Source: Microbulbifer agarilyticus
GTDB lineage: Bacteria > Pseudomonadota > Gammaproteobacteria > Pseudomonadales > Cellvibrionaceae
NCBI RefSeq assembly: GCF_001999945.1
Contig: NZ_CP019650.1
Location: 992,001 to 1,056,000, forward strand
Length of the DNA: 64,000 nucleotides
Reading direction: 5' to 3'
In this document: positions 1-64,000 of the stretch, one piece after another
Position numbering within the stretch: the first letter of the stretch is position 1
How the letters are laid out: each line of letters begins with the position of its first letter
Notes under the pieces: model-generated
The model's input: only the letters and a program-made list of their open reading frames with translations
What the model was told of the DNA's origin: nothing
Databases searched by the model: none
Translations under genes and position numbers: made by a program

Positions 1-1411
1 CGTCCATCAGTCCCTTCAAGCCGGCATTAAACCGGAAGGTGTCGGTGCCATTGTGTTGCGCGCGTGGGCCCAGCTCAATCACCCGTTTACGCACATCGAG
101 AATGTCTTCGTTGAAGGGGTTATATATGTTGTCGCTAGCGATGGTCAGATCGCCATTGTCAAAGCGAGTAAACACCGGCGTTGGTGCCATCGCTGCCGCG
201 GAGCGGGTACGAATGGCCATGGCTTCCGCGAATGCCTGGGTATCGTCCTGCAGGCGATGGTTCAGCGCCAAATAAATAGACTGGCGTTCAGAGGGGACCA
301 GCGCGGATGTGTATTCGCGGAAGTTGTACAGGTCCTCCATCGTCCAGGTACGGTACCCGTCAGGGCTGTTGGTGACGACTTCATCTGCCAGGGCAATAAA
401 TCCCTGTGGTGATGCCGCGGAGCGCAGATCGGTACCGCCGCGGGTGCGGTTGTCCGCAGAATCTGAAATGGAACGATCGCGGCTCAATACTTCGCCCTGG
501 CGGTAGTCCGCGAGACTTAGCATCAGGTGCGTATTCTCATTGCCTCCGCCCCAGGTCACGCTGTAGGAGCTGGTTTCCTGATCTCCGCGTTCGGACTGGC
601 CGTAGTAACTGTTCACTGACAGGCCGTCAAAGTCCCTGCGCAGGATGATATTCACAACCCCGGCAATGGCGTCTGAGCCATACACTGCGGACGCGCCGTC
701 CTTTAATACCTCAATCCGGTCTACTGCGGAGAGGGGGATAGTGTTTAGGTCAGCAGCTTCGCCGCCAAAGCCGTTACTGACGATACGGCGGCCATTGATC
801 AGTACGAGAGTGTTACTGGCGGGCAAACCGCGCAGAGTGACGGTGGCGGTGCCATTGCCGCCGTTGGTCACCGAGGTGCTGGTAGAGTTTCCGGAGACTG
901 CGGGTAGAAACTTCAGTAGTTCTGAGACGGTCTGAGCGCCGGTGATTTCGAGTTCAGGCTGCGCTAGAACGTCGATCGGCGCATAGCTATCGAGTTTCAG
1001 GTAGCGCAAATGGCTACCGGTCAAGCTGCGGCCGGTGACGATCACCTCTTCTTCCGGCAACAGGGGGCTTTCATTCTCCTCCTGTCCGGATTGCTTTTCT
1101 TTGGCCACCACAGCCACGGCATTGGTGCCAGTGTGGGTAAAGGTCAGTTCGGTCTTTGCCAGCAGCTGTTGCAGAGCTGGGGCAATACTGCCGTCGGGCG
1201 TTTCGAGTTGCTGTTTCGGGACTTGAATAGAAGAGGCGCTATCTGCCTGCACTACCAGTGAAATGCGGCACTGGCGGCCCAGCGAAATGAGTGCTTTGGA
1301 GAGGTTGCCGGAAGGGAGTTCTACGCCGGATTTCGGGCAGGCGGCACTGCTACTCTGTGAGAGTACTATTAGACCCGTCAGCGAAAGTGTTGCCCAATGC
1401 CGGAAATTCAA
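1..1411 (-). CDS. TonB-dependent receptor with N-terminal signalling (STN) domain, partial
   Basis: Outer-membrane active-transport receptor, likely for an iron complex, of the FecA transducer type. Only the first 470 codons are in the window; the barrel continues past the left edge. I chose a TTG start at 1411, the first start-like codon after an in-frame stop; GGATGAG lies five bases upstream. A signal peptide (about 25 residues) is followed by a short STN domain (about 35-100), a TonB-box-like EEEVIVTG, and a plug domain with LRGLPASNTLVLINGRR and VYGSDAIAGVVNI. Strand reading ends in the barrel motif IELGPRAQ. It follows fecI- and fecR-like genes on the same strand, and the STN domain is what such receptors use to signal to FecR. 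The substrate cannot be read from the sequence. Confidence 0.88.
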   Translation of the reverse strand, partial: MNFRHWATLSLTGLIVLSQSSSAACPKSGVELPSGNLSKALISLGRQCRISLVVQADSASSIQVPKQQLETPDGSIAPALQQLLAKTELTFTHTGTNAVAVVAKEKQSGQEENESPLLPEEEVIVTGRSLTGSHLRYLKLDSYAPIDVLAQPELEITGAQTVSELLKFLPAVSGNSTSTSVTNGGNGTATVTLRGLPASNTLVLINGRRIVSNGFGGEAADLNTIPLSAVDRIEVLKDGASAVYGSDAIAGVVNIILRRDFDGLSVNSYYGQSERGDQETSSYSVTWGGGNENTHLMLSLADYRQGEVLSRDRSISDSADNRTRGGTDLRSAASPQGFIALADEVVTNSPDGYRTWTMEDLYNFREYTSALVPSERQSIYLALNHRLQDDTQAFAEAMAIRTRSAAAMAPTPVFTRFDNGDLTIASDNIYNPFNEDILDVRKRVIELGPRAQHNGTDTFRFNAGLKGLMD

Positions 1412-1488
1412 TGCGACTCATCCCGCCCGTATCCGGCGCGATCAGCGACCAGAAAACATAGCTTATGTTTTAGTTGATGTCGTAAATG

Positions 1489-1528
1489 GGCGATCGTTCA
1501 GCTTATGGCTAAAAAAAGTACGATCGCC
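1489..1528. repeat. Short inverted repeat between fecR-like gene and receptor gene
   Basis: Arms GGCGATCGT (1489-1497) and ACGATCGCC (1520-1528) pair perfectly around a 22-base loop. It sits in the 134-base gap between the anti-sigma gene and the receptor gene. It could be an mRNA processing or attenuation hairpin that sets the receptor level apart from the regulators; no U-tract follows on the minus transcript, so a simple terminator is less likely. Confidence 0.4.
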
Positions 1529-1545
1529 AAGGCGGGATTTATATC

Positions 1546-2601
1546 TTACTTATGCTTGGGAGACAAGAGAGTCAGGTTGGGGTCGCTCTGATCCTGGTCC
1601 AGGTCCAAAGCGGTGGCAATCGCAGACAGGGTGCTCTCCGGGTCGGCCAGTTCGAAGGTACCGGAAAGGGTGCGGTCGCCCACATTGGGGGCTGCGGCCG
1701 CAGGTACATTTAGGTAGCGGTTCAATTCTTCCAGCGCTTCATTGAGCGGGGTGCGGTCGAAAACCAGCTGTCCGCGGGTCCAGTCCAGCGCTTCATCGGC
1801 AGATGTACGGCTGACATTGGATAGGCCGTTGCCGGACACGCTGACCTTTTGATTACGCTTTAATTTTACGGTTTCGGGCTGTAGACCGCTGCCGGTGCGG
1901 GCTTCACTCACCGCAACCAAACCACCAGTAACGGATACCCGGGTGTTGCTGCGGTTGCGCTCAACATTGAACTGGGTGCCGAGCACGCGAATGTTGGCGT
2001 CACCAGCAGCTACTGTGAACGGGCGGGCGGTCTGGCGTGCTACGTCGAAGTAAGCCTCGCCGCGCAGCAGCTGGGTGCGGCGCTCATCGCGACTGAAAGT
2101 GACCACTAATTCGGAGTTTGTATTCAGTTGTACTTGCGAACCATCCGCCAGTGAAACGGTACGCGTCTCGCCGACGGCAGTTGCGTACACCTGTTGCGAA
2201 GCCGGGGCCTGCTGCAGCCACTGATTGCCCACCCAAAGTGCAACGGTCAGGCAGGCGGCAACTGCGCCACCACCGAGTAGCCATTGGGGCAAGCTCCAGC
2301 CGCTGGTAGAGGCAGGGTCTGGCTTGCGAGAGGATTGAGTGTTTGCTGGGGCGGACTGGCCTGTCGGTACGCTCTCTGGATAGAGCTCATTCAGTGGCAT
2401 GTGTGAAAAGGCACCGAGATCGCCCCATAGATCAGCCATTTGATCAAAGGCCTGGCGGTTGGCGGAATCGTCAGACATCCAGCTGGCAAAGGTACGGCGG
2501 TCAGCATCGCTGAGCGAGTCGGAACGCAAACGCGCGATCCAGGCGCAAGCCTGATCGAGCTGATCTTCCGTAGGTCCTTTTTGTACTTCCTGGAGGTTCA
2601 C
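1546..2601 (-). CDS. FecR-family anti-sigma/sigma regulator
   Basis: Inner-membrane regulator that relays receptor occupancy to a FecI-type sigma factor. It is 351 residues with a GTG start (GGGGAAAAGG upstream). The cytoplasmic N-terminal part (1-60) has the WIARLRSD...FASWMSDDSANRQAF pattern of the DUF4880 domain. One membrane segment lies at about 107-126. A FecR domain follows (about 140-260, with VSLADGSQVQLN and LRGEAYFDV) and a C-terminal STN-like part (about 275-345). It lies between the sigma gene and the receptor gene on the same strand. The 431-base gap to the sigma gene and the promoter at 2656-2683 suggest it can be transcribed on its own. Confidence 0.9.
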   Translation of the reverse strand: MNLQEVQKGPTEDQLDQACAWIARLRSDSLSDADRRTFASWMSDDSANRQAFDQMADLWGDLGAFSHMPLNELYPESVPTGQSAPANTQSSRKPDPASTSGWSLPQWLLGGGAVAACLTVALWVGNQWLQQAPASQQVYATAVGETRTVSLADGSQVQLNTNSELVVTFSRDERRTQLLRGEAYFDVARQTARPFTVAAGDANIRVLGTQFNVERNRSNTRVSVTGGLVAVSEARTGSGLQPETVKLKRNQKVSVSGNGLSNVSRTSADEALDWTRGQLVFDRTPLNEALEELNRYLNVPAAAAPNVGDRTLSGTFELADPESTLSAIATALDLDQDQSDPNLTLLSPKHK

Positions 2602-3032
2602 CGCACTAATACCTTTTCCCCGATATACGAATCGAGCTGCCTGTCAGAGTTGTCTTTTGAGCAAATGGTGACTAATAAGTTCCACTTTCGCCTCGCCGCA
2701 CCAATTTGGTGCCAAGCTTTGGCGTCCAAAACAACGTTCCTGTTCGTTCTGCGCAATTTTTACGATAAAACGTCGCAAAATTTAGCATATTTTGAACGAT
2801 TGGTCCGTTATTTTTCACATGGATGCCCTTGTATACCAGTAAGACGGACTGGAACCGCTTGCCCTCAATACTTTTTTATGTTTTTGCTGCACTGCGGTGC
2901 GTTATTGCATGTGATGCGCCAAGCTTGTTCAAAGGTAGACCAAGTCGCAAGCGATGTGCGATTAGCCGAGGGGGTAGGTGCGGTGAGTGGGTGAGGTGTT
3001 GGCCGGCTGTGCCGTGGTGCGTGCCACCAGTC
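2602..3032. other. 431-base gap between sigma and anti-sigma genes
   Basis: No convincing gene. The only strong signal is the ECF-type promoter at 2656-2683 reading toward the fecR-like gene. The middle (about 2700-2880) is AT-richer than its flanks. An open frame at 2440-2994 on the plus strand overlaps the anti-sigma gene antisense and shows no recognisable protein features. Confidence 0.6.
2656..2683 (-). promoter_or_regulatory. RpoE/ECF-type promoter for the fecR-like gene
   Basis: On the minus strand the sequence reads GGAACTT (2683-2677), exactly 16 bases, then TCAAA (2660-2656). This matches the RpoE consensus of Escherichia coli in both elements and in spacing. Transcription would begin near 2649, about 50 bases before the GTG start at 2601. 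Which sigma factor uses it is unknown; RpoE or the neighbouring FecI-like factor are both possible. Confidence 0.6.
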
Positions 3033-3563
3033 TCAGCGAATGCCGCCTGTCTTCTGTCGGCAGACTTTCAGAGCCTGCAGGATGTACTTCTCAACACTGC
3101 TGACGGAAATGTTCATTTCCTGAGCAATGTCTGAGTAGGATAGGCCGCGGTTGCGGTGCAGCAGGAATGCCTGGCGGCACTTGAGTGGCAGGCTATCCAT
3201 GGCCTGATGAATAGCTTGCAATTGTTGCCTTGCAGCCAGTACTCGCTCCGGCGACTGGTCAAAGCCGTACTCATCATCGGAGGGGGAAGCGCCCTCGGGG
3301 GGCAATTGCTGGTTTACGTAGTCAATATGCAGCTTGCCGCGGCGCAGCTGGTCCACGGCCAGGTTATTCGCAATCTGGAAGAGGTAGGCCCGGGGGTTTT
3401 CGAGGTCTTTCTCGTCACTGAGCTTCTGCAGCCGCAAGTAGGCGTTCTGGGCAATATCCTCGGCATCTTCGGTGCTTCGCACAATACGCGTGACAAAGCG
3501 CACCAGCGCCTGGCCGTGATCGGCAAAAAGAGATTCCAGAAGTGTCTTCCGGGCTTTGCTCAT
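3033..3563 (-). CDS. FecI-like ECF RNA polymerase sigma factor
   Basis: Extracytoplasmic-function sigma factor that would direct transcription of the receptor operon. From the ATG at 3563 it is 176 residues. Region 2 is at about 8-75 (FVTRIVRSTEDAEDIAQNAY, then PRAYLFQIANNLAVDQLRRG) and region 4 at about 115-170 (LPLKCRQAFLLHRNRGLSY, then a helix-turn-helix with SVSSVEKYI). An upstream ATG at 3617 would add 18 residues that do not look like the family, so the inner start is preferred. The gene heads the sigma, anti-sigma, receptor series. The acidic linker with DDEYGFDQSPE is typical of FecI-type factors. Confidence 0.9.
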   Translation of the reverse strand: MSKARKTLLESLFADHGQALVRFVTRIVRSTEDAEDIAQNAYLRLQKLSDEKDLENPRAYLFQIANNLAVDQLRRGKLHIDYVNQQLPPEGASPSDDEYGFDQSPERVLAARQQLQAIHQAMDSLPLKCRQAFLLHRNRGLSYSDIAQEMNISVSSVEKYILQALKVCRQKTGGIR

Positions 3564-3916
3564 TGGTGGACGGATTCCCCGCGTTGCGCTCGTTATGATT
3601 GTTATAAGGCCAACCATGTCAGTTATAACACAGCTGGATAACGATCGACGAGTGGTCGTTTTGGCAAGATAAAGTGACTGAACTTATCAAAATGTTTCTT
3701 TTTGGTGTGCCCAGCGGCCGGCTCGGTTGTCTTTAGCGGTTGCCGGGGTGACAAATCCAGTGACCGCGGGCGCATGCCTATTCCTGCGCGTCGATGCCGG
3801 TATAATGGTGGACTTCTCAAATTTCAATGCCAGTTCGGCGGGGGCAACCCGGGCCAGCGGGCAGATATAGACTAAAAGGTGGCGCCCATGTCGATAGGGG
3901 CCACGGCGGAGAGCGA
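3564..3916. other. Divergent intergenic region between fecI-like gene and dnaX
   Basis: About 350 bases separating two divergently read genes. A TATAAT at 3801-3806 reads toward dnaX. I looked for an SRP RNA here, because it precedes dnaX in some gammaproteobacteria, and did not find its conserved core. Confidence 0.5.
3801..3806 (+). promoter_or_regulatory. Putative -10 element for dnaX
   Basis: A perfect TATAAT about 110 bases before the dnaX start. No good -35 hexamer lies 16-18 bases upstream, so the assignment is tentative. Confidence 0.35.
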
Positions 3917-6112
3917 ATGAGTTACCAAGTACTGGCACGCAAATGGCGGCCGCGGTTGTTTCGGGAAATGGTGGGTCAGGAGCATGTGCTTCAGGCGCTG
4001 ATCAATGCCCTGGACAACAACCGCCTGCATCACGCCTATCTATTTGCCGGTACTCGCGGGGTGGGTAAAACCACCATCGCGCGGATTCTTGCCAAATGTC
4101 TGAACTGCGAAACGGGGGTAAGCTCTGAGCCCTGTGGTCAGTGCTCTGTCTGTACCGAAATCGCCGACGGGCGCTTTGTCGATCTGATTGAGGTGGATGC
4201 CGCCTCCCGCACCAAGGTCGAGGACACGCGCGAGCTCCTTGAGAACGTGCAGTATGCGCCGACCCGGGGCCGCTACAAGGTGTACCTGATCGATGAGGTG
4301 CACATGCTGTCCAACAGCTCGTTTAACGCGCTACTGAAAACCCTGGAAGAGCCGCCTCCCCACGTCAAATTCCTGCTCGCCACCACCGACCCGCAGAAAC
4401 TGCCGGTGACAGTCCTGTCGCGCTGTTTGCAGTTCAATCTCAAGAATATGAGCCCGGAGCGGGTGGTTGAACACTTGCGCTTCGTACTGGAAAAAGAACT
4501 GGTACCGTTCGAAGAGCAAGCCCTGTGGCACTTGGGTCGGGCGGCAGATGGTAGTATGCGCGATGCCATGAGCCTGACTGACCAGGCCATTGCCTTCGGC
4601 GGTGGCAAGATCAGTGAAGCAGAAGTGCGGGCCATGCTCGGCACCCTGGACAGCACCCTGGTGTGGAAACTGGTCCAGGCGCTGTCCGACGAAAACCCGT
4701 CCGCGCTGTTCGATACCGTGGGTGAACTCTCTGAACAGGCGCCAGATTACAGTGCTGCGCTGGCAGAGTTGGCCTCTATTCTGCACCGCATTGCCATTGC
4801 TCAGGTACTGCCGGAGTCTATCGATAACGCCCTCGGCGATGCCGAGCTGCTGCAGCAGCATGCTGCGTCAATGGCCGGCGAAAATGTGCAGTTGTTTTAT
4901 CAGATGGCATTACTCGCGCGTCGGGACTTGCCTATGGCGCCGGACCCGCGCGGTGGTTTTGAAATGGCGCTGCTGCGTATGCTCGCGTTTAAGCCTCAGG
5001 GTGTTGCACATATCCCAACCGCGCCGCTTGCTGGCGCTGGCGCGCAAGCGACGCCCCAGCAGACTTCCGCCCAGCCTTCCCAGCAACCACCAGTCATAGA
5101 GCAGGTGCAGCCTGTTGCGCAACCGCAACCGCAACCGCAACCGCAACCGCAACCGCAACCGCAACCGCAACCGGAAGTGCCGCCGGTGGTACAGCAGCCT
5201 CCTGAGCCTGCCGCAGAAGCGCCGGCAGCGCCCAATGCGCAGCCCCCGGTGGATGATGCTCCTCCTTGGGATGTTGAGCCCCAGTCGGCGTCAGGTTCCG
5301 AGGAGGTGGTGAACGATGCGGCAAAAAAGTCCGCCCCTGAATTCGCCCCGGAGCCTGAGGCCAGTGCTCCGGTAACCGAACCTGTGCGTCAAGCGGCACC
5401 CGAGCCGGTCGTGCAGGCCTCGCAGCCCCTGATCAATCAGTCTGTAGCCGAGCAGCCAGCACCGGCCAATGTGCAAGAAGCCGCTGTGATCGAGCCGGTG
5501 GTCGAGCAAGTAGCCGAGCAACCGGTCGCTGCAGACACTCAGCTACCGCAGTCGGAGACGGTGCCAGACGCGCGCACGGCGATGCGTGAACGATTACGTC
5601 AGCAGGTGGCAGAGGTGCAGTCCGCGCCACCTCAGCAGGTTGCGCAGCCAGAAACCCCGGCATCGGCGAGTGAGCCTGTGCAGCAAGCTTCTGAGCAGGC
5701 GCAGACACCCGCCGCGCGTTTGGAAGCGCTTACCCCCGGAAGCTGGCCGGCCATGTACCCGCAAATGGGGGTGACCGGTATCCTGCATTCCATTGCCGCG
5801 AACCTGGAGTTACTGGGGCGGCAGGACAATATACTTTCCTTTACCTTGGATCAGACTCGCAGCAGTTTGTACGACGAGGGACATCAGCGCCGCCTGGCAG
5901 ATGTACTGGGTGACTTTTTCGGTCAGCCAGTCACTGTGCAGATCCAGGTTGGCGATGTCTATGGTGGCACCCCCGCGCAACTGATTGCGGCGACCAAGGA
6001 AGCGCAATTGTTATCAGCCCGTGACTCCCTGAATCAGGACCCGCTGGTTCAGGAGCTGCAATCGGAGCTGGGCGCACAACTGGTGCCAGACTCGGTCGAA
6101 TACCTGGGTTAA
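3917..6112 (+). CDS. dnaX: DNA polymerase III subunits gamma/tau
   Basis: Clamp-loader ATPase and organiser of the replicative polymerase. The start is the ATG at 3917 after GGCGGAGAGCGA, giving 731 residues; upstream in-frame codons lack family features. Visible features are Walker A GTRGVGKT (45-52), four zinc cysteines (64, 73, 76, 79), the DEVHMLS Walker B, and the SRC sensor motif. After the conserved clamp-loader core comes a long Pro/Gln/Ala/Glu-rich linker with nine QP repeats (402-419) and then the tau C-terminal domain (about 600-731), which binds polymerase alpha and helicase. A slippery A AAA AAG at 5323-5329 leads in the -1 frame to a stop at 5338-5340, so a 474-residue gamma form is predicted. 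It is followed by ybaB and recR, the standard order. Confidence 0.97.
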   Translation: MSYQVLARKWRPRLFREMVGQEHVLQALINALDNNRLHHAYLFAGTRGVGKTTIARILAKCLNCETGVSSEPCGQCSVCTEIADGRFVDLIEVDAASRTKVEDTRELLENVQYAPTRGRYKVYLIDEVHMLSNSSFNALLKTLEEPPPHVKFLLATTDPQKLPVTVLSRCLQFNLKNMSPERVVEHLRFVLEKELVPFEEQALWHLGRAADGSMRDAMSLTDQAIAFGGGKISEAEVRAMLGTLDSTLVWKLVQALSDENPSALFDTVGELSEQAPDYSAALAELASILHRIAIAQVLPESIDNALGDAELLQQHAASMAGENVQLFYQMALLARRDLPMAPDPRGGFEMALLRMLAFKPQGVAHIPTAPLAGAGAQATPQQTSAQPSQQPPVIEQVQPVAQPQPQPQPQPQPQPQPQPEVPPVVQQPPEPAAEAPAAPNAQPPVDDAPPWDVEPQSASGSEEVVNDAAKKSAPEFAPEPEASAPVTEPVRQAAPEPVVQASQPLINQSVAEQPAPANVQEAAVIEPVVEQVAEQPVAADTQLPQSETVPDARTAMRERLRQQVAEVQSAPPQQVAQPETPASASEPVQQASEQAQTPAARLEALTPGSWPAMYPQMGVTGILHSIAANLELLGRQDNILSFTLDQTRSSLYDEGHQRRLADVLGDFFGQPVTVQIQVGDVYGGTPAQLIAATKEAQLLSARDSLNQDPLVQELQSELGAQLVPDSVEYLG
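5119..5172 (+). repeat. Nine tandem GCAACC hexamers in dnaX
   Basis: Nine perfect copies of GCAACC encode (Gln-Pro)9 in the tau linker. Perfect identity at the DNA level points to slippage; copy number could vary between strains without breaking the frame. Confidence 0.95.
5301..5372 (+). promoter_or_regulatory. Probable programmed -1 frameshift signal in dnaX
   Basis: The in-frame heptamer A AAA AAG is at 5323-5329 (codons GCA AAA AAG), the same one used by Escherichia coli dnaX. A Shine-Dalgarno-like AGGAGG is at 5301-5306, 16 bases upstream. In the -1 frame translation reads GTC CGC CCC and stops at TGA (5338-5340). A perfect 7-bp hairpin (CCGGAGC 5348-5354, GCTCCGG 5366-5372) lies downstream, though its distance of 18 bases is longer than usual. 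Confidence 0.7.
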
Positions 6113-6182
6113 CTGCATGCGCCAGGGTAAGCAGCGCGGGTTTCAAGAAATTGATGAAGTAAATGGAAAATAGGTAATTGCC

Positions 6183-6533
6183 ATGATGAAAGGTTTCGGC
6201 GATTTAATGCAGCAGGCGCAGAAAATGCAGGCTGACATGCAGGAACGCATGGAGAAAATGCAGAAAGAGCTGGGCGACCTGCGGGTAACCGGGGAGTCCG
6301 GAGCCGGCATGATCAAAGTGACCATGAACGGCCGCCACGATGTGGTGGATGTGAATATCGATGCAAGCTTGATGAGCGAAGACAAGGAAATGCTCGAGGA
6401 CCTGCTGGCTGCAGCGGTGAACGATACCGTACGTCGTGTTGAAGAAGCGGTGCAGAAAGTGCAGAAAGAGCAGATGGGCAACCTCGGTGCGGGTATGAAC
6501 CTGCCGGAAGGGTTTAAATTCCCGTTTGGTTGA
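6183..6533 (+). CDS. ybaB: YbaB/EbfC family nucleoid-associated protein
   Basis: Small dimeric DNA-binding protein of the YbaB/EbfC family, found next to dnaX and recR in most proteobacteria and thought to act on nucleoid structure or repair. It has 116 residues; two ATG codons in tandem (6183, 6186) could each be the start. The N-terminal stretch is a methionine/glutamine-rich coiled coil ([19 protein letters not shown]), followed by the conserved [13 protein letters not shown] strand and a C-terminal helix. A terminator-like hairpin lies between it and recR. Confidence 0.95.
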
Positions 6534-6585
6534 CCGCGCCTTAAGCCAAACACGCAAGCCCGTTTTTGTTTTCCCAATTTTTTCT

Positions 6586-6607
6586 GGGCCCAGAGAGGGC
6601 CCTTTTT
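6586..6607 (+). terminator. Rho-independent terminator between ybaB and recR
   Basis: GGGCCC (6586-6591), five-base loop AGAGA, GGGCCC (6597-6602), then TTTTT. It ends 17 bases before the recR start, so recR-rnd may be partly separated from dnaX-ybaB transcription. Confidence 0.6.
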
Positions 6608-6624
6608 ACGTTTAAACAAGAAAT

Positions 6625-7248
6625 ATGTTCAGTCCCCTGATTGAAGACCTGATTCGTGCACTACGCTGCCTGCCGGGAGTCGGACCCAAGTCCGCTCAGC
6701 GCATGGCGATGTACCTGCTGGAAAAAGACCGCGACGCCGCTGGTCTGCTCGCCAGCTCGTTGCAGCAGGCGGTCGAGAAAGTTGGCCGCTGCAGCCGTTG
6801 TCGCACCCTGACCGAGCAGGAAATTTGTGCCCTGTGCAACAACATGCGCCGCGATCACTCTTTGCTGTGTGTGGTGGAAACTCCGGCAGATGTGCTGGCA
6901 ATTGAGCAGGCGGGTAACTATCACGGCCTGTACTTTGTATTGCATGGCCATCTGTCGCCCATTGACGGTGTCGGTCCGGCGGATATTGGTCTGGACGTAC
7001 TCGGTGAACGCTTGGGTGAAAAGCAAAGTAATGAAACGGGCGCGGAAGAGCCCATGATTCGCGAACTGATCATTGCCACCAACCCGACCGTGGAAGGCGA
7101 AGCCACTGCTCAATTTATTGCTGAGCGTGCGCGCGCCAGAGGGGTTGCGGTCAGTCGAATCGCACACGGTGTCCCCATTGGCGGTGAACTGGAATACATC
7201 GATGGCGGCACCCTGGCGCATGCATTCAACAGTCGGACGGTGCTGTAA
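6625..7248 (+). CDS. recR: Recombination protein RecR
   Basis: Works with RecF and RecO to load RecA on gapped DNA. It is 207 residues, close to the usual 200. Seen: a helix-hairpin-helix ([16 protein letters not shown], about 12-27), a four-cysteine zinc finger (56, 59, 68, 71), and a Toprim domain beginning CVVETPADV (about 82). A short acidic insert (about 133-140, around [10 protein letters not shown]) makes it slightly longer than the Escherichia coli protein. Its stop codon abuts the rnd start at 7249, so the two are co-translated. Confidence 0.97.
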
Positions 7249-8409
7249 ATGGCGGATTCATTTAACGCTGAGTCATTCAGCGCAGAAGACAAGCAGCTGG
7301 TTGATGCCACGCCGATTTGGGTCGACAGCGACGAACAGTTGGTGGAGTTGTGTGCGCGCTGGCGCACCCAGAGTGCCATTGCGCTGGATACCGAGTTCAT
7401 GCGCAGCCGCACCTTTTATCCACAGCCAGCACTGGTGCAGGTGGGCGACGGTAAACACTGTTACCTGATCGATAACCTCGCCATTTCCAACCAGGAACCT
7501 TTGAAAGAACTACTGCAAGACACACGCGTGATCAAAATCATGCACTCCTGCAGTGAGGATCTGGAAACGCTGGAACGCTTGCTCGGTGTTATTCCCGACC
7601 CAATTTTTGATACCCAAATCGCCGCGGCAATCAGCGGTATGGGCGCGGGGTTGGGGTATGCGGCAACCGTTAGCGAGCTCCTGCAGATCGATTTGCCGAA
7701 AAGTGAAACCCGCTCCGACTGGCTGCAGCGCCCGCTCAGCGATTCGCAAAAAAACTATGCCGCACTGGATGTGGCCTGGTTGCCGTTGGTATACGGCATA
7801 TTGGTAAAACGCTTGCGCGAGCAGGAACGTCTCGATTGGCTTTGGGAGGATTGCACGGCCATGGTAGCCGCGGCGCGCCAGCCTGAGTCTCCTGAACTTT
7901 ACTACTGCAAGGTAAAGGGTGCCTGGCGGCTGCGCCAGAACCAGCTTGCAGTATTGCAGGACCTTTGTGCCTGGCGTGAGCGTGAAGCGCGCGTGAGAGA
8001 CATGCCGCGCAACCACCTGATTAAAGAAAATGTGTGCATGGCACTCGCCCAGAATATGCCCAAGTACCTGGCGACGCTGGCGCAACCGGGGCTCGAAGGA
8101 AAGACCTTGCGGCGCTATGGCGAAAAATTGCTGGAAATTATTTCTAGTGCGGCCGAACGCGAGGACCTTCCTGCTCGGCTGTCGCAGCCTCTCAACCGCG
8201 AGCAGGGCGAAGTCCTGAAACTATTGCGTAAGAAGGTCACCGAGCTGGCGGAAACAGCGGGACTGCCTCCCGAAATTCTGGTGCGCAAAAAAGAGCTGGA
8301 AGTACTGGTGCAGGCCCAGCAGCCAATATTGGAAGGGCGCCTTACCGGTTGGCGCCGCGCGGTAGTGGGCGAGCCACTACTGCAAGAATTGAAAGAGTTA
8401 AAAGTATGA
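7249..8409 (+). CDS. rnd: Ribonuclease D
   Basis: 3'-5' exoribonuclease that helps trim tRNA 3' ends. It has 386 residues, the normal length. The DEDD catalytic motifs are visible: DTEF (D47, E49), HSCSEDLE, and the tyrosine-type third motif SDSQKNYAALDVAWL. An HRDC domain follows (about 210-290) and a second helical repeat lies near the C-terminus. It starts directly after the recR stop and ends with an ATGA overlap with the ycgL gene. Confidence 0.96.
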   Translation: MADSFNAESFSAEDKQLVDATPIWVDSDEQLVELCARWRTQSAIALDTEFMRSRTFYPQPALVQVGDGKHCYLIDNLAISNQEPLKELLQDTRVIKIMHSCSEDLETLERLLGVIPDPIFDTQIAAAISGMGAGLGYAATVSELLQIDLPKSETRSDWLQRPLSDSQKNYAALDVAWLPLVYGILVKRLREQERLDWLWEDCTAMVAAARQPESPELYYCKVKGAWRLRQNQLAVLQDLCAWREREARVRDMPRNHLIKENVCMALAQNMPKYLATLAQPGLEGKTLRRYGEKLLEIISSAAEREDLPARLSQPLNREQGEVLKLLRKKVTELAETAGLPPEILVRKKELEVLVQAQQPILEGRLTGWRRAVVGEPLLQELKELKV

Positions 8410-8699
8410 GTAAGCTCCTGTGTGATATTTACCGCAGCCCGCGGGAACAGGAAATGTATCTGTATGTGCAAAAGCAGGAGGGGCTGGCGCGTGTACCCGA
8501 CAAGCTGCAGGAACTGTTCGGCGATCCGGTGCATGTCACTACCCTGATTCTGACCCCTGAGCGCACCCTGGCACGTGCCGAAGCTGAGACTGTAATCAAA
8601 CAGTTACAGGAGCAGGGCTTCTATTTGCAAATGCCGCCGGTGGTAGACGATGAAATGCGGGCGATCGCGGCACAAAACAGCAAGCTGTCTCACGGGTGA
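8406..8699 (+). CDS. ycgL: YcgL domain-containing protein
   Basis: Small conserved protein (97 residues) of unknown function. The ATG at 8406 overlaps the rnd stop (ATGA), which fixes the start. It begins SKLLCDIYRSPREQEMYLYV, with LPxxLxxxFG-type core (VPDKLQELFGDP) and a C-terminal LQMPP motif, typical of the YcgL family. The rnd-ycgL-ycgN order matches Pseudomonas and relatives and suggests a link with RNA metabolism, but no activity is known. Confidence 0.93.
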   Translation: MSKLLCDIYRSPREQEMYLYVQKQEGLARVPDKLQELFGDPVHVTTLILTPERTLARAEAETVIKQLQEQGFYLQMPPVVDDEMRAIAAQNSKLSHG

Positions 8700-8729
8700 T
8701 CATTTTTTAAGGCTGGTGAGGTAGCGAAC

Positions 8730-9182
8730 GTGGTAAGTCAGCGGCCGTTCTGGCAACGAAAGTCCCTGGCGGAAATGACCGACTCAGAGTGGGAGTCGTT
8801 GTGCGATGGTTGCGGACGCTGCTGTCTCCACCGGCTACAGGATGAAGAGACTGGGGAAGTCGCCACCACCTGTGTTTCCTGTAAGTTACTGGATAGCCAC
8901 AGTTGTCGTTGTACCGACTATCCTAACCGCATGCAGCAGGTGCCGGGTTGTACCCAGTTGACACCTCAGCGTGCGGTGGAGTTTACCTGGTTACCCGCAA
9001 CCTGCGCCTACCGGATTCTCGCAGCAGGGGGCGATTTACCCGAATGGCATCCACTGGTTTCCGGTGATCCCGAGTCGGTGCATCGCGCGGGCATCTCGGT
9101 GCGTGACAAAGTCATCAGCGAAACCGATGTAGATGTGGAAGACTACGAGGAATTTATCGTTACCTGGGTCGGTGAAGAATAG
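8730..9182 (+). CDS. ycgN: YcgN family cysteine-cluster protein
   Basis: A 150-residue cytoplasmic protein with a GTG start after GGTGAGGTAGCG. It carries the family's cysteine cluster CDGCGRCC (C25, C28, C31, C32) and a second set (C48, C51, C59, C61), suggesting metal binding of the CxxCxxCC zinc/iron type. Its function is not established. It closes the rnd-ycgL-ycgN group. Confidence 0.93.
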   Translation: MVSQRPFWQRKSLAEMTDSEWESLCDGCGRCCLHRLQDEETGEVATTCVSCKLLDSHSCRCTDYPNRMQQVPGCTQLTPQRAVEFTWLPATCAYRILAAGGDLPEWHPLVSGDPESVHRAGISVRDKVISETDVDVEDYEEFIVTWVGEE

Positions 9183-9311
9183 GTAGATGATGAATGGACC
9201 GGATATGCATCGTGCGAATCACGCGATAAATGATGTTTAGCGTGTGTCGGCGAGCGGGTAAACCCCTCTCAAGGCGCACGTATTGGAAGTAATAAAAAGA
9301 GCAGAGAAATA

Positions 9312-9674
9312 GTGGAAGAGTTCAAATTAGCCTGGGCCGTGTATACCGCTGGGGTCATTGTTTTGCTGGCGGCAGGCTGGTGGTTTATGCGTAACTGGGG
9401 GTGGTCCTGGGTGCGCAATCTGATTTTGCTTGAGGCGGCAACCGTGTTGTTGGTGCCTGCCCGCGGTGCAACGGCAGATGGTCCTCTGGTGCCTGTATTG
9501 CCGCTGTTTGTTTACCAGACCCTGTTTGAGGAAGAGGGCGCCACGCCGGAAGTTTCCGCCAGTCTGGTATTTGCCGCCGCTGGTGCTTTTGCCGTGATGC
9601 TGATTGTCGGAATAATCAAACTGATGCTGCGTCGCCGCAAAGATCGCCCCATGACGGAAAGTGACCAGTACTGA
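9312..9674 (+). CDS. Small integral membrane protein of unknown function
   Basis: 120 residues with a GTG start. There are three likely membrane segments (about 6-25, 31-50 and 85-106) and a short basic tail (LRRRKDRP). No family is recognised with certainty. It is followed by another membrane protein, a MoxR ATPase and a VWA protein on the same strand, and may belong to that membrane-associated chaperone-like module; this rests on position only. Confidence 0.75.
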   Translation: MEEFKLAWAVYTAGVIVLLAAGWWFMRNWGWSWVRNLILLEAATVLLVPARGATADGPLVPVLPLFVYQTLFEEEGATPEVSASLVFAAAGAFAVMLIVGIIKLMLRRRKDRPMTESDQY

Positions 9675-9882
9675 CGTCGTATATGCTAATGCGTGCGCCA
9701 GTCCGCGACATAGGTGGTTACTGGCGCAAAAACCTTCTTTCCCTTTGGCTCGTCGGAGCCGTCCCCGCTGCTAGCTGCTATATCTACTAAAGCCCGTCGT
9801 AAAACAGCTAATCAAAACGTTCTTAACAATCACAAGAAGTGCCTGTCGTGGCGTTTACTGTGCATGGAATGAAGGGACAGGG

Positions 9883-10563
9883 ATGCTCGATCACCTCCTT
9901 ATATTGACCGCCGTTATGCTGGTCTCCGGAATCCTCGGGGGTCTGGTCAATTACTACCAGATGTTGTTCACAGAAGAGGACCCTGCGGGCCTGGCACGCT
10001 GCCTGATCATGGGGCTGTGCGGTGCATTGATGGTACCGATCTTTCTGAAATTCACCCAGAGCGACCTGCTGATCGAAATTCAGGGTGATCCCTCCCGCCT
10101 GCTGATTTTTACCGGCTATTGCCTGCTCGCCGCCATCGCTTCACGTATGTTTGTGTTCAATGCCGCGCGGCGCCAGCTGCGCGACGCCAGTATTGCCCGT
10201 GCCCGTGTAGAAAATCTCGAGCAGGAAATCCGCGCCATGCAGCTGGAAATCATGCCCTTGCTGGAGCATGAAATCGAAGGGGATCCGGATCAGGGGCCGA
10301 CCCTCGACTTCAACCAAATTCGCAAGCTCGACGACAATGCACTGCATGTGCTGAACCTGTTGAACAGCGGCGAGTGCGTGTTCCGTTCACTGGCGGGTAT
10401 GGTGCAGGAGGGCAATATGGAGACCAATTCTGTCGCCCGCGCCCTGAACAGCCTGCTGGTGCTCGAGATGGTGGGCAAGATCCATAGCCACTTGGGCATT
10501 CGCTGGTATATCACCGATAAGGGGCGCCAGGTGGTGCGTCGTCGTCGCACCGAGGCTGCCTGA
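9883..10563 (+). CDS. Three-TM membrane protein with C-terminal winged-helix-like domain
   Basis: 226 residues, ATG preceded by AGGGACAGGG. Three membrane segments lie at about 4-24, 41-62 and 72-95. A coiled coil follows (about 100-125), then a soluble domain (about 140-220) with the look of a winged helix: LNLLNSGECVFRSLAGMV, MVGKIHSHLGIRWYITDKG. The N-terminal half resembles the YLATT (YEATS-associated three-TM) type as I remember it; this could not be checked. A membrane-anchored winged helix placed before MoxR and VWA genes suggests a sensor or adaptor role. Confidence 0.75.
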   Translation: MLDHLLILTAVMLVSGILGGLVNYYQMLFTEEDPAGLARCLIMGLCGALMVPIFLKFTQSDLLIEIQGDPSRLLIFTGYCLLAAIASRMFVFNAARRQLRDASIARARVENLEQEIRAMQLEIMPLLEHEIEGDPDQGPTLDFNQIRKLDDNALHVLNLLNSGECVFRSLAGMVQEGNMETNSVARALNSLLVLEMVGKIHSHLGIRWYITDKGRQVVRRRRTEAA

Positions 10564-10714
10564 GTATACCATTTCTGACCTATTTCTTGTTTTTGGTCGC
10601 GCTTTGCCCGGGCGCGGCCGCTGCCGTCATCCATTCTGACCGATTCCGCCTTTGGCCCCCCAGTGGCCTTCCTTTACCATGGATACTTACGATTCTCAGG
10701 CTTTCGGAGTACAC

Positions 10715-11560
10715 ATGAAATTCACCGGTACCGACAACTACGTGGCCACAGACGACCTGCAGATGGCGGTCGATGCGGCGGTAACCCTGCAGCGCCCGCT
10801 GCTGATCAAGGGCGAACCAGGCACCGGTAAGACCCTGCTCGCGGAAGAAGTGGCCAGCAGCCTGGGGCTCAAACTGATCCAGTGGCATATCAAGTCCACC
10901 ACCAAGGCGCAGCAGGGCCTGTATGAATACGACGCGGTATCCCGCCTGCGCGACTCCCAGCTGGGTGTGGACCGGGTGCACGACATCGGCAACTACATCA
11001 AGAAGGGCAAGTTGTGGGAGGCCTTTGAGGCCGACGAGCGGGTAGTTCTGTTGATTGATGAAATCGATAAAGCGGATATCGAATTCCCCAACGACCTGCT
11101 GGTGGAAATCGACCGTATGCAATTCTTCGTATACGAAACCGGCGAGACGATTACCGCCAAGCACCGGCCGATCGTCATTATCACTTCCAACAACGAGAAA
11201 GAACTGCCGGACGCATTCTTGCGTCGCTGTTTCTTCCATTACATCAGCTTCCCCGACCGTGCGACCATGCAAAAAATCGTGGATGTGCACTACCCGGATA
11301 TCAAGCAACAACTGGTTGCAGAGGCGATGGATGTATTCTTCCAGATTCGCGACGTACCGGGCCTGAAGAAAAAGCCTTCCACATCGGAGCTGATCGACTG
11401 GCTGAAGCTGTTGATGGCCGACGATATCTCAGAAGATGTGCTGAAAAATCGCGATGGCAGTTCGGCGATCCCGCCACTTTATGGCGCGTTACTCAAAAAC
11501 GAGCAGGACGTGCACATGCTTGAACGACTGGCATTTATGGCACGCCGCGAAGGGCGTTAA
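10715..11560 (+). CDS. MoxR-type AAA+ ATPase
   Basis: 281 residues from the ATG at 10715, which has GGAG five bases upstream; earlier in-frame starts (TTG 10652, ATG 10679) lack such a site. Walker A GEPGTGKT is at 33-40, Walker B VLLIDEID at 111-118, sensor 1 IITSNNEKELPDAFLRRC follows. MoxR ATPases are chaperone-like and almost always pair with a VWA protein, here the next gene eight bases downstream. The client of this pair is unknown; the two upstream membrane proteins are candidates. Confidence 0.93.
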   Translation: MKFTGTDNYVATDDLQMAVDAAVTLQRPLLIKGEPGTGKTLLAEEVASSLGLKLIQWHIKSTTKAQQGLYEYDAVSRLRDSQLGVDRVHDIGNYIKKGKLWEAFEADERVVLLIDEIDKADIEFPNDLLVEIDRMQFFVYETGETITAKHRPIVIITSNNEKELPDAFLRRCFFHYISFPDRATMQKIVDVHYPDIKQQLVAEAMDVFFQIRDVPGLKKKPSTSELIDWLKLLMADDISEDVLKNRDGSSAIPPLYGALLKNEQDVHMLERLAFMARREGR

Positions 11561-11568
11561 CCGCAACC

Positions 11569-12750
11569 ATGCTCATCGGATTCTTTTTAAATCTCCGTCG
11601 CCACCAGCTCCCGGTGTCCATCACCGAGCTGCTCTCGCTGCTGGAAGCACTCCAGCAGCGTCTGGTGTATGCCAACCTCGATGATTTCTACTTTCTCGCC
11701 CGTACCTGTCTGGTAAAAGACGAAAAGCACTTCGACAAATTCGACCGCGCCTTTGCCGCCTACTTCAAAGATCTGGAATCCCTCGACGATATTCTGGAAC
11801 AGATGATTCCGGAGGACTGGCTGCGCGCGGAGTTTATGAAGCAGCTCAGCGACGAAGAAAAGGCCAAAATCGAGTCCATGGGTGGGCTCGAGAAGATGCT
11901 GGAAGAATTCAAGAAGCGCCTTGAAGAACAGAAAAAACGGCACAGCGGCGGTAACAAGTGGATCGGTACCGGCGGTACCAGTCCTTTTGGAAATAGCGGC
12001 TATCACCCGGGTGGTATTCGCGTGGGTGGGCAGAGTCGTAATAAATCTGCATCCAAGGTGTGGGAAAAACGCCAGTTCCGCAACCTGGACGACAGTGTCA
12101 GCCTGGGTACGCGCAATATTCAGGTGGCATTGCGCAAACTGCGTAAATTCGCCCGCAGTGGTGCTGCGGAAGAACTGGATCTGGACAGCACAATCAGTTC
12201 AACCGCACGCAATGCCGGCCTGCTGGATATCCAGATGGTGCCGGAGCGTCACAATGCGGTAAAGGTGCTGATCTTTTTTGATGTGGGTGGCTCCATGGAT
12301 CCCTACGTCAAACAATGCGAAGAGCTTTTTTCAGCCTGCCGCAGTGAGTTCAAGCATCTGGAATATTTTTATTTCCACAATTTTGTCTACGAGCATGTGT
12401 GGAAAGACAATCAGCGCCGCTATTCAGAATCCACACCGCTGGTAGAAGTGCTGCGTACTTACGGCAAGGATTACAAAGTGATTTTTGTGGGCGACGCGGC
12501 GATGGCCCCCTATGAGATCACCAGTCGTTACGGCAGCGTTGAGCATATGAATGAGGAACCGGGTGCGGCGTGGATGCAGCGGGTCACTGATACCTACGAA
12601 AAGCTCGTATGGCTCAACCCTACTGGTGAAGAGTACTGGCAGTACACAGCCAGTACCGGTATGACCCAGAAACTGGTTAACGGCCAGATGTATCCGATGA
12701 CCATTGAAGGTTTGGATAGGGCGATTGCCTATCTGGTGAAGGGGCGCTGA
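11569..12750 (+). CDS. CoxE-like von Willebrand factor A domain protein
   Basis: 393 residues. The N-terminal helical half carries a charged coiled coil (about 95-125) and a glycine-rich linker (about 126-155). The C-terminal VWA domain starts near 230 with VKVLIFFDVGGSMD; the metal-site motif is DxGxS (D238, S242), so the usual first serine of DxSxS is glycine, as in other CoxE-like proteins. It follows the MoxR gene by eight bases and is expected to work with it in metal-dependent assembly or remodelling of a protein complex. Confidence 0.93.
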   Translation: MLIGFFLNLRRHQLPVSITELLSLLEALQQRLVYANLDDFYFLARTCLVKDEKHFDKFDRAFAAYFKDLESLDDILEQMIPEDWLRAEFMKQLSDEEKAKIESMGGLEKMLEEFKKRLEEQKKRHSGGNKWIGTGGTSPFGNSGYHPGGIRVGGQSRNKSASKVWEKRQFRNLDDSVSLGTRNIQVALRKLRKFARSGAAEELDLDSTISSTARNAGLLDIQMVPERHNAVKVLIFFDVGGSMDPYVKQCEELFSACRSEFKHLEYFYFHNFVYEHVWKDNQRRYSESTPLVEVLRTYGKDYKVIFVGDAAMAPYEITSRYGSVEHMNEEPGAAWMQRVTDTYEKLVWLNPTGEEYWQYTASTGMTQKLVNGQMYPMTIEGLDRAIAYLVKGR

Positions 12751-12781
12751 GGCTCTTTGAGTCTTGAATCCCGTGTGTGGC

Positions 12782-12892
12782 GGCAAGATACCGGGTGCGG
12801 GTTTTCAGGACCACTGTAAACCCATCCCTGGGCGTTGCGGCGCAAACTTCCTGTTTGCGACGCTCCTGAAAACCCGCACCCGGCACCTTGCC
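12782..12892. repeat. Large intergenic inverted repeat with nested hairpin
   Basis: Arms at 12791-12810 and 12864-12883 are perfect 20-bp inverted copies. The match resumes six bases further out after three mismatches (12782-12787 with 12887-12892). A second perfect hairpin lies inside the loop (CGCAAAC 12841-12847, GTTTGCG 12853-12859). It lies between two convergent genes, so it can act as a two-way transcription stop. The shape suggests a dispersed intergenic palindrome of the REP or small-repeat class. Confidence 0.85.
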
Positions 12893-12912
12893 TTCGCGTC
12901 GACTTTATCTAT

Positions 12913-14394
12913 CTACTCACCAAACTTTTTCTGCGGCGCCACATCGTGGTCCGCAGTAATACCAATTTCTTCTTTGGTGGTCTCGTTCATTTCCGTGTGC
13001 TCTTCTTCTGCGCCGTGCATCCAGTCCACTAGTTTTTCGCGGATAAAGAACAGGATAATTCCAGCGGTAATCGCCGCAATGGCGACGCCACCAAAGGTTG
13101 CCAGCGGCCCGGTTTCACCAACCAGTTTGCCTATCTCCGCCGCACCTTTGTTGGCAATACCAATAAAGGCAAACCACAAACCCATCATCACACTCAGGTA
13201 GCGCAGCGGTGCCAGTTTCGTCACCATGGATAGGCCGATGGGTGACAAACATAGCTCGCCAATGGTGTGGCAAATGTAGGCCACCACCAGCCACCAGGGG
13301 CTTGCTTTCGCGGTTTCTGAATCGCCAATCTGCAGCGCCGCGCCCACCATGGAAATGAAGCCGAGGCCGAGGAAGATAAGGCCAAGGCTAAATTTCGCGG
13401 GCGAAGAAGGTTCGCGGGAGCCGAGTCCCACCCAAATACTCGCCACCACGGGTGCGAGGATGATGATAAACAGCGGGTTTACCATTTGCAGCCAACTCGC
13501 AGGAATTTCAAAACCGAAAATATGCAGGTCGGTATTGTATTTGGCGAAGAGGTTCATCGAGCCCGCAGCCTGCTCAAAGCCGGCCCAGAAAATCACGGTG
13601 AACAGACCCAGAATCAGAATCACCTTGATACGGTCGCGCTCCTCCGGGGTGAGCGGGCGCTTCTTCTCTTCGTCATCCAGGTTAGTCTTCAGGCCCAGCT
13701 TGGCGGAGGGCCGGTTACCGATCTCGCCGAGTAATTTATCCGACTGGGTAGCCTGCAGGATCAGGCCCAGCAGCATGCCGAGACCGGCACAGAAGAAGGC
13801 CAGCTGGTAATCCACTTTCTCGCCGATCCAGCCGATAACCAGATAGCCGAGAATGGAACCCAGGTTGATACCCATGTAAAAGATCGTGAATGCGGTATCC
13901 CGGCGCTTGTCACCTTCCTCATAGAGGTCACCCACCATGGTGGAAATGTTGGGTTTGAAGAAGCCGTTGCCGATAATCATCAACGCCAGGCCAAGCCACA
14001 GCATGTAGATCTCGGTACCGTCCGGCAGCCAGCTGTGGGGGAAGCCCAGCGCGAACTGCCCGAGCATCATCAGCGCACCGCCAAACATAATGCAGCGTCG
14101 CTGGCCCCATTTGTTGTCGGCCATCCAGCCGCCAATGATGGGGGTCAGGTACACCAGCATTGCGTACCAGCCCAGGTAGCTGAGTGCCTTGGACTGCAAC
14201 TCTGACTGTGACAGCGCTTCCCAGCCGAATACGGCCGCCGTGGTCGCCGAAGTCAGGTAAAACACGAAGATGCCACGCATACCGTAGTAGCTGAGGCGTT
14301 CCCACATCTCGGTGCCAAACAGAAGGTATAACCCCTTGGGGTGTCCCATCATCTCCCCGGCACTGGCTGGGGGTCTCGGCTTGAGGTCTTGCAT
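12913..14394 (-). CDS. POT/PTR2-family proton-dependent peptide transporter
   Basis: Inner-membrane symporter that takes up di- and tripeptides with protons. 493 residues with about 12-14 membrane segments. The ExxER proton-coupling motif is seen as EMWERLSYYGMR near residue 29, and the PTR2 signature as FYMGINLGSILG near 172. A short charged segment (about 225-260, KLGLKTNLDDEEKKRP) is the cytoplasmic loop between the two six-helix bundles. It stands alone, divergent from hrpA and convergent with the VWA gene. Confidence 0.95.
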   Translation of the reverse strand: MQDLKPRPPASAGEMMGHPKGLYLLFGTEMWERLSYYGMRGIFVFYLTSATTAAVFGWEALSQSELQSKALSYLGWYAMLVYLTPIIGGWMADNKWGQRRCIMFGGALMMLGQFALGFPHSWLPDGTEIYMLWLGLALMIIGNGFFKPNISTMVGDLYEEGDKRRDTAFTIFYMGINLGSILGYLVIGWIGEKVDYQLAFFCAGLGMLLGLILQATQSDKLLGEIGNRPSAKLGLKTNLDDEEKKRPLTPEERDRIKVILILGLFTVIFWAGFEQAAGSMNLFAKYNTDLHIFGFEIPASWLQMVNPLFIIILAPVVASIWVGLGSREPSSPAKFSLGLIFLGLGFISMVGAALQIGDSETAKASPWWLVVAYICHTIGELCLSPIGLSMVTKLAPLRYLSVMMGLWFAFIGIANKGAAEIGKLVGETGPLATFGGVAIAAITAGIILFFIREKLVDWMHGAEEEHTEMNETTKEEIGITADHDVAPQKKFGE

Positions 14395-14550
14395 GGAGGC
14401 TCCTCGAAGTGGCCGCGGGTGTGCGGCGAGCTTGTCTGCACAGTGGTCGTGCGCGGTGGTATTACGCGCCTTTCGCTTGAGTATAGGACAGGCACAGCGG
14501 GCGCAATTCTAGTGAGAGGCTGTGAGAGCCCCCAGCGGGTATCCACGGGG

Positions 14551-14556
14551 TATAAT
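14551..14556 (+). promoter_or_regulatory. Putative -10 element for hrpA
   Basis: A perfect TATAAT about 65 bases before the chosen hrpA start. No convincing -35 hexamer. It lies in the divergent region between the peptide transporter and hrpA. Confidence 0.35.
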
Positions 14557-14620
14557 GTCCCGCTTGCCAATCGGGCCGCCCTCTGGGCCTGAACCAACAG
14601 TCACTCTAGTAAGCCGTTTC

Positions 14621-17600
14621 ATGAGTTCCGAACCCCAAAATCAACCCAGTCCTGAGTCCGTTATCCAGCAGTGCGCGCAGTTGCTGCCGCAGTGCATGGG
14701 GCGCGACCGCTATCGCCTGAAGCGCAGCCTGAGCAATGCGCGTCGGCGCCTGAAAGAGGGAAAACCTGTGGACCGGATGCTGGCCCAACTGCAGGGGCAG
14801 TTGGCCGAGTCGGTGGCTTTGGTAGAAGCGCGCAAGCAGAAGTTGCCCAAGGTCGAGTGGCCCGAAGGGCTGCCGGTGGTGGCGCGCCGCGAAGAAATTG
14901 CCGAGTTGATTGCGGCTAACCAGGTAGTGGTGGTAGCAGGCGAAACCGGCTCCGGTAAAACCACCCAGTTACCGAAGATCTGTCTCGAACTGGGGCGCGG
15001 TATTGTCGGTCAGATTGGCCACACGCAGCCACGGCGAATTGCTGCGCGCACCGTGGCTAATCGTATTGCCGAAGAACTCGGGCAGTCCTTAGGGGATTCC
15101 GTCGGCTATCAGGTGCGCTTTACCGATCAGAGTACCGAGCACACCCATATCAAATTGATGACCGACGGTATTTTACTGGCGGAAATCCAGCGGGACCCGC
15201 TGCTCAACAATTACGATACGCTGATTATCGATGAGGCCCACGAGCGCAGCCTGAATATCGATTTTCTGCTGGGCTACCTGAAAACCATTCTGCCCAAGCG
15301 CCCGGATCTCAAACTCATCATTACTTCTGCGACCATCGACCTGGAGAAATTCTCCCGACATTTCGACGATGCGCCGATTATCGAAGTCTCCGGCCGCACT
15401 TATCCGGTGGACATTCACTATCAGCCACCCGCCGACAGTGATGCGGATCTGAACCAGCAGGTGATTGAGGCCGTCGAGGAGTTGCTGCGAGAGGAAAAAT
15501 CCTCGTCCCGTCGCGGCGGCGACATTCTGGTATTTATGAGTGGCGAGCGGGAAATTCGCGAGTGTGCCAAGGCACTGCGCGATGCGCAGCTGCCACATAT
15601 TGATGTATTACCACTGTATGCCCGCCTCAGTCTGGCCGAGCAGAGCCGAGTATTCGCGCCGCACAAGGGCCGCAGAATTGTACTGGCCACTAATGTGGCA
15701 GAAACCTCGATCACCGTTCCCGGTATCCGTTATGTGATCGATCCGGGTACCGCGCGTATCAGCCGCTACAGCTATCGCAGCAAAATCCAACGTTTACCGG
15801 TAGAGGCCATCTCACAGGCCAGCGCCAACCAGCGCGCGGGTCGCTGTGGTCGGGTCAGTGCCGGTGTGTGTATTCGCCTGTACGAAGAGTCCGACTTTGT
15901 GCAGCGGCCGGAATTTACCGATGCCGAAATCCTGCGCACAAATTTGGCCGCGGTGATTTTGCAAATGCTGCAGTTGCGCATCGGCGATATTCGTGAATTC
16001 CCATTCGTCGATCCTCCGGACCAGCGCCTGATCAACGATGGTTATAGCCTGCTGCAGGAGCTTCAAGCGGTTGATGGCAAAGGTGCGGTTACCAAAATGG
16101 GCCGTGCCCTGTCACGCCTACCGCTGGATCCGCGTCTCGGGCGCATGCTGCTGGAATCTGGCCCCACCAAAAGCTTGCGCGAACTGCTGATCATTGTCAG
16201 TGCGCTCGCAGTGCAGGACCCGCGCGAACGCCCGGCAGAAAAACGTCAGGCCTCCGATGAGAAGCACAAGCAGTGGCTACACGAGCAGTCCGACTTCCTC
16301 ACTCTGGTGAATTTGTGGGATGGCTTTGAAGCACAGCGCCAGGAACTCAGCCAGAACCAGCTACGCAAGTGGTGCCAGAAAAACTTCCTGTCCTGGCTGC
16401 GGCTGCGCGAATGGCGAGACATCCACCACCAGTTGCGGGTGGCTATTCGCGATCTGGAATTGAAGATGAACCCGGAGCCCTCGGACTACGCCAGTGTGCA
16501 CAAGGCGATCTTGCCGGGGTTGCTTGGCAATCTCGGTGTGCGTGATGAAAACAAGGAATTCCTTGGCTGTCGCAATCGCCGCTTTCATGTATTCCCCGGG
16601 TCCGGGCAATTCAAGAAGCCGCCGCGCTGGCTGGTAGCTGCGCAGTTACTTGAAACCAGCCGTTTGTTTGCGCACACCGTTGGCAAAATCGAGCCAGACT
16701 GGGTGCTGGGTTGCTCTGAGCACCTGGTAAAACGCAACTATTTCGAGCCCCACTACAATCCGCGCTCTGGCGCGGTAATGGCGTTTGAGAAGGTGACGCT
16801 GTACGGGCTGGTGTTAGTCGATAAGCAGCGCATTCATTACGGTAAGCTCGATCCCGTGACCTCGCGCGAAGTTTTCATTCGCGAAGCCTTGGTGGAGCAA
16901 CGTTATCGTGGCAAGGGCAAGTTTATTCAGCACTTCAAAAAACTACAGGAAGAGCTGGAAGATCTCGAAGCGAAATCCCGTCGTCGAGATATCGTGGTCG
17001 ATGATGAAGTGGTGTACCGCTTTTTCGATGAGCGTGTGCCTGCAGATATTGTGAACCTGGCGGGCTTTGAAAAATGGCGCAAACAGGCAGAGCAGAAAGA
17101 TCCACAGCTGCTGTTTATTCCCCGGGACCTGATGATGCAGCAGGATGCGGGGCATGTGGGCGAGGCACAGTTCCCGGATTCCCTCACCAGTGGTGGGATC
17201 GAATATCCGCTCAGCTATCACTTCGAGCCGGGCAGTGTCGACGACGGTGTGAGTATTCAGGTGCCGGTAGGCGCGTTGCACCAGGTGCCTGCGGCCCGAC
17301 TGCAGTGGGTGGTGCCGGGTATTTTGCGTGATAAATGTATTGCGCTGGTGAAAAACCTGCCCAAGCAATACCGCAAACACTTCGTGCCGGTGCCGGCCGC
17401 TGTGGATAAAGCTTTGCCGCGTATGCAGCCAGACAATACCCCGCTGTGGCAGGCGCTGGCCCATGAACTGAAGCGCCAGACTGCACAGGATCTTCCGGAA
17501 GATGCCTGGGTCTCTGCAGAGCACGGTGTCGAAGATTTTTACCGTTTCAACATTCAGGTACAGGATGAAAACGGCCGCCTGCTGGACCAGGGGCGAGACC

Positions 17601-18535
17601 TGCCGGAACTGCAGGCACGCTATCGCGATCGCGTGCAACAGGAACTCGCCAGTGCCGGTGATGATTTCGAACGCGAAGGCATTATCCGTTGGGATTTCGG
17701 CGACCTGCCGCATACCCATCAGCTGGATCAGGGGGGGCTGAAGGTGCGCGCCTATCCCGCGCTGATTGCCAACAAAGATAGTGTTGACCTGAAGCTGCTG
17801 GATAACCCGGATGAAGCGGCGCGTTTTACACGCGCCGGTATCTGCCGCCTCGCGTTACTGCATCTGCCCGAACCGGTGAAATATCTGCGCAAGGAGCTGC
17901 TCAAGGGCAAAGAACTGGGGTTGAGTGCGGCAGACCTGGGGCGTCGCGAAGAGGTCGCCGACGATATTCTGATGGCGGCAGCGCGTGAGTGTTTCTGGGC
18001 GGACGAGAACTGGCCTCGTAGTGAGAGCGAGTTTGTTCAGGCGCTGGAGAAGCGCGAACAGCTGATCACTATCGCGCAGGAAATCGGCGAACTGCTGATA
18101 AAGACGCTGGCGCAACTAGTGCCCCTGCGTAAGAAAATTAAACAACAGAAAAACCTGGCCGTCGCCATGGCGGTGGGCGATATTAACAATCAGTTGAGCG
18201 GGCTCTTCTATCGCGGTTTCCTGTTCCACACCCCGCTTGAGTGGCTGCGTCAGTACGGTCGCTACCTGAAAGGGATAGAACTGCGCCTGGAAAAGGCAGC
18301 GCTCGACCCGAACCGCGATCGCAAGCTCAGCGGTGAGTTCCAGCAGGCCAGCGAACCCTATGAGGGCTATGCCGCCGGGCGCGACCTGCAGTTGCTGTCT
18401 GGAGACCCGCGCATACTGCAGTACCGCTGGATGCTGGAGGAATTTCGCGTCTCCCTGTTTGCGCAAACCCTGAAGACCCTGATGCCAGTTTCGATCAAAC
18501 GATTGCGTAAGACCTGGTCAGAAATTCAGGGTTAA
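14621..18535 (+). CDS. hrpA: ATP-dependent RNA helicase HrpA
   Basis: DEAH-box helicase, known to rescue stalled ribosomes and to process mRNA in enterobacteria. The ATG at 14621 gives 1304 residues, nearly the Escherichia coli length of 1300; an upstream in-frame ATG at 14522 adds 33 residues that overlap the promoter and are not family-like. Seen: GETGSGKT (107-114), QPRRIAA, DEAHER, SAT, and the RecA2 motifs TNVAETSIT and QRAGRCGR. Then come the HA2, OB-fold and DUF3418-type C-terminal parts. It is a single-gene unit, followed by a 306-base gap. Confidence 0.97.
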   Translation: MSSEPQNQPSPESVIQQCAQLLPQCMGRDRYRLKRSLSNARRRLKEGKPVDRMLAQLQGQLAESVALVEARKQKLPKVEWPEGLPVVARREEIAELIAANQVVVVAGETGSGKTTQLPKICLELGRGIVGQIGHTQPRRIAARTVANRIAEELGQSLGDSVGYQVRFTDQSTEHTHIKLMTDGILLAEIQRDPLLNNYDTLIIDEAHERSLNIDFLLGYLKTILPKRPDLKLIITSATIDLEKFSRHFDDAPIIEVSGRTYPVDIHYQPPADSDADLNQQVIEAVEELLREEKSSSRRGGDILVFMSGEREIRECAKALRDAQLPHIDVLPLYARLSLAEQSRVFAPHKGRRIVLATNVAETSITVPGIRYVIDPGTARISRYSYRSKIQRLPVEAISQASANQRAGRCGRVSAGVCIRLYEESDFVQRPEFTDAEILRTNLAAVILQMLQLRIGDIREFPFVDPPDQRLINDGYSLLQELQAVDGKGAVTKMGRALSRLPLDPRLGRMLLESGPTKSLRELLIIVSALAVQDPRERPAEKRQASDEKHKQWLHEQSDFLTLVNLWDGFEAQRQELSQNQLRKWCQKNFLSWLRLREWRDIHHQLRVAIRDLELKMNPEPSDYASVHKAILPGLLGNLGVRDENKEFLGCRNRRFHVFPGSGQFKKPPRWLVAAQLLETSRLFAHTVGKIEPDWVLGCSEHLVKRNYFEPHYNPRSGAVMAFEKVTLYGLVLVDKQRIHYGKLDPVTSREVFIREALVEQRYRGKGKFIQHFKKLQEELEDLEAKSRRRDIVVDDEVVYRFFDERVPADIVNLAGFEKWRKQAEQKDPQLLFIPRDLMMQQDAGHVGEAQFPDSLTSGGIEYPLSYHFEPGSVDDGVSIQVPVGALHQVPAARLQWVVPGILRDKCIALVKNLPKQYRKHFVPVPAAVDKALPRMQPDNTPLWQALAHELKRQTAQDLPEDAWVSAEHGVEDFYRFNIQVQDENGRLLDQGRDLPELQARYRDRVQQELASAGDDFEREGIIRWDFGDLPHTHQLDQGGLKVRAYPALIANKDSVDLKLLDNPDEAARFTRAGICRLALLHLPEPVKYLRKELLKGKELGLSAADLGRREEVADDILMAAARECFWADENWPRSESEFVQALEKREQLITIAQEIGELLIKTLAQLVPLRKKIKQQKNLAVAMAVGDINNQLSGLFYRGFLFHTPLEWLRQYGRYLKGIELRLEKAALDPNRDRKLSGEFQQASEPYEGYAAGRDLQLLSGDPRILQYRWMLEEFRVSLFAQTLKTLMPVSIKRLRKTWSEIQG

Positions 18536-18841
18536 GTAGTATTTGAGGTGCTTTTTTGTGCGCCGAAAATGGATGACAGCGTTATACCAAAAAAAGTTAG
18601 GTTCTTTGTGTAAGAACCACCATTGCCCCTCGACTATTGGGTAACCGCTCAGGAAATCGCGGTTTATTGGCCAAGTTCACAGTTCTGGAAGCCCGGACAA
18701 CGGGAATTGAACCCGAATTGTGAACCGTTGGTCTGACTTTGAGGGCAACCCGTTCACGGGAAACTATAATCCGGGAGCGGCGGTGTTCGCGCCGCGAGCG
18801 TGAAGAGCCTTAAATTTTGGTATTAGATCAGGAGATCAGTC
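18536..18841. other. Leader region upstream of the RiPP precursor gene
   Basis: 306 bases between hrpA and hvfA. It holds a TATAAT (18765-18770) and a near-perfect inverted pair of TTCACAgTTC near 18676 and GAAtTGTGAA near 18716, which may be a regulator site. GGAGA at 18831-18835 is the ribosome binding site of hvfA. No metal-regulator site was recognised with certainty. Confidence 0.45.
18765..18770 (+). promoter_or_regulatory. Putative -10 element for the hvfA-type operon
   Basis: TATAAT 72 bases before the precursor ATG, in GGGAAACTATAATCC. No consensus -35 at the right spacing, which would fit an activator-dependent or alternative-sigma promoter, but this is a guess. Confidence 0.35.
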
Positions 18842-19171
18842 ATGAACAAGAAGAATCTGCCTCTCGCAGCGGCCGTAGGTGCTGCTTTTATCGCCTCCGC
18901 GACCCTCAGCGTATCCACTGCTGCTAACCCGTTCACCGCGACCGAGCTGACCGCTGGTTATAACCTGAAACTTGCTGACGACCACGGCAAGAAAAAAGAA
19001 GGTAAATGCGGCGAAGGTAAGTGCGGCGAAGAAGGTAAAAAGAAAGAAGGTAAATGCGGCGAAGGGAAGTGCGGCGAAGGTAAAAAGAAAGAAGGTAAGT
19101 GCGGCGAAGGTAAGTGCGGCGAAGGTAAAAAGAAAGAGGGTAAATGTGGTGAAGGTAAGTGTGGCGGGTAA
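18842..19171 (+). CDS. hvfA: HvfA/bufferin-type RiPP metallophore precursor with eight EGKCG motifs
   Basis: 109-residue precursor of a modified peptide. Residues 1-28 are a Sec signal peptide, so the product is periplasmic. Residues 50-109 are four units of KKKEGKCGEGKCG, giving eight EGKCG motifs with Cys at 56, 61, 72, 77, 87, 92, 102 and 107. In the known HvfA family the EGKCG cysteines are converted by the HvfB/HvfC enzymes to oxazolone-thioamide groups that bind copper. The next two genes encode exactly those partners. Role inferred: copper sequestration or defence in the envelope. The repeat is 45 bases long at the DNA level (48 for the first unit, which has one extra Glu codon). RBS GGAGA at 18831. 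Confidence 0.9.
   Translation: MNKKNLPLAAAVGAAFIASATLSVSTAANPFTATELTAGYNLKLADDHGKKKEGKCGEGKCGEEGKKKEGKCGEGKCGEGKKKEGKCGEGKCGEGKKKEGKCGEGKCGG
18989..19168 (+). repeat. Four tandem coding repeats in hvfA
   Basis: About 45-base units coding for KKKEGKCGEGKCG; units two to four start 15 residues apart, the first is one codon longer. Near-identity between units indicates recent expansion, so the number of modified cysteines probably varies between strains. Confidence 0.9.
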
Positions 19172-19200
19172 TTCAATCTGGCACATAAGCTGATAGTCAT

Positions 19201-20082
19201 ATGATGACCAACACGCAACGGCAATACCCGGTCCAAGGCGCAGGCCTTGGACTGCGGCGTTCGATGATGGGCGAAACGCTCAACCCCACCGATGTCGACT
19301 TTCTCGAAGTAGCGCCGGAAAACTGGATTGGGGTAGGGGGCCGTTACGGCCGTTGGTTTCGCGAATTCACCGAGCGTTTTCCGTTCGTCACCCATGGGCT
19401 CTCGTTGTCCATCGGGTCCCCGGCGCCTCTTGATGAGGCGCTGGTGCGCTCTATCAAAGAGTTTATTAAGACACACAATATTCGCTGCTATAGCGAGCAT
19501 TTGAGTTACTGCTCGGATCACGGGCACCTGTACGACTTGCTGCCGATTCCGTTTACCGAAGAAGCGGTGCGCTATGTGGCCGGACGAATACGCCGGGTAC
19601 AGGATATTCTAGAGCAGCGCATCGCCATGGAAAACGTTTCCTATTACGCCGCGCCCGGCCAGGAAATGGACGAACTCGAATTCCTCAATGCGGTACTGCA
19701 GGAAGCCGACTGCGACCTGTTGCTCGACGTCAACAATATTTATGTAAATGCGATTAATCACCGCTACGACCCCGAGCAGTTCCTGCTGGGACTCCCTGCA
19801 GAACGTATTCGCTACGTCCATGTGGCGGGGCACTTTGACGAGGCTGAAGACCTCAAGGTCGATACCCATGGCGCGCCGGTGATCGACCCGGTGTGGGCTC
19901 TGTTACAGAAAGCCTACGCGACCTTCGGCCCCATGCCGACCTTGCTTGAGCGGGATTTTAACATTCCGCCACTGCCGGAGCTGTGTGAGGAAGTCGCCCA
20001 GATTCGCCAGTATCAGTCAGCCGCTGGAGCGCATATACGCAGCGCCGAGCCACCGCTTGCGGAGGTCATCCATGGGCGATAG
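19201..20082 (+). CDS. hvfB: HvfB-like DUF692 multinuclear iron oxidase (MNIO), RiPP cysteine-modifying enzyme
   Basis: 293 residues with a TIM-barrel DUF692 fold. Conserved iron-ligand segments are visible: [52 protein letters not shown] and LLERD. Enzymes of this family use two or three iron ions and oxygen to rebuild peptide cysteines. The precursor gene ends 29 bases upstream and the partner gene overlaps its end, so substrate and partner are clear from context. Two ATG codons in tandem (19201, 19204) could start it; no strong ribosome site is seen, so coupling to hvfA translation is likely. Confidence 0.93.
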
Positions 20083-20902
20083 CAAGGTGGTTGATGACTC
20101 TGTGGCGGAAAAGGATGCCGGTTTTCAATTGATGCAGCGCTATTTTGCGGCACATTTGCGCGCGCCCGCAGAGGTTTCGGCACCAGCGGGCATCGAAGAT
20201 CGCCGTATGGGCATCTATCGGGATTTGATTTATAACAACATCGAATCCTTTGTTTCCGGTGGCTTCCCGGTCCTGCGCAGTATTATTGTTGACGATGTCT
20301 GGCATGCCATGGTGCGGGACTTCGTCCAGCGACATTGCTCCCACAGTCCTTATTTCCTGCAGATCAGTGAAGAGTTTTTGCATTACCTGCAGAATGAACG
20401 CGCGCAGTCGCCCGCCAGTGAGCAGGACCCCGCGTTTATGTTGGAGTTGGCACACTATGAGTGGGTAGAGCTGGCGCTGGATGTGAGTCCTGAAAAATTC
20501 CCCAGCGACGTGAGCGTGGGCGTTTCGTCAGAAGGAATGTTGGATATGGCGCCAGTTGCGTCGCCGCTTGCGTGGAGCCTCAGTTATCACTATCCGGTGC
20601 ATCAAATTGGCCCTGCGTTCCAGCCTGCGGAGCCCGGCGCTGAGCCTACCTGTCTGGTGGTGTATCGCGATCGCGAAGACGATGTGGGGTTTATGGAAGC
20701 AAACCCTGCAACCCTGCATTTACTGCAGCTTGTTGAGCAGGCCCAGAGCGAAACCAGTGAGCAGCAGAGCACTCGCCAACTGTTACTGCAGCTCGCCCAG
20801 GATATGCAGCACCCTGAGCCGGAGCAATTGCTCGGGTTTGGGTTGGAACTGGTACAAAAGCTACATCGGCTTGACATTATTGCCGGCTTCCGCGCGGCCT
20901 AG
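20072..20902 (+). CDS. hvfC: HvfC-like DUF2063 RiPP partner protein
   Basis: 276 residues. The start at 20072 has GGAGG seven bases upstream and overlaps the hvfB stop by 11 bases. The N-terminal DUF2063 domain (about 15-125) has the family's pattern [23 protein letters not shown] followed by [20 protein letters not shown]. The C-terminal part (about 160-270) includes [16 protein letters not shown] and is a RiPP-recognition-like fold in studied relatives. Such proteins bring the precursor to the DUF692 enzyme. The DoxX-type membrane protein that often completes these operons is not next to it. Confidence 0.9.
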
Positions 20903-20941
20903 GCCCCTTCAGGTATACCGCTCAACCCCATTGACCAAAAC

Positions 20942-20961
20942 TGCCAGCTGCTATGCTGGCA
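20942..20961. repeat. Hairpin between hvfC and mlaA
   Basis: TGCCAGC, six-base loop, GCTGGCA form a perfect 7-bp stem. No T-run follows, so it is a weak terminator at best; it separates the RiPP operon from mlaA. Confidence 0.4.
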
Positions 20962-21043
20962 TTACTGCCAGTGTTAAGATTGCGCAAACGGAAACAAGAA
21001 CTCTGGTTTGAATAAACGTCATCTATTTGCGAGGAGCAGGGAT

Positions 21044-22006
21044 TTGCTTAACCGCACACATATGTCCGCGTGGACCCTGGTTTTACTCCTGTCGACTTCG
21101 TCAACACTGGCGCAAGATTCGTCTGATCCTTTCACGGAAATTCCCAACGAGCCCGCTACAGCCGCACCAGCTTCGAGTGCGCCGGGCGCCAGTGATGCGT
21201 CTGCGGCAGATCCATTTGCCAGCGAGGGCGAAGTAGCTGGCGGTGCTGGCAAGGACGATACTGAGTCAACCACCGATGCTTCGGGTGAGTTTGGCGCGGG
21301 GTTTGAAGACGAATACGGGTTTGACCCGGCAGATGAGTTTGCCAGCGCGGAAGAGCCGCAAGATCGCGACCCCTGGGAAGGCTTTAACCGCGCCATGTTC
21401 CGCTTTAACGACACCGCGGATCGCTGGTTTCTGAAGCCGACGGCGGTCAGTTATCGCCAGATCACGCCGATCTTTATGCAGACCGGTGTCTCCAACTTTT
21501 TCTCCAACCTGCGCGAAATCAACAATGCGCTGAATGGCGTGCTGCAGTGGAAATGGGGGCAGGCCGGCAACGACACAGGTCGCTTCCTGATCAACAGTAC
21601 CGTGGGTTTGGTGGGGTTGCTGGATGTTGCCCAATATATGGGGCTCGAACCCAGTGACGGCGAAGATTTTGGGCAGACGCTGGCTGTTTGGGGCGTTCCG
21701 TCTGGCCCCTATTTGGTGGTTCCTTTGCTCGGTCCATCGACGGTTCGTGATGTGCCCGGGGAAGTGGTAATGTGGTACACCAACCCGTTGACCTATGTCG
21801 ATAATAGCTCGGTGGAGTACTCCCTCAAGTTATTGAATGTTGTGCAAACTCGCGCCAGTCTGCTGCAAGCGGAAGCCCTCCTGCAAGGTGATCGCGATCG
21901 CTATGTGCTAATGCGCGATGCCTACCTGCAGCGCCGAGAATACCTGATCAACGATGGTGAACAGGAAGACGATTTCGGCGGCGATATGGATGAATACGAT
22001 TTCTGA
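21044..22006 (+). CDS. mlaA: MlaA/VacJ family outer-membrane lipid asymmetry protein
   Basis: Removes phospholipids from the outer leaflet of the outer membrane and passes them to the Mla pathway. I prefer the TTG at 21044, with GAGGAG seven bases upstream and a good signal peptide (basic N-terminus, hydrophobic core ending STLAQ). TTG 21008 and ATG 21062 are alternatives. The mature protein begins with a long acidic Ala/Ser/Glu-rich linker (about 25-105) and then the MlaA domain, with DPWEGFNRAMFRFND, NNALNGVLQW, GRFLINSTVGLVGLLDVA and GPYLVVPLLGPSTVRD. No lipobox cysteine is present, unlike Escherichia coli MlaA. The next gene overlaps its end. Confidence 0.93.
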   Translation: MLNRTHMSAWTLVLLLSTSSTLAQDSSDPFTEIPNEPATAAPASSAPGASDASAADPFASEGEVAGGAGKDDTESTTDASGEFGAGFEDEYGFDPADEFASAEEPQDRDPWEGFNRAMFRFNDTADRWFLKPTAVSYRQITPIFMQTGVSNFFSNLREINNALNGVLQWKWGQAGNDTGRFLINSTVGLVGLLDVAQYMGLEPSDGEDFGQTLAVWGVPSGPYLVVPLLGPSTVRDVPGEVVMWYTNPLTYVDNSSVEYSLKLLNVVQTRASLLQAEALLQGDRDRYVLMRDAYLQRREYLINDGEQEDDFGGDMDEYDF

Positions 22007-23264
22007 TACGGCATCGGACACAACCCGGTCCAATTCCCTGACCGACGCACCCGCTGACGCTGCCGAAAGCGTCAGCGAGCGTCATTGCCTGCTTTTGATT
22101 GACCCCGATCAACCCTGTTGCGGCCAGCTGCAAAACTCCCTCTCACGACTTGGTTACACCGTAACTCTGGTTCACTGTGGCCTCGATGCGATCGCCACTT
22201 TTGACCCGGATAAATTCGAACTGGTGATTACCGACCTGCACCTGCCCGACATGGGAGGGCTGGAAGTTCTGCGTAAGGTGAAGGGATTGAGCGCCGAAAC
22301 CCCGGTGGTAGTGGTCGCCTCTGACAGTGCGGTAAATGATGTGGTACAGGCGCTGCGCCTTGGTGCCAGCGACTACCTGTTAAAACCCATTGCCGATGAC
22401 GGGGTGATTGATCACGCGGTTACACGTGTTGCGGAATCGAGAAAGCTGACCCAGCAAAACCGCGCGTACCGCGAAGAGCTGGAGGACCGCAACCGTGAAA
22501 TGCAGGAGCATATTGAACTCTTGCAGCGGGATCACGAGGCGGGCCGCCAACTTCAGCAGCATTTATTGCCGCGCAGTCCCTACCAATATCCCGCGGGAAT
22601 TGAGGCCGCCTATCGGTTGCAGCCCTCGCTGTACCTGAGCGGTGACTTCGTCGACTACGGCCTTTTCGGTGAGCGGTTTGTCGCGTTTTACCTAGTGGAT
22701 GTATCCGGGCATGGCGTGTCCTCGGCGCTGATCACCGCGTTGATCAAACACAGCGTCATGCATCTGTTGCGCGAGCGTCCACTGTTCAGTCAACTCGACA
22801 CCATCGACCACGATATCACCGCGGTACTGGAAATGATCAACGCGGAGCTAGTGGCCACTAACCTCGACAAGCACGCGAGTATGTTTGTCGGTGTGGTGGA
22901 CAGCCGCGCGCGCCAGCTGCACTATGCGGTTGCCGGCCAGGTGCCGATGCCGGCGCTGGTTACAGAAGAGGGCGCGCACTGGCTGCCTGGCAAGGGGCGC
23001 CCGCTCGGGTTGTTCCATCGCGGAGGTTGGGAGGTGCGCCATCTTGCACTGCCGGCCTGCTGGCGACTGGTGACCTGCTCCGATGGCGTGCTGGAATTGC
23101 TGCAGGGCAACCTGCTGGAAAAAGAAGAGATGCTGTTGAAGATGATCAACGCGAGCCGCGGCGATCTCAATAGCCTGTGTGCCGCGCTCAAGGTAGATAC
23201 CGCGGAATCCCTACCGGACGATATTGCTATTCTCACCATGCGACAGGATCCTGTCGCTGACTAG
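21990..23264 (+). CDS. rssB: RssB-like response regulator with PP2C phosphatase output domain
   Basis: 424 residues, starting inside the mlaA gene (17-base overlap). The receiver domain (about 32-150) has the phosphate-accepting Asp82 in TDLHLPD and Lys132 in YLLKPI. A coiled-coil helix (about 155-195) leads to a PP2C/SpoIIE serine phosphatase domain (about 205-420) with SGDF, VDVSGHGVSSAL, CSDGV and DDIAIL motifs. In Pseudomonas the same arrangement, next to vacJ and tal, acts with a STAS partner on the general stress sigma factor RpoS. The downstream STAS gene fits that model. Confidence 0.9.
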   Translation: MNTISDTASDTTRSNSLTDAPADAAESVSERHCLLLIDPDQPCCGQLQNSLSRLGYTVTLVHCGLDAIATFDPDKFELVITDLHLPDMGGLEVLRKVKGLSAETPVVVVASDSAVNDVVQALRLGASDYLLKPIADDGVIDHAVTRVAESRKLTQQNRAYREELEDRNREMQEHIELLQRDHEAGRQLQQHLLPRSPYQYPAGIEAAYRLQPSLYLSGDFVDYGLFGERFVAFYLVDVSGHGVSSALITALIKHSVMHLLRERPLFSQLDTIDHDITAVLEMINAELVATNLDKHASMFVGVVDSRARQLHYAVAGQVPMPALVTEEGAHWLPGKGRPLGLFHRGGWEVRHLALPACWRLVTCSDGVLELLQGNLLEKEEMLLKMINASRGDLNSLCAALKVDTAESLPDDIAILTMRQDPVAD

Positions 23265-23646
23265 ACTTCTTCATTGGGTCAAATGGCTTACTGGTCACCA
23301 CTCGGCCCGGATATTGCTTCATACTTTCATACAGCTGTTTGTTCTCGGTTCATGTGGGGTTCAGCAGAGCTGTACGAGACTGATCATGTGGCTGAAGTCC
23401 CCTGAGTAGCCTGATTTTCTGCGGTTATCCATGAGGGGAGCCACACTGGTCTTGTCAGCGCTGTCGGGCAGGAGTAAGCTCCGCCAAATTAAGGGCATTC
23501 AATCGGCACGGGCGCACCAAGCATTGGCACCCGGTCACACTGATTGCACCAGATACGCACAAGGAAGCGTGCTGCGGTCAAAAGCCGCAACTTAACCGTC
23601 TCGCACCTCCGCCTGGGATCACGGCAAGGTGTGCTTGAGGTCAACT
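23265..23646. other. 382-base gap between rssB-like and rssC-like genes
   Basis: No gene recognised. It holds an interrupted inverted repeat (GTGGC 23388-23392 plus TCCCCT 23398-23403 against 23434-23444, with a five-base bulge) and a small hairpin TGCGG/CCGCA (23573-23589). The gap suggests the STAS gene has its own promoter. Confidence 0.4.
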
Positions 23647-24186
23647 ATGCAGTCCGGGCAGATAATGGTTGGTGACCACCAGGGCATTTATGTCGTCAAG
23701 CTGGTGGGTGATGTGCGCCTCAATCTGTGTACTTCTTTCGATAACTTTATCGACAAGATGTTTTCGCACAGTGATTTTCACGGTGTGGTGTTTGATATGC
23801 ACGACGCGGAAGGTGTCGACAGTACCACTCTGGGTTTGATGGCGAAAATCGCTTTCCGCTGTGAAGCGAGCAACGGCAGCAAGCCTGTTGTGCTGTGTGA
23901 AGACCGCGGCTTGATCCACCTGCTGGATTCCATGGGCTTTGAGGAGCTGATGGAAATCTCCGGTGACGCCGACAACGACGCCTATCAGGCGAGCCCCGCG
24001 CCTCTGCAATGCCACGCACCCGATGAGCACAGTGCCCGAGAAATGGTACTGGAAGCGCACAAAGTGCTGATGAGCATGAATGAGCAGAACAAAGAGACCT
24101 TCCGCGACCTGGTACACGCGCTCGAGACCGAACACGCCGCCAAATCCCACTCCGATTCCGCGCAAAAGTCTGCCGCGAGTCACTAA
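23647..24186 (+). CDS. rssC: STAS-domain anti-sigma factor antagonist (RssC-like)
   Basis: 179 residues from the ATG at 23647, with GAGG seven bases upstream; the GTG at 23629 is less likely. The STAS domain (about 1-100) carries the phosphorylatable serine in GVDSTTLGL (Ser59). The C-terminal 70 residues are charged and helical, with no known domain. It is expected to be dephosphorylated by the upstream PP2C regulator and to relay the signal to an anti-sigma component, as in the Pseudomonas RssB/RssC pair. Confidence 0.85.
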   Translation: MQSGQIMVGDHQGIYVVKLVGDVRLNLCTSFDNFIDKMFSHSDFHGVVFDMHDAEGVDSTTLGLMAKIAFRCEASNGSKPVVLCEDRGLIHLLDSMGFEELMEISGDADNDAYQASPAPLQCHAPDEHSAREMVLEAHKVLMSMNEQNKETFRDLVHALETEHAAKSHSDSAQKSAASH

Positions 24187-24247
24187 TCTCGGTCGAACGC
24201 TTCCCGGGCTTTATTCCTCGAGACTGTTCTAATCTGTTTCCAGCGGC

Positions 24248-24715
24248 CTAATCCGCGCCCAACTGTGATTCGTCACGAGCCTCCGCGCGAGCGCGAGTAA
24301 ACAGGCCGTGGGGCAGGTAAATCAGCTCTGCCACCCGCCGGATCAGGTGTTCCTCAAACGCGTCAATTTCCCCATCGGCAAAGGCCACCATCCACATCTG
24401 TTTCACCAGCAGGTACTTGTCGCGTTCGCTGAAGTTATCGTTCACGGTTTGGGTAAATTCGTATAGCGAGGTGGCCTCATCGCGCTCGCTGAGCGCGCGC
24501 TCCACCATGTCCTCGGCGGTGGTTTCATCCAGCTGATAGTGATCCCGCAACAGCCGCACCAGAGCACTGCGCTCACGTTCGTCCACCTTCTGGTCCGCAG
24601 TGGCAATTTCCGCCATTAGCGCGGCGCTGATCATGCGCACATCTTTTTCCGGACGCACCTCCACGCTTTCGCCAGCGCCAATCTGTTCGAACAGTTTGCG
24701 AAGCTGATGCAGCAT
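24248..24715 (-). CDS. TerB-like acidic helical protein
   Basis: 155 residues, all-helical. The TerB family signature is seen twice as acidic, possibly metal-binding turns: ATADQKVDERE (about 39-49) and FADGEIDAFEEHLIRRVAELI (about 111-131). TerB proteins occur in tellurite-resistance and membrane-stress modules, but isolated copies like this one have no defined function. It is convergent with the STAS gene and precedes talB on the minus strand. Confidence 0.85.
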   Translation of the reverse strand: MLHQLRKLFEQIGAGESVEVRPEKDVRMISAALMAEIATADQKVDERERSALVRLLRDHYQLDETTAEDMVERALSERDEATSLYEFTQTVNDNFSERDKYLLVKQMWMVAFADGEIDAFEEHLIRRVAELIYLPHGLFTRARAEARDESQLGAD

Positions 24716-24789
24716 GGGTGGTTTGCTCCTAAATAGTATCTTTTGTGCGTTGCGGGGGCGCTGAAGGACGTGTTGAAGAGCGCGCTGAA

Positions 24790-25734
24790 TTAACGCGCTT
24801 CCTCAAGCAGTGCTTCCAGCTTGAGCTGGTCCGCGACAAAATTGCGGATCCCTTCGGCAAGCTTCTCTGTGGCCATGGCATCGGCGTTCAACTGGTAGCG
24901 GAATTCCGCTTCCGACAGCGGCTGCTCTGGCTTGGCCTGCGGTACAACGTCTTCGTTTAGGCCGCTAGCCAATTCGCCTTTATCGTCCTGCAGTTCCTGC
25001 AGCAGCTGCGGGCTGATGGTCAGTCGGTCGCAGCCGGCCAGGGCTTCAATTTCGCCGGTGTTGCGGAAGCTGGCGCCCATCACAATGGTGGGGTAACCGC
25101 GGGATTTGTAGTATTCGTAGATGCTCGCCACCGACAGCACACCGGGGTCATCCTGTGCAGTGTAGTCATCGCGCCCGGTGCTGGCCTTGTACCAGTCGAG
25201 AATACGGCCCACAAATGGGGAAATTAAAGTGACGCCAGCTTCGGCACAAGCGACGGCCTGGCACTGGCTGAACAGCAGCGTGAGGTTACAGCGGATGCCT
25301 TCCTTCTCCAGCAGGGAGGCTGCGGCAATGCCTTCCCAGGTTGAGGCCAGCTTGATCAGCACGCGCTCGCGGCCCACGCCTTCCTGTTCGTACAGGGTGA
25401 TCAGGCGGCGGGCGTACTCCACGCTGGCGCGGGTATCAAAGGACAGGCGCGCGTCGACTTCGGTGGAAACCAAGCCGGGGACAATCTGCAGAATCTCCTT
25501 GCCGATGGACACCGCTAGCTTCATGGAAGCCTGAGCGATCACATCGCCACCCTGGGTTTCCGCCCAGGATAGGGCCTCTTTCACGTGTTGCTGGTATTGC
25601 GGAAGTTGTGCGGCTTTCAACAGTAGGGACGGGTTGGTGGTCGCATCCTGCGGCTGATAGCGGCGGATGGCCTCGATATCGCCGGTATCGGCAACCACCA
25701 GGCTGCGTTTCTTGAGTTGTTCCAGTTTGTTCAT
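24790..25734 (-). CDS. tal: Transaldolase
   Basis: Pentose phosphate pathway enzyme that transfers a dihydroxyacetone unit between sugar phosphates. 314 residues, the usual length for class 1 transaldolase. [12 protein letters not shown] (about 30-41) and the Schiff-base lysine in [12 protein letters not shown] (Lys128) are present, with RILDWYK and [10 protein letters not shown] further on. It lies next to the RssB/RssC group, the same neighbourhood as in Pseudomonas. Confidence 0.97.
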
Positions 25735-25787
25735 TTCGTCCCCACGTCCTTATTGTTTAAACCTGTATTTAAAAGTCTTTCCTGCGC

Positions 25788-26837
25788 TCAGGCGGCGCTG
25801 CTCACCAGGCCAAGTGCCTGTTCCAGTACTTCCGGCCCGGCCCCCGCCTTGTGCGCGCGCTCACTCAAGTGGCGGCGGAAGCGGCGCGCGCCCGGCACGC
25901 CTTGAAACAGCCCCATCATATGGCGGGTAATATGCTTGAGGTGCTGCCCTTTGGTCAGCTCCCGCTCAATGTACGGCAACATCTGGTGCACGACTTGTGC
26001 CGGGGTCGGCCCCGGTTCGCCGCCAAACAGGGCGGCATCCACATCAGCCAGTAGTGCTGGCGTCTGATACGCTGCGCGGCCGAGCATAACACCATCGAGC
26101 AGCTGTAGATGTTGCTGGCACTCCTCAATGGTGTTGATACCACCGTTCAACACAATTTCCAGCTCGGGGTAATCCTTCTTCAGCTGGTACACCATGTCGT
26201 ATTTAAGTGGTGGTATCTCGCGGTTTTCCTTTGGGCTCAGGCCATTCAGCCAGGCTTTGCGCGCGTGCACAATGAAGGTGGTGATGCCTGCCCGGGCCTG
26301 CGTTTCCACAAAGCGTGTCAGCCCCGGGTAATCTTCCATATCGTCGATCCCGATGCGGTGTTTCACCGTCACGGGAATTGAAACGGCATCGCGCATGGCG
26401 CCCAGGCACTCTGCCACCAGATCCGGCTCCGCCATCAGGCAGGCACCAAAGCGGCCCTTCTTCACCCGGTCACTGGGGCAGCCACAGTTCAGGTTCAGTT
26501 CGCTGTAGCCCCATTTTTCGGCAATTTCCGCACAACGCGCCAGGTCTTTCGGGTCGCTGCCGCCCAGCTGCAGTGCTACCGGTTGCTCTTCCACGTTGAA
26601 GTCCAGGTGGCTCTGCTGGTCGCCAAACAAGATCGCACCCGTGGTTACCATTTCCGTGTACAGCAGAGTGTTTTTACTGAACAGGCGCCAGAAATAGCGG
26701 CAGTGGCGGTCGCTCCAATCCATCAACGGTGCGGTGCAAAAACGATGGGATACCGCGGTAGCGGTGCCAGACGTCGGGCGCGAGGCCGGATCCGTTACCG
26801 CAGGCGAGGAAGATGGGGAAGAAGAGGGTGCGTCGGA
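25788..26837 (-). CDS. dusA: tRNA-dihydrouridine(20/20a) synthase DusA
   Basis: Flavoenzyme that reduces uridine 20/20a in tRNA D-loops. The ATG at 26837 gives 349 residues; an ATG four codons upstream is possible. A low-complexity Ser/Pro/Thr start (1-30) precedes the FMN-binding TIM barrel: [25 protein letters not shown], the catalytic cysteine in [19 protein letters not shown] (about Cys120), VKHRIGIDD and NGGI. The GRAAYQTP motif and C-terminal helical domain support the DusA subclass. Confidence 0.95.
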
Positions 26838-26892
26838 CATAAACAGCAAATCAGGGGGAAATTCTGCCCGCAGTATAACAGGCAGCAGGGCA

Positions 26893-26916
26893 TCAAGTAC
26901 CTAGTCAAGTACCTAG
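26893..26916. repeat. Tandem 12-bp duplication at the glpD stop codon
   Basis: TCAAGTACCTAG occurs twice in direct succession (26893-26904, 26905-26916); the second copy contains the stop codon of the minus-strand glpD gene. Confidence 0.85.
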
Positions 26917-28121
26917 AGGTTACGCTCCTTGGCTCCTTCCTTGCTGCTCTGTTCAGAGGCCATTGCTGCGGGACTCCAGTCGCGACTGGAGTCTAACTGC
27001 GGGCGCAGTTTTTTCAGTACGCTGCGCGCGGTTGCCCGGTAACTGGTGAGTTTGCCACCTGCGACCGCGACGATATGCGGGTGCTTGTCATCGTCGCAGC
27101 AAATCATGGTTTCACGGCTGCGGGAGAAGGGGTTGTTGTTGGCACCCGGTAAGACGCGCAAACCGGCCCAGCTGTCGCTGAGTTCACTTAACTGCAGTGG
27201 CCGGGTTTCCGGGAAGTACTGTTTCAGGGTCCGCAACAGATACGCCTTTTCCTCGAGGGTCGGTTTTACCTCGGAAGGGTTGCCATGGTAGGGCCGCTCG
27301 GTGGTGCCCACCAAAGTTTCGCCCTGCCAAGGCATCACAAACACCGCGCGCCCGTCTTCTGCTTCCACATAAAAAATCTTGTTGGAAATTTTCAGTGGCA
27401 CCTGAATATGGGTGCCGGCCACCAGTTCTAACGGGGGTAGTTTCGCGCCGGGAGAGCACTTACTGTTGGTTTCGCTAATCCATGGACCTGTACAGTTCAC
27501 CAGTGCGCGACAGTGCAAAGTGTTCAATTGCCCTTGATGGAAGTAATCCGCGCGCACGAAGCGGTCGGTCACTTCCGCGCCGACCAAGCTCCCAGGGCAA
27601 ATCAATTCTGCGCCGCCGCGTTCTGCTGTGCGGATGACTTCCTGAGTGAGTGCCGCGTCATCGGTTTGCGCATCGAAATAGCGGTACACCGCGATGAGGT
27701 CCTCACTATTCAGCCCAGAAAGAGCCTGGTGATCGTGAATATTGATCTTGCGGAAGCGGGATTGTGAAGAAAATACCCCAGCCAGCAGTGCGTAGAGGCT
27801 CAGTCCGAGTCTGATCTTCCAGGGTGCGCGGCGGCTGTGCCGATACACCGGGATAATAAACGGCACCATATGCACCAGATCTGGCTTGTTGGTTAGCAGC
27901 CAGCGGCGCTCCTTAAGGCATTCGCGCACTAGAGATAGTTGGCCGCTTTCCAAATACCGCAGTCCGCCGTGGATCAGTTTGGAGGAGCGTGAAGACGTGC
28001 CAGAAGCGATGGCGTCCTGCTCGAGAATGGCGACGCGGTAGCCCTCGGCAGTCAGCGCCTCGGCAACGCCCGCCCCCTGAATACCAGCGCCGACAACGAG
28101 AACGTCATATTCCGTAGACAT
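26913..28121 (-). CDS. glpD: FAD-dependent glycerol-3-phosphate dehydrogenase, short form
   Basis: Membrane-associated enzyme oxidising glycerol-3-phosphate to dihydroxyacetone phosphate. 402 residues against about 500 in Escherichia coli. The FAD motif VVGAGIQGAGVAEAL is at 9-23 and SRSSKLIHGGLRYLE follows; the substrate-domain motifs MPWQGETLVGTTE and GGKLTSYR are present. The C-terminal helical domain of long GlpD proteins is missing; the protein ends in a hydrophilic tail. Its start overlaps the end of the GDPD-like gene by 17 bases, so the pair is translationally coupled and probably handles glycerophosphodiester breakdown. Confidence 0.92.
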   Translation of the reverse strand: MSTEYDVLVVGAGIQGAGVAEALTAEGYRVAILEQDAIASGTSSRSSKLIHGGLRYLESGQLSLVRECLKERRWLLTNKPDLVHMVPFIIPVYRHSRRAPWKIRLGLSLYALLAGVFSSQSRFRKINIHDHQALSGLNSEDLIAVYRYFDAQTDDAALTQEVIRTAERGGAELICPGSLVGAEVTDRFVRADYFHQGQLNTLHCRALVNCTGPWISETNSKCSPGAKLPPLELVAGTHIQVPLKISNKIFYVEAEDGRAVFVMPWQGETLVGTTERPYHGNPSEVKPTLEEKAYLLRTLKQYFPETRPLQLSELSDSWAGLRVLPGANNNPFSRSRETMICCDDDKHPHIVAVAGGKLTSYRATARSVLKKLRPQLDSSRDWSPAAMASEQSSKEGAKERNL

Positions 28122-28797
28122 TGCTGGCCTCGCGCGAGCGCATTAGCAGTGGCAGGTTGCCGGTAAGAATATGGTGGGCACCGCGGTGACGCCAGTGTAC
28201 CGCGCCTTGAGTGGTGTTGATTTCATGCACCACCCATTGCCAAGGGCCGGGCGGCAGCTCCTGACAGTCCACCGCCGCCTGATCAATCAGCAGGTAATCC
28301 GGTGCCAGCGTAACCACTTCGGCTGACAGGCAATGGGACACACTCGGTACCCGCAGGGCGACTACATCAAAGCCCAGATTGCGCGCCAGCCGCAGGCTGC
28401 GTAGATCGGAGGTGAGTAAAACGAAGTTTTCCGTTGGGCCGTGAATGTCTTCCAGTAACCGCTCAATCGCTGCCTCTGCACCAATCTGCCCCAGGGTGTC
28501 GGCATTCAGTTCTACAAACCACTCGAGATGACGGTGCCGATTGGCCCAATCCACCAGCTGCTGAAAGCTACTGAGTGGTAATGTCCTGAGGTCTTTATCG
28601 TTCAGGCAGCGCAGTGGCGCCGAAATCGCGGCCTGAGGGAATTGCATGCCATCACCGGTGCAGCACCAAGGTGTCTGATTTTTGCTGAACTGCACTTCTG
28701 TGGCGATGGCGCAGGCGCCAAGACCGTGGGCGGCCTCAAAGGCGGCAAGGGTATTTTCCGGATGGTGGATTTTGTCGCCCAAGTGCGCAATCAACAT
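28105..28797 (-). CDS. Glycerophosphodiester phosphodiesterase-like protein with altered active site
   Basis: 230 residues with the fold order of the GDPD family: IAHLGDKIHHPENTLAAFEAAHGLGA at the N-terminus, VELN in the middle, and a late VHEIN strand. Active GDPDs have HRG, a Glu-x-Asp pair and a second catalytic His-Asp. Here these positions read HLG, ATEV and TGDG, so His5 is kept while the arginine and the second histidine are lost. It may be inactive, or act on another substrate. It is the first gene of the pair with glpD, which supports a link to glycerol phosphate metabolism. Confidence 0.8.
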   Translation of the reverse strand: MLIAHLGDKIHHPENTLAAFEAAHGLGACAIATEVQFSKNQTPWCCTGDGMQFPQAAISAPLRCLNDKDLRTLPLSSFQQLVDWANRHRHLEWFVELNADTLGQIGAEAAIERLLEDIHGPTENFVLLTSDLRSLRLARNLGFDVVALRVPSVSHCLSAEVVTLAPDYLLIDQAAVDCQELPPGPWQWVVHEINTTQGAVHWRHRGAHHILTGNLPLLMRSREASNVYGI

Positions 28798-29006
28798 CGA
28801 TAGGGGTTCCCGCCAGGCGTAGCCTTATTGTGTGGAAAAGGAGGGAGATACCGCAAAATCTCTAATTGAAAAATAGTTGCTGTGTGGCCGCTTGCAAGGA
28901 CGTTTTGTCACCTATACATACCGTGATTGCCCCCACCCAAAATGCTGGGGTACTGGTGCGGGCTACACTCAAAAGAATGTAGTCGTCGCATCCGGGTGTA
29001 GAGGTA

Positions 29007-29333
29007 ATGAACAGGACGCGCTTGCTGGCATTGGTTGCTCTGATTGGTACCCCGTGGGTTGGAGTGGAAGCGAAGCCAGAGAAGGAATCGGCCACGGCCA
29101 GCATACAGATTATCTTGCAGCTACCCGCGAGAGTAGAGTTTCGACCTGTTTCAGGTGCTACGCAGCGCTCTTCAACGCAGCTTTGCATAAGACATCTTCC
29201 TGTCCATCGGTATCAGGTGGTGGCGTTTGATATTGAAAACAATGAGCGAAGACTTACTGGGCGACCCGGAAAGAACTGCCTGCCCCCTTCATTTACCGAA
29301 AATGCAGAACGCATAACTATTGTGGCACAGTAG
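29007..29333 (+). CDS. Short pilin-like secreted subunit
   Basis: 108 residues with a signal peptide ending VGVEA (about 22). The mature part has IQIILQLPARVEFR, then a Cys in TQLCIRHLPVHRYQVV and a second Cys in GKNC, closing with ERITIVAQ. This order mirrors the 180-residue fimbrial subunit at 33654 (ITVQLTLPEIVDIR, FSVCGIGFSNYNVTL, GTCSTT, DTLTILVEPV), so I read it as a shortened member of the same fold. It lies 62 bases before the chaperone gene on the same strand. Not recognised as any named family. Confidence 0.6.
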   Translation: MNRTRLLALVALIGTPWVGVEAKPEKESATASIQIILQLPARVEFRPVSGATQRSSTQLCIRHLPVHRYQVVAFDIENNERRLTGRPGKNCLPPSFTENAERITIVAQ

Positions 29334-29395
29334 TTGCCTCTGCCGTGTGGCGCTTTAAAATAGAATCTTCACGTTCTATTAAGCGTTGTTCACTC

Positions 29396-30100
29396 ATGAA
29401 GCGTCTGTTTATCGTTCTATCGCTATTAGTGTCCCAGCCTGCGTTAGCAGCTATGTCACTGGACAAAATCATTGTCTATTTAACGGACACGCCTAACGCC
29501 AGGGAAGATATTGTTGTTTCCAATCCTGATTCGGACACCCTCTATCTACAGACAGAAGTATACCGTGTAGATAATCCTGGATTACCGAATGAAGAGCGTG
29601 TGCGGGTGGTTGATCCTAAGGACTTCAGGCTGCTGGTGAGTCCGCCCAAAACCGTCATTCCGCCCGGTGAGCAACGGCGTATCCGAATGATGTCACTCGA
29701 ATCGGGCCTGCAGAAAGAGGTGGTGTATCGGGTAAACTTTAAACCGGTGGTGGGCGATGTCACAAGCGACCGTACCGCACTGAAAATTCTGGTGGGCTAC
29801 CAAGTATTAGTGTTTGTGCAGCCGGAAGAGGGTGCTTCAAAACTGGCAATAAAGAGGAAAGACGGCGCTCTTTATTTAAGTAACTCGGGAAATATTAATA
29901 CAGAAGTGGTCGAAGCGTGGCACTGCCCTAGTGCTGAAACTCCTACACAGGATTGTCGCGAGCTGAAAATTGTTGGGCGGTTGTATCCGGGAACTCAAAT
30001 TTCATTGGACAACGCGCTTACCAACGACGAGAAAAAAGGTGGTGAGTTAGAGGTGCTTACTCGCGGTCGTGACGGTGGCCGACAGCGTCTGCAACTATAA
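29396..30100 (+). CDS. Periplasmic fimbrial chaperone
   Basis: 234 residues from the ATG at 29396 (signal peptide MKRLFIVLSLLVSQPALA). The mature N-terminal immunoglobulin domain has the chaperone features: basic residue after the first strand region, the alternating hydrophobic donor strand, PPKTVIPPGEQRRIRMMSLE and VVYRVNFKPVVG. The second domain is about 130-230. It would fold and deliver subunits to the usher encoded on the other strand. The type resembles alpha (CS1/TcfC) systems more than FimC, but this is not certain. Confidence 0.88.
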   Translation: MKRLFIVLSLLVSQPALAAMSLDKIIVYLTDTPNAREDIVVSNPDSDTLYLQTEVYRVDNPGLPNEERVRVVDPKDFRLLVSPPKTVIPPGEQRRIRMMSLESGLQKEVVYRVNFKPVVGDVTSDRTALKILVGYQVLVFVQPEEGASKLAIKRKDGALYLSNSGNINTEVVEAWHCPSAETPTQDCRELKIVGRLYPGTQISLDNALTNDEKKGGELEVLTRGRDGGRQRLQL

Positions 30101-30160
30101 GCAGAGTTACTACGGTAAGCTCTTTAGCGCGCGATGATATGAGACCCATCGGTTACCGAA

Positions 30161-31081
30161 TTAGTCGGCCGTTACCATGATAGTAAGCGTGTCTGCAAAA
30201 TTGCTCTGGCGGGCTTGCTGCCAGTCACTTTCGGCTACGGAAACCGTTATGCTGGCATTGTTGGCCTGGCATGATCCATCCGCCTGCCTGATAAAGCTGT
30301 CTTGCAAGGTTGCGGGGAGAGCGTCAAAGACGGCTGAGTAGGGCAGTCGTTCCGAGGTATCAGTCAGGCCTGCAAGTTGATAGTCAGTAGTACCGCCATG
30401 TTCACTCGAAAGCTCGACCGAGTAACTTTCAAATCCCCTGCCACCGACACAAAAGTCGACAGTTCCTTCGAAATTACCCCCGGCCAGGGCATTGGGGTTG
30501 GTTAAGTCCATCGCCGACGGCAAGTTACTAATGCCAATACTGGGCTCAACAATGACATTCAATTGAAAATCTATTGACGTATTACCGGATAGAAATGCCT
30601 GCAGATTCATGCGGAAGCTGCCGGTATAACGGCTATCGGAGAGCGACTGACCGTCTGCAATATTGACTGTGAGCGCTCCAGGTGCGGGTTGAGCGCTGCC
30701 AGGCCAGTCATCGTTGACTCCTGGGGCAAGTTGCTTCTCTGTATTGGTTAAGAATAGGTCTAGTGATATCTCGAGCGGATTCCCGATGCCATTCTCCGGC
30801 TCTAATGTGTAGGTGGCATTCGCTGCGGGCGGATCAGTTTGCTCCACGTTGGCGAAGATAGTTAATGGGAAGCTCGGAAAGAAAACAAAATAACTGATAC
30901 TTGCAATATCAATTGTCTCAGAGAGAGTGTTATCGTTATAGCGATAGGTAAAACTGTAGTTTCCTTCAAGGTTACACACTCCTAGGGGGCCTGTAGGAGG
31001 GCAGCTTTGAGCAGAAACTGGCAATGCGCAAAACAGAAATAGCCAACAGTACCAACCAGTTAACCAACGATAACCGCGCAT
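30161..31081 (-). CDS. Fimbrial tip adhesin-like subunit, two-domain
   Basis: 306 residues from the ATG at 31081, with AGGA nearby upstream; it starts two bases after the usher stop. Signal peptide to about VSAQ. The N-terminal domain (about 25-170) has an early disulphide pair (SCPPTGPLGVC) and would be the adhesin part. The C-terminal domain (about 185-306) has the pilin pattern with VDFCVGGRGFESYSVEL, a second Cys (GSCQANN) and a closing TLTIMVTAD strand. This is the two-domain layout of tip adhesins in CsuE/CooD-like systems. Confidence 0.85.
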   Translation of the reverse strand: MRGYRWLTGWYCWLFLFCALPVSAQSCPPTGPLGVCNLEGNYSFTYRYNDNTLSETIDIASISYFVFFPSFPLTIFANVEQTDPPAANATYTLEPENGIGNPLEISLDLFLTNTEKQLAPGVNDDWPGSAQPAPGALTVNIADGQSLSDSRYTGSFRMNLQAFLSGNTSIDFQLNVIVEPSIGISNLPSAMDLTNPNALAGGNFEGTVDFCVGGRGFESYSVELSSEHGGTTDYQLAGLTDTSERLPYSAVFDALPATLQDSFIRQADGSCQANNASITVSVAESDWQQARQSNFADTLTIMVTAD

Positions 31082-31082
31082 A

Positions 31083-33596
31083 TTAGTTCCTTTGTGCAAT
31101 ACGCGAAGGACAGCGAGCATCGGCCAGCTCCACCACGCCCAAATTGATCCAGTCTTTTCCGGATGTTTGGTCAGGTAAGGGGACCCGGCAATCTTTCCAT
31201 ATCACATCCGGTGTGCGCATCGTCTTTGGTTCACCAAACATTTCCATCTGGAATACTCCGTATTCGTCAGTGGTAGCCGAAAACTCTCCGATAGACAGTT
31301 TGATGCCAGCGCGGGGTATACCGTTTTGCAAGAGCCGCCCAAAAACGAGAATAACTTGCTTTATCTCGTAGCTTGCCTCGGCCAGGTTTCCTGGGTAGAG
31401 GGTAATAGTGTCGCTGATATCCCGAAAGTGATAGAAGCCTTCACCCAAAGGCTTTACTTCGATGTTGTAACTATCGAACTCCGGTAAGTTGATCAAAGAG
31501 CGGCCTTCACCAGCAGCATATCCTCGACGTTGACCATTCACTAAAATTTCAAACTTTTCTCCTGGCGCTCCTTTGACATCTACCAGAACACCACTGGTAT
31601 GTGTTCGTTCTCCGCCCCAAGCGAAACTGCTTCCGTTGGCCATCAGGCTAGTGCCGAAGCTACCTGTGTAGTTAAGGCTATCGTTGATACCATCCCGATA
31701 GTTGATTTGTGAGCGTAAATAACCTCGACGTCCGGCGAAGTTTGTCTGGCTGGAGAGTAAGTGTTCTGTTCCATCAGAGTCTGTGGAAATACGCTGATCC
31801 AGCTCGGCAGCCCATAGGTCACCGTCACGCCATTGAGTAGAAAAGCCACCACGCTGCAAGTTGTCACTGGCACCATTTTCAGAATAGTAACGGCCGGTGT
31901 GATTCCAGCGACCACTGCGATATCGTAGTTGGAATGTGGCGGTTGCCAATTTCTCTCCATCTGCATCATTCACTGCGAACGCTATATCTCCGCCCCAACC
32001 GCGTCCGACACGGAAAGGGAAACGGTATTCCAGGGTTTTTAATTCCTGGGCAAATGTATCAGTAGCTTGCGCCGGTGTAGCCGAGAAAGCGGTTGTTGAA
32101 CTCACTGGTATCGCTGAGGAACGTCGCGTATAACGACCGGAAAGCTGTCCGCCTAAAATATTGGTAGTGAGTTGCGCTGTTCGATTATCAATACCGCTAT
32201 AGAGTAATCGGTAGCTGGGTTCATTTGAAAATGTCTGCTGTTCGTCCAGGTGAGAACTGCTTGCGCTGAGTGTAAGCCATGGACTACGTAAAGCGCCGCT
32301 TACGCGAAAGCCAGACTGACCATTGTTCGAGTGGATGATGCCGGGAGATAGCTCAAAATATTCACTTAGCCAGCGCAGGCTAATCTCTCCTGCGTGTTCT
32401 CTATCTGTCGCGGCTACAGTCGCATATAGGCCAAAATTGTCGTAAAGGCGCCGACCAATTGTGCCTTGAATAAGGGTTTGATCGTAGGCCTCCGGTAGAA
32501 CTTCATCTGAAAATAAATTTACCGGCTGCCCTGCAAGTAATTGCCAGTCCCATGTATTGGGTGCTGGCAGCCGAGCATCTTTGCTAAAGTACTCTTCGCT
32601 TTCAGATAGAAGGCGACCGCTTTCATCAAAGGTCCGAATCGTAACTGGGTAAGCACCAGCAGGAAGGTCTGAAGTATCCAGTAACTGGTTACCGGCCTCT
32701 AGCAGCTCGCTGTGAACAAGTCGCCCGTCAGTATGTATTTCGACTCTTCCTCTCAGGGGCATATTTACTTCTAATAAAGACCCCTGGCGATATCGCCGGT
32801 CAGTGCGGCTGCGGTCGGAACGCCGATACTCCAATCCATACAGGGCATTATTGGTAATAAAACTACTGAATCCAGCTTGGGATTGAATTAAACCTAGCGA
32901 TAGGGCTTTGCCTCGGTAGTCTTTAGCCCAGTGTAGACGCGAGATTTGACTGTTGCGCTGGTCCGAAAGGGCCCAACTACTGTGAACTCCTCCCTCGCCA
33001 AAACTCAGAATAGTGTCGCCATACAGTGCACTACTTTCGTTATTGTACCCGTCAAGACTGTCCGTGCCTGCGGTATTGGAGCCAGACCAAATCCCACGCA
33101 AGATTTGAACCGCGGAAAAGTCACTGGAGCTTTCGGGTAGGTAAGGATCGACATTAGCAGCGCGCGAAGGCTGCAATTCCTGACTGATAAATACCGCAGC
33201 CCGAAATCGCTCTCGGTCGTAAATAATTTCGACAGTTTTTGGATAAAGAGTGCCGCAGTTCTTTTGTTTTGTATTACGGCAAAGCGCGTGGGCGTTTAGA
33301 GAAAGAGGTTGCGTGAGCGCAAGCAGAACGGCCGCAGGATCTAAGGTTTCTGGAAGTAACGCGGCGACAGTTTCTGGCTCTTGAAACGTTAAAGAATGAG
33401 TTCCAACAAGCGCTCGGGAAGAGCCGATTGCCTTTCCGCCATAAAATATATCTACCACAAGTGCTTGAGGCTCTTGAAGATCCTCGAACCCTTCTGGAGG
33501 GCTGGTTTCCAGAAAGAAAGCGGCTGTGGCTGCCGTTACGTGTTGCGCCGCTACAAGGGCTGCTAGCAGCATTGATGTTATAAGGCGCATTCTCAT
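31083..33596 (-). CDS. Outer-membrane fimbrial usher
   Basis: 837 residues with a signal peptide ending HVTAA. It forms the 24-stranded outer-membrane pore through which subunits are polymerised. Seen: an N-terminal periplasmic domain (about 25-130) with a Cys pair (ALCRNTKQKNCG), the barrel region with LRGRVEIHTDGRLVHSELLEAG and LPAGAYPVTI (plug border), and C-terminal Ig-like domains (GYAAGEGRSLINLPEFDSYNIEV, then GIPRAGIKLSIGEFSATTDEYGVF). Overall layout and length fit the TcfC/CS1-like ushers. Operon on the minus strand: pilin, usher, adhesin. Confidence 0.9.
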   Translation of the reverse strand: MRMRLITSMLLAALVAAQHVTAATAAFFLETSPPEGFEDLQEPQALVVDIFYGGKAIGSSRALVGTHSLTFQEPETVAALLPETLDPAAVLLALTQPLSLNAHALCRNTKQKNCGTLYPKTVEIIYDRERFRAAVFISQELQPSRAANVDPYLPESSSDFSAVQILRGIWSGSNTAGTDSLDGYNNESSALYGDTILSFGEGGVHSSWALSDQRNSQISRLHWAKDYRGKALSLGLIQSQAGFSSFITNNALYGLEYRRSDRSRTDRRYRQGSLLEVNMPLRGRVEIHTDGRLVHSELLEAGNQLLDTSDLPAGAYPVTIRTFDESGRLLSESEEYFSKDARLPAPNTWDWQLLAGQPVNLFSDEVLPEAYDQTLIQGTIGRRLYDNFGLYATVAATDREHAGEISLRWLSEYFELSPGIIHSNNGQSGFRVSGALRSPWLTLSASSSHLDEQQTFSNEPSYRLLYSGIDNRTAQLTTNILGGQLSGRYTRRSSAIPVSSTTAFSATPAQATDTFAQELKTLEYRFPFRVGRGWGGDIAFAVNDADGEKLATATFQLRYRSGRWNHTGRYYSENGASDNLQRGGFSTQWRDGDLWAAELDQRISTDSDGTEHLLSSQTNFAGRRGYLRSQINYRDGINDSLNYTGSFGTSLMANGSSFAWGGERTHTSGVLVDVKGAPGEKFEILVNGQRRGYAAGEGRSLINLPEFDSYNIEVKPLGEGFYHFRDISDTITLYPGNLAEASYEIKQVILVFGRLLQNGIPRAGIKLSIGEFSATTDEYGVFQMEMFGEPKTMRTPDVIWKDCRVPLPDQTSGKDWINLGVVELADARCPSRIAQRN

Positions 33597-33611
33597 AACG
33601 GCAATAACTTT

Positions 33612-33631
33612 CCTCCCCCTTTGGGGGGAGG
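33612..33631 (-). promoter_or_regulatory. Stem-loop between pilin and usher genes
   Basis: CCTCCCCC (33612-33619) and GGGGGAGG (33624-33631) form a perfect 8-bp stem with a four-base loop. On the minus transcript it lies between the pilin stop and the usher start at 33596 and contains GGGGGAGG, the only Shine-Dalgarno-like run before the usher. It may lower usher translation relative to pilin or mark an mRNA end. Confidence 0.55.
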
Positions 33632-33653
33632 AATTACCTGATGAAAGTTCAGG

Positions 33654-34196
33654 TTATACGGGTTCAACCAGAATGGTCAGAGTATCGGTGTAAGTGTCGC
33701 TCGCTGCACCGTCAGCATCATCGAGTTCACTAGTTGCTACAGATGCAGACAGGCTTGCATTGGTGGTGCTGCAAGTACCTAGTCCGCCATCTTTCACAAA
33801 GCCAACGGCAGGATCTACATCAACCCTGCCGGTAGCGTTTACAGTTGTACCATTGAATGACACGGTGTAATCAATCTGGTCACCAGCTGAGTTTGCGAGT
33901 GTGTAGTCGTCTGCGTTAGTACCGTTGTCGCTGGTCAGGGTGACGTTGTAGTTCGAGAAGCCGATACCGCACACTGAGAATGAGGTAGTGCCTGATGCGG
34001 TTGGATTGTTGATGTCCGTAGCAGTGTCTACCGTAAGAGTCATGGTGCCAGCCAAATTCCGAATATCGACAATTTCCGGCAGGGTCAGTTGAACCGTGAT
34101 GTCTTCAGAGTCTGAGCCTAAGCCAATCGCAAGAACTGATGAAGCGGTCAACAGTGATGCACCGGCAACCAGAGTACGAAGAGCGAATTTTTTCAT
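33654..34196 (-). CDS. Major fimbrial subunit (pilin)
   Basis: 180 residues from the ATG at 34196, which has AGGGAAA upstream; the longer frame to 34241 is not needed. Signal peptide to about VLA. The mature protein is Thr/Asp/Asn-rich, with strands ITVQLTLPEIVDIR, FSVCGIGFSNYNVTLTSDNG and a C-terminal DTYTDTLTILVEPV. Two cysteines fit the intramolecular disulphide of spore-coat-U/CS1-like pilins. First gene of the pilin-usher-adhesin operon. Confidence 0.87.
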   Translation of the reverse strand: MKKFALRTLVAGASLLTASSVLAIGLGSDSEDITVQLTLPEIVDIRNLAGTMTLTVDTATDINNPTASGTTSFSVCGIGFSNYNVTLTSDNGTNADDYTLANSAGDQIDYTVSFNGTTVNATGRVDVDPAVGFVKDGGLGTCSTTNASLSASVATSELDDADGAASDTYTDTLTILVEPV

Positions 34197-34518
34197 TGTG
34201 TTTTCCCTAAATCCTGACGCGTTGTTTTTATCCAAGGGCATTTTATGAGCTGGCCCTGGCGTCGGCTACTGCAAATTGGCGGTTTTTCCTCCAATTCCGT
34301 CGACTTAGAGGTAATAATACCTTTTTTGTGAAGTGAGTCACGGAATTTCTGGTGAAAGTTTACGTTAAGTGACGCATTAGTCCTTTTTAGTTCTAAATAT
34401 GTACAGAAAATGGGAAGCTGGTCCCTCTGTGCGCTACTGGAGCCCGGCGATATAATGCCGCGCCTCAAATGTCTTTCTTTCTTCCTTTACTAGTTATTTG
34501 TCCAACATCAGGTTACCA
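34197..34518. other. Divergent region between pilin gene and gltX
   Basis: 322 bases, AT-rich in the middle (about 34300-34410). TATAAT at 34451-34456 reads toward gltX. The pilin promoter must be here too, but I could not place it. Confidence 0.45.
34451..34456 (+). promoter_or_regulatory. Putative -10 element for gltX
   Basis: TATAAT followed by a GC-rich stretch (GCCGCGCC), 63 bases before the gltX start. The -35 region is not clear. Confidence 0.4.
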
Positions 34519-35994
34519 ATGACCGTAAGAACCCGAATTGCACCTTCTCCCACCGGCGACCCTCACGTAGGTACGGCCTACATTGCTCTGTTCAATCAGT
34601 GCTTTGCTCACGCCCATGGTGGCCAGTTTGTACTGCGTATTGAAGATACCGACCAGGCGCGCAGCACCCCGGAATCTGAACAGGCGATTCTCGACAGCCT
34701 GCGCTGGCTGGGTTTGGACTGGCAGGAAGGTCCGGATGTCGGCGGCCCCAACGGCCCCTACCGCCAGAGCGAGCGGGGCGACATCTACAAGAAACACTGT
34801 GACGAGCTGGTAGCCAAGGGTCATGCGTTCCATTGCTATCGCACCGCGGAAGAGCTGGACCAGCTGCGTGCGCAGCTGCAGGAATCCGGCAAGGCAACCC
34901 TTAAGCCCAGTGACCTGGCGCTGCCCGCTGAAGAAGTGGAAAAGCGTAAAGCCGCCGGCGAACCCTACGTGGTGCGCATGAACGTGCCAGAGACCGGCAC
35001 CTGCATGGTCGAAGACCTGCTGCGCGGTACCATCGAAATTGACTGGGCGCAGGTAGATGCGCAGATCCTGCTCAAGTCCGACGGTATGCCCACCTACCAC
35101 CTCGCCAACGTGGTAGACGACCACCTGATGGAAATCACCCATGTACTGCGCGGCGAGGAGTGGATTAACTCCGCACCCAAGCACAAGCTACTGTACGAAT
35201 ACTTTGGTTGGGATATGCCGGTGCTGTGCCACCTGCCACTGTTGCGCAACCCGGACAAAACCAAACTGTCCAAGCGCAAAAACCCCACCTCCATCCTGTA
35301 CTACAAGCGCGCCGGCTTTATGCCAGAAGCGCTGCTCAACTACCTCGGCCGCATGGGGTGGTCCATGCCGGACGAGAGCGAGAAGTTCACCCTGGACGAA
35401 ATGCTCAAGCACTTCGACATCCAGCGCGTCTCCCTTGGTGGCCCTGTATTCGATGTGGAAAAACTGAGCTGGCTGAACGGCCTGTGGATCCGTGAGCTGG
35501 AAGACGCGCAACTGGCAGACCGCCTGCAGAAGTGGCTGCTGAACCGCGACAACCTGCTTAAGGTACTGCCCCACGCGAAGGGCCGTATGGAAACCTTCGG
35601 TGACTTTATGCCGCTGGTCAGCTTCCTCGCTGCTGGCAGTCTCGGCCTCACCGAAGAGAGCTTCGCCGGCAACAAGATGGAATTGGACGACCAGAAGAAG
35701 CTGCTGCAATTCGCCCTGTGGCGCCTGGAAGCCCTGCGCACCTGGAACAAGGAAAACATCTTTGCCGCGGTCAAAGAGCTGTCTACCCAGATGGGCATCA
35801 AGCTCAAAGACTTCAATGCGCCGCTGTTCGTCGCCATTAGCGGAACTACCGCGTCCTTCTCAGTTATGGATGCCATGGACCTGCTGGGCGCCGACCTCAG
35901 CCGCGCCCGCCTGCGCCAGGCCATCGACGTGCTTGGCGGTGCCGGTAAAAAGGTGCTGAAGCGCTGGGAAAAGGAATACAACAGCTTGGCCTAA
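34519..35994 (+). CDS. gltX: Glutamyl-tRNA synthetase
   Basis: Charges tRNA-Glu. The ATG at 34519 begins [19 protein letters not shown], as in the family, giving 491 residues. The class I HIGH motif is [10 protein letters not shown] (9-18) and the KMSKS motif is KLSKRK. The anticodon-binding C-terminal domain (about 340-491) is complete. The upstream in-frame ATG at 34498 adds seven unlikely residues. A strong terminator follows. Confidence 0.97.
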
Positions 35995-36025
35995 ATGTAT
36001 TTCCTGAAAGGCAGTGGATAAAAAG

Positions 36026-36057
36026 TGCCGCTCTCTGTACAGAGTGGCATTTTTTTT
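36026..36057 (+). terminator. Rho-independent terminator after gltX
   Basis: TGCCGCTCT pairs with AGAGTGGCA (one G-T pair) around CTGTAC, followed by eight T. It ends gltX transcription before galU. Confidence 0.85.
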
Positions 36058-36122
36058 GCCTAACTAATTACTGAATGGCCTTGGTGCCAAAAGTAAAAGA
36101 TTTGTATCAGAATGAAACGTTA

Positions 36123-36138
36123 TGTGACAGTTGTCACA
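36123..36138. promoter_or_regulatory. CRP/Vfr-type palindromic site upstream of galU
   Basis: TGTGA-CAGTTG-TCACA, a perfect match to the CRP/Vfr consensus TGTGA-N6-TCACA, centred about 86 bases before the galU ATG. A TAGAAT at 36148-36153 could be the -10. If so the site covers the -35 region, which would favour repression; activation is possible if the true start lies further downstream. Confidence 0.65.
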
Positions 36139-36216
36139 TTTGGGGTGTAGAATCGCGCACACCTAAGGGGCTAAGGATCTAGCCGAGAAGTAAATTAAAG
36201 ACACAAGGACACACTT

Positions 36217-37128
36217 ATGACCGCAGTAAAAAAGGCCGTTATACCGGTTGCGGGTTTGGGGACCCGGATGTTGCCTGCAACTAAGGCAATTCCAAAAGAG
36301 ATGTTGCCGATAGTGGATAAGCCACTTATCCAGTATGTAGTGAACGAGGCAGTAAAGGCTGGTGTAAAGGAGATTGTGCTGGTAACTCACGCCAGTAAAA
36401 ACGCCATCACTAACCATTTCGATACTTCATTCGAGCTGGAAGCGCAGTTAGAAAATCGCCTGAAGCGACAGCTTCTGGACGAGGTGCGCGCCATTATTCC
36501 GCGTGATGTCACGGTTATTTCTGTACGTCAGGCTGAGGCAAAAGGTCTTGGTCATGCCATTGCCTGCGCGCGCCCGGTCGTGGGTGACAATCCATTTGCG
36601 GTTTTACTGCCAGATGTTCTTGTTGACGAATACGCTGCAGACCTCACTTCCTCGAACCTTGCCGCCATGGTGCGTAATTTTGAGCAAACGGGTGCCAGCC
36701 AAATCATGGTTGAATCTGTGGAGTGGGAAGACGTCAGTAAATATGGTGTCGTGGACTGCCTGGGTGCCGACCTCAAAGTGGGTGGGGTAGCCAAGATCGA
36801 CGGCATGGTGGAAAAGCCCAGTGTTGATGCTGCACCTTCCAATATGGCTGTTGTGGGGCGCTATGTCCTTCCTGCGGAAATCTGGACTCTGCTGGAAAAA
36901 ACCCAGCCGGGCGCTGGTGGTGAGATTCAGTTAACCGATGCCATTGATGAGTTGTTGAAGGTACAAAATGTTGACGCCTACCGTATCGTTGGTCACAGCC
37001 ATGATTGCGGTAATAAGCTCGGTTACATGAAAGCCCAGTTTGAATACGGCTTGCATCACCCTGAGATTGGTGTGGGGCTGCAGAAGTTTCTGGGGCAGCA
37101 GAAAACAAAGGCAGGGGCCGAGGCCTGA
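36217..37128 (+). CDS. galU: UTP-glucose-1-phosphate uridylyltransferase
   Basis: Makes UDP-glucose for surface polysaccharides. 303 residues. The nucleotide-binding signature [21 protein letters not shown] is at about 11-31, with [19 protein letters not shown] and [10 protein letters not shown] further on. It lies just before the tRNA and the capsule locus and would supply UDP-glucose, or UDP-sugars made from it, to that locus. Confidence 0.96.
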
Positions 37129-37243
37129 GCCGGTTAGGGCTGGGCGGGTGTTGGGGCAGCGGCTGACCCAGCATCCATTGAGAGTGGTAGGAGAGTGCTC
37201 CTTATTACGCTCTAACTAATTGATTGAAAAGTTGTTTTTCTGG

Positions 37244-37271
37244 TTGACACCCGAGGCGGCGCTGTTAAAAT
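37244..37271 (+). promoter_or_regulatory. Sigma-70 promoter of tRNA-Ala
   Basis: TTGACA (37244-37249), 16-base spacer, TAAAAT (37266-37271), followed by GCGCCTCGC. The GC-rich discriminator is typical of stable-RNA promoters under stringent control. Predicted start near 37278. Confidence 0.85.
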
Positions 37272-37313
37272 GCGCCTCGCTTTCGGGGGAAACTCAAGTA
37301 AGAAGGCAATTTT

Positions 37314-37389
37314 GGGGCTATAGCTCAGCTGGGAGAGCGCAACACTGGCAGTGTTGAGGTCAGCGGTTCGATCCCGCTTAGCTCCACCA
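37314..37389 (+). tRNA. tRNA-Ala (anticodon GGC)
   Basis: 76 bases with encoded CCA. Acceptor GGGGCTA pairs with TAGCTCC; the D-arm is AGCTCAGCTGGGAGAGC; the anticodon stem CAACA/TGTTG encloses loop CTGGCAG with anticodon GGC; the T-arm carries GGTTCGATCC. Discriminator base A. It reads alanine GCC (and GCU) codons. Confidence 0.97.
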
Positions 37390-37393
37390 AATC

Positions 37394-37428
37394 AAAAAGG
37401 CCGCATCCGCAAGGGTGTGGCCTTTTTT
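37394..37428 (+). terminator. Rho-independent terminator after tRNA-Ala
   Basis: GGCCGCATCC and GGGTGTGGCC pair fully (two G-T pairs) around GCAA, with A-run before and six T after. It can work in both directions. Confidence 0.9.
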
Positions 37429-37646
37429 CGTTTGAGCTTTTATGTCGGTGTTACATGCCGTAGCAAAATTACAGATGATTACAGTGGCGTCTTTGGGTAG
37501 AATTTTGCGCCATAAAGCTTAGACGTGTGTCACATTACCTGTCCTGTGGTCCCTATTTTGTTGGGGGCATAGATTAATGCGTTATTTTGGGGTGGGGCTG
37601 TGCGGTAGTTTTTACGTCGGTCTCAAGTTCAACAGAAAAATTACAA

Positions 37647-38438
37647 ATGCAGCCAGTAGTTCAGCGCAACCCGTGGCAGATCCAGCGGGACGTCATTCAT
37701 GCGCTCTTAGTGCGTGAAATGAAGACCCGCTTTGGTAAGTGGCGTCTTGGTTACGCGTGGATGCTGCTGGAGCCAGCTATGCACATTATGCTGCTGGCAG
37801 CTATCTTCAGTTTTTTTGGGCGAGAGTTCTACCCAGGCATTCCTACCTTGCTATTTATGTTGGGTGGAATTGCACCATTTCTTTGCTTTGGTAATTGTTT
37901 TGGTAAGGGGGTGGCTGCGGTCGAATCCAATCGAGGTTTGTTCAACTACCGCCAATTGCGTCCGTTCGATGCGGTGCTCACTCGGGTGCTGCTCGAGTTT
38001 GCTATTTATCTGTTTAGCCTTGTCGCGTTGCTCACGGTACTGGCGTGGTTTGGGGTGGTTGTGCCCTTTGGGAATTTCCTCCTACTGGTTGGCATCAATA
38101 TTTTGTTTTTTGCTTTCTGCCTCGGGGTCAGTTTAGTGATGTGCGTAGTCGGGTCGAGGTTGCCCGAGGTGGCAAAATTTGCCCCAATTATTGTGCGCCC
38201 GCTGTATTTCATATCTGGTGTGTTTTTCTCTCTCGAGCAGGTTCCGCAGGAGTACCATGGATACCTTTCCTGGAACCCACTGCTGCATATGATTGAGTTA
38301 ACCCGTGAAGGGCTGTTTGCTAGTTATCAGGGTATGTTTGCGAACCTCCCATATTGGATTAGTTCTTCATTGGCTATGTTGGCATTTGGACTGTTGGTGT
38401 ATCGCAGTCAGTGGCGCGACTTGGTGCGCAGTCAATGA
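37647..38438 (+). CDS. kpsM: Capsule ABC exporter permease (KpsM-like)
   Basis: ABC-2 type permease moving lipid-linked capsular polysaccharide across the inner membrane. The ATG at 37647 gives 263 residues; an upstream GTG-type extension (37587) is not family-like. Six membrane segments are visible between about 35 and 255. The cytoplasmic N-terminus has LLVREMKTRFGKWRLGYAW, typical of KpsM/CtrC/Wzm permeases, and IVRPLYFISGVFFS lies near the fifth segment. Its stop overlaps the kpsT start (ATGA). Confidence 0.93.
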   Translation: MQPVVQRNPWQIQRDVIHALLVREMKTRFGKWRLGYAWMLLEPAMHIMLLAAIFSFFGREFYPGIPTLLFMLGGIAPFLCFGNCFGKGVAAVESNRGLFNYRQLRPFDAVLTRVLLEFAIYLFSLVALLTVLAWFGVVVPFGNFLLLVGINILFFAFCLGVSLVMCVVGSRLPEVAKFAPIIVRPLYFISGVFFSLEQVPQEYHGYLSWNPLLHMIELTREGLFASYQGMFANLPYWISSSLAMLAFGLLVYRSQWRDLVRSQ

Positions 38439-39106
38439 TCGAATTGCGCAACCTTACTAAATCGTTTCGAACACCTGCCGGACGAAAGGTGCTGTTCCAT
38501 AATGTAAATGCGGTTTTTCCAGAAGGAAAAAATATCGGTATTTTAGGGCGCAATGGGGCTGGTAAATCGACACTCCTCAAGATCATGGGCGGGATTGATT
38601 ACCCAGACTCAGGCCAAGTAATTACTGATCAGCGAATTTCGTGGCCAATGGGTTTGTCTGGCGGTTTCCAGGGGAGTATGACCGGTCGTGAAAATACAGC
38701 CTTTATTTGTGGGATTCACGGGATTTGGGGTAGGGCGAAACACAAGATCCTAGATCGCGTACAGGATTTCGCTGAAATTGGCGATTATTTTGATGCGCCG
38801 GTTAAGAATTATTCCTCGGGTATGCGTTCTCGTTTGGCGTTCGGCCTCAGTATATCCGTAGACTTTGACTATTACCTGGTGGATGAAGTGATGTCTGTAG
38901 GGGATGCGCACTTTAAGCACAAATGCGAACAGGTGATTGCGGAAAAGCGTAAAACGTCCAACTTTATTATCGTGGCGCATAGCATGGCGACTCTAAAGAA
39001 AAATTGCGATGTTGGGATCTATCTGGGGCCGGGTGGCTTGCAAATTTTCGACACCGTCGAGCAGGCAATTACGTTGTATCAGCAAGGTGTGCCCAAACCA
39101 AAATAA
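38435..39106 (+). CDS. kpsT: Capsule ABC exporter ATPase (KpsT-like)
   Basis: Energises the KpsM permease. 223 residues from the ATG at 38435, which overlaps the kpsM stop. Walker A GRNGAGKS (about 46-53), the signature YSSGMRSRL, and Walker B YYLVDEVMSVGD are visible, followed by an H-loop (AHS). No C-terminal carbohydrate-binding extension is present, so this is the KpsT type that does not gate by chain-end recognition. Confidence 0.95.
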   Translation: MIELRNLTKSFRTPAGRKVLFHNVNAVFPEGKNIGILGRNGAGKSTLLKIMGGIDYPDSGQVITDQRISWPMGLSGGFQGSMTGRENTAFICGIHGIWGRAKHKILDRVQDFAEIGDYFDAPVKNYSSGMRSRLAFGLSISVDFDYYLVDEVMSVGDAHFKHKCEQVIAEKRKTSNFIIVAHSMATLKKNCDVGIYLGPGGLQIFDTVEQAITLYQQGVPKPK

Positions 39107-39136
39107 GCTGCAGCTCGAAAATAATTAGTAAGAATT

Positions 39137-40342
39137 ATGGATTCATTAGTAGAAAATTCGCCAGAGGCGGGTGACAAAAAAAGTACATCAGCAGTAAGTG
39201 GACTTCTAGGAAAACTGTCGCTGGCAAATATTATGTTTGCCGCCCGGCGTGCAGGGCAGTGGGTTGGGGTGTTCTCGTTTGTGGTGCTTCCGCTATTGCT
39301 CGTGAGTAGCTACTACGTGCTTTGGGTGTCGGAGCGCTACGTGAGCACTACGCAATTGATCGTTAAAGATAATGGTAATAGTCAGGGCATGTCTTCTGCA
39401 TTGGGGTTTCTCGTGCCTGGGGCGGGAGGTGACTCCCAGGATGCATTTCTTGTGGTGAATTACATCCAGTCTTTGGATATGGCGCTATACCTTGATGATG
39501 AATTGGGGCTTTCTGGCTATTACAAAAATAGCAGCATCGATGTGTTTTCGCGTCTCTCAGCCGATGCCTCTCAAGAAGAGTATCTTGATTACTACCGTGC
39601 GCACATCGGTGTGAGCTTTGATGAAATCACCGGTATTATCAGTATCGAGATGCAGGCATTTGAGCCGCAATTTGCACGTCAATTGGTCGAGGTAGTAGTC
39701 AGAAAGTCGGAGGATTTTGTGAATGCTCTGAGCAATCAACTCGCTGACAAACAAGTTGCGTTCGTGCGCAATGAAGTTGAGCGAGCACAGGGCAAGCTGC
39801 GTAGCAGCAAGCAACAGATTCTTGATTTTCAAAACCGTAACCAGATTGTCAGTCCGGAAGAGTTAACTAAAGGTATCGGTGTCATTATTCAAGGGCTCGA
39901 GGCGAAGCTAGTTGAGTCCCGTACTAATCTCACTGCTGCCAAAACCTATTTGAATGCGAATTCTTCGCAAGTGATTTCTTTGCAAGCAGAAATCGATTCG
40001 CTTGAGCGGCAAATCGAGGCGGAAAAGGTTCGTTTGGTTGGAGTCTCGGAAGAGCAAGGCGATGAGCGACTAAACAGTTTGAATGCGCACTTTCAGAATC
40101 TGCAGCTGGATCTACAGTTCTCAATGGATACCTATCAGGCATCCCTCACTGCGCTTGAAGCTGCACGTATGGAGGCTTCGGGCAAACTTAAACACCTGAT
40201 GGTGGTTAGCCAGCCTTCGGTAGCGGAAGATGCAGAGTATCCGCACAAGCTTTACAACTTGGCGAGTCTGGCAGTGATTCTGTTGCTGCTGTACGGCATC
40301 GGGAAAATGCTGGTCGCCAGTATTCGCGATCACAGGGTGTGA
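39137..40342 (+). CDS. kpsE: Polysaccharide co-polymerase/export protein (KpsE-like)
   Basis: Inner-membrane protein bridging the exporter and the outer-membrane channel. 401 residues with membrane segments at about 40-64 and 370-390. The periplasmic part is mostly helical, with long coiled coils at about 195-245 and 280-335. SERYVSTTQLIVKDN after the first segment is typical of KpsE/CtrB proteins. It lies between kpsT and the kpsD-like gene in the expected order. Confidence 0.9.
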   Translation: MDSLVENSPEAGDKKSTSAVSGLLGKLSLANIMFAARRAGQWVGVFSFVVLPLLLVSSYYVLWVSERYVSTTQLIVKDNGNSQGMSSALGFLVPGAGGDSQDAFLVVNYIQSLDMALYLDDELGLSGYYKNSSIDVFSRLSADASQEEYLDYYRAHIGVSFDEITGIISIEMQAFEPQFARQLVEVVVRKSEDFVNALSNQLADKQVAFVRNEVERAQGKLRSSKQQILDFQNRNQIVSPEELTKGIGVIIQGLEAKLVESRTNLTAAKTYLNANSSQVISLQAEIDSLERQIEAEKVRLVGVSEEQGDERLNSLNAHFQNLQLDLQFSMDTYQASLTALEAARMEASGKLKHLMVVSQPSVAEDAEYPHKLYNLASLAVILLLLYGIGKMLVASIRDHRV

Positions 40343-40376
40343 TAGGAAAATTCAGATTCCACATTTGAAAAGCGTT

Positions 40377-42008
40377 ATGACAAAAAAATTGATAAAGCGC
40401 TGGGTGATCAGCGCACTCGTGGCTGCAGGGCTTAGTGCCGGTGCTGTCGCCCTGGATACCCAGCAACTCGAAAAAGACCGGCTGCAGGTTGCCGCGGGCG
40501 AGCATCTTCCCGTCTTCGGTGAGTCCTTATTCAAGGGTGCCTTTAAAGACCAGCCGTTTAGCGGTTTCAATGGTGGCTACCGCGTTACCGTGGGCGACGA
40601 GATTGCGCTGCAGTTGTGGGGCGCTTACAGCTTTAATGCGGTGCTAACCGTGGATGCCCAGGGGAATATTTTTATTCCAGAAGTGGGGCCGGTACATGTC
40701 GCGGGTGTTGAGAACGGTGAACTAAATAGCTTCATACTGCGGCATGTAAAGCGGGTGTTCAAAAGCAATGTGCAGGCGTACGCCAATCTTGAGGCCAGCC
40801 AGCCGGTAAAAGTCTTTGTGACCGGTTTTGTGGAAAGCCCGGGCCTGTATCCCGGATTCTCATCGGATTCCGTGCTGTACTACCTCGACAGTGCCGGCGG
40901 TATCAGTCGCGAGAGTGGCAGTTATATCGACGTCAAGGTGCTGCGTCAGGGTAAAGAGCTGCAGCGCGTTAACCTGTATCGCTTCCTGGTGGAAGGGCAA
41001 ATGCCGGCGCTGCAATTGCGCAATGGCGATTCCATCGTCGTTGGCCCGCGTCAAGGGTATATCAGTTTCGAAGGGGCGGTGCAGGAGTCCGGGCAGATCG
41101 AGTTTGTGGGGCCGTCTACCCATCTTGGCGAAATGCTGTTGGTAGCAAAGCCGGATCCGCAAGCTAACTTCGCGCGCATCACTCAAATCATCGACAGCGA
41201 GCAGCAGGCAAGTTATCTCCCTCTGGAGCATGCTCTGAGCACATCGCTGTACCCCGGAGCTCATGTAGAGCTGGTGAGTGACAGTGAAGTCAGCAGCATC
41301 TCGGTGCGAGTTAGTGGTGAAGTGAGCGGGCCGGCCGCCTATGTGTTGCCTTACGGTGCAACTCTACAGGATCTGTTGGACAAGCTGCGCTACCGAGATA
41401 ATGCCGATCCATTTGCGCTACAGCTGTACCGCAGAAGTGTAGCAAAAAAACAGAAGGTCGCGCTGGAGCGCTCGCTGGATGCGCTGGAAATGGAGGCGCT
41501 GACCCGTCAGCCCACAACCACTGCAGACCAGGCATCGATCAAGGACACCGCGTCCATGATTCAGAACTTTATTTCCAAGGCGCGCAGTGTTCGGCCGCGT
41601 GGACAGGTGGTGTTGGCCAACAATGCCAATGCCGGGCAAATGTTGCTGGAAGATGGCGACTCACTCATCGTTCCTCTGCGGTCATCCACGGTTTCTGTGG
41701 TGGGTGAAGTAGTGTTTCCAACATCGCTTGTATTTAATGAGCGCCACACTTTAGAAGACTATATTGAGCTTGCTGGTGGCTTTTCCAATAACGCCAATAC
41801 CGACGAGTTGGTGGTTCTGCATATGGATGGAACCATCAGCCGAATTAAAGCGCGGAAGTTTAATAATCGCTTGAAGGGTGTTCTGCGCCCTGGCGATGAA
41901 ATCATGATCATGCCTGAAATCCGGGCGAGTGAATTGCAGGTTACTAAAGATGTAACTGAGATTTTGTACCGTATTGCAGTGGGTACTGCTGCAGTATTGT
42001 CTTTTTAA
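40377..42008 (+). CDS. kpsD: Outer-membrane polysaccharide export protein (KpsD/Wza-like)
   Basis: 543 residues from the ATG at 40377; a TTG at 40365 is the alternative. Signal peptide to about AVA. The Poly_export domain follows (GYRVTVGDEIALQLWGAYSF, about 65-85) with SLBB repeats: VKVFVTGFVESPGLY, ISFEGAVQESG, SVRVSGEVSGPAAYVLPYGATLQDLLD, VSVVGEVVFPTSLVF. These build the periplasmic/outer-membrane passage for the capsule. No lipobox cysteine is seen, as in KpsD and unlike Wza. Confidence 0.92.
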   Translation: MTKKLIKRWVISALVAAGLSAGAVALDTQQLEKDRLQVAAGEHLPVFGESLFKGAFKDQPFSGFNGGYRVTVGDEIALQLWGAYSFNAVLTVDAQGNIFIPEVGPVHVAGVENGELNSFILRHVKRVFKSNVQAYANLEASQPVKVFVTGFVESPGLYPGFSSDSVLYYLDSAGGISRESGSYIDVKVLRQGKELQRVNLYRFLVEGQMPALQLRNGDSIVVGPRQGYISFEGAVQESGQIEFVGPSTHLGEMLLVAKPDPQANFARITQIIDSEQQASYLPLEHALSTSLYPGAHVELVSDSEVSSISVRVSGEVSGPAAYVLPYGATLQDLLDKLRYRDNADPFALQLYRRSVAKKQKVALERSLDALEMEALTRQPTTTADQASIKDTASMIQNFISKARSVRPRGQVVLANNANAGQMLLEDGDSLIVPLRSSTVSVVGEVVFPTSLVFNERHTLEDYIELAGGFSNNANTDELVVLHMDGTISRIKARKFNNRLKGVLRPGDEIMIMPEIRASELQVTKDVTEILYRIAVGTAAVLSF

Positions 42009-42018
42009 TTGCTGAGAG

Positions 42019-42062
42019 ATTTTGGCGGCTTAGCGCTTATAGTCGCCTATAGTCGCCAAAAT
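42019..42062. repeat. Stem-loop with tandem TATAGTCGCC between kpsD and rmlA
   Basis: ATTTTGGCG (42019-42027) pairs with CGCCAAAAT (42054-42062). The loop contains two direct copies of TATAGTCGCC (42038-42057). It may partly end the export transcript before the sugar-nucleotide genes. Confidence 0.6.
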
Positions 42063-42167
42063 TCATGGTTTCACGGAACAAGTGCACTGTAAATGAGGGG
42101 GATAACTGGCCCCAGAATTGCAGTGATATGTCGCCCAAATCCACATAAAGTTTATCTAGGAGAGTGA

Positions 42168-43082
42168 ATGAAAACTGGAACTTCGTCACGAAAAGGAATA
42201 ATTCTGGCTGGAGGGTCAGGTACACGCCTGTATCCGCTAACCAAAGGCGTCAGTAAGCAGCTGATGGCGGTGTATGACAAACCGATGATTTATTACCCGC
42301 TAACCACGCTAATGATGGCAGGTATTCGCGATATTCTCATTATCACCACCCCGGAGGAGCAATGTCTGTTCCAGAAGCTGCTGGAAGATGGCGCTCAATG
42401 GGGTATCAATATCACATATGCAGTGCAGCCCTCGCCGGACGGACTTGCCCAGGCATTTCATATTGGTAGGGAACACGTAGGCAACAATCCAAGTGCATTG
42501 GTGTTAGGTGACAACATTTACTATGCAGAGCGATTTAGTGATGTTTTGAAAAACGCTGATGCGCGGACAGAGGGTGCCACAGTATTTGGGTATCACGTTG
42601 CAGATGCCCGTGCCTATGGCGTTGCGGAATTCGATGGCAATGGCAAGGTCATTAGTATTGAAGAGAAGCCCGAAAACCCAAAGTCTAACTATGCAGTGAC
42701 CGGTTTGTATTTTTACGATAACCAGGTGTGTGATTTGGCACAGGAAATCAAGCCAAGCCCACGTGGCGAGCTGGAAATTACTGACCTCAATAGCATGTAC
42801 CTAGAGCAGGGTAAACTGAATGTAGAGCTTATGGGGCGCGGTGCAGCTTGGCTTGATACCGGTACGCACGACAATTTGCTGGAAGCCGCACAGTTTGTGC
42901 AAACCATTGAGCGTCGCCAGGGTTTGAAAGTAGCGTGCCCCGAAGAGGTTGCTTTCCGTAAAGGGTTTATCGATGCTGAAACCCTGGAAAGGCAGGCACA
43001 GCCACTGATCAAAAGTGGGTATGGCAACTATTTGATGCAAATTTTAAAAGAATCAAAAACGGATCACGTGTTCACGCGTTGA
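42168..43082 (+). CDS. rfbA: Glucose-1-phosphate thymidylyltransferase
   Basis: First step of dTDP-L-rhamnose synthesis. 304 residues, ATG after [32 protein letters not shown] (about 13-32), [18 protein letters not shown] and AWLDTGTHD match RmlA. It starts the rfbA-C-D-B run, all four genes of the pathway. Confidence 0.97.
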
Positions 43083-43129
43083 ACTTTTTCGGTATGGAGT
43101 AGAGTTGCCTGAAACTAGGCAAAGTGTGT

Positions 43130-43678
43130 ATGAAAGTAATCGAAACCCAAATACCCGATGTAAAAATCATCGACCCCAAAGTTTTTGGCGATGAGCGCGG
43201 CTTCTTTCTGGAAACCTTCCGTCAAGACTTCTTCAGCCGGGAATGTGCTGAGCGCACCTTCGTGCAAGACAATCACAGCAAATCTGGTCGGGGAATCTTG
43301 CGGGGCCTGCACTATCAAACCAAGAGTACGCAAGGCAAGCTCGTACGCGTTACCGCAGGTGAAGTATTCGACGTTGCTGTAGATCTGCGCAAAAGCTCCC
43401 AAACTTTTGGTCAGTGGGTTGGAGTACTGCTGAATGAAGAAAACAAGCGTCAGCTCTGGGTCCCTGAAGGTTTCGCCCATGGCTTTTATGTTACCAGTGA
43501 GTCTGCAGAATTCGTCTACAAATGCACTGACTACTACGCACCGGAGCACGAACACTCCCTGCGCTGGGATGACCCGGCAATCGGTATTGAGTGGCCCCTG
43601 GTCAATGGTCAGCAGCCAAAGCTTTCCGCCAAAGACGCCGAAGGCATGCTCCTAAAAGACGCCGTAGTCTTTGATTAA
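43130..43678 (+). CDS. rfbC: dTDP-4-dehydrorhamnose 3,5-epimerase
   Basis: Third enzyme of dTDP-rhamnose synthesis, a cupin. 182 residues from the ATG at 43130. Seen: DERGFFLETF, the catalytic His in LRGLHYQ, GKLVRV, PEGFAHGFYV, and the catalytic-Tyr region EFVYKCTDYYAPEHEH. Normal length. Confidence 0.96.
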   Translation: MKVIETQIPDVKIIDPKVFGDERGFFLETFRQDFFSRECAERTFVQDNHSKSGRGILRGLHYQTKSTQGKLVRVTAGEVFDVAVDLRKSSQTFGQWVGVLLNEENKRQLWVPEGFAHGFYVTSESAEFVYKCTDYYAPEHEHSLRWDDPAIGIEWPLVNGQQPKLSAKDAEGMLLKDAVVFD

Positions 43679-43693
43679 TTCGCGGGGAAGAAA

Positions 43694-44557
43694 ATGAAAG
43701 TTCTGATTGCTGGCAAGAATGGCCAGCTGGGCCAGCAGCTGCAAAAGCAAGCTCCCGCGCATGCCACTGTGATCGGCCATGGCCGCGATACCCTGGATAT
43801 TGCCAGTAAAGAGCAGGTCTTCTCTGTCCTAAAGCAGGAGCAGCCGGATATTGTCATCAACGCCGCTGCCTACACCGCTGTAGATAAAGCGGAGTCCGAT
43901 GCCGAGCAGGCTCATTTAATCAACGCGCGCGGCCCGGAGAATCTGGCTCTGGCCTGTTGCGAACTCAGTATTCGCCTGGTCCACGTCTCTACTGATTTTG
44001 TGTTCGACGGCAGCCAGTCCCACCCTTACCAGCCAGGTGATACCAGAAAACCGCTGGGTGTATACGGCGAAAGCAAAGCCCGCGGCGAAGAGGCTATCGA
44101 GGCGATTTTTCCGGAAGCCATCATCGTGCGTACCGCCTGGGTCTACGACCGGGAGGGCGGCAACTTCGTAAATACCATGCTGCGCCTGATGAGCGAACGC
44201 GACCAACTCGGTGTTGTGGCCGACCAAATTGGTACTCCCACCTGGGCCGGCACCCTGGCGCAAAGCATCTATGCACTTGTTGCCAATGATGCGGCTAAAG
44301 GTATTTACCATTGCACGGACGCCGGCGCCGCCAGTTGGTACGACTTCGCGGTAGCCATTTATGAAGAAGGCAAAGCTATAGGCCTGCTCCCCACAGAGAA
44401 ATCGGTAAAGGTCGATCCCATCGCCGCGAGCGAGTACCCAACTCCCGCCACTCGCCCCCACTACAGTGTGCTCGATAAGACACGGCTGATAAAAGATACG
44501 GGTTTCGAGCTAAAGCACTGGCGGCAAGTGCTAAGAAACATCCTCACTTCCCAGTAG
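43694..44557 (+). CDS. rfbD: dTDP-4-dehydrorhamnose reductase
   Basis: Last step of dTDP-L-rhamnose synthesis, a short-chain dehydrogenase. 287 residues, ATG after CGGGGAAGAAA. GKNGQLGQQL (nucleotide binding, 7-16), VINAAAYTAVDKAE, STDFVFDG (a STDYVFDG variant) and the YGESKARGE Tyr-Lys pair are visible. It follows rfbC by 15 bases. Confidence 0.96.
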   Translation: MKVLIAGKNGQLGQQLQKQAPAHATVIGHGRDTLDIASKEQVFSVLKQEQPDIVINAAAYTAVDKAESDAEQAHLINARGPENLALACCELSIRLVHVSTDFVFDGSQSHPYQPGDTRKPLGVYGESKARGEEAIEAIFPEAIIVRTAWVYDREGGNFVNTMLRLMSERDQLGVVADQIGTPTWAGTLAQSIYALVANDAAKGIYHCTDAGAASWYDFAVAIYEEGKAIGLLPTEKSVKVDPIAASEYPTPATRPHYSVLDKTRLIKDTGFELKHWRQVLRNILTSQ

Positions 44558-44664
44558 AGATCGCCCTGTAGGCGCACCGGGCGCTTTAAGCCCCGCTGAA
44601 AACCCAAATTTTAAACTGAACACTCCGGCACATACCGGAAACAAGACAAACGGAACTGCGAAAA

Positions 44665-45774
44665 ATGAGCAATCTACTCGTCACTGGTGGCGCCGGATTC
44701 ATCGGTGCAAACTTTGTCCACTACTGGATGAAAACTTACCCGCAAGACAACGTGGTCGTATTGGATGCGCTCACCTACGCCGGTAACAAGGCCAACTTGG
44801 ATCCTGTGGCAGCGAATTCCAATTTTGTGTTCAACCACGGCAACATTTGCGATACCGCACTGGTAGAGACCCTGCTCAAAGAACACGGCATCGATACGCT
44901 GGTGCATTTTGCGGCTGAGAGTCATGTCGACCGCTCCATAACTGGCCCGGATGCTTTTATTGAAACCAATATCATCGGCACCCACAGTCTGCTCAAGGCG
45001 GCAAAAAAAGTGTGGTTAGATGAAGGGCTGAACAAAAAAAAACATCGCTTTCACCACGTCTCTACCGACGAAGTGTACGGCACTCTGGGGCCAAATGACC
45101 CCGCCTTTAGCGAGACAACACCCTACGCGCCCAACAGCCCGTACTCTGCGAGCAAGGCCGCATCGGACCACTTGGTTCGTGCCTATCACCACACCTACGG
45201 CCTGAACGTCACCACCAGCAATTGCTCCAATAATTACGGTCCTTATCACTTCCCGGAGAAGCTGATACCGCTGGTCATCACCAATATCCTGCACGACAAG
45301 CCTCTGCCCATTTATGGCGACGGCCAGCAGATCCGCGACTGGCTCTACGTGGAAGACCACGCGCGTGGAATTGATTTGGTGATTAAGACAGGCCGCTTGG
45401 GCGAGTGTTACAACATCGGTGGTATCAACGAGTGGGCTAATATCGATATCGTCAAGCTGATTTGTGGCTTGATGGATAAAGCCTTTGCGGAAAACCTGGA
45501 GCTTGCAGGCCGCTTCCCACAAGCCGGCAAGGTGAGGCAAGGTAAGTCGTCTGAACTAATCACTTATGTCACCGATCGTGCAGGTCATGATCGTCGATAT
45601 GCCATTGATCCTTCGAAATCCAATGAAGAGCTGGGCTACCAGCCACAAGAAACCTTTGATAGCGGCATTGCTAAAACAGTGAAGTGGTTTTTGAACAATG
45701 AAAACTGGTGGGCCGCTGTAATGGATGGTAGCTACCAGGATTGGGTCAAGGAGCAGTACGAAACTGAAGTTTAG
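44665..45774 (+). CDS. rfbB: dTDP-glucose 4,6-dehydratase
   Basis: Second enzyme of the dTDP-rhamnose pathway. 369 residues. [13 protein letters not shown] (NAD binding, 6-18), [28 protein letters not shown], the [11 protein letters not shown] catalytic motif and [10 protein letters not shown] are all present. It is last of the four rml genes, 107 bases after rfbD, and precedes manC by 12 bases. Confidence 0.97.
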
Positions 45775-45786
45775 GGGTAATTCGAA

Positions 45787-47187
45787 ATGGGGTTGAGAGT
45801 CACTCCTGTCATCATGGCGGGTGGTACGGGGAGCCGCTTGTGGCCGGCATCACGACAGTTGATGCCTAAGCAGTTTTTGAGTTTGTTGGGAGAGCAGTCG
45901 ATGCTTGCCGAGACTTTGTCTCGGCTGGAGGGCATGGATTGTTCAGATCCTGTAATTATTTGCAATGAAGAGCATCGATTTTTGGCGGCCGAGACGATGC
46001 GGAAATGTGGCCAAGGCAATGCTCGTATCATCCTTGAGCCAGTTGGGCGTAACACGGCTCCTGCGATTGCTCTCGCAGCACTTGCGGCCGGTGAAGATTC
46101 CTTGTTGCTGGTGCTTGCTGCGGATCACGTAATTAAAGATCACGACGTCTTCCAGTGCGCCGTGACTGCTGCGGCTGAGAGTGCAAAGGCCAACAGTCTG
46201 GTTGCCTTTGGTGTTGTACCACGTTCTGCGCATACCGGTTACGGATACATTAAGGCCGAATCCATCCACAAGCCCTCCACGATTGAGCGGTTCGTGGAAA
46301 AACCTGATGCGGAGACCGCTGCTTCCTACCTCGCCAGCGGCGAATATTTCTGGAATAGCGGTATGTTTATGTTCCGTGCCCAGGCATACCTCGAAGAGCT
46401 CGGTCGCTACCGCCCAGAAATACTAGAATCTTGTCGCATGGCTATGGCAGATGCGAGTAAAGAAATGTGTTTCATTCGCCCCGAGGCCGACACGTTTAGT
46501 GCCTGCGCTGAAGATTCAATTGATTACGCTGTGATGGAGAATACGGACAAGGCGGTAGTCGTTCCAATGGACGCTCAGTGGAGCGATGTGGGATGTTGGG
46601 CAAGTATCTGGGAAATCAGTGAGAAGGATGACCGGGGTAATGTCGTCCGAGGCGACGTGATTGGTTGGAACAGTCGTAACTGCTATGTTGATGCTGGTGA
46701 AAGACTCGTTGCCACTGTGGGCCTGGAAAATATAGTCATCGTACAGTCAAAGGATGCACTACTCGTAGCCCATCGCGACAGTGTTCAGGATATTAAGAAG
46801 GTCGTAACCCATTTACAGGATAAGGGACGATCTGAATACCTTCACGATCGAGAAGTATATCGCCCTTGGGGCAAGTACGATTCCATCGATTTCGGCGAAC
46901 GAGATCAAGTCAAACGAATTACAGTAAATCCGGGCGCTAAGCTGTCAGTCCAAATGCACCACCATCGTGCCGAGCACTGGATAGTGGTCTCGGGGACTGC
47001 GCGTGTGACCGTGGGAGACCGGGTATCTCTGATTAGTGAGAACGAATCTACCTACATTCCGATTGGTGTTGTCCACTGCCTGGAAAATCCGGGTCAGATT
47101 CCTCTCGAAATGATCGAAGTTCAAACCGGATCCTATCTTGGGGAGGATGACATTGTGCGGTTTGAGGATCAGTATGGTCGTACTTAG
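45787..47187 (+). CDS. manC: Mannose-1-phosphate guanylyltransferase/mannose-6-phosphate isomerase (copy 1)
   Basis: Makes GDP-mannose, with a fused isomerase-type cupin. 466 residues. The nucleotidyltransferase part has [22 protein letters not shown] (about 11-32), [18 protein letters not shown] and WNSGMFMF. The C-terminal cupin has [11 protein letters not shown] and [18 protein letters not shown] second copy lies at 62415. GDP-mannose is either added directly or feeds further GDP-sugars; no phosphomannomutase gene is in the window. Confidence 0.95.
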
Positions 47188-47287
47188 TACGTTAAATCCA
47201 AATTTTGCATTTTAACTATTAATTGGTTGTCAGGCTTTTTGGCTTGGCGACAAGTATCTTAAAAATAAATTGTTTTCGGGGGAGCTC

Positions 47288-50065
47288 GTGACGAGTCCAT
47301 TACAAGGCGCTGTAGATTTAGGTGAGACACAATCACAGACTGCTAACGAACCTGCGATAAAGATCATGGGTAGTATCGATGCGCTTGAAGCTGGTGTTAT
47401 TCGCGGTTGGGCCGCTGTGATTGGCGAAAGCGAACCAGTACCGCTGCAGGTCGTGGTCGATGATCGTGTGGTAGGTGCTGGTACCGCAAATATTCATCGC
47501 CCTGACTTGGTTGGTGCGGGAATAAATGATGGCGAACATGGGTTTGAAATCCCGGTTGATATTGTCACCTCACGTTCTGGAAACGTTGAAGTCACTTTGC
47601 TTCATGGTGAGACTTCCAAGCCTGTCGACCATCAAGCTTTTGAAGTCGTCGTGAATGAACAGGCGGTATTTGCTGAGTTGCTGCGAGTGCGTGACGGCCA
47701 TATCGTGGCGCGCCTTCAGGCGACGGTATCGGTTGGCGTAAGGTCTGTCACACTCTACCACGATGATCTGCCTATATTCTCCCGCGACCTTGATTGTACT
47801 GCTGAAGCTCAGGAAGTTCTATTGCCCATACCGGTCAGCTTACAAGATGGCCGGCCCAAACTGTTTAAACTGGGCATACACGGGGAGCCGAATGCTCTCG
47901 CGATGGAATGGTTTACAGTACATCCGGTTTCCACGCCCTGGCAATTTATTCGTGAGAGCTACCGCGAACCTGGCTTTATGTCGCGCCCTCCGCAGGCTGG
48001 GCATCGTTACGAGTCAATGAATTATCACCTGGAAGCACAGGCGAAAGCTGAGTCCGTGCTAGAAATTGCGGATTTAGCTACTGTACATAAAGTGATAGTT
48101 GAGGGCCATGAAGGCCGTCGAAAATTCCCGAGTTTCAATCTGCCGAAATTTGACGCTCCGCGAGTTTCCATAATTGTACCGGCGTACAACAAGTTTGAAC
48201 TCACATACCACTGTATCGCATCCATCGCGCTTGCCTATAACAAGGTGAGCTATGAAGTGATCTTAGCAGATGACTGTTCAACGGACGAAACGCGCTTTGC
48301 AGAGCAGATAGTAGGCAATTTAGTAGTATCCAGAAATCCTGAGAATTTGCGTTTTCTGCGTAGCTGTAATCGTGCCGCTGAAGAGGCAAAGGGCGAGTTT
48401 ATTGTATTCCTGAATAACGACACCGAAGTTACATCCTATTGGTTGGATGAGCTGGTGAACAAGTTGGACAGTGATCAATCTATTGGTATGACTGGTTCAA
48501 AGCTGTTGAACCTTGACGGTACGTTACAAGAGGCTGGTGGTATTGTTTGGGGTAACGGCGAACCATGGAATGTGGGTCGCAACGAAAATGCGTATACTCC
48601 TGAGTACAATTATGCCCGCGAAGTCGATTACCTTACTGGCGCTGCCATGTGTATCCGTTCCGATCTATGGGAACAGGTAGGTCGTTTCAGTGAAGAGTTG
48701 GTTCCGTGCTACTACGAAGATACTGACCTCGCTTTCAAGGTCCGTGATGCAGGGCTCAAAACGGTCTATGTTCCCCACTCTGTGGTTGTACATTTTGAAG
48801 GGCAAAGTCACGGCCGCGATGTCACTAAGGGGCTCAAACGCTATCAAGCGGTTAATGAGCGGACTTTCCGTAGCAAATGGTTCAAGGAGTTCCGCTACAA
48901 CGGTCAGCCCAGCTTTGAAGCATTGGCCCAGGAAAAAGACCGCAATGTTGATCAGCGCATTCTTGTAATTGACTATGCCAGCCCAATGCCGAACAAAGAT
49001 GCGGGTAGCTATGCTGCGGTCCAGGAAATCAAGCTAATGCTCGAGCTCGGCTTCAAAGTAACTTTTGTCCCCGAGAATATGGCACACTTCGGCAAGTACA
49101 CGGTTGAGTTGCAGCGCCTTGGTGTGGAAGTTCTTTATGCGCCTTTTTACACCTCCGTTCAGAACGTATTGGAGCGACGTTTACCGGAAATGGACGCGGT
49201 ATATATCACGCGGTATGAGGTCGCGGAAAAATTCATTGATCAAATCAAGCAGACCTCTAGTGCGAAGATTATCTTCAACAATGCTGATCTTCACTTCTTG
49301 CGCGAAATGCGCGGGGCCCTTAAAGGCGAACGGGACGAAGCGAAACTTCAGCAAGCGCTGGAGACCCGTGATAAAGAGCTTGCGGTTTGCAGGAAGGCCG
49401 ATGCCGTATTGTGTTACAACGCCACCGAGCACGCGGTAATTACATCCCATATTCTTGAGGCGGAAAAGTTACATATAACCCCTTGGGTATTGGAAGGAAA
49501 AAGTGAGGGGCCAGATTTTCAAAAGCGTGAAGGTATCGCTTTCCTCGGTGGATATAACCACTACCCCAATGTTGAAGCAGTAGAATATCTTGCCCGCGAG
49601 GTAATGCCACGCTTGGGCAAAAGTAGGCCGGATATCTGCCTATATGTTTACGGAAGTAATATGCCGGAAAGCTTTAAAGAATTTGAGGCCGAAAACATAA
49701 AAATGGTTGGCTTTGCTGAGCACTTGGATCAAGTGTATATGGGGCACCGAGTGTTTGTTGCACCTCTACTTTCTGGCGCTGGTATCAAGGGGAAGGTTCT
49801 CGAATCGATGGCCTATGGGTTGCCGACGATCCTGACTGAAGTTGCGTCGGAAGGGACTGGGCTCACCAATGCGGTTAGTGCTCTCATTGCTGAGACCCCA
49901 GATGCTTGGGTTGAGGCAATAAGTAAGCTTTACGACGATAAAATGCTCTGGAAAAGATTTTCAGAAAATAGCAAGGCGATAGTGCAGGAGCAGTTTTCAT
50001 TGGAGCATGGAGTAAGTCAATTTAAGAATATATTTTCGTCAATTGGTGTGTACTCTGTTCGTTGA
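47288..50065 (+). CDS. Bifunctional GT2-GT4 glycosyltransferase with N-terminal accessory domain
   Basis: 925 residues from a GTG at 47288, with GGGGGAG just upstream; a TTG at 47270 would add six. Three parts: an accessory beta domain (about 25-100) with GSIDALEAGVIRGWA, VVVDDRVVGAGTA and RPDL; a GT2 domain (about 290-520) with VSIIVPAYNKFELTYHCI, ILADDCSTDET, FLNNDTEV and the ED-type YYEDTDLAFKVRDAG; and a GT4-like domain (about 580-910) with RILVIDYASPMPNKDAG and GAGIKGKVLESMAYGLPTIL. It probably adds two sugars to the capsule chain. The accessory domain recurs in the proteins at 52254 and 53419. Confidence 0.9.
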   Translation: MTSPLQGAVDLGETQSQTANEPAIKIMGSIDALEAGVIRGWAAVIGESEPVPLQVVVDDRVVGAGTANIHRPDLVGAGINDGEHGFEIPVDIVTSRSGNVEVTLLHGETSKPVDHQAFEVVVNEQAVFAELLRVRDGHIVARLQATVSVGVRSVTLYHDDLPIFSRDLDCTAEAQEVLLPIPVSLQDGRPKLFKLGIHGEPNALAMEWFTVHPVSTPWQFIRESYREPGFMSRPPQAGHRYESMNYHLEAQAKAESVLEIADLATVHKVIVEGHEGRRKFPSFNLPKFDAPRVSIIVPAYNKFELTYHCIASIALAYNKVSYEVILADDCSTDETRFAEQIVGNLVVSRNPENLRFLRSCNRAAEEAKGEFIVFLNNDTEVTSYWLDELVNKLDSDQSIGMTGSKLLNLDGTLQEAGGIVWGNGEPWNVGRNENAYTPEYNYAREVDYLTGAAMCIRSDLWEQVGRFSEELVPCYYEDTDLAFKVRDAGLKTVYVPHSVVVHFEGQSHGRDVTKGLKRYQAVNERTFRSKWFKEFRYNGQPSFEALAQEKDRNVDQRILVIDYASPMPNKDAGSYAAVQEIKLMLELGFKVTFVPENMAHFGKYTVELQRLGVEVLYAPFYTSVQNVLERRLPEMDAVYITRYEVAEKFIDQIKQTSSAKIIFNNADLHFLREMRGALKGERDEAKLQQALETRDKELAVCRKADAVLCYNATEHAVITSHILEAEKLHITPWVLEGKSEGPDFQKREGIAFLGGYNHYPNVEAVEYLAREVMPRLGKSRPDICLYVYGSNMPESFKEFEAENIKMVGFAEHLDQVYMGHRVFVAPLLSGAGIKGKVLESMAYGLPTILTEVASEGTGLTNAVSALIAETPDAWVEAISKLYDDKMLWKRFSENSKAIVQEQFSLEHGVSQFKNIFSSIGVYSVR

Positions 50066-50092
50066 TCGTTGTTGGAAAGATTTGAGGTTTAA

Positions 50093-50818
50093 ATGAGAAA
50101 AATTATTTTTCATTATCATTTGTTCAAAAATGCAGGTACATCTTTAGATGCGGCATTTAAAGAAAATTTGGCTGTGGACGAGTGGGTTACAAGCGAATTT
50201 CCTGGGAATCCTTCCTTAAACAGAAAGATGGTCCAAGAATGGATTGTTAGCAACCCTAAAGCAAAGTGTTTCTCATCTCATACTGCTGTGCTTCCACCGC
50301 CGAATATAAAAGGTATAGATATATTGCCGGTGATATTTGTTCGTCATCCAATTGATCGTATTGCCTCGGCATATGCATTTGAGCGTAAGCAGGATGGATC
50401 TTCTTTTGGGTCTGTGCTAGCGCGCAATACGGACTTTAAAGGGTATGTTGAAACTAGGCTTGCTTTATTGCACGATCGGCAATGCCGAGATTTCCACGCC
50501 CAAAAATTGTCGGCAATGTTTGAGCAGGGCGACGAGAAGAGTAGAGCGTTTAGGGCTTTAGATGCTTTACCTTTTGTTGGTTTGGTAGAGGATTTTCAAG
50601 GATCATTAAAGACTCTTAACGCTATGGCTATTGATCGAGAGTACACAGATACTCCGCTATCGATAGTTAGGAAGAATGTCTCTCGAGCTTCAAGTGGAAC
50701 CCTGGAGGATAAAATTGATCAGATACGGGAGCAGCTTGGTGATGAACTGTATAGCCGTTTGATTGATTGTAATAGTATCGATCTCGAGATATTTGAGTAC
50801 TTAAAGAAAAACATATAA
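50093..50818 (+). CDS. Sulfotransferase-family protein (first copy)
   Basis: 241 residues, ATG after TTTGAGG. The N-terminal FHYHLFKNAGTSLDAAF holds the 5'-phosphosulfate loop (KNAGTS), and VIFVRHPIDRIASAY is the 3'-phosphate-binding motif with Arg and Ser. The rest is helical. It matches the Sulfotransfer_2-type fold that moves sulfate from PAPS to sugars. In the middle of the capsule glycosyltransferases it is the likely source of sulfate groups on the polymer. The stretch is AT-richer than the rest of the window. Confidence 0.8.
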   Translation: MRKIIFHYHLFKNAGTSLDAAFKENLAVDEWVTSEFPGNPSLNRKMVQEWIVSNPKAKCFSSHTAVLPPPNIKGIDILPVIFVRHPIDRIASAYAFERKQDGSSFGSVLARNTDFKGYVETRLALLHDRQCRDFHAQKLSAMFEQGDEKSRAFRALDALPFVGLVEDFQGSLKTLNAMAIDREYTDTPLSIVRKNVSRASSGTLEDKIDQIREQLGDELYSRLIDCNSIDLEIFEYLKKNI

Positions 50819-50858
50819 ATACTTTTCAACTTTCAGCTGGTTTCCTTGGGGGTGTTTA

Positions 50859-51947
50859 ATGTCTCGTTTTTTTTGTTTCGATGAGCTTCTCAAGGGTGAA
50901 GATCTTGATGTCGAAGTCGAAAGAAGGTGTCTTGTTGATGCTAAGAGGGAAGTCTCACTTTCAGCAAGATTAAAGGCCACCGGCCCTCGTTCTTCGACTT
51001 TTCAGGAAAAACATAGAGGTTTTTTTGTTTATCCCGCGTTGGGAGTTTTGGAAATTGCTGAGGCAGAGATATTGTGCACAGGCGTTGTTAAATCTAGATG
51101 CGGTTCTTATGTGGCAAGCAAAAACCAATTTTCTGAGGAGCAATTGACGAATTTTAGCTATAGCCCAGTAGGAATTCCTAAAAGAGTGTCTGATTCTGTC
51201 GTTCCGCTTTTGCGCCCAGGTGACCATATCTATGGTCATTGGTTGGTAGATATTTTGCCTCGTCTTTGGCTGTTGAAGCAGGTGTATGATTTTAAAGAGC
51301 TAAAGTTTCTCGTAAAGGAGTCTGTCCCTGCCTTCGCTTTGAGGCTTCTAAGCGCTGTGGGGGTTGGTAGTAACCAGATTTTAAAATGGGACGCTAAGTC
51401 TGGAGGCTCAATTATAGCGAAAAGGGTTGTGATGCCTACAAACCTTCGCTATGGGCAGGTTATACACCCTAGATTGGCGGAATACGCGAGTTGGTTAAAA
51501 GGTCAAATTCGCCCCTCTTCTCGAGGATTGGCGGGGGATAAAAAGGTATATCTCTCTAGAGGAAAATGGAGGAAGACCTCTAATGCTACTAGGGATTTGG
51601 CGAACTCCTCGTGTGTCGAAGAAATGTACATAGCGAATGGGTATAAAGTTATATACCCAGAAGAGTACAGTTTAGAGGAACAGGTTCGAATTTTTCATGA
51701 TAGTGATGCGGTTGCCGGGGAAGAAGGGTCTGCGTTGCACAACAATATTTTCATGAGAGAGGGAACTCTTGTTACTTGCTTTCGGGGTGAGCTAAATCAT
51801 TCTCTAATTCAAAGTACTTTATGTAGTGCCATGAGTCAGCGTTCTGAGCATGCATTCGGTAAAGTCGCAGAGGGAGTCGCGATTCCGAGTAGGACATCGC
51901 CGTATTCTGTCGATCTGGCGACGATCCGTGAGCTTATATCGAGTTAG
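50859..51947 (+). CDS. Glycosyltransferase family 61-like protein
   Basis: 362 residues, ATG preceded by GGGGG. The DUF563/GT61 pattern is clear in the C-terminal two thirds: YGHWLVDILPRLWLL (about 124-138), VYLSRGKWRKTSN, IYPEEYSLEEQVRIFHDSDAV and GEEGSALHNNIFM. The N-terminal 100 residues are less conserved. GT61 enzymes transfer xylose and other sugars in eukaryotes; bacterial members sit in polysaccharide loci. The donor is unknown. It follows the sulfotransferase by 40 bases. Confidence 0.82.
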   Translation: MSRFFCFDELLKGEDLDVEVERRCLVDAKREVSLSARLKATGPRSSTFQEKHRGFFVYPALGVLEIAEAEILCTGVVKSRCGSYVASKNQFSEEQLTNFSYSPVGIPKRVSDSVVPLLRPGDHIYGHWLVDILPRLWLLKQVYDFKELKFLVKESVPAFALRLLSAVGVGSNQILKWDAKSGGSIIAKRVVMPTNLRYGQVIHPRLAEYASWLKGQIRPSSRGLAGDKKVYLSRGKWRKTSNATRDLANSSCVEEMYIANGYKVIYPEEYSLEEQVRIFHDSDAVAGEEGSALHNNIFMREGTLVTCFRGELNHSLIQSTLCSAMSQRSEHAFGKVAEGVAIPSRTSPYSVDLATIRELISS

Positions 51948-52253
51948 ATTAATCATTTCCCGGTCGCGACCTTAAATTTGTTTGTCCATATGATTGAATA
52001 GTGTTTGTTCGATATCTGAAGGCACGTGGGATTCTGGACTCTATTGTAGAGCTTTACGAGTTGTATTTATGTTGCTCTGTATCTAGATTGAGGTCGAAGC
52101 TAGGCAGTCCATATTTATGAAGTGCGAATTCTTTTCGATTGATTTGTCAGTCTATGAACCGATTGTATAGGCTTTCAATTTAGAAGCGCATGTTTGTGGT
52201 AGTTAGTGTGTGGTCGAGTTTAAATTTCCGCACCGAATTTTGGGGTTTACCTT
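51948..52253. other. 306-base AT-rich gap inside the capsule locus
   Basis: No open frame of note and no clear terminator or promoter. The low GC resembles the flanking sulfotransferase and GT61 genes. It may be the remains of a recombination junction; this is only a guess. Confidence 0.4.
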
Positions 52254-53396
52254 ATGACAGTTCCGCGCGTTGGTGTAGCGGCCATATTCAAGAATGAGTT
52301 TGAGTACATTCTTGAATGGATTGCATATCATCAGTTGATAGGCGTAGACCATTTTTATATCGCAGATAACGTAAGTAGCGATTATTCGTCAGAGCTTCTT
52401 GAGGCACTTGACGCAATGGGAGTTATTACCCGAGTGTATTTTCCTCGGGTAGGAGATCAAGGGCCTCAGGCAGGCGCATATAATAAAATCCTGACTGAAT
52501 TTGGTGGCCAGGTAGATTTGATGGCATTTATCGACGCCGATGAGTTCATAGTTTCAACGAATGAAAAATCTTTAAAGGAACATCTCCAGCCGTTTTTCGA
52601 GTCGGAATCGGCAGGCGCAATGGCACTGAATTGGCGAAACTACGGATCTTCTGGGCATGTGCTGCAGGATTGTGGTCCGGTACTTTCAAGATTTACGCGG
52701 TGTTCAGAGCAGCATCACGACTTCAACCGGCACATCAAAACTATCCTGAAGCCTGCTAAGACTAAGCGGATGAACATACACGAGTGCGAACTAGTCGCAG
52801 GTAGGTATGTGATGGCGGATATGTCACCAGCAGAGTTTGAAGGCGATGTGGACTTTGGCCCGAAAACTAAGACGGTCTCCTATCCAGGATTGCGGATTAA
52901 CCATTACGTTGTTAAGTCGAAGCAAGAGCATATTGTTAAAAAAGACCGAAAAGGCTCGGGTGCTGGTAGTGCCGCTCGCCGTAAAGGCGTTGGCTACTTT
53001 CGTGGGCATGACTTAAATAGTGTGGAAGATAAATCCATGCTGGATTTTGTTCCCGGTGTTATCGATCGAGTGAACAGTTTAAGAGCTCGGTTGGTCGCTG
53101 AATCACCTTTTATGTCGTTTGGTGGTGGTCATGTGGATGTTAATGCTGATGTCATATCTGGTTGGGTTACCTCGGAAGTGGACGTTCCGCTAAGTGTAAA
53201 AGTTTTGGTCAATGGCCTGGAATATGTTGTCCCGGCGACACGCGAGCGCCCAGACGTTGTCCGTAAGGGGCTTTCAAATCGTTTGCGTTGTGGGTTCTGG
53301 TTTAAGCACCAACGCCCTTTAACACCTGATGACAAGGTTGATGTGTCGATTTTTGGGTCGCTTGCGGACTGCAAGGTCAATTTTGTTGAGCAGTAG
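52254..53396 (+). CDS. GT92-like glycosyltransferase with C-terminal accessory domain
   Basis: 380 residues. The catalytic part (about 1-275) fits the DUF23/GT92 type: VAAIFKNEFEYILEWIAYHQLIGVDHFYI at the N-terminus, FIDADEFI as the metal-binding DxD region, and INHYVVKS near 225. The C-terminal 90 residues (about 290-380) are a separate beta domain with GHVDVNADVISGWV, VNG and RPDVV, related to the N-terminal domain of the protein at 47288. It follows an AT-rich gap and its end is 22 bases from the next gene. Confidence 0.82.
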   Translation: MTVPRVGVAAIFKNEFEYILEWIAYHQLIGVDHFYIADNVSSDYSSELLEALDAMGVITRVYFPRVGDQGPQAGAYNKILTEFGGQVDLMAFIDADEFIVSTNEKSLKEHLQPFFESESAGAMALNWRNYGSSGHVLQDCGPVLSRFTRCSEQHHDFNRHIKTILKPAKTKRMNIHECELVAGRYVMADMSPAEFEGDVDFGPKTKTVSYPGLRINHYVVKSKQEHIVKKDRKGSGAGSAARRKGVGYFRGHDLNSVEDKSMLDFVPGVIDRVNSLRARLVAESPFMSFGGGHVDVNADVISGWVTSEVDVPLSVKVLVNGLEYVVPATRERPDVVRKGLSNRLRCGFWFKHQRPLTPDDKVDVSIFGSLADCKVNFVEQ

Positions 53397-53418
53397 GCTA
53401 AGCCGCAGAGTAGTAAAT

Positions 53419-54369
53419 ATGTTGTTTCGGCGGCGACTGGTCACCTCTCCTATAGTCTTTGTGCACATTCCGAAGACAGCTGGTACGAGTTTTCGAATCG
53501 GTGCGGAGAAATCTTTTCGTAGATCCCAGGTTCTCAAAGACTATGGGCGCGGTGCCCGTGCAACTAGTAGCCTGCTTGAAAAGCATGTCTATTCGGAAAC
53601 CGATCACTGGGCGTTGCGACAGAGTATTGTAAATGGAGGAGTGCGATTCTTAACTGGACACTTTCATGCATCTAAGTATGCCCCACTTTTTGATGCGGCT
53701 TGTTTTGTGTCCTTTGTTCGTCATCCTGTTCAGCGTTTGGTTTCAGAATATCATCACGCACAAAAGTATCACGATTACCAGGGCGACTTTCAAAGCTTTT
53801 ACCGCGCGCCCGAAAACACCAACCGTCAGGCGCGTATCCTTCGGGGGATTCCTTTAGGTGCATTTGGGTTTCTGGGGATAACTGAGCGCTATAATGAAAG
53901 TCTGCATCTAATCAATGAAATATACTCTACGAAAATCGGCGTTCTTGAAAAGAATCGCTCTGAGAGCAGTTTGGAGTTGAGCCAATCTACTCTAGATGAA
54001 CTGATTAAGCGCAACCAGCGAGATGTAAAACTGTTTGAAGTTGCATCCGACATGCTGACGTGGCGTTCAAAACTTGCCAAAGAATCACTTTCCTTTGTCC
54101 ACGGTGAATACTCCGTGTCGTCGCCTGAGTTGCTTCGAGGGTTTGCATGCATAAGCGCGAGCGATGCGCTTGTGCGTGTACGAGTGCGAGTAAATGGACG
54201 CGAGATTGATGTGGTTACTGCAAATGAGTATCGCGATGAGTTGGGTCTTTTGGGCCTCCCAAGAGGTGGGCATGTTGCGTTCTCATTGAAATTGCCACCT
54301 GGCGTTGATGTTAACCAAGTGTCTTGCGAGGTTCTGGATACGTCTCAGCCTTTGGCTCGCGTTTTCTGA
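53419..54369 (+). CDS. Sulfotransferase-family protein with C-terminal accessory domain (second copy)
   Basis: 316 residues from the ATG at 53419; upstream in-frame starts overlap the GT92-like gene. VFVHIPKTAGTSFR (about 13-26) is the 5'-phosphosulfate loop and FVRHPVQRLVSEYHHA the 3'-phosphate motif, as in the Sulfotransfer_2 type acting on uronic or hexose residues. The C-terminal part (about 230-316) has LLRGFA, RVNGREIDVV, YRDEL and HVAFSL, a diverged form of the accessory domain seen in the proteins at 47288 and 52254. With the copy at 50093 it predicts sulfation at two positions or on two sugars. Confidence 0.82.
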   Translation: MLFRRRLVTSPIVFVHIPKTAGTSFRIGAEKSFRRSQVLKDYGRGARATSSLLEKHVYSETDHWALRQSIVNGGVRFLTGHFHASKYAPLFDAACFVSFVRHPVQRLVSEYHHAQKYHDYQGDFQSFYRAPENTNRQARILRGIPLGAFGFLGITERYNESLHLINEIYSTKIGVLEKNRSESSLELSQSTLDELIKRNQRDVKLFEVASDMLTWRSKLAKESLSFVHGEYSVSSPELLRGFACISASDALVRVRVRVNGREIDVVTANEYRDELGLLGLPRGGHVAFSLKLPPGVDVNQVSCEVLDTSQPLARVF

Positions 54370-54404
54370 TCGAATTGTTTTGAATTTAGTAAAAGAATAT
54401 TTTG

Positions 54405-56663
54405 ATGATTAAATCAATTGGTAGTTATTTTTTTCCTGACTTGTGTTCTGAACTTGTGGCTGGCGCAAACGTTCAGCCGGTAACCGGTGACGAGGTTCTA
54501 GACTGGGAGTCGACCTCTGACGATCCCCAGTTCTCTTTGGGTGGCGTTTCGCTGTCTGGTGGCTGGTATATGCTGGAGCTTCAGCTTGTACATGCCGCAC
54601 CTAGTGCAGATGCGCGTTTGTATTTTGATTTCGGGGAAGGGTTTAGTGAGGAGGATAGCGTTTTTCTTCCTGTAAAATGTAATCGTGTTACAAAGCGTTT
54701 GGTCTATCTGCCAAAGAGAGCAAAGTCGATCCGCTTTGACCCAATGGAGTCAAAAGGCGGCTTTGGTGTAAAGCATTTTCGTTTGGTTAAGTTGCTGACT
54801 GCTTTTGCTATGGATCGACTGATCCAGCGGCTTGTAAATATGCATGACGCATTCCGGGATGTCTCTAAAACAGAGGCTAAGCGTCGGGTGAAACTTGAAG
54901 CTAAATCGGTGGGAAAGCCGTTCTTAGCGTTGGCACTAAAGTATTACAATCAAACCTTTGAGCGCAGGCGCCAAACTGTTGATTATCAACATTGGATCGA
55001 TAACCAAGAGGCGTCGCTTTTTGCTAATGCCAGGAAAGCCGCTTGTGGCGAGGAAGATTGGTCACCTTTAGTTTCAGTTGTTGTTCCTACCTATAACGCA
55101 AAAGTGCGGTTTCTGGAGGAGTGCATTGATTCAGTATTGGCGCAATCTTATCAAAACTGGGAGCTCTGTATTGCTGATGATTGTTCTACAAATCCAGAAG
55201 TTAAAGAGTGTCTGTCGCGGTATGTGGAAAAAGACTCACGTATCAAAGTGGCTTTCAGGGAGGTAAATGGTCACATATCTTCCGCTAGTAATAGCGCGCT
55301 CGAGTTGGTGTCTGGTGAATTTGTTGCTTTACTTGATCACGATGATGTTTTGTCGGAAGAGGCGCTTTCGTGCGTTGTTGGCGTATTGCAGGAAAATAGA
55401 AACCTCAAGTTAATTTATTCTGATGAAGATAAAATTGACGAATCTGGTATGCGGTTTGAGCCACATTTTAAGCCAGACTGGAACCCTGATCTGCTTTTAT
55501 CACAAAACTATATTTGTCATCTAACCGTTCTGGCCAGAGAACTGGTGGCGGATGTTGGTGGGTTTCGAGTGGGTTTCGAGGGTAGTCAGGACCACGATTT
55601 GCTGCTCCGTTGCGTGCCACATTTAGATGTGTCGACTGTTGCGCGTATTCCTTTGGTGCTGTATCACTGGAGGGCGATGTCTGGCTCAACTGCACTTGAG
55701 GCGCAAAGTAAATCTTACACGAGTGAGGCAGGAGTCAACGCGATACAATCCTATTTAGATCTGAATAGAATTGGTGGGAAAGTGGAGTTCGGTAAGGTGC
55801 CAAACACATATCGAATTCGTCGTGAGATTCCAGAGGAGGAGCCTCTGGTTTCGTTGCTTGTTCCCACTCGGGACGGAGTAGATATACTAAAGCCTTGCGT
55901 CAATGCAATTCTTGAGCGAACCAGTTACGAAAACTTCGAACTGCTGATTCTTGATAACCAAACCACATGTGCTGCAACACTCGAGTATTTAGCCGATGTG
56001 GTCAAGGATCCTCGGGTCAGTGTTCATCGTTGGAATCACCCCTTCAACTATTCTGCGATCAATAATTATGGGGCCGAATTGGCCAATGGATCAATTATCG
56101 GCTTGATCAATAATGATATTGAACCAATCAACAATGATTGGTTGACTGAAATGGTTTCCCAGGTTGTAAGGCCGGAAATTGGCTGTGTCGGTGCAAAGCT
56201 CTATTATCCGGATGATTCTATTCAGCACGCTGGTGTTATTTTAGGTATTGGTGGTGTTGCCGGCCATTCTCACAAATACTTCAATCGCCATGATTTTGGC
56301 TATTTCTCTCGGTTGCATCTTGTTCAGGGCCTGTCTGCCGTAACAGCGGCATGTCTGTTGGTTCGAAAACCAGTTTTCGACGCAGTTAATGGGCTTGATG
56401 AAGAAAACCTATCAGTATCTTTCAATGATGTGGATTTTTGTTTGAAGGTGCGTGAGGCTGGATATCAGAACCTATGGACACCATATGCTGAGCTCTATCA
56501 TCATGAGTCTGTTTCTCGCGGAGCTGATGACACGATTGCAAAAAGGCAGCGTGCGGCGGCAGAGGCTCGGTTTATGAGGGACAAGTGGGGGCACACCCTT
56601 GATCAAGACCCTGCGTACAGCCCAAACTTGACCCTAGTTCACGAAGATTTTTCTCTGGCCTGA
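54405..56663 (+). CDS. Tandem GT2 glycosyltransferase
   Basis: 752 residues from the ATG at 54405. An N-terminal beta-sandwich (about 1-135, with LSGGWYMLELQLVHA) and a helical linker precede two GT2 domains. The first (about 220-420) has VSVVVPTYNAKVRFLEECI, IADDCSTNPEV and LLDHDDVL. The second (about 485-740) has VSLLVPTRDGVDILKPCV, LDNQTT, LINNDIEPIN and NDVDFCLKVREAGY. Both DxD-type sites look intact. Expected to add two sugars, perhaps alternating, during chain growth. Its N-terminal domain is unlike the shared accessory domain. Confidence 0.9.
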   Translation: MIKSIGSYFFPDLCSELVAGANVQPVTGDEVLDWESTSDDPQFSLGGVSLSGGWYMLELQLVHAAPSADARLYFDFGEGFSEEDSVFLPVKCNRVTKRLVYLPKRAKSIRFDPMESKGGFGVKHFRLVKLLTAFAMDRLIQRLVNMHDAFRDVSKTEAKRRVKLEAKSVGKPFLALALKYYNQTFERRRQTVDYQHWIDNQEASLFANARKAACGEEDWSPLVSVVVPTYNAKVRFLEECIDSVLAQSYQNWELCIADDCSTNPEVKECLSRYVEKDSRIKVAFREVNGHISSASNSALELVSGEFVALLDHDDVLSEEALSCVVGVLQENRNLKLIYSDEDKIDESGMRFEPHFKPDWNPDLLLSQNYICHLTVLARELVADVGGFRVGFEGSQDHDLLLRCVPHLDVSTVARIPLVLYHWRAMSGSTALEAQSKSYTSEAGVNAIQSYLDLNRIGGKVEFGKVPNTYRIRREIPEEEPLVSLLVPTRDGVDILKPCVNAILERTSYENFELLILDNQTTCAATLEYLADVVKDPRVSVHRWNHPFNYSAINNYGAELANGSIIGLINNDIEPINNDWLTEMVSQVVRPEIGCVGAKLYYPDDSIQHAGVILGIGGVAGHSHKYFNRHDFGYFSRLHLVQGLSAVTAACLLVRKPVFDAVNGLDEENLSVSFNDVDFCLKVREAGYQNLWTPYAELYHHESVSRGADDTIAKRQRAAAEARFMRDKWGHTLDQDPAYSPNLTLVHEDFSLA

Positions 56664-56687
56664 TATGAGCAGATTGTCGGGAGCATT

Positions 56688-57638
56688 ATGAGTAGCCGCT
56701 ATATTGTGGTGGAAGAAGTCGCAAACCCGTCGAGCGATTACTTTGTATTGCCATACCTTCAGGCGCAGAGAGCAACTGTCGAACGTTACAGTTTTTCAGA
56801 GCTGCCGGATTCAGGCGAGTTGCACGGGGCTAATGTTCTATTTGTCCGCTATATTCCGGCTGCCTGGCGTGAGCTGGTTGCTGCGCATCGTAATAGGTTG
56901 GCGGGTGTCTGGCTTTTTATGGACGATGATCTGTTCAGCTGGCGGTCTTTCGCTGGTATGCCACTCCGCTATCAATGGAAGCTATGGCGGTTGAGCCGGC
57001 GGCACCGTTCCTGGCTGCGCGCGATTGACGCAAAGCTCGCGGTATCTACCCCATACTTACAGGCGCGTTATGCAAGTTGGAACCCGCATCTACTGACGCC
57101 TGAAGTCCCGGCTGCGTTTGCCCCTCTTTTGAATCGTAGGGGCTCCTCTGTTGAAAAATCCGAGCAAATAACACTTTTCTATCACGGTTCTGCCTCTCAC
57201 GGTGCGGATATTAAGTGGCTCCAGCCTGTTATCGCGGAGGTACTGTCCGCGGATGAGCGGATTGTATTTGAGGTAATTGGGAACGGCAGCGTAAATCGCC
57301 TTTTTAGAGGGTTGCCTCGTGTGCATGTGCTACACCCGATGAAGTGGCCAGCCTACCAATCATTGCTCCATCGTCCAGGGCGAACCATTGGCTTGGCGCC
57401 ACTGCTGGACTCGCGATTTAATCGCGCACGTGCCCACACTAAATTCCTAGATATTACCCTAGCGGGGGCGGTAGGTATTTATGCGGAAGGGGCAGTATAT
57501 GGTCAGGTCGTATGCCACCAAAAAAATGGTCTTCTGCTGCCGATGGAGCAGAATCGTTGGGTAGAGAGTATTTTACAATTGGCGGCAGATGAACCGACGC
57601 GGGCGCAGATACTAAGCGAGGCTCGCCAGTGCCTTTAA
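56688..57638 (+). CDS. GT4-like glycosyltransferase
   Basis: 316 residues, ATG after CGGGAG. The N-terminal half has VLFVRYIPAAWRELV and VWLFMDDDLFSW; the C-terminal half has FYHGSASHGADIKWLQPVI, VFEVIGNG and IGLAPLLDSRFNRARAHTKFLDITLAGAVGIYA, the usual donor-binding shape of GT-B enzymes. It lacks the standard ExxxxxxxE motif in clean form, so the family is uncertain. The kpsC start overlaps its end by 10 bases. Confidence 0.75.
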   Translation: MSSRYIVVEEVANPSSDYFVLPYLQAQRATVERYSFSELPDSGELHGANVLFVRYIPAAWRELVAAHRNRLAGVWLFMDDDLFSWRSFAGMPLRYQWKLWRLSRRHRSWLRAIDAKLAVSTPYLQARYASWNPHLLTPEVPAAFAPLLNRRGSSVEKSEQITLFYHGSASHGADIKWLQPVIAEVLSADERIVFEVIGNGSVNRLFRGLPRVHVLHPMKWPAYQSLLHRPGRTIGLAPLLDSRFNRARAHTKFLDITLAGAVGIYAEGAVYGQVVCHQKNGLLLPMEQNRWVESILQLAADEPTRAQILSEARQCL

Positions 57639-59701
57639 TCGGCTTTTGTTCCCGGGGATTGAAACGGCTTTCTCATCTCGACGTGTTACTGGAAGCGCAG
57701 AGCTACTGGTTTGCGCTGCGCCCAGTACAATCTACGACACATATTGCCGGCTGGGGACGTAAGCCCAGTGCAACACGTGCGCGAGAGATAGCAGTCGAAG
57801 CTGGCTTGCCATTCGTGAGCCTGGAAGATGGCTTTCTGCGCTCCTTTGGCCTGGGTGTGCAGGGTGCGCTGCTGCACAGCCTGATCGTGGATTACACCGG
57901 TATCTATTACGACGCGACGGCGCCCAGTGATCTGGAGAACCTGATTCGTGCGGCGGATTTTTCAAGCGAAGAGCTTACCCGCGCGCGCGCCGGTATTGCA
58001 TTACTGCAGCGGCTTCGCCTGTCAAAGTTCAATTGCGCTTCCGATACGCCTGTTGTGTGGCCGGATGGGCGCCGCAGGGTGCTCGTGGTGGACCAGACGT
58101 TTGGCGATGCAGCGATTACTTATGGTGGCGCCGACGCGTCGAGTTTTACTCAAATGCTGGAAACAGCCATTGCTGACAACCCGGATGCAGAGGTGGTGGT
58201 TAAGGTGCACCCGGATGTTATCGCGGGTAAAAAACGCGGTTATTTACTGGACGCAGCACGTGAGCACGACTGTCGCGTTTGGTCGGAAGACATTTCTCCT
58301 TGGGCACTGCTCGATGCGGTGGACAAAGTGTATGTGGTCACCAGCCAGTTTGGCTTCGATGCGCTGCTGGCAGGCAAACCGGTGTGTTGTTTCGGGATGC
58401 CATTTTTTGCTGGCTGGGGGCTAACTGAAGATTTGCAGACGTGTGCGCGGCGCGGGCAACACCGCTCATTGGAGCAGGTTTTCGCGGCGGCCTATCTGCG
58501 CTATTGCCGATATATCAACCCGTATACGGGCAAGCGTTGTACTTTCGAAGATACTGCTCGTCTGATTTCAGAGCAGGTAAAGCGGAGCCAGCACCTCGCC
58601 GGATCCTGGTTAGGTGTAGATTTTTCACCGTGGAAACGCGGGTTCGTGGCTGATTTTTTGGCTCGCCCTAAGCAGTGCCGGTTTGTGAGAAGGCATTCGA
58701 ATGCTTTCAGCGAGGTAGAGGCAGAGACTCAGGTAGTGGCTTGGGCAAGTAGCTTGACGGAGCCGGTTGTAACCAAGTGCAGTAACTCCCGGTTACCGCT
58801 TTGGCGGCTTGAGGATGGATTCCTGCGGTCGGTGGGTTTGGGGTCCGATCTGGTGCGCCCGCTCTCGTTGGTTCTGGATAAGCAGGGGATTTATTATGAT
58901 GCTTCCCGACCGTCTGACCTGGAATCTATTTTAAAGGACGCAGAGCTATCTCCGTTGCTCTGTGCTCGTGCGGCCGCGCTGCGAGAGACCCTTGTTACCC
59001 GACAGTTGAGTAAATACAACGTAGGTGAACAGGGTGTGGCTCTGGATTTGCCATCAGACCGAACCATTATATTGGTGCCCGGGCAGGTGGAGAGTGATGC
59101 ATCGATCGCCAGCGGCTCTCCTTGGCTCAAAAGCAATCAGCAGTTATTGGAGCAGGTACGCAGAGCGAACCCCGATGCTTATATTATTTATAAACCGCAC
59201 CCGGATGTAGTCGCGGGTGGGCGCATTGGGAAGTTGGCTGACGATGCTGGTGTTCTTTACGATCAGCTGGTAGCCGATGCACCAATGCCTGCAGTACTTG
59301 CACGAGTGGATGAGCTACACACACTTTGTTCTTTAAGTGGCTTCGAGGCGTTACTGCGGGGCGTTAAGGTCGTGACTTATGGCTTGCCGTTTTATGCCGG
59401 TTGGGGGCTGAGTGATGATCGTCTTCTTGGCGAGGGCTGCGACGAAATGCCCAATGCCCTCTCGGAGTTGGCAATGGTTCGTCGCTGCAAAAGAGCTCGT
59501 GGACGGAGCCGCACACTGGACGAGCTGGTAGCCGCAACGTTGATTCTATACCCCACCTATGTGGATCCGCACCGTGGCGACATCGTGGATGTCGAAACTG
59601 CGGTGCAGTTGTTGGCGTCCCAACAACAGGGCTCGTCTTATCTCAGCTGGTGGCGACGTGGGCTTTATCGCATCGTTCGCAACCAATTTTTCAAGAAGTA
59701 G
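57629..59701 (+). CDS. kpsC: Capsule Kdo-linker glycosyltransferase KpsC
   Basis: With KpsS, builds the poly-beta-Kdo linker on a lipid on which group 2-type capsules are made. 690 residues, GTG start at 57629 overlapping the previous gene. Two homologous halves are evident: each has an EDGFLRS motif (FVSLEDGFLRSFGLG and WRLEDGFLRSVGLGSD), an IYYDA motif with PSDLE, KVHPDV/KPHPDVVAG, and FGMPFFAGWGL/YGLPFYAGWGL. This matches the dual-domain KpsC transferases. Normal length. Confidence 0.95.
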   Translation: MPLIGFCSRGLKRLSHLDVLLEAQSYWFALRPVQSTTHIAGWGRKPSATRAREIAVEAGLPFVSLEDGFLRSFGLGVQGALLHSLIVDYTGIYYDATAPSDLENLIRAADFSSEELTRARAGIALLQRLRLSKFNCASDTPVVWPDGRRRVLVVDQTFGDAAITYGGADASSFTQMLETAIADNPDAEVVVKVHPDVIAGKKRGYLLDAAREHDCRVWSEDISPWALLDAVDKVYVVTSQFGFDALLAGKPVCCFGMPFFAGWGLTEDLQTCARRGQHRSLEQVFAAAYLRYCRYINPYTGKRCTFEDTARLISEQVKRSQHLAGSWLGVDFSPWKRGFVADFLARPKQCRFVRRHSNAFSEVEAETQVVAWASSLTEPVVTKCSNSRLPLWRLEDGFLRSVGLGSDLVRPLSLVLDKQGIYYDASRPSDLESILKDAELSPLLCARAAALRETLVTRQLSKYNVGEQGVALDLPSDRTIILVPGQVESDASIASGSPWLKSNQQLLEQVRRANPDAYIIYKPHPDVVAGGRIGKLADDAGVLYDQLVADAPMPAVLARVDELHTLCSLSGFEALLRGVKVVTYGLPFYAGWGLSDDRLLGEGCDEMPNALSELAMVRRCKRARGRSRTLDELVAATLILYPTYVDPHRGDIVDVETAVQLLASQQQGSSYLSWWRRGLYRIVRNQFFKK

Positions 59702-59717
59702 TCGCGGGTCATTGCGC

Positions 59718-60749
59718 GTGAATTCCAGATTCCTCAAGAAAATTTATCTTCTGCCCAAATGGCTCCTCGAATTGGTTTCATGGGGTAAGAGCTTTAAGAA
59801 CAATCCCATTATTGGCAGTTTCTGGCTCAATCGTTGTGGGCTTCACGTTGCCCGGGTAGTGATTGCGCACGGTTTGTTCCGTTTTCGACTGTTCCTGTTG
59901 TCGCCGCTGATTCCCGCAGAAGATCGCCGCCATTTCCGTAAATACGGCTTTGTCCTCAAACGCAACTTTCTCTCCAGTGACGATTTTGAAAAATTGGCGC
60001 ATGAATTGCAGAACTATGAAGACGGTGGCCGTGAATTCGTTGAGGGCACCACGCTAACCCAGCGAGTGTTTCTTACTGGCGCAGAGCGAGAAAAAATGCC
60101 CTCAATTCGTGCGCTTATCGAGAATCCGAAGCTCGACCGATTAATGCGCTATTGCTCGTCCAAGAATCGTCGCCCGCTGTACTACGTGGAAAACCTGTGT
60201 AATCACGCGAATGTGGTGCCGCGTCCGGATCCGCAACGGGACATGCACGCAGATACCTTCCATCCCTGTGTAAAAGGGTGGCTGTATCTGGATGCCACTG
60301 ACGACCTGAATGGGCCGTTTGTGTATGTACCGGGTTCCCACCGGTTGAGTTGGCGCCGCCTGAAGTGGGAGTACCGGCAGAGCCTGGAGGCGAGTAAGCG
60401 CGGTGAAGCGCGCGATCCGCAGAGATACTGGGATGGGTCTTTCCGAGTAACTACGGCAGACCTTGAGGAAATGGGATTTGAACCCAAAGCCCTCCATGTA
60501 CCCGCGAATACGCTTTTGGTCGCGAATGTTTATGGCTTTCATCGCCGTGGCGAGGCGCGAGAGCAGTCGCACCGTATGACGGTTTGGATGCAGGCGAGGG
60601 ACAACCCATTCAATCCATTATTCACCTTGTGGCCAAGGTCGACGGCCACGATGTTTGAATGGGGATGGTCGAAGGTACTGCAAAAACTGGATAAGGCAAA
60701 ACTCGCCAGCGGTGAACAGCGAAGTTTTGTCGGCAAATTCACCCGTTAG
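59718..60749 (+). CDS. Phytanoyl-CoA dioxygenase-family Fe(II)/2-oxoglutarate oxygenase
   Basis: 343 residues from a GTG at 59718, 16 bases after kpsC; the longer frame overlaps kpsC. The double-stranded beta-helix features are visible: iron ligands His177 and Asp179 in DMHADTF, GPFVYVPGSHRLSW, the distal His275 in VYGFHRRG, and Arg286 as probable 2-oxoglutarate ligand. The first 60 residues are basic and hydrophobic. Such oxygenases hydroxylate small molecules or sugars. Its place between kpsC and kpsS suggests a capsule component, maybe the Kdo linker or lipid, as substrate; this is inference. Confidence 0.85.
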   Translation: MNSRFLKKIYLLPKWLLELVSWGKSFKNNPIIGSFWLNRCGLHVARVVIAHGLFRFRLFLLSPLIPAEDRRHFRKYGFVLKRNFLSSDDFEKLAHELQNYEDGGREFVEGTTLTQRVFLTGAEREKMPSIRALIENPKLDRLMRYCSSKNRRPLYYVENLCNHANVVPRPDPQRDMHADTFHPCVKGWLYLDATDDLNGPFVYVPGSHRLSWRRLKWEYRQSLEASKRGEARDPQRYWDGSFRVTTADLEEMGFEPKALHVPANTLLVANVYGFHRRGEAREQSHRMTVWMQARDNPFNPLFTLWPRSTATMFEWGWSKVLQKLDKAKLASGEQRSFVGKFTR

Positions 60750-60959
60750 GGTCTCGTTCTAGCTAGCTAAAGCAAGACAATCGTCAAATATAAGAGTATA
60801 GTTTTGCGCCAGTTATGTGGTTTATATCGCAAAACTTGGCGTATTTTGCTTTTTTCGGCTCTACTTGGTCGTTCTTGTTGTTTTTAGGTGCGGGGGTTGC
60901 CCGCGCGTGTTTAGTGCCCCGGGGGGCGGCGAATTTCGCCGTGGGGCTAAGTGGGGAAA

Positions 60960-62210
60960 ATGTCAGGGGTTGTATTTTTGCAGGGGCCACATGGTCCTTT
61001 CTTTGCCTGTTGTGCCCGTTATTTCTCCGCACGGGGCATTGAAACTCATAAGATAAACTTCAACGGTGGGGACCGTTTATTCGGCTGGGCCGCCCACCAG
61101 GTGGACTATGTGGGTGGGCAAGCTGGCTGGCCAGAGTTTTTTGCCGGTTACTTACGGCGGAACGATATTCGTGCGGTGATTGTGTATGGCGATTGCCGGT
61201 ATTACCACCGTAAGGCACGAACAGTTTGCGATGAAATGGGCGTCAGCTTCTGGGCTTGTGAAGAGGGCTACTTGCGCCCTGATTTCGTCACCCTTGAGCA
61301 GGGAGGCGTAAACGCATTTTCAGGCGTTGATTGGTCCCGTGATGCCATTGAGGGATATGTTCCTCATGGCCGCTCGCCCTCGATAAAAGTGGGTAGGACT
61401 TTTTGGCAGAGGGCCCGCTATGCCATTTGTTATTACTTTGCCGTCCTTGTCTATGGGTTGCGCTTCAACCATTACCGTCACCACCGCCCAAGGGCTTGGT
61501 GGCAGGAAGCTGGATGCTGGTTGCGCAGTTTTTATCGCAAAGGTCTCTACCGCATAACCGAGCGTAACTACACGAAAGCGCTGGTACAGCGTCATGGCGG
61601 AGAGTTCTTCCTTTTTCCCTTACAGACTGCGGATGACTTTCAGATTCGCGAGCATTCGGACGTACATTCGCTGGAAGATTCGATTAGAGATGTGATTGCG
61701 TCTTTCGCTCTTAATGCAGCGAATAAAGATATCTTGGTGATCAAGCATCATCCCATGGATCGAGGCTTTTGCCACTATGGCAAATTTATTCAGCGTGCTG
61801 CGCGCGATTCGGGTGTGGATGGACGTGTGGCATATTGCCATGATCTGCACTTACCTACGCTGTTGGATCACGCCAAAGGTGTGGTGACGATTAACAGCAC
61901 GGTAGGAATCTCAGCACTGTTGCACCGGGTGCCGACGATTACTCTGGGGCGCGCTCTTTACGATATTCCGGGAATGACCCATCAAGGCGGATTGTCGGAT
62001 TTTTGGACGGAACCAGAGCCCGTAGACATGGCGCTGTTTCGTGCCTTTCGTACCTACCTATATGAGCAGACCCAGCTGGACGGTAGTTTTTCCAAGCATA
62101 TTGACTTCACTGTTCCTCAGATGATGGCGCGCATGCTGCCATCACTTAAAGCCGCACAAGCATCTGTTGACGACGCTGTTTCTGTCGATGATGAAGTGCT
62201 CGCCGCTTGA
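60960..62210 (+). CDS. kpsS: Capsule Kdo transferase KpsS-like
   Basis: 416 residues from the ATG at 60960 (GTG 60951 is possible). It has VVFLQGPHGPFFACCARYF at the N-terminus, YGDCRYYH, CEEGYLRPDFVTLE, LFPLQTADDFQIREHS, VIKHHPMDRGF and TINSTVGISALLHRVPTI, the standard KpsS/LipB pattern. KpsS adds the first beta-Kdo to phosphatidylglycerol; KpsC extends it. A 210-base gap upstream holds the palindrome CGGCGAATTTCGCCG (60927-60941). Confidence 0.93.
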   Translation: MSGVVFLQGPHGPFFACCARYFSARGIETHKINFNGGDRLFGWAAHQVDYVGGQAGWPEFFAGYLRRNDIRAVIVYGDCRYYHRKARTVCDEMGVSFWACEEGYLRPDFVTLEQGGVNAFSGVDWSRDAIEGYVPHGRSPSIKVGRTFWQRARYAICYYFAVLVYGLRFNHYRHHRPRAWWQEAGCWLRSFYRKGLYRITERNYTKALVQRHGGEFFLFPLQTADDFQIREHSDVHSLEDSIRDVIASFALNAANKDILVIKHHPMDRGFCHYGKFIQRAARDSGVDGRVAYCHDLHLPTLLDHAKGVVTINSTVGISALLHRVPTITLGRALYDIPGMTHQGGLSDFWTEPEPVDMALFRAFRTYLYEQTQLDGSFSKHIDFTVPQMMARMLPSLKAAQASVDDAVSVDDEVLAA

Positions 62211-62414
62211 TTCACCGCAGTCCTTGGGGTGGAAAAATGTAAACGGGGAGTGCTACAGATAGCGCTGCCCACGCATTCGAGGCGGCTCTTTACCGCTTGA
62301 GAATGGTCACAGATGACTCCTAAGCGTGACATAATGGGACTTAAATGCCATCTCCTCTTATCTGGTGTTGTACGGAGGAGTACGTTAGTACTATTTCTGT
62401 AGCAGAATAAGTTT

Positions 62415-63830
62415 ATGATTTTACCGGTAATAATGGCCGGCGGTTCAGGCTCTCGCTTGTGGCCGCTTTCGCGCAAACTTCATCCGAAACAGTTTCTGCC
62501 GCTTACGGATGATGCGACTATGTTGCAGAACACCTGTGCGCGATTGGAGGGCATTGAGTCGCAACCTCCATTGCTAATATGTGGCGATGATCACCGCTTT
62601 ATCGTGGCAGAGCAGTTGCGCGAGGTAGGTCAGGCGCATAGTGGGATCTTACTCGAGCCTGCAGGCCGCAATACCGCTCCGGCGGTAGCGTTGGCTGCGT
62701 TAAGGGCCATGGCCGGGGGGGCGGAAGATCCGTTGCTGCTGGTATTGGCCGCAGATCACGCAATAAAAGACGTAGCGGCCTTCCAGGCTGCGGTGATGCG
62801 TGCGGTTCCTCACGCCGAGGCTGGCAAACTGGTGACCTTTGGTATTGTGCCCTCGGCCGCCGAAACCGGTTACGGCTATATCAACAAGGCAAGGGCCATA
62901 GATGAAGCTGAGACTGCGTTTGTGGTTCAGCAGTTTGTAGAAAAGCCTGACTTAGCTACCGCAGAGAAATACGTGAGTTCCGGTGAATTTTACTGGAACA
63001 GCGGTTTGTTCCTATTCCGCGCCAGTCGTTTCATTGAAGAATTGTCTAAATATGGCCCGGATATCCTTGAGGCTTGCGAGAAAGCTATGCAGGGCGCAAC
63101 CTTTGATGTCGACTTCGTGCGCCCCGCAAGTGAGGCTTTTCTGGCCTGTACCGATGAGTCTATTGATTATGCAGTTATGGAGCACACCCGCGATGCAGTG
63201 GTAGTGCCGATGGATTGCGGTTGGAATGATGTGGGTTCCTGGTCAGCGCTTTGGGAGGTGTCTGAGAAGGACGAACAGGGCAATACGTCGAAAGGCGATG
63301 TTATCCTGGAAGATAGCCATAATTGCTATGTGCAGAGCGATAGTAAGTTAATTGCTACTGTAGGCCTGAATGATATCGTGGTGGTAGAAAGTGATGACGC
63401 GGTGCTAGTTGCCACTAAAGATCGCGTGCAAGATATCAAGAAAGTGGTTGAACGCCTCAAGGCCGAAAATCGTTCGGAAGCGCAGTTACATCGTAAAGTC
63501 TATCGCCCATGGGGCTATTATGACTCCGTTGATTTTGGCGAGCGTTTCCAAGTGAAGCGAATTGTAGTGAACCCAGGTGCACAACTTAGTTTACAAATGC
63601 ACCATCACCGTGCGGAACATTGGATAGTGGTGTCTGGTACTGCGAACGTGACTTGTGGGGAAAAAGAGTTTTTAGTTACAGAAAATCAGAGCACGTATAT
63701 CCCGCTTGGCGTTGTCCACCGTCTTGAAAATCCTGGAACCATTCCGCTGGAACTGATCGAGGTTCAGTCCGGCTCCTATCTGGGGGAGGACGATATCGTC
63801 CGTTTTGAAGATCGGTACGCTCGTAACTAA
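62415..63830 (+). CDS. manC: Mannose-1-phosphate guanylyltransferase/mannose-6-phosphate isomerase (copy 2)
   Basis: 471 residues, the same two-domain enzyme as at 45787 and plainly its paralogue: [22 protein letters not shown] (8-29), [26 protein letters not shown], then cupin [11 protein letters not shown] and [17 protein letters not shown]. The two differ at many positions, so this is not a fresh duplication. It starts after a 204-base gap and is followed by a CpsB-type gene, suggesting the start of a second polysaccharide gene group. Confidence 0.95.
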
Positions 63831-63938
63831 GAAGTTCTTTTGTGCTAAGTAAGTGCCTCGGCTCAGATATGCCGAAGTTGTTCGGGTTTGTGTATATGCA
63901 CACCTTGAATGCGTAAAAGAGGACAGCGTAGTACTCGC

Positions 63939-64000
63939 ATGATCGATCTGCATTGCCACCTTCTCCCGGGTATCGACGACGGTGCCCGGGATCTCGACCA
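63939..64000 (+). CDS. CpsB/CapC-type PHP-domain tyrosine phosphatase, partial
   Basis: Only the first 20 codons are in the window, from the ATG at 63939 (AGAGGACAG upstream). The peptide MIDLHCHLLPGIDDGARDLD has the HxH metal motif and the HxxPGxDDG pattern of the PHP-domain phosphatases that dephosphorylate bacterial tyrosine kinases in polysaccharide control. The gene runs off the right edge. Confidence 0.8.
   Translation, partial: MIDLHCHLLPGIDDGARDLD

Follow-up and report, generated by a model that had tools for sequence, protein, structure and literature searches.

How is a peptide cluster controlled that is conserved throughout a genus and whose product binds copper(I), when no expression of it has been seen with or without added copper (PMC12538549)? 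This published puzzle is raised again by a locus in the window, that is, the whole stretch of 64,000 nucleotides of Microbulbifer agarilyticus analysed here. The cluster itself is known, and its regulation is the new part. Taken as a whole, the following explanation is in our view very probable: mmrABC would be controlled, together with msrPQ and doxX, by an ECF sigma factor and its anti-sigma factor, the trigger would be oxidation, and the product would bind copper(I). The three genes of the cluster are as follows.

18842-19171, plus strand: mmrA/hvfA-type RiPP precursor, 109 aa (open reading frame, NF050137, motif count)
19201-20082, plus strand: mmrB/hvfB-type MNIO (DUF692) maturase, 293 aa (Pfam, NCBIfam, 3bww_A)
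20072-20902, plus strand: mmrC/hvfC-type partner, DUF2063 and RRE-like, 276 aa (Pfam, NCBIfam, 3dee_A)

The open reading frame at 18842-19171 bears out the earlier note, which described a secreted-type peptide of 109 residues with eight EGKCG motifs: the translation contains eight cysteines, and the motif count places every one of them inside EGKCG. The N-terminus, MNKKNLPLAAAVGAAFIASATLSVSTAANP, was judged by eye to be a Sec-type signal, the leader contains the conserved segment NPFxxxELxxGYNL, and the core consists of four KKKEGKCGEGKCG cassettes, which hold the eight cysteines. Four stretches of the precursor match NF050137, the HvfA-family domain of NCBIfam (74.9 bits; the cut-off is 19.5), NF050188, the narrower HvfA equivalog, scores 59.2, below its cut-off of 95, and a Pfam search matched no family, DUF2282 included. 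The note's remark that the peptide has more core motifs than expected does not hold within the genus, where eight cysteines are ordinary: 31 complete Microbulbifer-type precursors contain 4 to 10 of them (6 in 13 precursors, 8 in 12, 7 in 3, 4 in 2 and 10 in 1). The published range for Microbulbifer precursors is five to eight (PMC12538549). One genome (G036) has an aberrant precursor with two cysteines.

An MNIO gene followed by a DUF2063 gene, tightly packed and in part overlapping, had also been described, and this is what is found: the gap between mmrA and mmrB is 29 bases, and the start of mmrC overlaps mmrB by 11 bases. The start of mmrC is taken here as the ATG at 20072, which gives 276 aa with the stop ending at 20902; the longest open reading frame begins at a TTG at 19946. 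MmrB scores 360 bits against the MNIO family PF05114 (cut-off 25) and 446.2 bits against the HvfB family NF003818 (cut-off 360), and its nearest solved chain by sequence is 3bww_A (E 4.2e-80), the title of which reads DUF692/COG3220. MmrC is above the cut-offs of both DUF2063 (PF09836) and NGO1945_C (PF22106) and scores 308.5 bits against the HvfC family NF050145 (cut-off 142); its nearest solved chain by sequence is 3dee_A (named NGO1945; E 2.8e-9). The search against the HvfA, HvfB and HvfC families that the note had proposed is therefore positive for all three proteins (NF050137, NF003818 and NF050145), and by these models the cluster is of the HvfABC/EGKCG captophorin type. Of the label "HvfABC/bufferin kind", the first half is confirmed by the curated models and the second, bufferin proper, is rejected, since MmrB reaches 271 bits against the BufB model NF050167 (cut-off 310) and the precursor lacks DUF2282 or any other Pfam family.

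According to the domain search, the cluster is flanked by a helicase gene upstream, which we take to be hrpA-like, and by mlaA downstream. Scans of the window with Rfam at the gathering threshold and for tRNA genes returned nothing beyond one tRNA-Ala. A plasmid search returned four records; the matches are few and partial, none covering more than 80% of the query, and thus give no sign of a mobile mmr cluster.

An earlier study of Microbulbifer had described the cluster found in the window under the name mmrABC, with the product bulbicupramide (PMC12538549). The window and the published locus have in common the genus, the gene order, the EGKCG cassettes split by KKK and the MNIO and DUF2063 genes, and no protease gene is reported close to the published locus; the strain studied there has six cysteines in three cassettes, whereas the window has eight in four. 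The nearest relatives of MmrB are from Microbulbifer agarilyticus (97% identical). PF05114 occurs in 48/48 genus genomes, and the count of mmr-type MNIOs is 47/48 because one genome (G013) has a distant MNIO alone (33% identity); mmrABC is reported for all strains of the published study (PMC12538549). The gene order and similar precursors recur across the genus and beyond, which argues that the repeat in the precursor is not there by chance. A silent or vestigial cluster that is inherited neutrally beside hrpA and mlaA is hardly credible in the face of this conservation: in 47 of the 48 genomes the mmr-type MNIO has no inner stops, and conservation across the genus extends to the core and leader segment of the precursor and, in genomes that have the sigma gene, to the promoter motif described below. 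What such a reading has in its favour is that no protein was found in the published strain, VAAF005 (PMC12538549), and that the position between hrpA and mlaA recurs in other Pseudomonadales.

For the chemistry of the product, its copper binding and, as described further below, the control of the Haemophilus influenzae counterpart by HOCl and RpoE2, we draw on published relatives. MmrA of another Microbulbifer loses 4 H per cysteine when expressed in E. coli, and bulbicupramide, a reduced 12-mer from one modified cassette, binds copper(I) (PMC12538549). By analogy, MmrC would hold the leader of the precursor and MmrB would oxidise each of the eight cysteines in the core, giving heterocycles that bind copper(I); the Sec signal would direct the product to the periplasm. 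The oxazolone-thioamide product named in the earlier note has to be replaced, since the class modification, formerly given as oxazolone-thioamide, has been reassigned to 5-thiooxazole (PMC13097082, PMC13419390).

A plain copper-stress chelator would be induced by excess copper and would buffer copper in the periplasm. This reading can draw on the copper(I) binding of bulbicupramide and on the slight growth benefit that co-expression of mmrABC gives E. coli at 2 mM copper, but MmrA, MmrB and MmrC were not detected in the Microbulbifer proteome at 0, 0.1 and 0.2 mM added copper, and the authors are hesitant about a copper-protective role and leave the function open (PMC12538549). The genes found with the common motif, moreover, are those for methionine sulfoxide repair and doxX. 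We consider the plain chelator rather unlikely, and the note's inference of a copper chelator made by this bacterium is not borne out, in that the proteins went undetected in the published strain with and without added copper. Note that this alternative does not fully exclude the sigma-factor explanation: copper itself might, in principle, be a signal to which the sigma factor answers. For the class as a whole, the clusters have been linked to oxidative stress and metals (PMC13097082).

Three elements can be discerned upstream of mmrA.

18609-18634, plus strand: P1, ECF-type motif TGTAAGAA-N14-CGAC (alignment, pattern search; G000:C1:1010609-1010634)
18709-18736, plus strand: P2, AlgU/RpoE-like GAAC-N19-TCTGA (weaker evidence)
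18765-18770, plus strand: P3, sigma-70-like -10 box TATAAT (pattern count)

P1 starts 233 bp ahead of mmrA, and an alignment of 31 loci shows TGTAAGAA and CGAC conserved upstream of mmrA among the matches listed. P2, which we call AlgU-like for its resemblance to the AlgU consensus, has counterparts in 16/46 mmrA upstream regions (shuffle mean 0.59). TATAAT or TATACT occurs within 330 bp upstream of mmrA in 44/46 genomes, sigma-negative ones included, as a raw count, and such a sigma-70-like -10 box could allow basal expression. With P3 in 44 and P2 in 16 of the 46 genomes, the claim that mmr depends on the ECF sigma factor alone is tempered.

In the genome under study, the full TGTAAGAA is present at three of the motif sites: one precedes mmrA, another lies 72 bp ahead of a gene for an ECF sigma factor (at G000:C1:2051283), and the third precedes msrP/msrQ (3587469-3587494). 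The 12-position form TGTAASAA-N14-CGAC matches these three places and no others in that genome, against 5 matches for the reversed control, and the form TGTAANA-N15-CGAC gives 6 matches against 10. Since the reversed controls outnumber the matches, the counts alone prove nothing, and the case rests on the position of the motif before orthologous genes. The other matches of the latter form (L111, L112 and L115) were set aside, there being no recognised gene behind them. Single matches to the motif exist in other genomes as well, e.g. L267-L273, L275 and L276. A term search of the main text of PMC12538549 found none of "sigma", "promoter" and "methionine sulfoxide", and among the matches listed, with few subscription journals covered, titles and opening abstract lines contained no tie of the Microbulbifer cluster to a sigma factor.

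The sigma gene lies about 1.04 Mb from mmrABC. Its product is above the cut-offs of Sigma70 r2 and r4_2 and scores 251.8 against TIGR02943 (cut-off 162.2) and 298.2 against PRK12544 (cut-off 287); its assignment is by family models. The next gene, whose start overlaps with the stop codon of the sigma gene, encodes a 72-aa zinc-finger (ZAS) anti-sigma factor, which contains C-x25-H-x3-C-x2-C (Cys4, His30, Cys34 and Cys37), in keeping with the pattern C/H-x23-26-H-x3-C-x2-C of such small anti-sigma factors, and exceeds the cut-offs of zf-HC2 and the antisigmaE model NF052368. An open reading frame with H-x3-C-x2-C follows the sigma gene at 39/39 genus loci. The doxX gene has the same promoter motif and is unlinked to mmrABC, not being adjacent to it in the window; its identity follows from the copy in another genome (G026), which is over the PF07681 cut-off and 88% identical to it.

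For a comparison across the genus, we use the rule TGTAA-N16..18-CGAC within 330 bp upstream of each gene, extended past the aligned start by 60 bases for sigma and by 15 for msrP and doxX. The sigma gene is present in 38/48 genus genomes, with a clear gap between the weakest positive (2.7e-64) and the limit (1e-20), msrP in 27/48 and doxX in 45/48. The motif precedes mmrA in 37/37 sigma-positive and 0/9 sigma-negative genomes, msrP in 16/18 and 0/9, and doxX in 35/38 and 1/7, respectively, and it stands before the sigma gene itself at 38/39 loci (one genome has two copies). The exceptions are the sigma-negative doxX of G039, which keeps the motif, and, among sigma-positive genomes, msrP of G023 and G035, doxX of G003, G004 and G042, and sigma of G037, which lack it. 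P1 is carried by the M. agarilyticus loci L031 and L032, and it is missing from mmrA of M. harenosus (L037), M. halophilus (L039) and M. litoralis (L046). The spacer is 17 in 109 of the 127 matches and 18 in the remaining 18. The reversed pattern gives no match in any of the four sets, the minus strand none for mmrA, msrP and doxX and 2 for sigma, and mononucleotide shuffles give 0.1, 0.085, 0.17 and 0.185 matches per set for mmr, msrP, doxX and sigma, respectively. Left out of the mmrA counts are G018, where the contig edge leaves no upstream sequence, and G013, which has no mmr-type cluster. G033 is counted as sigma-negative even though it is an 80% complete MAG, in which an assembly gap may account for the missing sigma gene; the motif before its mmrA has one mismatch, TGTGA.

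Since the rule was set after mmrA had been seen, mmrA in sigma-positive genomes served in part for discovery, and doxX came to notice because it recurred behind the motif. The results for sigma, for msrP and for the sigma-negative genomes are the more independent part. Fisher values overstate independence here because the absences of sigma are confined to a few lineages. Mapped on the HvfB tree, sigma presence requires 6 changes and the mmr motif 6, which suggests several parallel losses of the two; its well-supported branches yield just two independent pairs, and for mmr each of them is concordant (sign test p 0.5), the average concordance out of two being 1.8 for msrP and 0.8 for doxX. Judged from these genomes, the promoter link between sigma and mmr is strong within the genus, though independent losses are few.

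What the sequences show is the identity of the genes, the motif they have in common, the joint absence of motif and sigma gene, and linkage in some genera other than Microbulbifer; from these observations we infer that the sigma factor uses the motif, as well as a trigger and a role in stress. The same pattern might arise if the element TGTAA-N17-CGAC were the site of some other regulator that was lost along with the sigma gene, the latter being merely another target. We regard this as quite improbable: a motif before the sigma operon is indeed what any common regulator would give, but the element is in two parts with a spacing of 17 (less often 18) and a -10-like CGAC, close to the promoters of related ECF factors, such as the Neisseria sigma-E promoter, GTMAGBWTT and CGTCTAAH (PMC2893595), and that of ECF16, (T/C)GTAAC-N17-CGAA (PMC8315932). 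For the preferred explanation, the ECF sigma factor is predicted to transcribe mmrABC from P1, as well as its own operon, msrPQ for periplasmic methionine sulfoxide repair and the unlinked doxX.

Known regulons give this prediction its closest counterparts. In H. influenzae, RpoE2, with a 67-aa anti-sigma factor, HrsE, related to ZAS proteins, controls msrAB, and the induction by HOCl of a cluster doxX-COG3767-UPF0276-DUF2063 is RpoE2-dependent (PMC7907618). The UPF0276/COG3220 gene of that cluster belongs to the MNIO family, because 3bww is titled DUF692/COG3220, and from its gene contents the cluster appears to be the hvf operon. This system (hvf being the oxazolin cluster) resembles that of Microbulbifer in its HvfA/B/C-type proteins and DoxX-like partner HvfX (PMC7907618, PMC13419390), in the ECF sigma factor with a small anti-sigma factor and in a periplasmic methionine sulfoxide reductase in the regulon, but in Microbulbifer the genes are dispersed over the chromosome and the reductase is MsrPQ rather than MsrAB. 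RpoE2 acts weakly on its own gene, and an rpoE2 mutant is not more sensitive to HOCl in vitro (PMC7907618). In Neisseria, the sigma-E/MseR pair controls msrAB together with the operon NMB2140-2145, which includes DoxX-like genes and hypothetical ones; MseR of N. meningitidis is a small ZAS protein with the same Cys4, His30, Cys34 and Cys37, and the DoxX-like genes, the methionine sulfoxide reductase and a similar promoter are all found there (PMC2893595). The Neisseria sigma factor, anti-sigma factor and cluster form one operon and the -10 element is CGTC, whereas that of Microbulbifer is CGAC. As judged by promoter motif only, the predicted targets, an hvf/doxX cluster and a periplasmic methionine sulfoxide reductase, are those of an RpoE2/sigma-E-like (ECF13-like) regulon.

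Caulobacter sigma-F with NrsF likewise combines an ECF sigma factor with DUF692/DUF2063 operons and a YedY (MsrP-like) gene, and its promoter is GTAACC-N16-CGAA; in contrast to Microbulbifer, this bufferin system has a membrane anti-sigma factor, DUF2282 precursors and a metal trigger (PMC3511200). A Caulobacter-type switch is rejected for the genome under study because a search of that genome for NrsF gave no match. Brucella BcrS is a further analogue, with a GTAAC...CGAA promoter and an msrP-type target (PMC8315932).

What sets off the response is not the same in each of these systems. Chromium and cadmium, but not ROS, elicit the sigma-F response (PMC3511200), and meningococcal sigma-E shows no response to peroxide, diamide or singlet oxygen (PMC2893595). 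HOCl is therefore a best guess for Microbulbifer rather than a conclusion, and by analogy the chances that it is the trigger are roughly even. We infer that mmr belongs to a response to oxidation of the envelope, perhaps by reactive chlorine: the likely trigger would be oxidation of the anti-sigma factor during oxidant stress in the envelope, with reactive chlorine as the first candidate, and the peptide would probably hold copper(I) that damage to the periplasm has set free or rendered redox-active. In its full form, this proposal might equally well turn out right or wrong: the copper peptide would be one arm of a dispersed envelope-oxidation regulon and not a product of copper stress, it would quench the copper that oxidised proteins of the periplasm set free, with MsrPQ meanwhile repairing methionines, and species that lost the sigma factor would also have lost the element at mmrA and msrP, one of them rebuilding its precursor core.

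Within the genus, the regulation of mmr is a well-supported and specific prediction, which would extend a known type of regulon. Control by the sigma factor, as predicted, may explain why the product did not come to light when copper alone was added, and the sigma factor, the anti-sigma factor, the promoter element and two predicted co-regulated gene sets make the published puzzle testable. The comparison also suggests a common logic in distant proteobacteria, in which copper-binding MNIO peptides would be coupled to the repair of methionine sulfoxide in the periplasm, irrespective of whether the genes are dispersed or form a single operon.

Of 61 genomes sampled from the family, 16 have the sigma gene, 13 of them outside Microbulbifer. 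In some of these other genera, sigma, anti-sigma, hvfABC and doxX occur together: in 7/13 genomes (G077, G088, G084, G101, G054, G089 and G085), no more than about 10 kb separates hvf genes or doxX from the sigma and anti-sigma genes. For example, in G077 the latter two are divergent from an A-B-C-doxX row, and the motif precedes both operons. The other six genomes were compared, beyond the 1.5-kb flanks, through MNIO coordinates alone; three of them have the MNIO gene on the sigma contig, at distances of about 14 kb (G100), 56 kb (G056) and 59 kb (G083), and in G058, G076 and G059 it is on another contig or has no match. Microbulbifer thus seems to have scattered a gene set that is clustered in some relatives.

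The motif link is patchier outside the genus. When either CGAC or CGTC is allowed, with MNIO loci compared for 30/41 matches, the motif precedes the sigma gene in 2/13 other-genus sigma-positive genomes. It stands before hvfA in 2/6 sigma-positive genomes whose MNIO locus was compared (G077 and G085) and in 1/21 sigma-negative ones (G066); in G088 it precedes the doxX that heads the same gene row, and G076, G084 and G089 have none. This patchiness slightly lowers our confidence in the sigma-regulon explanation. Of 60 MNIO loci outside Microbulbifer, 31 have a DoxX match and 2 an MsrP match; the DoxX partner is common, not universal, in the HvfABC class.

In the window (14522-22006), hvfABC has an hrpA-like gene and mlaA nearby, and one or both of these neighbours recur beside it in further Pseudomonadales, Alcanivorax and Exilibacterium among them (L066, L068-L070, L074, L078, L090, L093-L096, L098, L100, L102, L103, L105-L108 and L110). 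Because these neighbours recur in other Pseudomonadales, the comparison suggests that the position of hvfABC beside them is old and has been inherited vertically.

The precursors share a further element: in 86 of the 95 mmrA-type precursors longer than 70 aa (duplicates counted), an NPFxxxELxxGY-like segment directly follows the signal peptide. This segment, which also occurs outside Microbulbifer, is probably the recognition site of HvfC. At L056 and L067, an EF-hand-like stretch, identified by eye, separates the EGKCG blocks of the precursor; a fused EF-hand type has previously been described in PMC12452194.

The core is altered in G036, a sigma-negative genome, that is, one without the ECF sigma gene predicted to drive mmrA. 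Its mmrA-type precursor (L211), located about 440 bp 5' of its MNIO gene, retains the leader and has only two cysteines, the Cys motifs being replaced by several EGMQHG-like repeats rich in Met and His. Judging from the sequence, this is possibly a rebuilt metal-binding core.

At L097 and L104, from Thiotrichaceae MAGs, the hvfBC locus is followed immediately 3' by msrP and msrQ (periplasmic methionine sulfoxide repair), which physically links two functions that have a common promoter motif in Microbulbifer. Three sigma-negative genomes contain a distant-type MNIO gene, as the second or sole MNIO, about 10-13 kb from msrP.

Distant-type MNIO genes and msrP loci
G013, contig C59: MNIO L197, msrP L185
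G014, contig C77: MNIO L199, msrP L188
G036, contig C1: MNIO L212, msrP L186

In G013 and G036, this MNIO gene is preceded by a secreted four-Cys precursor that by eye looks like the DUF2282-type bufferin Buf1.

The 12-position promoter motif (TGTAASAA-N14-CGAC) is also found upstream of a membrane protein gene, by its appearance a TVP38 family candidate, in G011, G012, G025 and G047 (L238, L239, L247 and L266, respectively). The window contains a different ECF sigma gene from the one predicted to drive mmrA, which is encoded elsewhere; the gene in the window appears FecI-like by eye:

3035-3617, (-) strand, ECF sigma factor, about 194 aa
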